Assembly (NCBI GenBank): GCA_027624735.1
Contig: JAQBTY010000004.1
Span: 1-36,952 of the forward strand
Origin: Pseudomonadota bacterium
Lineage (GTDB): Bacteria; Pseudomonadota; Alphaproteobacteria; MPNO01; UBA2964
Length of the DNA stretch: 36,952 nt
Reading direction: 5' to 3'
In this document: piece by piece, positions 1 through 36,952 of the stretch
How positions within the stretch are numbered: the first letter of the stretch is position 1
Layout of the letters: every line of letters begins with the position of its first letter
Position numbers and translations under genes: made by a program
Notes under the pieces: generated by a model
Seen by the model: the letters and a program-made list of their open reading frames with translations, nothing else
Told to the model about the DNA's origin: nothing
The model's database searches: none

Positions 1-72
1 GGATGCCAAGTTAGCGAAAAACACCACCCGCAGATCCTTCCGGAACACCCAGGGTGAGCAATTACGAAAGAT

Positions 73-498
73 ATGAACATGGCGCCCAATCCCGTCAAAG
101 ACGACCTGTTTACGTGGACAACGCAAATTGTCGCGTCTCATTTGCGGCATAATTCCGTTGCTTTATCGGATTTGCCTGCAGCCATTAAGGATATTTATCG
201 GTCACTTGAAGCCGTTTCGGGCAGCCAGACGACGCAACCGGAGGGCCGTCCCGCCGTCTCCATCCGGCGCTCTGTGATGCCCGATTATATTGTGTGCCTC
301 GAGGACGGAAAAAAACTCAAAATGCTCAAACGTCATTTGCGCACCGCGTACAACATGACTCCGGAAGAATATCGCCAAAAATGGGGTCTGCCGGCGGACT
401 ATCCAATGGTTTCGCCGAATTATGCGCTCCAACGCAGTGCCCTCGCGAAGAAAATTGGTCTCGGCAACAGCCGGGGTCCGCGTAACAGCGGCGCATAA
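73..498 (+). CDS. MucR/Ros-family transcriptional regulator
   Basis: DNA-binding regulator of the alphaproteobacterial MucR/Ros family, which controls surface polysaccharide, motility and cell-cycle genes by binding AT-rich DNA. The 141-residue length fits the family. The signature VCLEDGKKLKMLKRHL lies at about residues 74-89, followed by MTPEEYRQKWGLPADYP and a basic tail (ALAKKIGLG). Compared with the Cys-x2-Cys...His finger of Ros, the first Cys position is Tyr72 and the second His position is Ala92/Tyr93, so only Cys75 and His88 of the usual ligands are seen. The chosen ATG follows a weak AAAG; a second in-frame ATG lies two codons on. It stands alone upstream of a Fur-family gene. Confidence 0.93.
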   Translation: MNMAPNPVKDDLFTWTTQIVASHLRHNSVALSDLPAAIKDIYRSLEAVSGSQTTQPEGRPAVSIRRSVMPDYIVCLEDGKKLKMLKRHLRTAYNMTPEEYRQKWGLPADYPMVSPNYALQRSALAKKIGLGNSRGPRNSGA

Positions 499-528
499 AA
501 ATTATTCAGCGTGGCATTTTCTCCAGGA

Positions 529-577
529 TATGTTTCGACCAAATTCTATCAAATTGACTGAAATTGGTCGGAACATA
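529..577. promoter_or_regulatory. Imperfect inverted repeat upstream of the Fur-family gene
   Basis: The arms TGTTTCGACCAAATT (531-545) and AAATTGGTCGGAACA (561-575) are complementary at 13 of 15 positions. The match continues two bases outward, and the spacer is 15 nt. The dyad ends 28 bp before the ATG at 605, so it would sit in the promoter. No T-tract follows, which argues against a terminator. The binding protein is unknown; autoregulation by the downstream Fur-like protein, or control by another repressor, are inferences. Confidence 0.55.
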
Positions 578-604
578 CTCTATTTTTCGTTATAGTGTTG
601 TCCC

Positions 605-1096
605 ATGGTAAAAGTGACCCTGGATAAGGAGGCGGCGCGCGCGGTTTCGCGTATCGAAAATGCATGTCTCGATAAAGGGATGAAAATGACGGATCAACGC
701 CGCATTATTGCGCGTGTTTTGTCTGAATCCACGGATCATCCCGATGTCGAAGAGGTTTATGGCCGCGCGTCGAATATTGATCCGCATATCAGCATCGCGA
801 CGGTTTACCGGACGTTGCGGTTATTTGATATCGCCAATATTATCGATCGCCACGATTTCGGCGATGGGCGTTCGCGATATGAGGTTGCGGACGAAGTCGG
901 CCATCACCATCATTTGATAGACATGAAAAACGGCCATGTTCTTGAGTTCGAGAATGCAGAGCTTGAAAACATTAAGAAACGCATTGCCCATGAACTCGGG
1001 TATGAACTTGTCGGCGATCGCCTTGAGCTTTACGGGGTGCCGATCGGCGCAAGTGGAGACGACAGCGACCCGGAAAAGAAAAGTCGGACTCCGTAA
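605..1096 (+). CDS. Fur-family metal-responsive transcriptional repressor (Fur/Mur-like)
   Basis: Cytoplasmic metal-dependent repressor of the Fur superfamily, 163 aa against about 140-150 for typical members. The winged-helix half has the family pattern MTDQRRIIARVL ... SIATVYRTLRLF (about residues 28-90), with ATVYRTL as the recognition-helix signature. The dimerisation half has the His cluster GHHHHLIDMKNG, the regulatory metal site. The CxxC structural-zinc cysteines of enterobacterial Fur are absent, as in alphaproteobacterial Fur/Mur proteins, so iron versus manganese sensing cannot be decided. The C-terminus is a charged extension. It is distinct from the second Fur-superfamily gene in this window (irr, near 23.4 kb). 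Confidence 0.92.
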   Translation: MVKVTLDKEAARAVSRIENACLDKGMKMTDQRRIIARVLSESTDHPDVEEVYGRASNIDPHISIATVYRTLRLFDIANIIDRHDFGDGRSRYEVADEVGHHHHLIDMKNGHVLEFENAELENIKKRIAHELGYELVGDRLELYGVPIGASGDDSDPEKKSRTP

Positions 1097-1344
1097 TATT
1101 ATTGTCCCGCGCCGGAGGCAATTTGTCCACGCGCCCTTCCAGAGCGTTACGTGAAAATGGGCTGGCTCCCGAAAGATCAAATTGACGTCCAAAGAGCGCT
1201 CGCGGAACTGCTGCCCTTGATAAAGGGTTATTTGCGGTTAGGCGGGTGTCGGCGATGGCGCGGTTAGTGATGATCAGTTCAATACAACGGATGTTTGTGT
1301 CATGGTAAAAACGGATTCGGCATCAAAGAAATATTTCAAACATT
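1097..1344. other. Intergenic region with no recognised gene
   Basis: About 250 bp between the Fur-like gene and the acyltransferase. Track ORFs crossing it have no recognisable family features. The AT-richer last 80 bp are where a promoter for the acyltransferase gene would be expected, but I could not identify clear -35/-10 elements. Confidence 0.4.
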
Positions 1345-2202
1345 ATGAAAGATCAGCGCAACGGCCGGCAGCGGGTTGAAACGCTTTCGTCGTCCTGGCG
1401 GGCGGTTGGCCGTATTCTATTGGCCGCGCCTTACACTGTGATGTTGTTGCCCCTGCAAACGGCTGTTCTGGCGCTGGATATCCAATTTGCCCGCTGGTTG
1501 CCTAAATTTTTCCATCGCCAATGGTGCCGGATTTTCGGCATTCATATCCGCGCGCATGGGAAAATTTCACCCGATCGGCCGACATTGTTCGTTGCCAACC
1601 ATGTCTCCTATTTGGACATCATTGTCCTCAGCTCGATTTTAGACGCGTCATTTATCGCCAAGTCTGAAGTTGCTGGTTGGCCGATACTGGGTCTTTTGGC
1701 CCGGTTCCAACGCACGCTTTTCGTAGAAAGGCGGCGCCCGCGGGCGGCTGTCCAACGAGATGATATCTCCGAAAGGCTTCGCGCCGGCGACAGTCTCATT
1801 CTGTTTCCCGAGGGGGCCAGTAACGATGGCCAACGGGTTCAGCCTTTCAAAAGCGCGCTGTTTTCTGTCGCGGAGAGGCATGAGGGCGATAAGCCCCTTA
1901 CCATACAGCCGATATCACTGGCCTATACGCGTCTTGACGGGATTCCTCTAAACCGGGCGTTCAGACCCCAATATGCCTGGTTTGGAGACATGACGCTGAT
2001 GCCGCATCTGTTCGAAATGCTGGGGATCGGAACGGTAACGGTTGAAGTGATATTGCATGACCTGGTACTGAGCGATGGGTTCGAAACGCGGAAGTCGCTG
2101 GCGCAATTCTGTCATGGCGTCGTAGTACGCGGGGTCGATACCGCCCTTAGCGGCCGCCGGCCGTCCGCCGTGCTGTCTGGCACCGTATCCGCGAATTCTT
2201 GA
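1345..2202 (+). CDS. 1-acyl-sn-glycerol-3-phosphate acyltransferase (PlsC-like)
   Basis: Membrane-associated acyltransferase of the PlsC/LPLAT family, which transfers an acyl chain to lysophosphatidic acid to form phosphatidic acid. The catalytic HX4D motif is present as NHVSYLD (around residue 87), and the substrate-binding block is FPEGASND (around residue 153). A hydrophobic segment near residues 25-50 is the likely membrane anchor. The 285-aa length fits the family. The ribosome-binding site is weak; the ATG at 1302 is out of frame. The acyl and lysophospholipid preference cannot be read from sequence, and paralogues such as ornithine-lipid acyltransferases (OlsA) share these motifs. Confidence 0.88.
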   Translation: MKDQRNGRQRVETLSSSWRAVGRILLAAPYTVMLLPLQTAVLALDIQFARWLPKFFHRQWCRIFGIHIRAHGKISPDRPTLFVANHVSYLDIIVLSSILDASFIAKSEVAGWPILGLLARFQRTLFVERRRPRAAVQRDDISERLRAGDSLILFPEGASNDGQRVQPFKSALFSVAERHEGDKPLTIQPISLAYTRLDGIPLNRAFRPQYAWFGDMTLMPHLFEMLGIGTVTVEVILHDLVLSDGFETRKSLAQFCHGVVVRGVDTALSGRRPSAVLSGTVSANS

Positions 2203-2322
2203 CTATTGGCGGGGCGGTGATAGTGTCGAATTGGGTTCCGCAAGACGCGGCTGCGGTGCCTGCGATACGTGTCCCAATAGTTTGTTCAGGTATCTTGCCG
2301 CAGGAGGTTTTGGATTCCGCCC

Positions 2323-3752
2323 TTGGCGAAAAAAGTTTTTATCAAAAGCTACGGTTGCCAAATGAACGTCTATGATTCCGCCCGAATGGCGGATGTTCTG
2401 GCGCCCGTGGGATATGAGACGACCGAAGATCCCGACGCGGCCGACCTTGTTATCCTCAATACCATATTCGCGAAAAAGCAGCTGAGAAAGTTTATTCGGA
2501 GTTGGGGCGGATTCGCGCTAAAACCGAGGAATTGATCGCTCTAAATCGTCCGGCCCCCATGGTCGCGGTCGCCGGCTGCGTCGCGCAGGCCGAGGGCGAG
2601 GAAATATTGCGCCGGGCGCCGAATGTTGATTTCGTCGTCGGGCCGCAATCCTACCATAACTTGCCTGATTTGGTGGCGCGCGCCGCGGTCCGTTCCGATT
2701 CCTCAAGCCGCAGGCGTTCGCCTGGCTTCGTTGAAACGGATTTTCCGGCCGAGTCGAAATTCGATCATTTGCCGGCCCCGGCTGCCCAGGGGCCAAGCGC
2801 CTTTCTGACTGTACAGGAGGGGTGTGACAAATTCTGCGCCTTCTGTGTCGTTCCCTATACCCGTGGCGCGGAATATTCGCGCTCCGTTGATGAAGTGTTG
2901 CAAGAAGCGCGTCTTTTGGTCGAAGGGGGCGCTTGGGAAATCACACTTCTGGGACAAAACGTTAATGCCTATCATGGGATCCGGAATGGGCCGGAAAGCG
3001 GCGAGGCGGAAGGCGGTCTCGCGGGCTTGATACGGTTGCTGGCCGCCATCGATGGGTTGAAGCGGATCCGCTATATGACCTCTCATCCCAGGGATATGAG
3101 CGCCGCGTTAATTCGCGCCCATGCAGAACTGCCTGCTTTGATGCCGTTTCTTCATTTACCGGTTCAATCCGGGTCAGATCGGATCTTGTCCCGCATGAAC
3201 CGTCGGCACAATGCGGCTGAGTATCTGGCCGTAATCAGGGATCTGCGCAGCGCTAACCCAGGCATCGCCCTGTCTTCCGATTTTATCGTCGGACACCCCG
3301 GCGAAACCGAGGAAGCCTTCGAACAAACTCTTGCCCTGATTCGGGAAGTTGGATATGCGCAGGCCTATTCCTTCAAATATAGCCCTCGCCCTGGTACGCC
3401 AGCGGCCGATGCGGACGATCAGGTGCCAGAATCGGAGAAATCGGAGCGGCTGGAGCGATTGCAGAGCCTGCTGAATGAACAGCAATTGGCATTTAACCAG
3501 CGATCGGTAGGGACGGTTCTGCCGGTGCTGTTTGACCGGAAGGGCAAGCATCCGCATCAGATCGCCGGGCGCAGTCCCCATATGCAGGCTGTGCACCTTG
3601 ATTGTGCCGATGCGGCCGAAGCGGCTTCATTGTTTGGTACCATTTCTGATGTAAAAGTCATTTCAGCTCATGCGAATTCATTAAAAGCCCGTCTGGTTGC
3701 TGCTGAACCAATGTTGAGCGCACCGACCTTCAGGGAGCCCGCAAACGCTTGA
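2323..3752 (+). pseudogene. miaB: MiaB, tRNA-2-methylthio-N6-dimethylallyladenosine synthase, frameshifted
   Basis: Radical-SAM methylthiotransferase that converts i6A37 to ms2i6A37 in tRNAs reading UNN codons. The N-terminal MTTase domain begins in one frame ([15 protein letters not shown], residues 8-22) up to VILNT at residue 47. It then leaves frame; that frame stops at 2535. The rest runs in the next frame with [18 protein letters not shown] from 2463, followed by AVAGCVAQ, the radical-SAM EGCDKFCAFC and a C-terminal TRAM region, with no further stop. The family reads NTCHIREKA here, so four nucleotides including the cluster Cys codon are missing. The start is TTG at 2323 with AGGAGG at 2302-2307; the spacing is long, and an in-frame ATT at 2314 would fit better. 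Genuine mutation versus sequencing or assembly error is undecided. Confidence 0.9.
2461..2465 (+). other. Site of the miaB frameshift
   Basis: Codon ACC (Thr47) at 2461 is the last in the first frame. CAT at 2463 is the conserved His of the motif Asn-Thr-Cys-His in the second frame. The two frames meet within ACCAT, where an intact gene would have ACC-TGY-CAT. The net loss is therefore four bases, taking the Cys codon and one base more. Confidence 0.85.
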
Positions 3753-4774
3753 AGTCTGGTCTCGTCGTCGGTCCTAAAAATCCATCACGCGCGCCGCTCG
3801 TGATAAACTTTGCGGATAATCGTCTGCTGCCTCTTCTATTTGGCGAATATGATCGCAACCTTGCCCGTATCGAGCAAAGTTTCGGGGTGCGTCTGTCCTC
3901 ACGCGGCAATAAGGTTTCGGTTTCCGGGTCCACGGAAGCGGCTGCCTTTGCCGAAGCCGCCCTTAACGCGCTATATCGCCGGTTGGAACGCGGTCTTCCG
4001 GTTGATGCTGCGGAAGTAGACGCCGCCGTTCGCCTGGCGAGCGCGGAGGCCACGAAAGTAATGACCGAGGGGCCCGGCGATACGCTCGAAATTCGGACGC
4101 CAAAGCGCCACGTTACACCTCGTTCGGTGGGCCAGGCAGAATACATGCGGGCGCTCGCGGAAGGTCAGCTGGTGTTCGGCCTCGGGCCCGCCGGAACGGG
4201 CAAAACCTACCTTGCCGTTGCGATGGCGGCGCATATGCTGATTTCGGGGCGGGTCGACCGGATTATTTTATCGCGTCCTGCTGTCGAGGCCGGAGAACGC
4301 TTGGGATTTTTGCCCGGCGACTTGCGTGAGAAAATAGACCCTTACCTGGCCCCGCTTTACGATGCGCTGCACGATATGCTGCCCGCCGATCAGGTTATCA
4401 ACCGCCTCAATTCCGGGGAAATCGAGGTGGCCCCGTTAGCCTTCATGCGCGGCCGGACCTTGTCTCACGCCTATGTCATTCTTGATGAAGCGCAGAACGC
4501 AACGCGGGTTCAGATGAAGATGTTTCTGACGCGACTGGGCGAAGGGTCGCATATGGCCATTACCGGTGATCCAAGCCAGGTGGATTTGCCTTCAGGTACG
4601 ATCCCGGGATTATCACATGCTGTGCAGACATTGGAACATATCGATGACGTGCGTGTCGTGCGGTTTACCGATGTGGATGTCGTGCGCCACTCGCTTGTCA
4701 GAAAAATTGTTGAGGCTTACGACAAAGACGATCAACGACAGAAGTTACGAACGAAAGACCATATCCAGGGATGA
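3749..4774 (+). CDS. phoH: PhoH-like ATPase (YbeZ)
   Basis: Cytoplasmic P-loop ATPase of the PhoH family, associated with RNA metabolism and ribosome assembly together with its neighbour YbeY. An N-terminal KH-like region (about residues 17-75) is followed by the ATPase domain. Walker A is GPAGTGKT (Lys152) and Walker B is VILDEAQNAT. The family signature SRPAVEAGERLGFLPGDL lies between them. The length is 341 aa. The TTG start overlaps the miaB stop (TTGA), which implies translational coupling; no in-frame ATG gives a better N-terminus. The 3' end overlaps ybeY by four bases (ATGA). Confidence 0.95.
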   Translation: MKSGLVVGPKNPSRAPLVINFADNRLLPLLFGEYDRNLARIEQSFGVRLSSRGNKVSVSGSTEAAAFAEAALNALYRRLERGLPVDAAEVDAAVRLASAEATKVMTEGPGDTLEIRTPKRHVTPRSVGQAEYMRALAEGQLVFGLGPAGTGKTYLAVAMAAHMLISGRVDRIILSRPAVEAGERLGFLPGDLREKIDPYLAPLYDALHDMLPADQVINRLNSGEIEVAPLAFMRGRTLSHAYVILDEAQNATRVQMKMFLTRLGEGSHMAITGDPSQVDLPSGTIPGLSHAVQTLEHIDDVRVVRFTDVDVVRHSLVRKIVEAYDKDDQRQKLRTKDHIQG

Positions 4775-5301
4775 ATTCGGCCGCCGCATTACTTGCTATT
4801 CAGGTGAAACCAGATATTTCCATCGATGTAAGGGGCGCTTTCTGGCACGGCGTAAATTTCGACGTGAAACGGCTATGCCGTGCGGCCGCCGCCGAGGCAA
4901 TGGCCTCGGTGCCCGAGACGCCGGGTGAGGTGGAAATCAGCGTGGTTCTGGCCGATGACGCCTTTGTAAGAGAGCTGAACAAGACCTGGCGCAATATCGA
5001 TGCGCCAACGAATGTTCTTGCGTTTCCCTGCGCAGACAGTGAAGAGAGTGCAGGCGTCGGCGCCGAACGGCTTCTTGGTGACGTGATCGTTGCCTTTCAA
5101 ACCACTGAACGTGAAGCAAGGGAGCTTAATCTGCCATTTGAGCACCATTTCACCCATCTGATGGTACACGGTGTTTTGCATTTGCTAGGCTACGACCACA
5201 TGGACGACGACGAAGCCGCCATCATGGAAAAGTTGGAAGTTGAGGCTCTAGCCAGGCTGGGCATAGGAAATCCCTATGGGGAAGACGCCCCCGATGGCTA
5301 A
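4771..5301 (+). CDS. ybeY: Endoribonuclease YbeY (16S rRNA maturation)
   Basis: Single-strand-specific metallo-endoribonuclease needed for 16S rRNA 3'-end maturation and ribosome quality control. The zinc site is the UPF0054 signature HGVLHLLGYDH, with His133, His137 and His143. The preceding fold motif NVLAFP (residues 81-86) and GDVIVAF are also present. The length of 176 aa is normal. It starts within the phoH stop codon (ATGA), and the pair is a conserved functional couple. Confidence 0.96.
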   Translation: MNSAAALLAIQVKPDISIDVRGAFWHGVNFDVKRLCRAAAAEAMASVPETPGEVEISVVLADDAFVRELNKTWRNIDAPTNVLAFPCADSEESAGVGAERLLGDVIVAFQTTEREARELNLPFEHHFTHLMVHGVLHLLGYDHMDDDEAAIMEKLEVEALARLGIGNPYGEDAPDG

Positions 5302-5313
5302 ATACTTCGTGCC

Positions 5314-6231
5314 ATGAAAGACGCAACAGATAACCATGCCGCCCCTCAGTCCAGGGGCCATGCGGAGGGGGTGCCGATTTCCCGACCTTCGGGTGGATGG
5401 TGGCGTCGGCTGTTTCCCCACCCTAATGGCGCCGATCTTCGGGATGCTATCGGGGGTCTGATTGACAAGCAGGAGGAAGCCGGCGAAATGCCGGCGACCC
5501 GTGACGAACTGGTACTGTTAAGAAATATTCTCAATCTGCACGGCTTGACCGTACACGACGTGATGGTGCAACGCGCCGATATTGTATCTGTCGATATCGA
5601 TGTTTCGCTCCCTGATCTCGTGCGCCTGATGAGCGAACAGGCGCACTCCCGCATTCCCGTTTATCGGGGAACGCTGGACGATATCGAGGGCATGGTTCAC
5701 ATCAAGGACGTCCTGGCGTGCTCGAATCTGGAACATCCTCTTCAGCCGAAAGATATCATCCGTCGGGTTCTTTTCGTTGCGCCGTCAATGCCGATCCTGG
5801 AACTACTGCTTCAAATGCGCGTTACGCGGGTGCATATGGCATTGGTGGTGGATGAATTCGGCGGGATTGACGGGCTCGTAACCATTGAAGATCTCGTGGA
5901 AGAAATCGTCGGTGAAATCGAGGATGAGCATGACGAAGACGGCACGCCACTGATCGCCGAACGATCAGACGGCTCGTTCGACGCCGATTCCCGCGTCCCA
6001 TTGGAAGAATTTGAGGAACGCGTTGGTCAAGTACTGACTGATGAGGAGCGTACCGAAGATATCGATACACTGGGCGGGCTGATCTTTTTCCTAGCTGGAC
6101 GGGTGCCGGTGCGGGGAGAAGTAATTCGCCATGAATCCGGTGTTGAGTTTGAAATACTCGATGCGGATCCCCGCCGCATTCGCCGCATGCGGGTGAGCCG
6201 CAAGCCGCATTCGGGCGATGCAGCGGGATGA
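5314..6231 (+). CDS. CorC/HlyC-family CBS-domain protein
   Basis: CBS-domain protein of the CorC/TlyC family (305 aa), linked to magnesium/cobalt efflux or membrane ion homeostasis. A short N-terminal region is followed by two CBS domains. The first is at about residues 75-135 (TVHDVMVQRADIVSVD ... SRIPVYRG) and the second at about 140-200 (VHMALVVDEFGGIDGLVTIEDLVEEIVGEIEDEHD). The C-terminal CorC_HlyC domain ends DADPRRIRRMRV. No DUF21 transmembrane domain is present, so this is the short soluble form seen next to lnt in many proteobacteria. It lies 12 bp after ybeY and overlaps lnt by four bases (ATGA). Confidence 0.93.
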   Translation: MKDATDNHAAPQSRGHAEGVPISRPSGGWWRRLFPHPNGADLRDAIGGLIDKQEEAGEMPATRDELVLLRNILNLHGLTVHDVMVQRADIVSVDIDVSLPDLVRLMSEQAHSRIPVYRGTLDDIEGMVHIKDVLACSNLEHPLQPKDIIRRVLFVAPSMPILELLLQMRVTRVHMALVVDEFGGIDGLVTIEDLVEEIVGEIEDEHDEDGTPLIAERSDGSFDADSRVPLEEFEERVGQVLTDEERTEDIDTLGGLIFFLAGRVPVRGEVIRHESGVEFEILDADPRRIRRMRVSRKPHSGDAAG

Positions 6232-7811
6232 TCGCATCTGGTGCTGACGCTCTGGCCAGTTGGTCTAAGCTTGCAAAAAAGGTTGGTTCACTAGCAGGGT
6301 GGCGGCGCGCCGGCGCGGCGTTCCTGGCGGGTGGTCTAGCCGCGGCGGCCTTGCCTCCCGTGTACATTTTGCCGGCACTGCTGATCAGTTTCCCAATTTT
6401 TTTGTGGCTGATCCAGGCGAGCGCGTCCTGGAAGCAGGCGTTTGGTGATGGCTGGTGGTTCGGCTTCGGTCATTTTATTGCGGGTCTTTACTGGATTGGG
6501 TTTTCCCTGCTGGTCGATGCGGCTCGGTTCGCTTGGCTCTATCCCTTCGCCGTGCTGTGCATCCCGGCGGTTCTCGCCCTATACACCGGTCTCGTTGCCG
6601 TGCTGGTGCGGCTCGCCTCCGCCGGAGTCGCGCGTGTCGTCGCCTTGGCCGCCGTCTGGACATTGATTGAAGGTGCGCGCGGCCTGCTTTTCACCGGGTT
6701 CCCGTGGAATTCAATTGGCCTCGTCTGGACCGTGTCGGATGCCACGATGCAGTTCGCCGCAATGGGAGGCATGTATGGGCTTAGCTTTCTGACCGTCCTC
6801 GTCGCGGCGTCGCCTGGTGTCCTGGTGAATGACCGTGGCGGCAGCCGCATGATGCTGCCGGCCTTGTCGCTGATTTTCGTTGGCCTTTTGTGGGCAGGCG
6901 GTGCTGTCAGGCTGGCCTATGCTGAAACCGGGGTCGTTCCGGGAGTCTTCCTGAGAATTGTCCAGCCTAATATTGCGCAAGCGCTGAAATGGCACCCGGA
7001 TTATCGCGATAAGCATTTGGCGACGTTTCTGCGGCTGTCATCCGCGCCCGCGGAGCGCGCCGTTACGCATATAATCTGGCCGGAAACAGCGGTGCCATTT
7101 ATCGTCGCGTCAGATACCGCCCGTCGCCGTGTCATGGCGTCAATCATCAGGAATGACGGTCTTCTCCTGACAGGGGCGGTCCGGACCACGCCCCGCGGCA
7201 CCCAATCATTTCGGATCTGGAATTCTTTTCATGCCATCAACAACAAAGCTGAAATCGTGGCCACTTACGACAAGTTTCACCTGGTGCCTTTTGGAGAGTA
7301 CGTGCCCTTCCGCCGCTGGTTGGGCATCACCAAGCTGACGGCAGGACGAACTGATTTTTCAGCCGGGCCGGGGCCCAAAACACTGAAGCTTTCCGGTCTG
7401 CCGCCCTTTAGCCCGCTTATCTGCTATGAAGTGGTTTTTCCGGATCGTATTACGGAGTCCAATTCATCGGCGCGCTGGCTTCTCAACGTCACAAACGATG
7501 CATGGTTCGGGGCAAGTTCAGGCCCGTATCAGCATTTTGCCATGGCGCGGCTGCGCTCCGTCGAACAGGGATTGCCTCTCGTCCGCGCGGCGAATACCGG
7601 AATTTCCGGAACGACTGATGCTTATGGCCGGATCATCGGGCGCATCGGACTCAATGAACAGGGCGTCGTCGATACCGGTTTGCCATTGGGCCTTGTCGGC
7701 CCAACACTCTTTTCACGCTTCGGCAGCTGGCCCATTTTTCTTTTTGCGGCGCTATCGTTTCTTTTGATAATTCGCCGACGCTGTACACAACAAATAAATA
7801 TTTGTCTGTGA
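6228..7811 (+). CDS. lnt: Apolipoprotein N-acyltransferase
   Basis: Inner-membrane enzyme that adds the third acyl chain to the N-terminal Cys of lipoproteins, the last step of lipoprotein maturation. Several hydrophobic segments (about residues 30-230) precede the periplasmic nitrilase-like domain. Catalytic residues are visible as Glu286 (IIWPETAVPF), Lys349 (YDKFHLVPFGEYVPFR) and Cys399 (PLICYEVVFP), matching the Glu-Lys-Cys triad. A last membrane helix follows (GSWPIFLFAALSFLLII). The 527-aa length is normal. The start overlaps the corC-like stop, making it the last gene of the miaB-phoH-ybeY-corC-lnt group. Confidence 0.96.
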   Translation: MIASGADALASWSKLAKKVGSLAGWRRAGAAFLAGGLAAAALPPVYILPALLISFPIFLWLIQASASWKQAFGDGWWFGFGHFIAGLYWIGFSLLVDAARFAWLYPFAVLCIPAVLALYTGLVAVLVRLASAGVARVVALAAVWTLIEGARGLLFTGFPWNSIGLVWTVSDATMQFAAMGGMYGLSFLTVLVAASPGVLVNDRGGSRMMLPALSLIFVGLLWAGGAVRLAYAETGVVPGVFLRIVQPNIAQALKWHPDYRDKHLATFLRLSSAPAERAVTHIIWPETAVPFIVASDTARRRVMASIIRNDGLLLTGAVRTTPRGTQSFRIWNSFHAINNKAEIVATYDKFHLVPFGEYVPFRRWLGITKLTAGRTDFSAGPGPKTLKLSGLPPFSPLICYEVVFPDRITESNSSARWLLNVTNDAWFGASSGPYQHFAMARLRSVEQGLPLVRAANTGISGTTDAYGRIIGRIGLNEQGVVDTGLPLGLVGPTLFSRFGSWPIFLFAALSFLLIIRRRCTQQINICL

Positions 7812-7905
7812 GGAAAATCACACTTATACTACATATAGGCGTGCATTCGGCTGCATTTTTGAGTCACGCTGGTTGAACAGGGGGGGTCCCCCGACAAATA
7901 TGAGT

Positions 7906-7927
7906 TGATATTTGGATCGGAATATCA
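7906..7927. promoter_or_regulatory. Inverted repeat upstream of the XRE regulator
   Basis: TGATATT (7906-7912) and AATATCA (7921-7927) form a perfect 7-bp dyad with an 8-nt spacer, 57 bp before the chosen ATG. Placement suits an autoregulatory operator for the helix-turn-helix protein encoded immediately downstream, but nothing in the sequence names the ligand. Confidence 0.35.
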
Positions 7928-7983
7928 GCATTTGGCAGCACAAAGAAGATGGCAATAAAATTATCCGAAAAAAAGGAATGATT

Positions 7984-8493
7984 ATGGCGGAAGTAGCGGA
8001 AGTAGCGGAAGTACAGGTGACGCCAGCGCGGCGGGGCCGGCGTGGTCGCAGAGCGGGCCCCCATCCTGTTGATATTCACGTGGGCAGTCGGGTTCGCATG
8101 CGTCGAACCCTGCTTGGGATGAGCCAGGAAAAGCTGGGCGATGCGCTGGCCCTTACTTTTCAGCAGGTACAAAAGTACGAGCGCGGGGCAAACAGGGTCG
8201 GCGCGAGCCGATTATTTGAAATTAGTCAGATATTGGATGTGCCTGTTTCATTTTTCTTTGAAGAAATGTCACCTGAGACCGCGGCCCTCACCCCGCACTC
8301 CGTCGATACAACGGGTGTACCGGAATTGTCCGAGGCATATGAACGCGACCCGCTCGCAAAGCGCGAAACCCTTGAACTTGTTCGGGCCTATTATCGCATT
8401 GGCGATCCCCGGGTAAGAAAACGGATGTTTGAGCTGACGAAAGCCGTTGCCTCCAGTTCGGACGCTAATTCTGACGCTAATTCTGACGTATGA
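7984..8493 (+). CDS. XRE-family helix-turn-helix transcriptional regulator
   Basis: DNA-binding protein of the Cro/C1 (XRE) class found next to metK in many alphaproteobacteria. The HTH domain is HVGSRVRMRRTLLGMSQEKL ... TFQQVQKYERGANRVGASRLFEIS (about residues 31-80 from this start). It is followed by VPVSFFFEEM and a helical tail. I chose ATG 7984 because AAAAGGA ends 6-7 nt before it; the track start at 7912 (TTG) adds a non-conserved extension, and ATG 7978 abuts the ribosome-binding site. The N-terminus is encoded by three copies of a 9-bp repeat and the C-terminus by two copies of a 12-bp repeat. The target genes are unknown; an influence on metK is only suggested by position. Confidence 0.9.
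   Translation: MAEVAEVAEVQVTPARRGRRGRRAGPHPVDIHVGSRVRMRRTLLGMSQEKLGDALALTFQQVQKYERGANRVGASRLFEISQILDVPVSFFFEEMSPETAALTPHSVDTTGVPELSEAYERDPLAKRETLELVRAYYRIGDPRVRKRMFELTKAVASSSDANSDANSDV
7987..8013 (+). repeat. Triplicated 9-bp in-frame repeat (GCGGAAGTA)
   Basis: Three perfect tandem copies at 7987-7995, 7996-8004 and 8005-8013 encode Ala-Glu-Val repeats at the start of the XRE regulator. Copy-number change would keep the reading frame. Confidence 0.9.
8461..8484 (+). repeat. Duplicated 12-bp in-frame repeat (GACGCTAATTCT)
   Basis: Two perfect tandem copies plus a partial third (GACG) encode Asp-Ala-Asn-Ser repeats at the very end of the XRE regulator, just before the stop codon. Confidence 0.9.
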
Positions 8494-8558
8494 TCGCGGA
8501 CGGAATAGTCTTTTGGCGGCGATAACGCCACAACATCCTTGACTGTTCTTTGCAATTG

Positions 8559-8598
8559 CAAGAAAACCCGCTGGTGACGTCACGAGCGGGTTTTCTTG
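8559..8598 (+). terminator. Strong intrinsic terminator between the XRE gene and metK
   Basis: CAAGAAAACCCGCT (8559-8572) pairs perfectly with AGCGGGTTTTCTTG (8585-8598). The 12-nt loop contains the self-complementary GTGACGTCAC, so after one G-G mismatch the hairpin can extend further. The A-rich and T-rich arm ends allow it to work in both directions. It separates the regulator gene from metK. Confidence 0.85.
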
Positions 8599-8646
8599 TG
8601 TCGATCGGTTTCTTGTAGCGGCATTGTTGATGTATCGATAGTCGCG

Positions 8647-8710
8647 ATTGACCGGGATGGCGCTGCGCGTGACGGCTTGGTGACTAAATTTACCAATTTC
8701 TGGAGGTCAG
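8647..8710 (+). promoter_or_regulatory. metK leader with possible RBS-sequestering fold
   Basis: The metK Shine-Dalgarno TGGAGG (8701-8706) is followed by GTCAG. TTGACC at 8648-8653 can pair with GGTCAG at 8705-8710 (one G-U pair). Separately, TTGGT (8677-8681) and ACCAA (8692-8696) form a hairpin whose loop GAC can pair with GTC (8706-8708), an H-type pseudoknot. I could not match this to the SAM-II, SAM/SAH or SAM-V consensus from memory. Regulation by SAM is speculative. Confidence 0.25.
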
Positions 8711-8714
8711 GCCA

Positions 8715-9884
8715 TTGCCAAAGGGCAGCTATCTATTCACGAGTGAATCCGTTTCCGAAGGCCACCCCGACAAGGTGAGCGACCGCATTTCCGATGCTGT
8801 TCTGGATGCCTATTTGACGGCTGACCCGCTGTCCCGAGTGGCCTGTGAGACCTTATGTACGACGAACAGAGTTGTCTTGGCGGGCGAAGTAAGGGGTCCG
8901 GATTCGGTGACCTTCAAACATCTCGAAGAAAGCGCGCGCCAATGCATCAAAGACATTGGATACGAGCAGGACGGGTTTCATTGGAAAAATGCGGTTGTCG
9001 ATATTTTCCTTCATCAACAATCGGGCGATATCGCGAAAGGAGTCGATGCGTCAGGAAATAAAGATGAAGGGGCCGGTGACCAGGGAATAATGTTCGGTTA
9101 CGCCTGTACCGAGACAGACGTGCTTATGCCGGCGCCCATTCATTTTTCCCATGCTATCCTGCGGTCGCTTGCCGATGCCCGTCATTCCGGGGCTGAACCT
9201 GGGCTCGGCCCGGATTCGAAAAGCCAGGTCACCCTCCTTTATGAAAACAACAGACCTGTTAAGGCCACGTCCGTTGTGGTCTCGACCCAGCATTCCGAAG
9301 ATTTGTCGCAGGATCAGGTCCGTGAAATCGTGCGCCCCCATGTCGTGAACGTTCTGCCCGATGGCTGGATGTGCGACGAAGATGAATTCTATGTAAATCC
9401 CACCGGCCGGTTCGTGGTAGGAGGACCGGATGGTGATTGCGGCCTTACCGGCCGTAAAATTATTGTTGATACCTATGGCGGGGCGGCGCCGCACGGCGGG
9501 GGAGCCTTTTCAGGCAAGGACCCGTCCAAAGTTGACCGGTCGGCCGCTTACGCCGCCCGGTATGTCGCGAAAAACGTGGTTGCGGCGGGGCTCGCCGAAC
9601 GTTGTGTCATTCAGCTCGCCTATGCCATCGGTGTGGCAAAACCGCTTTCGGTCTATGTTGATACTTACGGTACCGGCCGTGTGGATGAGGATCGCCTGTC
9701 GGCGGTTCTACAGGAAATGGTCGATTTGTCGCCGCGCGGTATTCGGGAACGGCTGAAGCTCAGCCGGCCGATTTATGCCCGGACGTCGGCTTACGGTCAT
9801 TTCGGCAGAGAGCCTGATCCCGATGGCGGTTTCTCCTGGGAGCGGACGGATCTCGTGGATAGCCTGAAAAGCGCTTTTGCCTGA
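8715..9884 (+). CDS. metK: S-adenosylmethionine synthase
   Basis: Forms S-adenosylmethionine from methionine and ATP, releasing phosphate and diphosphate; works as a cytoplasmic tetramer. The N-terminal signature [22 protein letters not shown] carries His17 and Asp19. The methionine/ATP-loop motif [12 protein letters not shown] and the phosphate-binding [19 protein letters not shown] are intact. The 389-aa length is normal for the alphaproteobacterial form. The start is TTG with TGGAGG eight bases upstream, and it gives the conserved N-terminus. It is followed almost directly by trmB. Confidence 0.97.
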
Positions 9885-9915
9885 ATTTGCAGTTCTCCCG
9901 CCGCGCCGGTGGCAC

Positions 9916-10671
9916 ATGACCGAAGTAGATCCGGCCCTGGAAATACCGGCCCTGGAAATAAGTGACGATAGCCAAGAGGACATCCAGCGTGTTCTTTACG
10001 GCCGGCGGGTGGGACGTCCGCTGCGGCTGCAACGTCAGGCGCTGGTGGACAATCTTCTCCCTTCGATTGAGATCGTTCAGCCCGCTTCCGGTGAGCCTGT
10101 CTCGCCCGCGCGGCAATTTCGCACCCCGTATGAAGCCTGTTGGCTCGAGATCGGATTTGGTGCCGGCGAACATTTGGCGTGGCAAGCACGCGCGAACCCC
10201 GGCATTGGCATCATCGGTTGTGAGCCCTACCTAAATGGCGTCGCGCGCCTGCTGTCCGTTATTGACGACAGCAATCTTTCCAACATTCGAATATTCCGTG
10301 ACGATGCCAGATTTCTTCTCGCCAGGCTCCCTGATGCGAGCATCTCGCGGATATTTATCCTGTTTCCCGACCCATGGCCCAAAACCCGTCACCATAAGCG
10401 GCGGGTTGTCGGCCCGTCGGTTGTGCCAGATCTTGCGCGGATTCTTTGCGATGGGGCTGAATTGCGAATAGCGACCGATGATCCCGGATATAAGGGATGG
10501 ATACTTCAGCATGTCTTGGCAGCGGGTAATTTTGATTGGCTCGCCCGTCGCCCGTCAGACTGGCGGCAGCGGCCAGACGACTGGCCCCCCACCCGCTATG
10601 AACAAAAGGCAAAAAGCGCCGGCCGTCGTGGCGCCTTCTTTCGGTTTGCGCGGCGGGCCAGAGTCGTCTGA
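9916..10671 (+). CDS. trmB: tRNA (guanine-N7-)-methyltransferase
   Basis: SAM-dependent methyltransferase that makes m7G46 in the tRNA variable loop; it uses the product of the preceding metK gene. The SAM-binding motif is EIGFGAGEHLAWQA and the TrmB signature is FPDPWPKTRHHKRR, with a C-terminal ATDDPGY block. The N-terminal YGRRVGRPLRLQRQ is typical of alphaproteobacterial TrmB. I prefer ATG 9916 (251 aa) over the track TTG at 9877, which overlaps metK and adds unconserved residues; neither has a strong ribosome-binding site. A 15-bp duplication lies near the start. Confidence 0.93.
   Translation: MTEVDPALEIPALEISDDSQEDIQRVLYGRRVGRPLRLQRQALVDNLLPSIEIVQPASGEPVSPARQFRTPYEACWLEIGFGAGEHLAWQARANPGIGIIGCEPYLNGVARLLSVIDDSNLSNIRIFRDDARFLLARLPDASISRIFILFPDPWPKTRHHKRRVVGPSVVPDLARILCDGAELRIATDDPGYKGWILQHVLAAGNFDWLARRPSDWRQRPDDWPPTRYEQKAKSAGRRGAFFRFARRARVV
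9931..9960 (+). repeat. Duplicated 15-bp in-frame repeat in trmB
   Basis: CCGGCCCTGGAAATA occurs twice in tandem (9931-9945 and 9946-9960), encoding Pro-Ala-Leu-Glu-Ile twice in the non-conserved N-terminus. Confidence 0.9.
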
Positions 10672-10685
10672 AGAATGGATAGCGC

Positions 10686-10715
10686 TTGCAGCGCAGCTAT
10701 AAATTACGATATAAA
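10686..10715 (+). promoter_or_regulatory. Candidate promoter for rimP-nusA-infB
   Basis: TTGCAG (10686-10691) and TATAAA (10710-10715) are separated by 18 nt, just after trmB. A transcript from here would carry the terminator-like hairpin at 10768-10793 in its leader. This is a visual match only. Confidence 0.35.
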
Positions 10716-10767
10716 CAACGTAAATACATTCCTGTCTGATCGTATTTAATCGATCAGTTTTTTCGGG

Positions 10768-10793
10768 AGTGGGCCATTGGCCCACTTTTTTTA
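10768..10793 (+). terminator. Intrinsic terminator / possible leader attenuator before rimP
   Basis: AGTGGGCC (10768-10775) pairs with GGCCCACT (10779-10786) around a 3-nt loop, with an unbroken T-run from the end of the stem. This is a canonical Rho-independent terminator. It may end trmB transcription, or, because a promoter-like sequence lies upstream, attenuate the rimP-nusA-infB transcript. Confidence 0.85.
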
Positions 10794-10834
10794 TTAACCA
10801 GTGTAGTGCGTACGTTGTCCCAAAGACGCCATGG

Positions 10835-11359
10835 GTGACAGTGGTAATCGGAGATAAGGCCGCTTTTATCGAAAACTTGATTGAACCCTCGATAGCCGCG
10901 ATGGGCTTTGATCTTGTCCGCGTGCAATTCCTGGGCAGTGGCGGCAAAACGTTGCAGGTAATGGTTGAGCGGCAGGATAGACGGCCGATCACCGTTGATC
11001 ATTGCGCGGAAGTTAGCCGATTGATTTCTACGCTTCTGGAGGTGGATGACCCTGTCTCTAGTGCCTATGTTCTTGAGGTAAGTTCGCCGGGAATAGACCG
11101 GCCGTTGGTGCGAATTGAAGATTATTCTCGGTTCCTGGGCTTTGAGGCGCGGATCGAAACCGGTAGTTTGATTGATGGGCGCCGCCGTTTCAGCGGACGC
11201 ATAAAGGGCGTGGATGGTGACTTGGTACAGCTCGATTGCATCGGCAATAGGGCGGATATCCCATTTCAGGAGATACTGAAGGCGTCTTTGGTTGTGACTG
11301 ACGACTTGATAGAAGCGGCGCAGCGCGAAGCGCAAGCTGCCGCTCAATCCAACTCGTAG
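10835..11359 (+). CDS. rimP: Ribosome maturation factor RimP
   Basis: Assists late assembly of the 30S subunit. The N-terminal domain has FIENLIEPSIAAMGFDLVRVQF, the central block is VDHCAEVSRLIS, and the signature LEVSSPGIDRPL is followed by an SH3-like C-terminal domain. The track ORF begins inside the terminator hairpin and cannot be the true start. GTG 10835 (174 aa) or GTG 10841 (172 aa) fits the family; the ATG at 10831 is out of frame. The ribosome-binding site is weak. It is the first gene of the conserved rimP-nusA-ylxR-infB-rbfA-truB-rpsO-pnp operon. Confidence 0.93.
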   Translation: MTVVIGDKAAFIENLIEPSIAAMGFDLVRVQFLGSGGKTLQVMVERQDRRPITVDHCAEVSRLISTLLEVDDPVSSAYVLEVSSPGIDRPLVRIEDYSRFLGFEARIETGSLIDGRRRFSGRIKGVDGDLVQLDCIGNRADIPFQEILKASLVVTDDLIEAAQREAQAAAQSNS

Positions 11360-11367
11360 AGGGAAAA

Positions 11368-12951
11368 ATGGATAGCGAAACAATTGTTGGTGCCGGCTAT
11401 GACCGTGGTGAGCTTTTGCAGGTTGCCGAGGCGGTTGCCCGCGATAAGGGCATCGAAGCCGAAGAAGTCCTGGACGCGATGGAGCAGGCTATACAAAAAG
11501 CCGCGCGGTCGAAATATGGTCATGAAAACGATGTTCGGGCCGTAATCGATCGGAAGAGCGGGGAAATTCACCTGGCCCGTTATCTCGAAGTCGCGGACCC
11601 GGTGGAAAATGACGCGACGCAGATTCGGATTTCCGAGGCGAAGCGCCTGAACCCCGAGGCAGAGGTTGGCGATTTTTTGACCGAAGCCCTGCCACCCGTC
11701 GATTTCGGCCGTATCGCCGCGCAGACCGCCAAACAGGTTATCGTTCAAAAGGTCCGCGAAGCCGAACGCGCGCGTCAATATAATGAATATAAGGACCGGG
11801 TAGCCGAGATCGTGAATGGTATTGTCAAGCGGGTGGAGTTTGGCAATGTCACAGTCGATTTGGGGCGGGCCGAAGCAGTTCTGCGGCGCGACGAGATTAT
11901 TCCGCGCGAAACCTTCAGGCCGGGCGATCGCGTGCGCGCCTATATCTACGACGTTCGGCAGGAATTGCGCGGACCGCAAATATTCCTGTCGCGGACGCAT
12001 CCTCAATTCATGGCCAAACTGTTTGCTCAGGAAGTGCCGGAAATTTATGACGGCATAATCGAAATAAAATCGGTTGCCCGTGACCCGGGCAGTAGAGCGA
12101 AGATTGCGGTGATTTCCAACGATTCAAGCATCGATCCGGTCGGCGCCTGCGTGGGTATGAGAGGTAGTCGTGTGCAGGCTGTCGTCGGCGAATTGCAGGG
12201 AGAAAAGATCGATATTATTCAGTGGTCGCCCGATCCCGCGACATTTATCGTCAACGGGTTGGCGCCGGCGGAAGTTGCCAAAGTCGTCCTGGATGAAGAT
12301 GCGCATCGGATTGACGTGGTGGTCCCAGACGAGCAACTAAGTCTGGCCATCGGCCGGCGCGGTCAAAATGTGCGGCTCGCGTCTCAGCTGACCGGCTGGG
12401 ATATTGTCATTATGACAGAAGAGGAAGAATCCAACCGCCGGCAGGAAGAATTTCAGGTTCGCTCCCAGATGTTCATGGACGCCCTCGAAGTCGACGATGT
12501 CTTGTCCCATCTTCTGGTCGCCGAGGGGTTCTCGTCGGTTGAAGAAGTTGCTTACGTTCCGGTCGAGGATCTAATCGACATCGAAGGCTTTGACGAAGAA
12601 TTAGCCGCGGAACTGCGAAATCGCGCCCTTACCTATCTGTCCGAACTGGAGGAAGAAAATAACCGCCGCTTGCAGGAACTTGGCATGTCCGAGGAGCTGA
12701 CGCAGCTGACTGGTCTGACCAGCGCCATGCTGGTGGTTTTGGGAAATGCCGGGATCAAGGAGCTCGATGATTTGGCTGATCTGGCCGCTGATGAGCTGAC
12801 CAATAAAGATGATGGTGTGCTGCGGGACTTTGGCCTTTCTGAAGACGAAGCCAATGCCTTGATCATGGCGGCGCGGGCGCATTGGTTCGATGACGAGCCT
12901 GACACCGCCATTGGCGAACCGGCTCCCGAAGAGCCGGCCGCAGGGGCCTAG
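11368..12951 (+). CDS. nusA: Transcription termination/antitermination factor NusA
   Basis: RNA polymerase-associated elongation factor that modulates pausing, termination and antitermination. The N-terminal polymerase-binding domain (about residues 1-130) is followed by an S1 domain (GIVKRVEFGNVTVDLG). Two KH domains follow (VGACVGMRGSRVQAVVGEL and LAIGRRGQNVRLASQLTGW). The C-terminus has acidic helix-hairpin-helix repeats (about residues 360-510), the alpha-CTD or N-protein contact region in other species. The length is 527 aa. It starts nine bases after rimP with GAGGGA as ribosome-binding site. NusA could act on the terminator-like hairpin in its own leader. Confidence 0.97.
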   Translation: MDSETIVGAGYDRGELLQVAEAVARDKGIEAEEVLDAMEQAIQKAARSKYGHENDVRAVIDRKSGEIHLARYLEVADPVENDATQIRISEAKRLNPEAEVGDFLTEALPPVDFGRIAAQTAKQVIVQKVREAERARQYNEYKDRVAEIVNGIVKRVEFGNVTVDLGRAEAVLRRDEIIPRETFRPGDRVRAYIYDVRQELRGPQIFLSRTHPQFMAKLFAQEVPEIYDGIIEIKSVARDPGSRAKIAVISNDSSIDPVGACVGMRGSRVQAVVGELQGEKIDIIQWSPDPATFIVNGLAPAEVAKVVLDEDAHRIDVVVPDEQLSLAIGRRGQNVRLASQLTGWDIVIMTEEEESNRRQEEFQVRSQMFMDALEVDDVLSHLLVAEGFSSVEEVAYVPVEDLIDIEGFDEELAAELRNRALTYLSELEEENNRRLQELGMSEELTQLTGLTSAMLVVLGNAGIKELDDLADLAADELTNKDDGVLRDFGLSEDEANALIMAARAHWFDDEPDTAIGEPAPEEPAAGA

Positions 12952-12981
12952 TCAGGTGCAGGGCCCGGGGTATTTGCCGCA

Positions 12982-13620
12982 ATGTTGTCAACTGAAACCG
13001 CCGCATCGCCAAAATCGCTTCGATCGAGACGCGAAGAGCCAACGCGTCAACGGCGTTGTCTGGTTGGTCGCGACGCGTTTCCTGTTGATAAGCTGATTCG
13101 TTTCGTCGTCGATCCCGGTCATGCTATCGTCCCTGATATAGAGGGCCGCCTGCCTGGCCGTGGTCTATGGTTACAGGCGCGGCGGGAAACCGTTGAAGCG
13201 GCTTGCAATGGGAAGTACTTCTCGAAAGCGGTGCGGGCGCCGGTGCATGTAGAAGCCGGGTTGGCGGATCAAGTCGAAGGCTTGCTGTCGCGGCGGTGTC
13301 TCAACATTCTTGGACTTGCCAGACGATCGTCCGATGCGGTGGCGGGATTTGAGAAAGTCAAAGCCTTGTTAAAAAGTCGGAAATCCGCGGTGTTGTTTAT
13401 CGCTAGTGACGGCGGAAATGATGGGCGCAGGAAAATGCTTTCAGTTGGTGGGAGCGTGGTTGTTATCGATTTGTTTTCCAGCACGGAACTGGGCCAGATA
13501 TTCGGGCGTGAAAAGACAGTGTTTGCCGCTGTCGTCGCGGGCGGCCTGGCAACCATGTTAGTGCGAGAAACGAGCCGACTTAAGGGATTCCGCTCCGCCG
13601 GTGCGGTAGGAGAGTTGTGA
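12982..13620 (+). CDS. YlxR (DUF448) / L7Ae-type RNA-binding protein
   Basis: Two-domain nucleic-acid-binding protein encoded between nusA and infB across alphaproteobacteria. The N-terminal YlxR domain carries [22 protein letters not shown] and [13 protein letters not shown] (about residues 20-85). The C-terminal L7Ae-like domain is [18 protein letters not shown] ... [19 protein letters not shown] (about residues 105-200). The likely role is RNA or ribosome association; the precise target is not established from the sequence. The start is ATG 30 bp after nusA, and it ends four bases before infB. Confidence 0.88.
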
Positions 13621-13624
13621 GATT

Positions 13625-16282
13625 ATGACAGACCAGACAGAACAGACAGAACAAAGCAGAGATGAATCGGGCGACGGCAAAAAGTTGCTAAAGGCGCGCC
13701 CGGGCCGTCTGGAACTCAAAAAAACAGTTAATGCCGGCCAGGTACGCCAAAGCTTTTCGCACGGCCGGACCAAATCCGTTGCCGTCGAGGTCCGTCGCAA
13801 GCGTACCTTTACCCAAGGTGTCAGCGGCGACATGCAGGAGGTGAAGAAGGCAAGCGCGGTGGCGGCGGAGGCTGCGTTATCTAAACAGGTAAAACCGGCG
13901 GCGCCTGCTGTACAAGCTGATAAGGCCTACTCACGACGCCCCGCGGTTCTGCGGACGCTGACTGAAGAGGAAGCAGCGGCCCGCGCCCGCGCCTTGCAAG
14001 ACGCCCGGGCCTCCGACCCGTCTGGTCCCAGTATTCTGGATCAGGCGGTAGAGGGCGCTGAGGCGCGCCGCGCGGCCGTGCGTGAAGATGAGCAGGTGCG
14101 CGAAGAAGAAGAGCGCCGCCGTGAAGAGGAGCGCCGCCGTGAGGAAGAAGAGCGGCGTCACCGAGAAGACGAAGCAGCGGCTCGGCGGGCGGCTGAACAG
14201 GCCGATCGCCTGGATGAGCGCACCGCCACGAAAAGCGCGCTGGAAGAGCCTGCGGCGCCAGGCGAAATCACTCGGGCCGTCCCAAGTGTCCCGGTCGGCC
14301 CCCTTGGCGCCGCCGCTGTTTCAGAAGATGGCGATGACCGCAAACCAGGTCGCGCGGACGTGCGGCGGCCAAGTCCTCGGCGCGGAGAACCGCGCCGTCG
14401 AAGTGGAAAATTGACGATTGCCCAGGCGCTCAATCAGGAAGAGCGGACGCGCAGCCTTGCGTCGGTTCGCCGTGCCCGTGAACGCGAACGTCGCAGTCAT
14501 CAGACGCCGGCCGAAGCCTTAAAAATCATTCGGGACGTCGTGGTTCCCGAAACAATTACCGTCCAAGAGCTGGCCAACCGAATGGCCGAACGCGGTGTTG
14601 ATGTTACTCGATCCTTGATGAAGCTCGGCGTCATGGTAACGCTGCAGCAAACCATCGATGCTGACACGGCGGAACTCGTCGTTGCCGAGTTTGGCCATAA
14701 TATTAGGCGCGTCAGTGAAGCGGACGTCGAAATTGGTCTTAAAGGCGAAGATGACGCTGAGGAAAACCTGGTGCCCCGCCCGCCGGTCGTTACCGTCATG
14801 GGCCATGTGGATCATGGTAAAACCTCATTGCTTGATGCCCTTCGGTCAACCAATGTCGTGGGCGGTGAAGCAGGTGGAATCACGCAGCATATCGGCGCCT
14901 ATCAGGTTGTAAGTGCCGCGGGCAACAAAATTACCTTTATCGATACGCCCGGCCATGCGGCCTTCACGGCCATGCGTGCGCGTGGCGCCAATGTGACGGA
15001 TCTCGTGATCCTGGTCGTTGCGGCCGATGACGGCATCATGCCGCAGACGGTTGAGGCAATCCACCATGCCAAAGCGGCTGGCGTACCGATGATCGTGGCG
15101 ATTAACAAGATCGACAAGCCCGATGCGGATCCCACCCGTGTCCGAAACGAGCTTCTGCAGCATGAAATTGTTCTCGAGGAATTGGGGGGCGACGTTCTGT
15201 CGGTTGAAGTTTCCGCGACTGAGAAAATCAACCTCGAAAAGCTCGAGGAAATGATCAGTCTTCAGGCGGAAATTCTGGAACTTCGGGCGAATCCGTCGCG
15301 GGCGGCGGAAGGTGTCGTCATCGAAGCCAATCTTGAAAGCGGGCGCGGCGCCGTCGCGACGATGCTGGTTCAGCGCGGAACGCTCAAAATGGGTGATATC
15401 GTGGTTGCCGGTAGCGAATGGGGCCGGGTCCGCGCCCTGTCTGATGACAAAGGCAACAAAGTGTTGGAGGCCGGCCCGTCGGTTCCGGTTGAGGTCATGG
15501 GATTGAGCAACGCGCCCTCGGCTGGTGATGAGTTTGCTGTCGTTGAAAGCGAAGCACGGGCCCGCGAAGTCGCCAATTTTCGCGGGCGCCGCATGCGCGC
15601 ACAAAAATCTGCCGCTCAGCCTCGTGGCTCGCTTGAACAGATCTTTTCACAGATCGAAGCCGGCGAGGCAAAGGAGCTGCCGATCCTTATCAAGGCGGAT
15701 ACCAACGGGTCCGCTGAAGCGATCATCACGAGCCTGGAAAAAATGGGTACGGACGAGGTAAAGGTCCGGGTTCTTCATTCCGGCGTCGGGGGCATCAACG
15801 AATCAGATGTTGGTCTGGCGCAGGCGTCGAATGCTTTTATCGTCGGATTTAATGTTCGCGCCAACGCTCAGGCGAGAGAATTGGCGCAGCGGGAAAATAT
15901 CGACATTCGATATTATTCGATTATTTACAATCTCACCGACGATGTGAAGGATATGCTCAGCGGCATGCTGGCTCCTGAAAGGCGGGAAACTTTCCTCGGC
16001 AACGCCGAAGTGCTTGAAGTCTTCAATATCGGTAAAATGGGCAAGGTTGCCGGTTGTCGCGTATCGGAGGGTATCGTAAGGCGAGGTTCTTCCGTGAGAT
16101 TGCTGCGCGACAGTATCGTGATCCATGAGGGCAAGCTATCGACACTCAAGCGTTTCAAGGATGACGCCAGTGAAGTTCGCGACGGCATGGAATGCGGTAT
16201 GTCCTTTGAAAATTACCAGGATATCAAGAACGGTGACGTCATCGAATGCTTTGACGTAGAGCAGATCACCCGTTCGCTCTGA
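13625..16282 (+). CDS. infB: Translation initiation factor IF-2
   Basis: GTPase that brings initiator fMet-tRNA to the 30S subunit and promotes subunit joining. A long charged N-terminal region (about residues 1-300) includes a Glu/Arg-rich, probably coiled-coil stretch ([16 protein letters not shown]). The G domain shows [12 protein letters not shown] near residue 393, [15 protein letters not shown] near 440 and [10 protein letters not shown] near 493. The C-terminal domains end in [20 protein letters not shown], the fMet-tRNA-binding region. The length of 885 aa is normal for this class. It follows the YlxR/L7Ae gene by four bases. Confidence 0.97.
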
Positions 16283-16331
16283 TGCGGGACCTGACCATGC
16301 GCTGTGGCCGGGCCAGCTAACGAACCTGGAT

Positions 16332-16793
16332 ATGGCAAAACGAAGAACGCAATCCCCCCGAAGCGGGTCTCTCCGCACGCAGCGGCAACTTCGCGTCGGG
16401 GAATTGCTGCGCCATATTCTGGTGGAAATTCTTGGGCGAGGCGAATTGCGTGACCCTGATCTTGTGGGCGCGTCGGTCACGGTAACGGAAGTGCGGGTTA
16501 GTCCCGATTTGCGGAACGCCGCTGTTTTTGTGATGCCGCTCGGGGGTAACCGGACGGAAGAAGTTGTGGTGGCGCTTAGCCGTGCCACGCCGTATCTGCG
16601 CCGGATGATCGGTCAGTCGGTTACCATGAAATACAATCCTGCACTTAGCTTTATGGCTGATAAGGCCTTTGACGAAGGCTCCAAGATCGAGACCATTCTG
16701 AGTTCGCCGACAGTATCGCGCGACCTGCGGCCGTCGAATGACGATTATCCGGATCGTGAGGATCAAGACGAGAGCCCGCGAAATGGGGCGTAG
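16332..16793 (+). CDS. rbfA: Ribosome-binding factor A
   Basis: Cold-shock-type 30S assembly factor that binds immature 16S rRNA. The family core is RQLRVGELLRHILVEILGRGELRDPDL, then VTVTEVRVSPDLRNAAVFVMPLGG and ATPYLRRMIGQSVTMKYNPALSFMADKAFDEGSKIE. The 153 aa include an acidic C-terminal tail typical of alphaproteobacterial RbfA. Its 3' end overlaps truB by 11 bases. Confidence 0.95.
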   Translation: MAKRRTQSPRSGSLRTQRQLRVGELLRHILVEILGRGELRDPDLVGASVTVTEVRVSPDLRNAAVFVMPLGGNRTEEVVVALSRATPYLRRMIGQSVTMKYNPALSFMADKAFDEGSKIETILSSPTVSRDLRPSNDDYPDREDQDESPRNGA

Positions 16794-17715
16794 AAAAAAG
16801 GGCCAGCCCATTCACGGCTGGCTAATTATAGACAAACCGGCAGGCAAAACATCTTCGCAAGTGGTGTCTAACGTCAAACGGATACTCGATGCTCAAAAAG
16901 CTGGCCATGGCGGGACACTGGATCCTCTGGCGACCGGAATTTTGCCAATCGCTCTTGGCGAGGCGACAAAAACTGTCTCCTATGTCATGGACGGCGCGAA
17001 ACGATACCGCTTTGCGATTGCCTGGGGGGAAGCGCGGGATACTGATGATTCGGAAGGCGTGGTTACGCAAACAAGTGCGGTTCGGCCATCCGAGGCGGAT
17101 ATTCGCGCCGTCCTTCCTGACTTTACCGGTGTGATCGATCAGGTCCCGCCCGACTATTCGGCCATTAAAATTAACGGCAATCGCGCCTATGCTCTCGCGC
17201 GCGCGGGCGAGACAGTCATTATTTCATCGCGACAGGTGCGCATCGATGGTATCGAATTGATAGACCTGCCGGACGAGGATCACGCGGTCTTCGAGGTGGC
17301 GTGCGGCAAGGGCACTTACATGCGCAGCCTGGCGCGTGATATCGCGTTGGCTCTTGGCGCCTTTGGGCACATTTCGTCGCTTCGGCGCCTTGCTGTCGGT
17401 CCATTCGACGAAACGGACGCGATTTCACTGGAATCTCTCGAATCACTGGTGCATAGTGCGCCACCTTCCACCTACCTGCGGGCGGTTGAAAGTGCGCTGG
17501 ACGACATCCCGGCGTTGCTTTTGAATGCGTCACAGGCGGATCACCTCAGGCATGGACGATCAGTTCGTGTCGAAGGGCCGGAAGGTCGCCCCTTTTTGGA
17601 CACAAGCTGTTTGGATGAAGGGGGCGTGTTGCGCGCCATGGCCGACGGTCGGCTTGTGGCGCTGGCCCGTCTGGTACAGGGAGAAATCCGGCCGGTACGG
17701 GTGCTCAACGTCTAG
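16783..17715 (+). CDS. truB: tRNA pseudouridine(55) synthase
   Basis: Converts U55 of the tRNA T-loop to pseudouridine. The motif [13 protein letters not shown] is followed by the catalytic motif [23 protein letters not shown], where the Asp of GTLDP is the nucleophile. Also present are [10 protein letters not shown] and the TruB_C region ending [17 protein letters not shown]-like. I moved the start from 16738 to ATG 16783 (310 aa), which gives the conserved [13 protein letters not shown] beginning and overlaps the rbfA end by 11 bases. It sits directly upstream of rpsO. Confidence 0.95.
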
Positions 17716-17731
17716 ATTTAAGGAGAATACG

Positions 17732-18001
17732 ATGTCGATCACGCAAGAGCGCAAAGCGGAGCTCATCAAAGAGTTCGGCCGGGCGGACGGCGACACCGGG
17801 TCGCCCGAGGTGCAAATTTCAATTCTGACCGAAAGAATTCGTAACCTTACGGAACACCTCAAGGAACACAAGAAAGACTTTCATTCGCGTCGCGGCCTGC
17901 TGATCATGGTCGGCCAACGGCGTGGATTATTGGATTATCTCCGGCGCAAGAATCAGGTGCGCTATGAAGATTTGATCAAGACATTGGGGCTGCGGCGCTA
18001 A
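17732..18001 (+). CDS. rpsO: 30S ribosomal protein S15
   Basis: Primary 16S rRNA-binding protein of the central domain of the 30S subunit. The 89-aa sequence is complete, with [40 protein letters not shown] and a terminal Leu-Gly-Leu-Arg-Arg. ATG 17732 follows the strong ribosome-binding site TAAGGAGAA; the track ORF is only an in-frame upstream extension through truB. It precedes pnp, the classical rpsO-pnp pair. Confidence 0.98.
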
Positions 18002-18053
18002 ATTTTGTGCGGCAACCTTCTCGGGCCCGTGGCATATGCCGCGGCGGATTGTG

Positions 18054-18071
18054 GCCGCCACATGTGGTGGC
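18054..18071 (+). promoter_or_regulatory. Hairpin in the rpsO-pnp intergenic region
   Basis: GCCGCCACA and TGTGGTGGC form a nine-pair helix (one G-U pair), drawn as a continuous dyad, within the 223-bp gap before pnp. No T-tract follows. In E. coli the pnp leader is a stem cleaved by RNase III and bound by PNPase for autoregulation; a similar role here is inferred from position only. Confidence 0.4.
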
Positions 18072-18224
18072 GGTTTGTATGCGGCTGGGCAGCAGGGGCT
18101 GTGATGGTCGCTTGCGCCGACTCGGACTATGCCTCCGATGGGCGTTGCGAAGCGGAGCGATAGGGCTGACGCTACACGGTCGACACGCATAGGGCGTGAC
18201 CGGCCAGGAAGGAAATATATAGGC

Positions 18225-20348
18225 ATGTTTACTGTACATCGAAAAGAAATTACCTGGGGCGGGCGCAAGCTCGTTATGGAAACCGGCAAGGTAGCGCGCC
18301 AAGCCGACGCCGCGGTTATGGTGACCTATGGAGATACCATGGTCTTGTGCACCGCGGTTGCGCAAAAAACACCCAAAGTCGGGATCGATTTTTTCCCGCT
18401 TACTGTCAATTATCAGGAAAAGACATTCGCCGCGGGGAAAATTCCCGGTGGCTTTTTCAAGCGCGAAGGCCGTCCTTCGGAAAAAGAGACGCTGACATCG
18501 CGCTTGATCGATCGGCCCATTCGCCCCCTATTTGCAAAAGGGTTCCAGAATGAAACACAGATCATCTGCACCGTATTGAGCCATGATCTGGAAAACGATC
18601 CCGATGTTGTCTCCCTGGTTGGAACTTCCGCCGCGCTGACCCTTTCCGGCATTCCGTTCCTGGGGCCTATCGGCGGCGCGCGGGTTGGTTATGTGGACAA
18701 TCAGTTTGTCCTCAATCCTACGCCCGAACAGCTCGAAAACTCACAGCTCGATATGATTGTGGCCGGCACGAACGACGCTGTCTTGATGGTCGAATCAGAG
18801 GCCGGTCAGCTCAGCGAAGAAACCATGTTAGGCGCGGTGATGTTCGCTCATAGAGAATTCCAGCCGGTGATTCAGGCCATTGTTGAGTTGGCGCAGGAAT
18901 GTGCCAAGGAGCCCTGGGATGTCCCAAAACCACCCGCAGAAAAAGAAGCGCTACGCGCGCGTCTGAAAACTGCCGCGGAAGACAATCTGCGCGAAGCCTA
19001 TCGGGAAACCGTCAAGCAGGCCCGTGTCGAAAAAGTGTCGGCTGCCAAGGCCGCCGCGATCGAAGCGCTGGAATTGACGGAAGAAGAGGCCAAGCTCATA
19101 GGTGGCCTTCTCAAGGATCTCGAAAAAAAGATTGTGCGCGGCAATATTCTGGAAACCGGCCTGCGTATCGATGGCCGTGACACCAAGACCGTCCGGCCGA
19201 TCGTTGCCGAGGTAGGCATCCTGCCGCGAGCGCACGGCAGCGCATTGTTTACACGCGGTGAAACCCAGGCTCTCGCGGTCGCTACCCTTGGGACCGGACA
19301 GGATGAGCAGATCATCGATGCGCTCGAGGGCGAATATCGAGAGAATTTCATGCTGCATTACAATTTTCCGCCCTATTCGGTCGGCGAAGCAAGTTTTCTT
19401 CGCTCGCCCGGTCGGCGTGAAATTGGTCATGGCAAGCTCGCCTGGCGGGCAATTCATGCGGTCATGCCGACAAAAGAGGCGTTTCCCTACACGATTCGCG
19501 TCGTGTCGGAGATCACCGAATCCAACGGCTCGTCCTCCATGGCGACCGTTTGCGGCACGTCGCTCGCTATGATGGATGCTGGTGTGCCCATCGAGCGGCC
19601 GGTAGCGGGTATCGCCATGGGGCTGATCAAGGAAGACAGCGGCTACGCCGTGTTGTCGGATATCCTGGGCGATGAAGACCATCTTGGCGACATGGATTTC
19701 AAGGTGGCAGGAACATCCACCGGTGTGACGTCGTTACAGATGGATATCAAGATCACCGGCATCACCGAGGAGATCATGAAAACCGCGTTGGCACAGGCGC
19801 GTGACGGCCGTATCCATATCCTTGGCGAAATGGCCAGGGCCATTGATTCGGCGCGTGACGACGTAAGTTCCAATGCGCCACGGATTACGACCATAAGTAT
19901 CCCCAAGGACAAGATCCGTGAAGTCATCGGTACGGGTGGCAAGGTCATCCGTGAAATATGCGAGGTGACCGGTGCCAAGATCGACATCGACGACGATGGA
20001 ACCATTAAGGTCGCGGCGGTGGACAGCGATGCCGGGCAAGCCGCCATTGACTGGATCCGGAATATCGTCGCCGAACCGGAAGTCGGCGTGATCTATACCG
20101 GTAAAGTGGTCAAAGTCGTTGATTTTGGCGCTTTTATTAATTTCCTTGGTGCCCGCGACGGCCTTTGCCACATCAGTGAATTGGCGCAGGAACGGGTCGG
20201 GAAGGTAACCGATGTCGTTAATGAAGGCGACACTGTCAAAGTAAAAGTGCTGGGCATCGACGACAGAGGAAAAGTGAAGTTGAGCCTGAAGGCCGTCAAT
20301 CAGGAGACTGGCGAGGAAATTGTGAAAGAGGCCGCTACGGCGGAATAA
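18225..20348 (+). CDS. pnp: Polyribonucleotide nucleotidyltransferase (PNPase)
   Basis: Phosphorolytic 3'-5' exoribonuclease of the RNA degradosome. Two RNase PH-type domains ([33 protein letters not shown] region near residues 60-95, and [14 protein letters not shown] near 345) flank a helical linker. They are followed by a KH domain ([25 protein letters not shown], about residues 560-590) and an S1 domain ([29 protein letters not shown]). The true start is ATG 18225 (707 aa), giving [16 protein letters not shown] with AAGGAA about ten bases upstream; the track start adds 32 unconserved residues. It is the last gene of the rimP operon. Confidence 0.97.
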
Positions 20349-20380
20349 GGCTCGGGGGCCTGATTTTATCAAGATAAAAG

Positions 20381-20410
20381 CGGGCGGCCCTTCCCTGTGC
20401 TGCCCGTTTT
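20381..20410 (+). terminator. Intrinsic terminator after pnp
   Basis: CGGGCGGC (20381-20388) pairs with GCTGCCCG (20399-20406), one G-U pair, around a 10-nt loop, followed by TTTTC. It closes the long translation operon. Confidence 0.75.
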
Positions 20411-20673
20411 CATCGTGTATTTTCGCCCAGCCTTGCCACCGGCAGCAAAATAAATCGCCGCAAAGTCATTGCCGGGGGTGGTCATTCTGATTTCGCTTCA
20501 TATAAATATAAGTAGGAAGACTGATAATCAGGAAGATCGATTTTTAACGGCGCCGTGGCTTTTCCAGGTAAGCTGGGGGAAACATGATTTGTGGGCGCTG
20601 TGTTGCAAGGAGAAGCCGGTCATCGAGAAGCTCTTTATGGATCGCCCGGGTTTGTAATAGGCATGCTGAACAG
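20411..20673. other. Intergenic region upstream of fabA
   Basis: With the pnp terminator this forms a 325-bp gap without a recognisable gene. It contains an AT-rich patch (ATATAAATATAAG, 20500-20512) that could serve as a -10 region. That patch loosely resembles the reverse of the core found upstream of irr and the rubrerythrin gene. No clear -35 element at standard spacing was seen. The in-frame upstream extension of the fabA ORF (from 20584) looks non-coding. Confidence 0.4.
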
Positions 20674-21195
20674 ATGAATGTGAGGGATCGCGACAGCTTT
20701 ACCTACGACGATTTGCTTCAATGCGGTCACGGTGAATTGTTTGGGGCTGGAAATGCCCAGCTACCGTTGCCGCCAATGCTGATGTTTGACCGCATTACGC
20801 ATATCAGCGATGACGGCGGCAGCGAAGGTAAGGGCGAAGTTATAGCGGAGCTCGATATAAAGCCGGATTTATGGTTTTTCCCGTGCCATTTCGAAGGCGA
20901 TCCCGTGATGCCCGGCTGTCTCGGGCTCGATGCGTTGTGGCAGCTCGTCGGCTTTTATCTCGGTTGGCTTGGCGCTCCGGGACGAGGTCGTGCGATCGGC
21001 CTTGGTGGTTTAAAATTTAATGAGCAAGTAACACCGGAAGCTGGTCTTGTTACCTATCGAATCGACGTGAAACGCGTTCTGCGGCGCAATTTTTCCGTTT
21101 GTGTAGCCGATGGCCGGCTCGATGTAGATGGAACTTGTGCCTATGAGGCGCAGGATTTGAAAGTGGGGGTGTTCTCATCCCCCAATGATACGTGA
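20674..21195 (+). CDS. fabA: 3-hydroxydecanoyl-[ACP] dehydratase/isomerase
   Basis: Dehydrates 3-hydroxyacyl-ACP and isomerises trans-2- to cis-3-decenoyl-ACP, the branch point of anaerobic unsaturated fatty acid synthesis. The active-site block is [26 protein letters not shown], with His72 and Asp86. [10 protein letters not shown] and the C-terminal AQDLKVGVF also match the family. ATG 20674 gives 173 aa, the normal length, so the track start at 20584 is rejected. Its end overlaps the longer possible form of fabB. Confidence 0.96.
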
Positions 21196-21202
21196 GGTGC
21201 CC

Positions 21203-22429
21203 ATGAGGCGGGTTGTAATTACCGGGCTTGGCATTGTCAGCAGCCTTGGAAACGATAAGCAAGAGGTAACGGACTCTCTGCGTGAGGGACGCTCCGGCAT
21301 CAGCTTTTGCCAGGAATACAGTGATCTGAATTTCCGCAGCCATGTCCATGGGGCGCCCAAGATCGACATCGATAAAGTAGTGGATCGCAAGCAGCGCCGC
21401 TTCATGGGTGACGGGGCGGCGTATAATTATATCGCGATGCTCCAGGCGATTGCCGATTCCGGTCTGGGCCATGACGAGGTGTCGAACGAGCGCACAGGAC
21501 TGATTATGGGTTCCGGCGGACCGTCGACCCGTAATCTTCTCAGCGCCTACGATACGGTGCGTGCGCGGGGCGCCAGGAAAGTCGGTCCGTTCATGGTGCC
21601 GCGCACCATGTCCAGCACCAATTCCGCAACGCTCGCCACCGCCTGTGAAATCAAGGGCGTAAGTTACACGATCAGTTCGGCCTGTGCGACCAGCGCCCAT
21701 TGCATTGGCAACGCGGCGGAGCTTATCCAGCTTGGCAAACAGGATGTCATGTTTGCCGGTGGCGGCGAGGAATTGGACTGGACCATGACGGTTTTGTTCG
21801 ATGCCATGCCGGCACTGTCATCAGGTTACAACGACACACCCGAGAAGGCGTCTCGCCCTTTTGATGTAAACCGTGACGGGTTTGTCATAGCCGGCGGCGG
21901 CGGTGTTGTTGTGTTGGAAGAAATGGAGCGTGCCAAGGCGCGCGGCGCGACAATCTATGCCGAACTTGCCGGCTACGGGGCAACGTCCGACGGCCATGAC
22001 ATGGTGCAGCCGTCGGGTGAAGGCGCCCAGCGTTGCATGCGAATGGCGTTGAGTACTGTCGATATTCCGGTCGACTACATCAATACCCATGGGACCAGCA
22101 CGCCGATTGGTGATGTTAAGGAGCTTGAAGCGCTCAACGCTGTCTTTGGCGACCGGAACCGGATCCCGCAATTCAACTCTACTAAATCATTGTCGGGCCA
22201 TTCACTTGGCGCCGCGGGTGTTCACGAAGCGATCTACACCTTGTTAATGATGCAAAACAGCTTTATTTCTGCCTCCGCCAATGTTGAAGAACTAACGCCT
22301 GAAGCTGAGGACATGCCTATCGTTCTTGAGCGGCGCGACAATGTGGAAATTAATTGTGCGCTGTCGAACAGCTTCGGTTTTGGGGGCACAAACGCATCGC
22401 TTGCCTTCAAATCTCTTCAGGCCGGTTAA
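21203..22429 (+). CDS. fabB: 3-oxoacyl-[ACP] synthase I
   Basis: Elongating beta-ketoacyl-ACP synthase that works with FabA to extend cis-3-decenoyl-ACP. The catalytic triad is visible as Cys161 ([14 protein letters not shown]), His296 (INTHGTSTP) and His333 ([11 protein letters not shown]). The C-terminal [13 protein letters not shown] closes the thiolase fold. The 408-aa length matches FabB. I chose ATG 21203, which gives [16 protein letters not shown] and has GAGGTG just upstream, over ATG 21185, which overlaps the fabA stop. Confidence 0.96.
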
Positions 22430-22506
22430 GGGTCGCCTTTGGTGGCGGATATTTTATCGACAATGGACAACTGCGAGCCGGTCTTGTCTTCGACGGATGT
22501 TTCTAA

Positions 22507-23307
22507 ATGAGCAATCCAGGTCTTTTGGCAGGCAAGCGCGGACTGATTATTGGCGTCGCCAATGATCATTCAATTGCGTGGGGTATCGCCGCCGCCGCCG
22601 CCGAACACGGTGCGGATCTTGCCTTTACCTATCAGAGCGGGTTCGAAAAAAGAGTTATGCCGCTTGCCGAAAAGGTCGGGGCGAACCACGTTTTGCCGTT
22701 GGATGCGGAAAACGATGCCAGTATCGACGCGGTATTCGATCAGCTGGCTAAGTCCTGGGACCGGCTGGATTTTGTTGTTCATTCGATTGCCTATTCGGAT
22801 AAATCCGAACTGACCGGCCGATATGTTGACACCAGCCGGGCGAACTTTGCCCGTACGCTGGACATTTCCTGTTTTTCTTTCTCGGCCGTTGCCCGCCGTG
22901 CGGCGCCTCTGATGACTGAAGGGGGTAGTTTGCTGACGCTCACCTATTCCGGTGCGGAGCGGGTTATGCCGAATTATAACGTGATGGGGGTTGCCAAGGC
23001 GGCGCTGGAAGCTAGCGTGAAATACCTTGCGGTTGATCTCGGCGCGGACGGTATCCGCGTCAACGCGCTTTCGGCGGGCCCCATGCGGACACTGGCCGGC
23101 AGCGCGGTAGGCGGCGCCCGCCAGGTCTATAAGTGGAATGCGGAATACTCGCCCTTGCGGCGGAATACCCTGCTTGATGATGTTGGCGGGGCCGGACTTT
23201 ATCTGTTGAGCGATCTGTCGGCTGCGGTAACCGGCGAAGTCATGCATGTCGATTCAGGTTACAATATCGTCGGCGTGCCGGATCTCCTGCGCCACCGCGA
23301 TACCTGA
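22507..23307 (+). CDS. fabI: Enoyl-[ACP] reductase (NADH)
   Basis: Catalyses the last step of each fatty-acid elongation cycle, reducing trans-2-enoyl-ACP with NAD(P)H; the target of triclosan-type inhibitors. It is a short-chain dehydrogenase of the FabI type with GLIIGVANDHSIAWGIA at the cofactor site. The catalytic Tyr157 and Lys164 (NYNVMGVAKAAL) are preceded by Tyr147. SAGPMRTLAGSAV and the C-terminal GEVMHVDSGYNIVGVP are typical. The length is 266 aa. It completes the fabA-fabB-fabI set and is followed by irr. Confidence 0.95.
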   Translation: MSNPGLLAGKRGLIIGVANDHSIAWGIAAAAAEHGADLAFTYQSGFEKRVMPLAEKVGANHVLPLDAENDASIDAVFDQLAKSWDRLDFVVHSIAYSDKSELTGRYVDTSRANFARTLDISCFSFSAVARRAAPLMTEGGSLLTLTYSGAERVMPNYNVMGVAKAALEASVKYLAVDLGADGIRVNALSAGPMRTLAGSAVGGARQVYKWNAEYSPLRRNTLLDDVGGAGLYLLSDLSAAVTGEVMHVDSGYNIVGVPDLLRHRDT

Positions 23308-23364
23308 CATTCACCGGTATTCAAAAAAATTCGCCTTTAACAGTTTTGAGTCATTCCAATTGGT

Positions 23365-23384
23365 GGAAATATACCTATATTTCC
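23365..23384. promoter_or_regulatory. Perfect 20-bp dyad immediately before irr (candidate operator)
   Basis: GGAAATATACCTATATTTCC has 9-bp perfect arms around CC and ends three bases before the irr ATG. Its core AAATATACCTATAT (23367-23380) recurs with one change upstream of the rubrerythrin gene. It does not look like the rhizobial iron control element that I remember (TTTAGAA/TTCTAAA type). Autoregulation by Irr is inferred. Confidence 0.6.
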
Positions 23385-23387
23385 GGC

Positions 23388-23819
23388 ATGGCTGAACGAC
23401 CTTATACCCACGTCCTCTCCATGTTGCAGGAAGCCGGGCTGCGTCCGACGCGCCAGCGTCTCGGGCTCGCCCGGTTGCTGTTTGAGGCCGGCAACCGCCA
23501 TGTCACGGCCGAAGATATTTACGCGGAAGCCAAAGTTGCGGGCATTCCGGTGTCATTGGCGACCATCTACAATACGCTGCACCAGTTCACGGCGTCCGGT
23601 CTCCTGCGCGAAGTGGTTGTAGAACCCGGCCGGGCTTATTTCGATACCAACACGTCCGGTCACCACCATTTCTTTTTCGAAGAAACAGGTGATATCTGCG
23701 ATATCCCGGAGAACGAAATATCCATCGTGCGCCTGCCGCCTCTACCGCAAGGGGCGTCGCTTAACCGTGTCGATGTCGTGGTCAGGGTGACTGGCGGTTC
23801 GGGAAGAAATTATAATTAG
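23388..23819 (+). CDS. irr: Iron response regulator Irr (Fur superfamily)
   Basis: Fur-superfamily regulator that in alphaproteobacteria senses iron status through heme. The 143-aa protein has LRPTRQRLGLARLLFEAGNRHVTAEDIYAEA, the recognition helix SLATIYNTLHQFTASGLL, and the Irr-type histidine cluster SGHHHFFFEETGDICDIPE. The cysteine-containing heme regulatory motif of Bradyrhizobium Irr is absent, as in Rhizobium-type Irr. ATG 23388 gives the conserved beginning; no Shine-Dalgarno precedes it because a perfect dyad occupies that position. It follows fabI, mirroring the irr-fabA-fabB-fabI linkage of rhizobia, and precedes an iron-redox gene set. Confidence 0.92.
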   Translation: MAERPYTHVLSMLQEAGLRPTRQRLGLARLLFEAGNRHVTAEDIYAEAKVAGIPVSLATIYNTLHQFTASGLLREVVVEPGRAYFDTNTSGHHHFFFEETGDICDIPENEISIVRLPPLPQGASLNRVDVVVRVTGGSGRNYN

Positions 23820-23842
23820 AATGACTAAAATATATTGATTAA

Positions 23843-23873
23843 GTCACAAATATACATATATAAAATTTGTGAC
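23843..23873. promoter_or_regulatory. Dyad upstream of the rubrerythrin gene (candidate operator)
   Basis: GTCACAAAT (23843-23851) and ATTTGTGAC (23865-23873) are perfect 9-bp arms with a 13-nt AT-rich spacer, 81 bp before the rubrerythrin ATG. Embedded in it is AAATATACATATAT (23848-23861), which matches the core of the irr dyad at 13 of 14 positions. It could also help terminate irr transcription. A shared regulator is inferred. Confidence 0.55.
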
Positions 23874-23953
23874 GGACCGCTCAACAGGGCGGAAGGGTTG
23901 GGCAGGGACCGCCTTTCTTAAACAGGGTCCAGGACAAGTAGGAGGAAAAACAA

Positions 23954-24373
23954 ATGCCATCGTTAAAGGGAACCAAGACCGAAGAAAATCTCAAGGCTGC
24001 GTTTGCCGGGGAATCGCAGGCCAATCGCCGCTATCTCTATTTCGCTCAGAAAGCCGATGTCGAAGGGTATAACGACGTGGCCGCCGTATTCCGCTCAACA
24101 GCGGAAGGCGAAACCGGTCATGCCCACGGTCATCTCGAATATCTCGAGGAAACCGGTGATCCGGCAACCGGTAAGCCCATCGGATCGACGTCGAACAATC
24201 TGAAAGCTGCCGTCGCCGGCGAGACTCACGAATATACCGATATGTATCCCGGTATGGCGCGGTCCGCCCATGACGAGGGCTTTGACGAGATCGCCACCTG
24301 GTTCGAGACCCTCGCAAAAGCCGAACGGTCCCATGCCGGCCGGTTCCAGAAGGCGCTGGACGAACTCGACTGA
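23954..24373 (+). CDS. Rubrerythrin-type diiron protein without rubredoxin domain
   Basis: Four-helix-bundle ferritin-like protein; rubrerythrins reduce hydrogen peroxide at a diiron centre. The iron ligands are visible: Glu20, Glu53 and His56 ([10 protein letters not shown]), Glu90 and Glu93 ([10 protein letters not shown]), and Glu124 and His127 (AERSHAGRF). At 139 aa it lacks the C-terminal rubredoxin domain of classical rubrerythrin, so electrons must come from another protein. A strong TAGGAGGAAAAAC ribosome-binding site precedes the ATG. It is followed by a CCG-domain Fe-S protein and a DUF3501 protein, a plausible redox partner set. Confidence 0.94.
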
Positions 24374-24386
24374 GCAATCGGGCATG

Positions 24387-24419
24387 ATAGAGCAGGAGGC
24401 CGGTCGCCTCCTGCTCTAT
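24387..24419 (+). terminator. 14-bp hairpin between the rubrerythrin and Fe-S genes
   Basis: ATAGAGCAGGAGGC (24387-24400) and GCCTCCTGCTCTAT (24406-24419) pair perfectly around a 5-nt loop. No T-run follows, so it may act as a weak or Rho-assisted terminator, or as a 3' mRNA stabiliser that raises rubrerythrin relative to the downstream genes. Confidence 0.6.
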
Positions 24420-24487
24420 TCAGCTGAATAAACCTTTTGAGCGACGACAGAAACTCAACCACGTTTCTGTAAAGGACGGTTATCGCC

Positions 24488-25837
24488 ATGGCAGAAGGAA
24501 GTCTTGAAGCGCCCGTTCGCCATCCCATAGATTGGCAAAACCCCGATTTCTACGACCTGGAAAAGCTGGATACCGAGCTGCGTCGGGTTTTCGACATTTG
24601 TCACGGGTGCCGGCGGTGCTTCAATCTGTGCGACTCGTTTCCGCGTTTGTTCGATCTGATCGACGAGTCCGAAACCGGCGAGCTTGATGCGGTAAAAAGC
24701 GAAGGCTTCAAGCCGGTGGTCGATGCCTGCACGTTGTGTGACATGTGCTTCATGACGAAATGCCCCTACGTGCCGCCCCACGAATTCAATCTTGATTTTC
24801 CGCATTTGATGCTGAGGTATCGCGCTATCGAGCAGCGGTCCGGCAAAACGCCCTTTGTCCAGAAACAGGTCGCGGAGACTGATCGCAACGGCAGGCTCGC
24901 CGCCCCGGTGGCGCCGCTGGCCAACTGGGCGACCGACCTCGGCAACGGGCTGACGCGCCCGGTGATGCAGGCGGTGACCGGAATAGATCAAAAGGCGGCG
25001 CTGCCCAAATTCCACGGCAAGACTTTTACCGCCCGGGCGCGCGATGCGGCGCCCGACATCAACCGCGATGCCCCGGCGTTCGGTCGAAAAGCGGTGCTTT
25101 ATGCCACCTGCTTCGTCAACTACAACAATCCCGGTATCGGTGAAGCGGCGCGCAATGTTCTGGCCCGCAACGGTGTTGAAACAGAAGTGGTTTATCCGCA
25201 GTGTTGCGGCATGCCAAAGCTGGAACATGGCGATCTCGACGCCGTGGCCCGCAGTGCCCGGGCGGTGTCCACGGAAATGCTGCCGTGGATTGAAAAAGGC
25301 TATGACATCATTGCGCTGGTGCCCAGCTGTACGTTGATGTTGAAATTCGAATGGCCGTTGATCCTGCCCGATGATGAAAAAATCAAACGCCTCTCCATGG
25401 CGACCCGCGACATCACGGAATATATCGTCGATATCGCGCGGAACGAAGGCATGGCGCCCGGCCTGACCGGTCTGGAAGGCGGCGTGACGGTCCATTTGGC
25501 GTGCCATGCCAGGGCCCAGAACATCGGGCCGAAGGCGGCCGATATGCTGCGTTTGTTGCCGGATACGCCCGTTAGCGTCATTGAACGCTGTTCGGGTCAT
25601 GGCGGGTCCTGGGGCATGATGAAGGAAAATTTCGATACCGCGTTGAAAGTCGGAAAACCTGCGGCCCGCCAGGCGCTGGAAGCAAAGCGCGGCGCCGTGG
25701 TCTCCGAATGTCCCTTGGCGGCGCTTCATATTCTTCAGGGTATGGAAGCGATCGACGCCGCAAGTGACGAAAAGCATGACATTCCGGACGTGGCGCCCCA
25801 TCCGATCGAGATTATCGCCAGAGCGTACGGCCTGTAA
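24488..25837 (+). CDS. GlpC/HdrB-like iron-sulfur protein with CCG domains
   Basis: Cytoplasmic or membrane-peripheral electron-transfer protein with two N-terminal [4Fe-4S] motifs. The first has Cys38, 41, 44 and 48 ([11 protein letters not shown]); the second has Cys81, 84, 87 and 92 ([13 protein letters not shown]). Two CCG-type domains follow. One has [18 protein letters not shown] ... PQCCGMP (about residues 203-245). The other is degenerate, with [17 protein letters not shown] ... [11 protein letters not shown] (about 337-380). This resembles the GlpC subunit of anaerobic glycerol-3-phosphate dehydrogenase and heterodisulfide reductase HdrB, but no glpA/glpB genes are near. The rubrerythrin and DUF3501 neighbours suggest a role in peroxide or iron redox chemistry. 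The length is 449 aa, with AAGGACGG as ribosome-binding site. Confidence 0.9.
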
Positions 25838-25867
25838 TGGTCGTGTCGTGAACAGAGGAATGACGAG

Positions 25868-26452
25868 ATGAAGCATCAGATTTCACGCGAGGATTTAATC
25901 CCCCTGGATCAGTATGCGCGTGAGAGACGCGATCATGCCCGGCGCATCGCGGAGCTGAAAAAAAATCGGCGTGTATCCATTGGACCCGACGCGACGTTTT
26001 ATTTCGAGAGTTTCGAGACCATGTGGTTTCAAATCCACGAAATGCTCCATATCGAAAAGGGCGGCGAGGAACAGGTTGCCGGAGAGCTTGAGGCCTATAA
26101 CCCGCTGGTACCCAACGGTCGTGAACTGGTGGCGACCATGATGATTGAAATCCCCGATCCTGATCGTCGGGCGGCGGTGCTCGCCAGGTTAGGGGGCATC
26201 GAAGAAACGGCGACCCTGACCATCGATGGAGAGGCCATCGAGGGCGTTCCCGAAGAAGACGCGGACCGGACAAATGCCGCCGGCAAGGCCTCTTCCGTCC
26301 AGTTTATCCATTTCCCCTTCACCGACGCGCAGGTCGCCGCTTTCCATAGGCCCGGCACGGATGTCGTGCTGGCCCTGTCGCATACTGACTATCGTCATAT
26401 GGCGGGCCTGCCCGAGGATGTACGCGCGGCGCTTGCCGTCGATCTCGACTGA
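25868..26452 (+). CDS. DUF3501 family protein
   Basis: Protein of unknown function, 194 aa, recognised as DUF3501 by its sequence pattern and by its place after rubrerythrin and a CCG-domain Fe-S protein. The N-terminus ISREDLIPLDQYARERRDHARRIAELKKNRRVSIGP is followed by FESFETMWFQIHEMLHIEKGG and YNPLVPNGRELVATMMIEI. A C-terminal block carries VQFIHFPFTDAQVAAF. No signal peptide, membrane segment or cysteine motif is seen. Conserved His and Glu residues in the IHEMLHIE stretch could bind a metal, but that is conjecture. It starts 30 bp after the Fe-S gene with GAGGAATGACGAG upstream. Confidence 0.85.
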   Translation: MKHQISREDLIPLDQYARERRDHARRIAELKKNRRVSIGPDATFYFESFETMWFQIHEMLHIEKGGEEQVAGELEAYNPLVPNGRELVATMMIEIPDPDRRAAVLARLGGIEETATLTIDGEAIEGVPEEDADRTNAAGKASSVQFIHFPFTDAQVAAFHRPGTDVVLALSHTDYRHMAGLPEDVRAALAVDLD

Positions 26453-26468
26453 TCATCCGCACCCGTGC

Positions 26469-27026
26469 CTATTTCTTGCCTTCATTAGGATAGACACCCC
26501 AAAGGGCGGTGCGCTTGATCCAGCCCTGAATACCGTTGACCGTTACCTTGCACCAATCGCCGTGGCATTGTTTGAGCCGGCCGACAACCTTGCTGTCCAG
26601 CTTTGCAATCACCGGCGCCTCCGGTTCCGCTTCACGGCGCAATGGCGCGGATTCGGAACGCACAATAATCCAGCGATCCTTTCCCGACAGCATGGACCGA
26701 TGGACCCAGCCCGTCGTTCCTTTCCAGTCTTGCACTTTGCGCCAGCCCTTGAATTCGGCCAGGATTTCCACCGGCATGTTCTTGTAGATAAAGACCCAGT
26801 TGATCGGATATCGCACGCCAGGACCGGACCGGACATTGACCTGGTCCTTGCGCAGCGAAACAAAGCGCGGCAGGGGCAGGCCGGGTTTATTGGCCGACCA
26901 CGCGATTTCAGCGCCCATCGCGCAAAAGAAAACGATACCGCTGATTAAAACAATCCGTTTTTGCAGCCGGCGACGCGATGATTGGTTTATGCTTGTTTTT
27001 GGAAGAAGATGTGCCGCGTGTGTCAT
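26469..27026 (-). CDS. Exported bacterial SH3-domain protein
   Basis: 185-aa protein with an N-terminal signal or anchor segment (RIVLISGIVFFCAMGAEIAWSA, about residues 24-45) and two SH3b-like repeats. The first contains FVSLRKDQVNVRSGPGVRYPI and GTTGWVHRSMLSG. The second contains APVIAKLDSKVVGRLKQC and VNGIQGWIKRTALWGVYP. Such proteins (COG3807 type) are periplasmic and thought to contact peptidoglycan; no enzymatic residues are evident. It is divergently transcribed from the 2-hydroxyacid dehydrogenase gene across an 80-bp gap, an arrangement common in alphaproteobacteria. Confidence 0.88.
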   Translation of the reverse strand: MTHAAHLLPKTSINQSSRRRLQKRIVLISGIVFFCAMGAEIAWSANKPGLPLPRFVSLRKDQVNVRSGPGVRYPINWVFIYKNMPVEILAEFKGWRKVQDWKGTTGWVHRSMLSGKDRWIIVRSESAPLRREAEPEAPVIAKLDSKVVGRLKQCHGDWCKVTVNGIQGWIKRTALWGVYPNEGKK

Positions 27027-27106
27027 CTAGGCTCAATGTTTCTTTAAAGTACCAGCCATTATAGGCATAGTGCGGAAAAAGAGAATGAGAGAAGAACGAG
27101 AACAGA

Positions 27107-28090
27107 ATGAATAAGCCCGTCGTCGCGGTGACGCGCAAGCTGCCACCGGTTACCGAAACCCGCATGATGGAATTGTTCGAAGCGCGGCTCAATGAGAATG
27201 ACCGCCCGCTTGGCGCGGCGGATATTCTCGCCAAGTGCGATGGGGCGGACGTGCTGGTGCCGACGGTAACCGATGTGATCGATGCCGATTTGATTGCGGC
27301 GCTTCCTGACAGTATCCGCTTGATCGCCAATTTCGGCGTCGGGGTTAATCATATAGATCTGGCCGCCGCCGCGGCGCGCACGATCCAGGTGACAAACACC
27401 CCCGGTGTTCTGACCGAGGATACCGCCGATCTTACCATTGCGCTCTTGCTGTCGGTGCCGCGCCGGCTCGTCGAAGGCGCGCGTCTGGCTGCGACGGGCA
27501 AGTGGACGGGCTGGACGCCGACCTTCATGATGGGTCACCGGGTCACCGGAAAAAGGCTCGGAATCATTGGCATGGGACGCATCGGCCAGGCGGTCGCCCG
27601 GCGCGCCCGAGGTTTCGGCATCTCCATCCATTATCACAATCGCCGGCGGCTTCATCCCGAAATTGAGGAAGAACTGGAAGCGACCTATTGGGAAAGCCTC
27701 GATCAGATGCTGGCCCATATGGACCTGATTTCGGTGAATTGTCCTCAGACACCTGACACCTATCATCTGCTTAACGCCGAACGGCTGGACAAGCTGCAGC
27801 CCCATGCGGTGATCGTCAATACCGCGCGCGGCGGCATCATTGACGAGGCGGCGCTTGTGGAAAGGCTTGAGGCCGGGGCGATCGCGGGCGCGGGGCTGGA
27901 TGTCTACGAAAATGAACCGGCCATTCACCCGAAGCTTTTGGCGCTAGACAATGTCGTGCTGTCGCCTCATCTGGGGTCCGCCACCCATGAGGGGCGGATT
28001 GCCATGGGCGAAAAGGTGATCATCAATATCAAGACATTTTCCGATGGCCACGTGCCGCTGGATCGTGTGCTGGACGGCATCGACGTCTGA
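27107..28090 (+). CDS. D-isomer-specific 2-hydroxyacid dehydrogenase (glyoxylate/hydroxypyruvate reductase-like)
   Basis: NAD(P)H-dependent cytoplasmic oxidoreductase of the GyaR/GhrB class, reducing glyoxylate or hydroxypyruvate to glycolate or D-glycerate. The Rossmann motif is GIIGMGRIGQAVARRARGFG, and the catalytic Arg, Glu and His are in NTARGGIID, DVYENEP and LSPHLGSATHEGR. The 327-aa length fits. The residues after the dinucleotide motif include HNRRRLHP, which suggests NADPH use because Arg follows the second beta strand. Exact substrate is not determinable. Confidence 0.92.
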   Translation: MNKPVVAVTRKLPPVTETRMMELFEARLNENDRPLGAADILAKCDGADVLVPTVTDVIDADLIAALPDSIRLIANFGVGVNHIDLAAAAARTIQVTNTPGVLTEDTADLTIALLLSVPRRLVEGARLAATGKWTGWTPTFMMGHRVTGKRLGIIGMGRIGQAVARRARGFGISIHYHNRRRLHPEIEEELEATYWESLDQMLAHMDLISVNCPQTPDTYHLLNAERLDKLQPHAVIVNTARGGIIDEAALVERLEAGAIAGAGLDVYENEPAIHPKLLALDNVVLSPHLGSATHEGRIAMGEKVIINIKTFSDGHVPLDRVLDGIDV

Positions 28091-28096
28091 ACGGCA

Positions 28097-28111
28097 GCGG
28101 CCCCGGGCCGC
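28097..28111. terminator. GC-rich hairpin between convergent genes
   Basis: GCGGCC and GGCCGC arms around CCG lie in the short gap between the plus-strand dehydrogenase stop and the minus-strand diiron-protein stop. It could act in both directions, but there is no T-tract on the plus strand. Confidence 0.35.
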
Positions 28112-28798
28112 CTATTGCAGCGAATACCCCATTTCGTAGTGCAGGAAGATGCCGTCGAAATGCAGCCAGCGCATCTTGGCGCTTTCGCGCGCGAAGTGGA
28201 TGCACATTTCTTTCTGCTCGCTCGATTTGCAGTGCTTGACCAGCAGATCGAACGCGCGCCCGCCATGCTCGATATCGACCTCGGAATGCAGCCAGAAATG
28301 TTCGATATCGTCTTCCTTGAATTTATAGATTTCGCGCAGTGCGGGCAGCATTTTCGAATAGAGCATGGGGGATTGGGATTCGGTGCCGATACGTAGCGCG
28401 GCCATGCCGCAGTACCACGGGTTATCACGCGCTATATCGATCAGAAACCGGACCCATGACCTGGTCGTCGGCAGCCCTTCACCCTGGATGATTTTTGCCA
28501 GATTACCACCATTCGCCTTGGCGAATTTCAGCATAATCTCATAATGGGAATGATCGGGATCGGTCTCCTCGTGGAAGTTATCCAACTCGGCATGGATCAC
28601 ATCGTCCGGTGCATCCTTGCATATATAGAAGGTGGGCGCGTTCATCTTGCTGACCCAGTGATACTGTTCGGCCGCCCAGCCCATCATGCAGCGATTGCTC
28701 AGCTCGCCCTTGGCCCACTTTTCGGTCATCGGGTGGTTGGCACAGTGGCGCTCGAGAACCGCGTCCTCCAATTGTTTGTGAAAACTGCGTGCGGCCAT
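28112..28798 (-). CDS. Heme-oxygenase-like diiron protein (CADD/PqqC-like)
   Basis: 228-aa protein with the helical TenA/PqqC/heme-oxygenase fold. Six candidate metal ligands are spaced as in the chlamydial CADD oxygenase: Glu78 and His85 (HEETDPDHSHYE), Glu140 (RIGTESQSP), and His171, Asp175 and His178 (HSEVDIEH). Lys149 (YSKM) falls where a functional Lys lies in CADD. The CADD precursor Tyr has no clear counterpart near residue 24. This supports an iron (or Fe/Mn) oxygenase rather than a thiaminase or a cofactor-free PqqC. Possible roles are p-aminobenzoate formation or another O2-dependent cleavage. It stands alone, convergent with the dehydrogenase gene. Confidence 0.82.
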   Translation of the reverse strand: MAARSFHKQLEDAVLERHCANHPMTEKWAKGELSNRCMMGWAAEQYHWVSKMNAPTFYICKDAPDDVIHAELDNFHEETDPDHSHYEIMLKFAKANGGNLAKIIQGEGLPTTRSWVRFLIDIARDNPWYCGMAALRIGTESQSPMLYSKMLPALREIYKFKEDDIEHFWLHSEVDIEHGGRAFDLLVKHCKSSEQKEMCIHFARESAKMRWLHFDGIFLHYEMGYSLQ

Positions 28799-28891
28799 AA
28801 TCGTTTCCCTGTTTTTCCCCGCGCGATGTTAACCGCCGGGCTGATTTCAGGCAAAACAGTAGGGGGGAGCCCCGTCGGTCGTCAAGTCAGC

Positions 28892-29338
28892 TCAGATAAA
28901 GACAATGCGTCCGTTGTCGTTTTCCGCTTCCGCCAGGAACGAAACCATACCGCCTACAGTGACGGTCACGTCGGTACGGAAATCGTTCGACGAAAGCCCC
29001 TCGGCTACCAGCCCCATTTCGCAGACGCGCATGGTTACGTCTAATTCGGTGCAGGCCTGTATCAACTCCTCCAGCGTGGCTACGCCCGCTCTGGCATGGG
29101 CGGCCTCGCGATCGACCGCGCTCTCGCCGTTATCGGCCGGAGCCAGGGCGGCCCATCCCGGTGCTGAATCGGCGCGCCGTGCAAGCAGGGCCCTGATGCC
29201 GCCCATGGTGAAAAACATGGTGACGGGCCGATTGGTTGCCGCCGCCGCGCTGGCCATGACGAAGGCGTAGTGCACGCGGTCGTAATTACCGGAAAAGACG
29301 ATCAGCGATAGCCGGTCGCGGCCGGTCGAGCTTGTCAC
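28892..29338 (-). CDS. DsrE-family sulfur-relay-like protein
   Basis: Small protein of the DsrE/DsrF fold, a family that carries or relays sulfane sulfur on cysteine. LSLIVFSGNYDRVHYAFVMASAAAA and VTMFFTMGGIRALL give the Rossmann-like core. Cys96 (LIQACTELDV) and Cys106 (MRVCEMGL) are candidate sulfur carriers, and the latter is in the usual DsrE position. I chose GTG 29338 (148 aa), which overlaps the upstream stop codon by four bases (GTGA), over the track start at 29386. Tight coupling to the ThiF/MoeB-type gene suggests a joint role in sulfur transfer. Confidence 0.85.
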   Translation of the reverse strand: MTSSTGRDRLSLIVFSGNYDRVHYAFVMASAAAATNRPVTMFFTMGGIRALLARRADSAPGWAALAPADNGESAVDREAAHARAGVATLEELIQACTELDVTMRVCEMGLVAEGLSSNDFRTDVTVTVGGMVSFLAEAENDNGRIVFI

Positions 29339-30132
29339 GCCGGTTCCTTCGCCGAAAGATCGGTGATCGACGGCTGATCGCCGCACAGCTGGCAGCTCGC
29401 GTCACGCCGCAGGCGAATTTTGCGAAAGGTAGCATCCAGCGCGTCATAGAGTAGGAGATACCCTGCGAGGCTCTCGCCGATACCCATCACTTCCTTCAGG
29501 ACTTCCGTTGCCTGCAGGGACCCTACCGTGCCGGCCAGCGCGCCCAGCACGCCGCCTTCCGAACAGCTTGGGATCATGCCGGGTGGCGGGGGTTCGCGGT
29601 AAAGGCAGCGGTAGCAGGGATAATCCGGCCCCAAATGAGATTTGAAGGTCGAAATTTGCCCTTCAAACCGCAATATGGCGCCCGATACCAGTGTTTTACC
29701 CGCCAGGTGGCAGGCGTCGGTCAGCAGAAACCTGGTGTCGAAATTATCCGACCCGTCGGCAATCACATCATAGTCACCGATCAGCCGCATGACGTTTCGG
29801 GCTGTGAGACGTTCTTCATGGGGGATCAGCCGAACTTCAGGATTGACCTCATGGATTGCGGCTTCGGCGCTTTTGACTTTGGGCTCGCCGATACGGCTTG
29901 TTGCGTGGATCACCTGCCGTTGCAAATTGGACAGGTCGACGACATCGTCATCCACAACGCCCAGCGTGCCGATACCGGCGGCGGCGAGATAGAGCAGCAA
30001 GGGCGCGCCCAATCCACCCGCGCCGACGACAAGCACCTTACCGTTGATGATTTTTTCCTGACCGATACCGCCTACTTCCGGCAGGACGATATGGCGGGCA
30101 TAGCGCTGCAGTTGTGCGTCGGTGAAATCCAT
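29335..30132 (-). CDS. moeB: ThiF/MoeB/HesA-family adenylyltransferase
   Basis: E1-like enzyme that adenylates the C-terminal Gly-Gly of a small sulfur-carrier protein (MoaD or ThiS) for molybdopterin or thiazole synthesis. The nucleotide-binding loop is VVGAGGLGAPLLLYLAAAG, with DDDVVDLSNLQRQVIH and the Asp of ADGSDNFDTR. Two zinc-binding CxxC pairs are present, CYRC and CQLC. The 265-aa length lacks the rhodanese domain of longer forms. MoeB and ThiF cannot be separated with certainty from sequence alone. It lies 18 bp after dut and overlaps the dsrE-like gene by four bases. Confidence 0.9.
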   Translation of the reverse strand: MDFTDAQLQRYARHIVLPEVGGIGQEKIINGKVLVVGAGGLGAPLLLYLAAAGIGTLGVVDDDVVDLSNLQRQVIHATSRIGEPKVKSAEAAIHEVNPEVRLIPHEERLTARNVMRLIGDYDVIADGSDNFDTRFLLTDACHLAGKTLVSGAILRFEGQISTFKSHLGPDYPCYRCLYREPPPPGMIPSCSEGGVLGALAGTVGSLQATEVLKEVMGIGESLAGYLLLYDALDATFRKIRLRRDASCQLCGDQPSITDLSAKEPA

Positions 30133-30150
30133 GACGGTACCCGTCCGCGG

Positions 30151-30606
30151 TCAGGCGGTGCCGGTCGACCCGAAACCGCCGGCGCCCCGCGTCGTTTCCG
30201 GCAGTTCGTCCACCTGTTCCATTGTCGCCTGAACGACCGGCGCTATCACCATCTGGGCGATGCGCATGCCGCGGGTCACGGTGAAGGGCTCGTTGCCGAG
30301 ATTGACGAGGATGACTTTCACCTCGCCCCGGTAATCGGCATCCACCGTCCCCGGCGTATTCAGCACGGTTATACCGTTGCGCGCGGCCAGCCCCGACCGA
30401 GGACGTATCTGGGCCTCGAAGCCGTCGGGTAACGCAATCGCCAGACCGGTTGCGATTAGATCCCGCGCGCCGGGCTGCAGGACTATATCCGCGGTCACTG
30501 CGGCGGGCAGATCCATGCCGGCCGCCGAAGCGCTCTCATAGGATGGCAGCGGCAGATCCTCATTGTGCGGCAGTCGTTTAACGGAAACCCGAATGGCGGT
30601 TGTCAT
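30151..30606 (-). CDS. dut: Deoxyuridine 5'-triphosphate nucleotidohydrolase (dUTPase)
   Basis: Trimeric dUTPase that hydrolyses dUTP to dUMP and diphosphate, keeping uracil out of DNA and supplying thymidylate synthesis. All five family motifs are present in order: [42 protein letters not shown] and [10 protein letters not shown]. The 151-aa length is normal. It lies 27 bp downstream of coaBC, a classic coaBC-dut pairing. Confidence 0.97.
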
Positions 30607-30633
30607 AAATGAAATATCCTATTGACCGGTTTG

Positions 30634-31827
30634 TCAGCCAATCGCATCGGCGATCAGCGACGCGAGTTGATCGGCAACCGCCTGTTTCGACATGCGCGGC
30701 CAGCTTTCCACCCTGTCAGCGGTTATCAGATGAACGCTGTTGTCACTGCCGCCGAAGGTTTGCGTGCCCGGCGCCACATCATTCGCGACGATCCAGTCGC
30801 ACCCCTTCGCCAGCAATTTAGGTTTTGCCTTGGCGATGACGTCGCCGGTTTCGGCGGCGAAACCGATAACCAGCCGGGGCCGCCCATTGCCCGCCGTGGC
30901 CAAGGTTTTCAGGATATCCGGATTTTCCGTCAGGGAAAGTTTCGGCGGCGCTCCGTTTTTCTTGATTTTCTGCCCTCCCGCGGATTCCGGGCGCCAGTCC
31001 GATACCGCCGCCGCGCACACTGCGACGTCGGCTGGCAGGGCGGTCTGACAGGCCTCCAGCATCTGTTGGGCAGTTTCCACACGGATAACGGCGACACCCG
31101 GTGGATCTGTCTCTTGAGTTGGGCCGGTGATCAGAATGGTTTCGGCCCCCATTCGCGCCAGGGCGGCGGCGATCGCGTGTCCCTGCTTGCCTGACGAGCG
31201 GTTGGCGATATAGCGCACCGGGTCGATCGGTTCATGCGTCGGTCCGCTGGTAACCAGCGCCCGCTGACCCGCCAGTCGCCCCTGATCGGCGAAACTGCGC
31301 TCGATGGCGGCCACAATATCCGCCGGCTCGACCATGCGCCCTTCGCCATATTCGCCACAGGCCATGTCGCCTGAATCAGGCCCAAGGACAGTGACATTGC
31401 GGGAACGCAGGACCGCCATATTGGCGCGTGTCGCCTCATGCTCCCACATGCGGACGTTCATCGACGGCGCCACCATGACCGGCTTGTCGGTCGCGAGCAA
31501 CGCCGTGGTCGCCAGATCGTCGGCGATCCCCTGCGCCATCCGCGCCAGTATGTTGGCGGTTGCCGGTACGACGACCAGCAAATCGGCATCGCGCGACAGT
31601 TGGATATGGCCCATGTCATGTTCGTCGGTGAGCGAGAACAGATCGCCATAGACCTTGTCGCCAGACAGCGCGGCAACTGACAGAGGGGTGACGAACTCGG
31701 TCGCCGATCTGGTCAGGATACAGCGTACCGCTGCGCCATGGGTGCGTAACTGGCGGATCAGATCAAGGCATTTATAGGCGGCGATCCCACCTGAAATAAT
31801 CAATAGAATGCGTCTGCCATCGAGCAT
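30634..31827 (-). CDS. coaBC: Bifunctional phosphopantothenoylcysteine decarboxylase / phosphopantothenate-cysteine ligase
   Basis: Carries out two successive steps of coenzyme A synthesis. The N-terminal FMN-dependent decarboxylase (CoaC) shows ISGGIAAYKCLDLIRQL, the catalytic His in MGHIQLSRDADLLVVVPATAN, PSMNVRMWEH, and the active-site Cys in DMACGEYGEGRM. The C-terminal ligase (CoaB) has VTSGPTHEPIDPVRYIANRSSGKQG and VIGFAAETGD. The length is 397 aa. Reading the minus strand, AAGGAC lies about ten bases before the ATG, and a consensus DnaA box is just upstream. Confidence 0.96.
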   Translation of the reverse strand: MLDGRRILLIISGGIAAYKCLDLIRQLRTHGAAVRCILTRSATEFVTPLSVAALSGDKVYGDLFSLTDEHDMGHIQLSRDADLLVVVPATANILARMAQGIADDLATTALLATDKPVMVAPSMNVRMWEHEATRANMAVLRSRNVTVLGPDSGDMACGEYGEGRMVEPADIVAAIERSFADQGRLAGQRALVTSGPTHEPIDPVRYIANRSSGKQGHAIAAALARMGAETILITGPTQETDPPGVAVIRVETAQQMLEACQTALPADVAVCAAAVSDWRPESAGGQKIKKNGAPPKLSLTENPDILKTLATAGNGRPRLVIGFAAETGDVIAKAKPKLLAKGCDWIVANDVAPGTQTFGGSDNSVHLITADRVESWPRMSKQAVADQLASLIADAIG

Positions 31828-31945
31828 GCGCCTGGGTCCTTATAAAATCCCTGTGGATAACCTAGTGGCAACAAGGCATTTGGGCAAGAAATCGCTGAAC
31901 TACACTAAATTTCAAACGTTAAAACAATACGTTAGATTCTATCCA
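31828..31945. promoter_or_regulatory. AT-rich upstream region of coaBC with a consensus DnaA box
   Basis: This 118-bp gap between ubiB and coaBC contains TGTGGATAA (31852-31860), the exact complement of the DnaA box TTATCCACA. A poorer copy, CTATCCACT, lies at 31938-31946, and there is a GATTC (GANTC methylation-type) site. Read on the minus strand, the box lies about 25 bp before the coaBC start, so it could affect that promoter. There are too few boxes to call a replication origin. Confidence 0.4.
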
Positions 31946-33499
31946 CTAGAAGGCCGCAATCACGCCGGCCACGACAATGGCTGCCCCGGCCCAGTAGGGC
32001 CATTTGGATTTGCCGCGTTCGCCGCCGGTCATGGCGCTGAGCGTCTCGGGATGCAACTTCAGGCCATCGCGCGCCAGTGTCGACACCGATTCGCCCATAT
32101 CGGCAATCATCGCGGGAAGCCTTTCCAACAGCCGGCCCGCTTCGCCCATGGCCTCGGCCGCACGGCCTTCCGGCGTCATAGCCTCCTCCATCCAGCTTTC
32201 GATAAGCGGCCGCGCCAATTCCCACATATTGGTTTCGGGGTAGAGCCTGCGCCCCACCCCTTCGGCGACCAGCATGGTTTTTTGCAGCAACAATAGCTGC
32301 GGCTGTGCTTCCATCTGGAACCGGTCGGTGATCTGAAACAGCTGCGCCAGCAGCCGGGCAAGGGATATATCCTTTAGCGGCAGGCCCATGATTGGCTCGG
32401 CGATGGCGCGAGCGGCCTGGGCGAAGGCTTCCGGCGACTGATCGGCGGGCACGTAGCCGGCGCGGAAATGGGCGGCGGAAACGCGCGCATAATCGGCGGT
32501 CAGGAAACCGATCAGCATTTCGGCCAGATAGTGGCGGGTGCGCCTGTCCACGCGGCCCATGATGCCGAAATCGATGGCCTGTATCGCCCCGTCGTCGGCG
32601 ATCAGCAGATTTCCCGGATGCAGATCGGCATGGAAAAAGCCGTCTCTGAAGACCTGCAGAAAAAAGGCCCGCGCCATGTTGGCGACCAGCTTTTCCGCAT
32701 CGTGGCCTGCGTCCCGCAGAATGGCGACCTCATCAGCTGGCACGCCGGCAATACGCTCAAGGGTCAGGACCCGCCGGCCGGTGCGCGCCCAGTCCATTTC
32801 CGGAACCCGGAATAGCAGGTCACCGACGAAATTCGTTCGCAGCTCGTCGCCGGCCGCGGCTTCCAGCCTGAGGTCCATTTCCATGGCGACGGTGTCGGCC
32901 AGGGTCTCAATGATGTCGACCGGCCGCAGGCGCCGGATTGGTGCGATATGTTTTTGTGCCTGCTCGGCGAGCCAGCGCAACAGCTCAAGATCGTTGGCAA
33001 AGGCCTGCTCGATCCCGGGCCGCAAAATCTTGACCGCGACCTCGGCTCCTTCAGTTGTGGTGGCAAAATGCACCTGGGCGATGGACGCAGCCGCAATCGG
33101 CTTTTCATCGAAATCGGTGAACAGGTCGCCGATAGGCCGGCCAAATTCCTGCTCAATGGCGGCGACGGCCTCGGCGCCGGGAAAGGGCGGCAGGCGGTCC
33201 TGCAGCGCGGAAAGATCGTCGGCCAGTTCTTCACCGATCAGATCGGACCTGACCGAGAGGCCCTGACCGAGTTTTATGAAGCTTGGTCCCATGGCCTGCA
33301 GGGCGGCGGCCAGCCGCTGGCCGGGCCGGAGCGCGATCAAATCCAGCGGCCGTTTCGCGCCCAGCGCCAGGATCCATCGGGCAACGCCGATCAGAAACGG
33401 TGAAAATCCGGCGATCTCTAACGGGAACAGGGCGTCGTGCCGGGCCAGTGTGCGCCCCATGGACCACAGCCGTCCAATATTGCGAAGCGTCCGGAACAT
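31946..33499 (-). CDS. ubiB: Ubiquinone biosynthesis protein UbiB (ABC1/ADCK-family atypical kinase)
   Basis: Membrane-associated ATPase/kinase-like protein needed for ubiquinone synthesis, probably helping extract lipid intermediates. The ABC1-family KxGQ motif is GPSFIKLGQGLSVRSDL. The Ala-rich nucleotide loop AAASIAQVHFA, the HADLHPGNLL catalytic segment and the IDFGIMGRV metal-binding motif follow. The C-terminus ends in a hydrophobic membrane helix (WPYWAGAAIVVAGVIAAF). The 517-aa length is normal. It starts five bases after the ubiE stop, so the two are co-transcribed. Confidence 0.95.
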   Translation of the reverse strand: MFRTLRNIGRLWSMGRTLARHDALFPLEIAGFSPFLIGVARWILALGAKRPLDLIALRPGQRLAAALQAMGPSFIKLGQGLSVRSDLIGEELADDLSALQDRLPPFPGAEAVAAIEQEFGRPIGDLFTDFDEKPIAAASIAQVHFATTTEGAEVAVKILRPGIEQAFANDLELLRWLAEQAQKHIAPIRRLRPVDIIETLADTVAMEMDLRLEAAAGDELRTNFVGDLLFRVPEMDWARTGRRVLTLERIAGVPADEVAILRDAGHDAEKLVANMARAFFLQVFRDGFFHADLHPGNLLIADDGAIQAIDFGIMGRVDRRTRHYLAEMLIGFLTADYARVSAAHFRAGYVPADQSPEAFAQAARAIAEPIMGLPLKDISLARLLAQLFQITDRFQMEAQPQLLLLQKTMLVAEGVGRRLYPETNMWELARPLIESWMEEAMTPEGRAAEAMGEAGRLLERLPAMIADMGESVSTLARDGLKLHPETLSAMTGGERGKSKWPYWAGAAIVVAGVIAAF

Positions 33500-33504
33500 G
33501 GGCC

Positions 33505-34293
33505 TTAAACGCGCCAGCCGGAATGGATGGCGACGATGCCGCCGGACAGGGCGCGATAGCTTACATTGCCAAAGCCCGTAGCCCGCATTTCGCCGGCCAG
33601 CGTTTCGGGATCCGGAAAACGCCGAATGCTTTCAGCCAGATACTGATAGGCCTCCCGGTCGCCGGCCACCCGCTCGCCGAGCCAGGGCAGAACGCGGTAG
33701 GAGTAGGCGTCATATAAAGAAGCAAGCATCGGCATGACCGACGGCGAAAATTCCAGGCACAGAAAATGCCCACCCATGTCGAGGACGCGGTGCAATTCAG
33801 ACAAGGCGGCCATCCGGTCGGTGACGTTGCGCAGACCGAACGATATGGTGCAGGCGCTGACGGCGCGGCTGGTCACCGGCAGCGCTTCGGCGCGGGCGCA
33901 GACCAGCGCGACGCCGTTGAGATGTCCGGCATCGATCGCGCGACGCTTGGCGACGCGCAGCATGGCGTAGTTGGGGTCGCAGATAGTGACGGCGTCCAGC
34001 ATGGCGCCCTCCCGGCTCGCTACCCGTTCCAGGGCGCGAAGCGCCACGTCGCCTGTGCCGCCGGCTACATCGATCAGGCGCATGGAAGTACGTGGATTGA
34101 GCCAGTCGATGAGCGCCTGTTTCCAGAGGCGGTGCAGCCCCCCGCTCATCAAATCATTCATTAAATCATAGCGATCGGCGACCGAATCGAAGATGGCGCT
34201 GACCATGCCGGCATGGTCTTCCTGACGAACGCGGCGGAACCCGAAATCGGTATCCCCTTCGTCGCGGCGGCGTTCATCGGAAGTCGTTGTCAT
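33505..34293 (-). CDS. ubiE: Ubiquinone/menaquinone biosynthesis C-methyltransferase UbiE
   Basis: SAM-dependent C-methyltransferase of ubiquinone (and, where present, menaquinone) synthesis. The UbiE signature FDSVADRYDLMNDLMSGGLHRLWK is followed by the SAM motif LIDVAGGTGDVALRAL, then SFGLRNVTDRMAAL and CLEFSP, and the C-terminal YRALSGGIVAIHSGWRV. The 262-aa length is typical of alphaproteobacteria. It is the first gene of the ubiE-ubiB unit and divergent from mutM across a 77-bp gap. Confidence 0.96.
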   Translation of the reverse strand: MTTTSDERRRDEGDTDFGFRRVRQEDHAGMVSAIFDSVADRYDLMNDLMSGGLHRLWKQALIDWLNPRTSMRLIDVAGGTGDVALRALERVASREGAMLDAVTICDPNYAMLRVAKRRAIDAGHLNGVALVCARAEALPVTSRAVSACTISFGLRNVTDRMAALSELHRVLDMGGHFLCLEFSPSVMPMLASLYDAYSYRVLPWLGERVAGDREAYQYLAESIRRFPDPETLAGEMRATGFGNVSYRALSGGIVAIHSGWRV

Positions 34294-34370
34294 ACAACGA
34301 CAATAGCCTAGGGGATCAATTCGCGCTAGCGTGTGATCGGGAAACGGGTCCCGCGAAACAGAAGATACAC

Positions 34371-35228
34371 ATGCCTGAATTGCCGGAAGTGGAAACCGTG
34401 CGTCGCGGATTAGCGGCGGTGATGGAGGGGCGGCCTATTGTCAATGTGCTGGTGCGCCGTGGCGATCTGCGCCGGCCGTTGCCGGAAGGTTTTGCCGCCG
34501 CGCTGACCGGCCGAACGGTCATCGCAATCGATCGCCGCGCCAAGTACCTGCTTTTCCGCCTCGATGACGGCACGGTCGTGATTGCCCACCTCGGCATGTC
34601 AGGGAGCATGGTGATCGAGCAGGCGGTAGATTCCCAGGCGCCGGATGCGTTTCCCGATCCAAATATGGCCGGCGGGAAGCACGAACATATTGTCTTTTCG
34701 GTGGGTAACGGGACACAGATACGATTCTCCGACCCGCGGCGGTTCGGTCTCATGGATCTCGCCACCGAAGAAACCCTGGCCGATCATCCGCTGCTGGCAT
34801 CGATAGGCCCGGAACCGCTGGAGGAGTCTTTCGATGGCGCCGCCCTCGCGGCCCGGCTCACCGGCAAGCGGACGCCTATAAAATCGGCGCTGCTTGACCA
34901 GCGTATTGTCGCGGGACTTGGCAATATTTATGTCTGCGAAGCGCTTTTCGCGGCCGCACTCTCGCCTCGGCGCAGCGCCCATACCGTGCAGGGTGGGCGG
35001 GCCGATCGTCTGTTGCGGTCAATCAAGTCCGTCCTGTTGGCGGCGATCGAGGCGGGCGGGTCCACGCTTCGCGATCACGTCGCGCCGTCGGGTGAAATCG
35101 GCTATTTTCAGCACAATTTCCAGGTTTATGGCAGAGAGGACGAACCCTGCCCGTCGTGCGCCCAACCGATCCATCGCCTTGTGCAGGCAGGACGGTCAAC
35201 TTTCTTCTGTTCCCGATGCCAGCGGTGA
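34371..35228 (+). CDS. mutM: Formamidopyrimidine-DNA glycosylase
   Basis: Base-excision repair glycosylase/AP lyase that removes 8-oxoguanine and formamidopyrimidines. The protein must begin MPELPEVE because Pro2 is the catalytic nucleophile and Glu3 assists, so ATG 34371 (285 aa) is the start and the track start at 34287 is wrong. Other landmarks are RRAKYLLFRLDDG (catalytic Lys), HLGMSGSM, the H2TH region LLDQRIVAGLGNIYVCEALF, and the C-terminal zinc finger CPSC ... CSRC. The downstream small exported-protein gene overlaps its stop codon. Confidence 0.97.
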   Translation: MPELPEVETVRRGLAAVMEGRPIVNVLVRRGDLRRPLPEGFAAALTGRTVIAIDRRAKYLLFRLDDGTVVIAHLGMSGSMVIEQAVDSQAPDAFPDPNMAGGKHEHIVFSVGNGTQIRFSDPRRFGLMDLATEETLADHPLLASIGPEPLEESFDGAALAARLTGKRTPIKSALLDQRIVAGLGNIYVCEALFAAALSPRRSAHTVQGGRADRLLRSIKSVLLAAIEAGGSTLRDHVAPSGEIGYFQHNFQVYGREDEPCPSCAQPIHRLVQAGRSTFFCSRCQR

Positions 35229-35608
35229 TGTACATGGCGGGCATGCGTCGATCCGGCTACATTCTGGTTTCTGTCTTATGTGTTATTTCGCTGCTGGCAA
35301 CGACCATGACGTTGGCGGCGGACCGGTTCGTTTCCGGCATTGACGACCTTCCCTTAATGCCCGGACTCAAAGAAATCGACGGATCGGCCACGGTATTTTC
35401 CAAACCCGAGGGGCGTATCGTCGAAGTCACGGCCACCGGCGCCGTTAGCCGCGATGCGGTGAGGGCGTTTTACGATCGAACATTGCCGGAGCTCGGGTGG
35501 CGCCAACAGGCGGCAGGGAGCTGGCAGCGCGAAAACGAACGTCTGCGATTTGACCTGAGGGACGATAAAAAGGGATTGGTCATACAATTCTCTCTCACGC
35601 CTCGATAG
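35228..35608 (+). CDS. Small exported protein of unknown function
   Basis: 126-aa protein, not assigned to a family I can name. A typical signal peptide is present (MRRSGYILVSVLCVISLLATTMTLAA, from residue 6), with likely cleavage after the Ala-containing end before Asp-Arg-Phe. The mature part has DDLPLMPGLKEIDGSATVFSKPEG, then VSRDAVRAFYDRTLPELGWRQ, and ends in beta-rich sequence (LVIQFSLTPR). The overall look is a small periplasmic domain. ATG 35228 overlaps the mutM stop (TGATG); ATG 35216 or 35243 are alternatives. It sits between mutM and an enoyl-CoA hydratase gene. Confidence 0.75.
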   Translation: MYMAGMRRSGYILVSVLCVISLLATTMTLAADRFVSGIDDLPLMPGLKEIDGSATVFSKPEGRIVEVTATGAVSRDAVRAFYDRTLPELGWRQQAAGSWQRENERLRFDLRDDKKGLVIQFSLTPR

Positions 35609-35639
35609 TCGGTATGTTCCATCCAGAAAGGGCTTTTCA

Positions 35640-36419
35640 ATGAGTTACCGGACGATACTTGTCGAAACACGCGAGAATGTCGGTTTGATTATCTTGAATC
35701 GGCCCGATGCGTTGAATGCGATTTCGCAAGAACTGGTCGGGGAGCTTGCTAAAGCCCTCAATATTTTCGAAGCCGATGACGAAGTTGGCGCGATCGTTTT
35801 GACGGGCTCTGAAAAGGCGTTTGCCGCCGGCGCCGATATAAAGGAAATGCAGGGCAAGAGATGGCCTGACACGTTCGTCGACGATTTCATCACCGACGGC
35901 TGGGAGCGCATCGCACAATGCCGCAAACCCATCATCGCGGCGGTTGCGGGTTTCGCTCTTGGCGGGGGATGCGAAATTGCCCTGATGTGTGACTTCATTC
36001 TGGCGGCGGAAACCGCCAGGTTTGGACAGCCGGAAATAAAAATCGGCGTTTGGCCGGGCGCGGGCGGCAGTCAACGGCTGACCCGCATCGTCGGTAAGTC
36101 CAAGTCGATGGAAATGTGCCTGACCGGACGGATGATGGACGCCGAGGAAGCCGAGCGGTCGGGGTTGGTCAGTCGCATCGTTCCAGCAGCCAGCCTCGTG
36201 GATGAAGCGGTCAAGACCGCGCAGCTTATCGCGACCATGTCCCGCCCCGCGGCGATGATGGTAAAGGATGTGGTCAATCGCGCATATGAGACCACCCTGA
36301 GCGAAGGCGTGCGTTATGAACGGCGGATGTTCCAGGCTTCTTTCGCCATGCCGGATCAGCGTGAAGGCATGGCCGCCTTCGTGGAAAAGAGAAAACCCAA
36401 TTTTGGCGGTGGAAAATAG
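35640..36419 (+). CDS. Enoyl-CoA hydratase
   Basis: Crotonase-family enzyme that hydrates trans-2-enoyl-CoA to 3-hydroxyacyl-CoA in fatty-acid or amino-acid degradation. The oxyanion-hole segment AAGADIKEM and AGFALGGGCEIALMCD are present. Both catalytic glutamates are seen, in GGGCEIA and in FGQPEIKIGVWPGAGGSQRLTR. The 259-aa length matches mitochondrial-type short-chain enoyl-CoA hydratase. Chain-length preference is not evident. It lies just upstream of rpsT, a common alphaproteobacterial order. Confidence 0.93.
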   Translation: MSYRTILVETRENVGLIILNRPDALNAISQELVGELAKALNIFEADDEVGAIVLTGSEKAFAAGADIKEMQGKRWPDTFVDDFITDGWERIAQCRKPIIAAVAGFALGGGCEIALMCDFILAAETARFGQPEIKIGVWPGAGGSQRLTRIVGKSKSMEMCLTGRMMDAEEAERSGLVSRIVPAASLVDEAVKTAQLIATMSRPAAMMVKDVVNRAYETTLSEGVRYERRMFQASFAMPDQREGMAAFVEKRKPNFGGGK

Positions 36420-36464
36420 ATTTCGGGGCAGGCAGGCGCAGGGAGGAATTTTACCCGGAAACGC

Positions 36465-36491
36465 TTGACGTTACGGGGTCAGCGCTATAAA
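36465..36491 (+). promoter_or_regulatory. Candidate rpsT promoter
   Basis: CTTGACG (TTGACG at 36465-36470) and TATAAA (36486-36491) resemble the housekeeping sigma-70 elements of alphaproteobacteria, with a 15-nt spacer that is slightly short. The -10 lies inside a GCGCT/AGCGC dyad. It lies about 40 bp before the rpsT ATG. Confidence 0.5.
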
Positions 36492-36530
36492 AAGCGCCAC
36501 CCGCCAGGCGCGGATCAAAACGGATAAATC

Positions 36531-36794
36531 ATGGCAAATTCACCATCGGCAAAAAAGCGAGTACGCCAATCTGAGCGGCGCACCGAAATTAACCGCGACC
36601 GGCGGAGCCGGATCCGCACCTCGATCAAGAAGGTCGAGGAGTCGATCTCCAGCGGCGACAAAACTGCTGCGCAGGCAGCTCTCAAGAGCGCGCAGCCTGA
36701 AATTATGCGCGGCGCGGCTAAGGGTATTACTCACAAGAACACCGCGTCACGAAAGATCTCGCGGCTGTCCGCGCGCATCAAAGCGCTCGCCTGA
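36531..36794 (+). CDS. rpsT: 30S ribosomal protein S20
   Basis: Small basic helical 16S rRNA-binding protein of the 30S subunit. The 87-aa sequence starts [31 protein letters not shown]-like and contains [25 protein letters not shown], both diagnostic for S20. It has its own promoter-like sequence upstream and a hairpin downstream, and precedes the probable dnaA gene. Confidence 0.97.
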
Positions 36795-36833
36795 AATCCA
36801 ACTTTATTGGTGATCTGATTTGCCGTTCGCAGC

Positions 36834-36857
36834 GGAAGCCGCGGGCGCGGCTTCCGT
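36834..36857 (+). terminator. Hairpin after rpsT
   Basis: CGGAAGCCGC (36834-36843) and GCGGCTTCCG (36848-36857) pair perfectly around GGGC. No T-tract follows on the plus strand, so termination strength is uncertain. Confidence 0.6.
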
Positions 36858-36928
36858 ATGCAAGCGCTTCATTCCAAGGCTTGTTGGTATACTCCGCTCA
36901 CGTCAGAACCCGAAAATCCTTTGGAGAT

Positions 36929-36952
36929 ATGACGCGAAAATTGTCTGATACG
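36929..36952 (+). CDS. Start of a gene cut by the window edge, probably dnaA
   Basis: ATG with GGAGAT just upstream opens eight codons (MTRKLSDT) before the sequence ends. The residues alone do not identify a family. The assignment to chromosomal replication initiator DnaA rests on the frequent rpsT-dnaA order in alphaproteobacteria. Confidence 0.45.

Follow-up and report, generated by a model that had tools for sequence, protein, structure and literature searches.

Diverged Irr boxes at the irr and rubrerythrin promoters probably link iron status to an aerobic-type rubrerythrin cluster in alphaproteobacteria

Introduction

In Rhizobiales and Rhodobacterales, iron control elements (ICEs) are known from mbfA and bfr of S. 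meliloti and B. japonicum and from mbfA and ccpA of R. sphaeroides. They consist of inverted TTCTAA half-sites and are placed on or close to the core promoters of genes for iron storage or peroxide defence, in irr-bearing genomes. When the TTCTAA half-site is mutated, S. meliloti mbfA is no longer repressed by Irr (PMC7540006). The aerobic-type rubrerythrin cluster rbr-RFO-DUF3501 has been described separately, with no regulator named (PMC5114695). Leaderless or nearly leaderless mRNAs are also documented in Alphaproteobacteria: about 5% of Magnetospirillum 5′-UTRs are 0–9 nt long (PMC9549626), and Zymomonas has 119 leaderless gene pairs (PMC7566282).

We analyzed a stretch of 36,952 nt, hereafter the window, from an alphaproteobacterial genome of 4.4 Mb in which irr is followed by rbr. 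The locus and its relatives resemble the known ICE systems in their inverted TTCTAA-type half-sites, clear in the relatives and diverged in one half of each site in the window, and in the position of these at core promoters. The genes concerned are different ones: irr, the aerobic-type rubrerythrin cluster and, in relatives, dps. In the window's family, moreover, the right half of the box drifts (TTATAA, ACTAAA). Its cluster has the same three genes and the same single-domain rubrerythrin as the published one, but here, across about 60 alphaproteobacterial loci, it is headed by irr and an ICE. As at alphaproteobacterial leaderless promoters, the −10 box of irr is placed for a transcription start at the ATG, although the irr case is predicted from fixed spacing only. 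Irr, its box and the gene cluster have all been described before; their linkage across these lineages appears to be new as far as we have checked. A comparative study by Rodionov in 2006 may reportedly have already predicted some of these sites. In many little-studied alphaproteobacteria, the arrangement puts the aerobic-type rubrerythrin cluster under the probable control of an Irr/ICE switch.

Results

The irr gene and the rubrerythrin cluster occupy the following positions of the window.

23388 to 23819, forward strand: irr (IrrA, Fur family), 143 aa, assigned by curated Irr models and a consensus recognition helix
23954 to 24373, forward strand: rbr, a single-domain 'aerobic-type' rubrerythrin of 139 aa without a rubredoxin domain (Pfam PF02915)
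24488 to 25837, forward strand: RFO-type Fe-S oxidoreductase (CCG domain, GlpC-like; PF02754)
25868 to 26452, forward strand: DUF3501 protein, third member of the rbr cluster (PF12007, 207.9 bits)

The regulator scores 204.1 bits against the NCBIfam model NF045678 (cut-off 150) and 182.2 bits against NF045677 (cut-off 170). Its recognition helix has the sequence VSLATIYNTLHQF, identical to the consensus drawn from 99 relatives. The His-rich HxH motif is present as HHH at residues 92–94, conserved at 98–100% in these 99 relatives. The N-terminal Cys-Pro-Trp heme regulatory motif of the Bradyrhizobium type is absent from the window's Irr; only 10 loci carry one, mostly titled Hyphomicrobiales/Rhizobiales or Pseudolabrys. 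This heme motif is not required in all Irr proteins. The nearest solved chains to the rbr product are single-domain rubrerythrins of 140–144 aa, and the RFO gene is likely to lie in the same operon as rbr.

The initial annotation had singled out two similar 14-mers, one before irr and one before rbr, as a possible lineage-specific operator of Irr or of another Fur-family regulator, distinct from the rhizobial ICE. A sequence check bore out their positions and likeness: AAATATACCTATAT lies at 23367–23380, AAATATACATATAT lies at 23848–23861, and the two are identical at 13 of 14 positions. So close a match between adjacent promoters arises in 1 of 300 dinucleotide shuffles (a local value for the two intergenic stretches, uncorrected for the many other places where a pattern might have been noticed), and the 4.4-Mb genome holds only two exact copies of AAATATACNTATAT, both at these irr and rbr sites. 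Both observations favor AAATATACNTATAT as a common operator, but they do not extend to relatives or to a regulon. Across 12 family relatives, the exact sequence occurs once, elsewhere in that genome, and never before irr or rbr, while none of the one-mismatch sites in the window's genome adjoins an evident iron gene. The genome scan and footprinting that the annotation had proposed therefore count against it: because the 14-mer is unconserved in relatives and shows no enrichment near iron genes, it is refuted as an operator by the annotation's own test.

Both 14-mers instead coincide with −10 boxes, whose positions are fixed across families.

23376 to 23381, forward strand: irr −10 box TATATT, in the right half of the irr palindrome, with fixed TATA spacing across loci
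23835 to 23840, forward strand: putative rbr −35 box TTGATT, aligning with the conserved TTGAC found 3 nt after the ICE in 38 of 56 loci
23857 to 23864, forward strand: putative rbr −10 region TATATA/TATAAA, overlapped by the second 14-mer (23848–23861)

In 16 loci, drawn from several families, the motif TATA[TCA] lies exactly 12 nt 5′ of an in-frame irr start codon, compared with 0–3 loci at the neighboring offsets. With the −10 box fixed 12 nt before the ATG across families, the irr mRNA is therefore predicted to be probably leaderless. At rbr, the −10 region lies 16–18 nt 3′ of the −35 box in the window, and the TATA boxes of relatives are mostly found at 17–19 nt. The irr and rbr promoters proposed here escape a consensus promoter scanner because of its strict hexamer rule, and our promoter calls consequently rest on conservation.

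The 14-mer core is thus unusual for its local composition, yet both copies coincide with −10 boxes. Such boxes need no common operator, and we interpret the 14-mer as mostly the −10 region and AT-rich surroundings of two neighboring, predicted sigma-70-type core promoters. Two AT-rich −10 boxes, when read alone, can mimic a common operator.

Searches for Irr in whole genomes and named genome contigs yielded 100 distinct irr loci, 61 of them with rbr downstream. We ran a prior-free motif search on the upstream regions of rbr in other families (52–53 regions) and obtained TTTAGAATNATTCTAAA-CTG-TTGAC (TTTAGAATNATTCTAAACTGTTGAC), an inverted repeat of TTCTAA half-sites that abuts a −35 box. Among the set of 53, L031 comes from another genus of the window's family, and a rerun without it gave the same motif. 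A separate search of the irr upstream regions returned the related TTTNGANTNATTCCAAA. Because its inner half, TTCTAA, matches the half-site of S. meliloti mbfA (PMC7540006), we identify the footprinted motif as an ICE.

An ICE of at least 12 bits precedes rbr in 56 of 61 loci, a count that includes the training loci, and in 38 of these 56 the gap between the ICE and the −35 TTGA(C) is 3 nt. Before irr, boxes of at least 12 bits occur in 32 loci, when 1.3% are expected from shuffles and 0 of 100 were found in coding sequence (non-training loci). In one family genome, L011, there is no recognizable rbr box.

We then scored the window with a symmetric 17-bp ICE matrix that was trained on the rbr promoters of other families, leaving out every member of the window's family. 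The two best positions of the entire 37-kb window are the boxes before irr and rbr.

23344 to 23360, forward strand: ICE-like Irr box before irr, TTTTGAGTCATTCCAAT, an imperfect inverted repeat overlapping the −35 region; ranked first, 17.2–17.3 bits
23815 to 23831, forward strand: ICE-like Irr box before rbr, ATTAGAATGACTAAAAT, with a diverged right half and a left end overlapping the irr stop codon; ranked second, 15.6 bits

The third-ranked position (11.9 bits) is inside a gene. The matrix maximum in shuffled windows averages 12.5 bits and reaches 20.9 bits at its largest; the window's scores alone are not extreme, and their weight lies in placement, with the top two positions falling in exactly these upstream regions. 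In local shuffles, 9 of 2000 reach 17.2 bits for the irr region, and 1 of 2000 reaches the 20.9 scored by the 28-mer of the rbr region that spans the ICE and the −35 box. The irr box is conserved at the same position (−44) in family relatives, and the 3-nt gap between the ICE and the −35 box at rbr is that of most relatives. The placement at a core promoter recurs before irr, before rbr and, in relatives, before dps, and the two boxes in the window overlap or abut the −35.

The TTCTAA/TTAGAA-type inverted repeat is clear in relatives, whereas each site in the window has one good half and one diverged half. The irr box departs from a perfect palindrome at 3 or more positions, and the rbr box at 4–5. 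No site in the window's genome lies within 2 mismatches of TTTAGAATNATTCTAAA. Allowing up to 3 mismatches, 11 ICE sites occur elsewhere in that genome, about twice the control, and their neighboring ORFs include no evident iron gene. Within the window's family, the right half shifts from TTCTAA to TTATAA before the dps-like genes of L173, L174 and L175 and before rbr in L013; this drift is a possible lineage-specific variant of the ICE.

By their sequence, diverged but recognizable ICEs therefore adjoin both 14-mers. The proposal that an Irr operator ties iron to rubrerythrin holds insofar as an Irr box appears to precede both irr and rbr, but the 14-mer is not supported as that operator or as a replacement for the ICE. 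With ICEs standing alongside, and with an unchanged Irr recognition helix giving no reason for a new specificity such as AAATATACNTATAT, we consider a common AAATATACNTATAT operator of Irr or another Fur-family protein to be highly improbable.

Comparing dps and bfr provides an independent check on the ICE. Of 10 non-training loci of the order with dps or a dps-like gene, 8 have an ICE upstream of it, three of them in the window's family; of 15 bfr loci, none does. In family f2, rbr does not follow irr, and a near-perfect ICE lies 17–18 nt before dps in L155, L156 and L153 (around 1501–1517), and L154 carries the same box before the broken-off start of dps. The bfr genes of L184, L185, L190 and L191 are preceded by AT-rich repeats such as TTAAGAATGATTGTCAA, which are Fur-box-like rather than ICEs. 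We also considered mbfA as an Irr target; it was found neither in the order nor in the window's genome. The window's own genome likewise gave no match to dps or bfr, and with all three genes not found there, irr and rbr remain its visible targets. These comparisons suggest that, in this order, the core of the regulon is the detoxification of peroxide and iron by ferritin-like proteins (rbr, dps), and not mbfA and bfr.

Discussion

Computation shows the boxes and how they are conserved, the geometry of the promoters and the outcome of the dps/bfr control. From these results, each promoter is likely to combine a sigma-70-type core with an ICE-type Irr box, through which Irr would repress both irr and the rbr cluster. 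Iron status would then probably control rubrerythrin through an ordinary, conserved Irr/ICE switch. Irr binding, heme sensing by the window's protein and the sign of regulation are taken by analogy from other Irr systems. According to this mechanism, heme-free Irr, present when iron is scarce, would bind the ICE at 23344–23360 over the irr −35 box, resulting in autoregulation, and would also bind the ICE at 23815–23831 just upstream of the rbr −35 box, repressing the rbr-RFO-DUF3501 operon for peroxide defence. The repression would be lifted by iron, by heme or when Irr is oxidatively damaged.

An ICE over the irr −35 box fits repression directly, while the rbr ICE, located upstream of the −35 box at a fixed distance, suits activation as well as repression. 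Alternatively, then, ICE-bound Irr could activate rbr in the manner of a class II activator, by virtue of its constant 3-nt distance from the −35 box. The recurrence of that gap in 38 of 56 loci is compatible with such a contact, and the position of the ICE is reported to decide whether Irr activates or represses (PMC7762939). In rhizobia, however, genes of iron storage and peroxide defence, mbfA and bfr among them, are repressed by Irr (PMC4902296; PMC7540006), and rubrerythrin and Dps fit this repressed class. Activation of rbr is conceivable, though we regard it as improbable, and we retain repression as the preferred reading.

The two dyads that surround the 14-mers raise a further question, namely whether additional operators overlie the −10 boxes.

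23365 to 23384, no strand: irr palindrome GGAAATATA-CC-TATATTTCC, with perfect 9-bp arms over the irr −10 box; a possible second site
23843 to 23873, no strand: rbr dyad GTCACAAAT-N13-ATTTGTGAC, over the rbr −10 region and the predicted transcription start

The palindrome before irr is present, although it had been called a perfect 20-bp palindrome abutting the start; its CC center does not pair, leaving 18 of 20 positions paired, and 3 nt separate its end from the ATG at 23388. Palindromes whose arms reach 9 bp or more, with a spacer of at most 4, occur in 6 of 3000 dinucleotide shuffles (a local, uncorrected value for the two intergenic stretches), and this is the sole such site in the window's genome. 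It could be a second operator, GAAATAT-N3/4-TATATTTC, that is bound by Irr or another protein over the irr −10 box in this genus and its sister, besides the ICE. In five genomes (the window's, L008, L009, L010 and L012), arms of 6–10 bp recur before irr, and in some genomes the outer bases change together (GG..CC, GA..TC), which favors such an operator. On the other hand, the half-site spacing in the window is one base shorter than in the sister genus, the arms are no longer than 5 bp in L007, L011, L013, L014 and L031, and the right arm is held by the −10 box anyway. With one site per genome, next to irr, there is also no regulon. A second operator at this position is unlikely on balance.

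A more specific arrangement, in which irr of this genus and its sister carries two stacked sites, a drifted ICE over the −35 box and a new palindrome around the −10 box of a leaderless promoter, is quite doubtful. If it were true, Irr or a partner could shut irr by occupying the start codon region.

The dyad at rbr surrounds the second 14-mer as the initial annotation had described. It has perfect 9-bp arms, a 13-nt spacer and 22 bp between centers, and 11 of 3000 dinucleotide shuffles equal it (again a local, uncorrected value for the two intergenic stretches). These properties would suit an operator of some other regulator at the rbr start, but the dyad has no counterpart at rbr in any family relative and is the only close match in its own genome, making such an operator very unlikely. 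Among the genomes searched, the perfect 9-bp dyad at 23843–23873 is private to the window's genome.

The suggested extension to lipid synthesis, by way of a relative of the motif before fabA at 20500–20512, fell away. Even with 2 mismatches allowed, that position does not match the core, and it overlaps a conserved −10 box of a promoter. The fabA upstream region reaches an ICE score of 2.2 bits, and conservation in relatives is limited to the −10 box, CATATAA. Its CTTCATATAA is kept in four family genomes, and the AAATAT part is not kept. The fabA promoter itself, at 20480–20515 of the window, has a CTGGTCA ... CTTCATATAA layout that is conserved in family relatives. The window also encodes a second Fur-family regulator, at 605–1096, which is nearer to Fur proper than to Irr.
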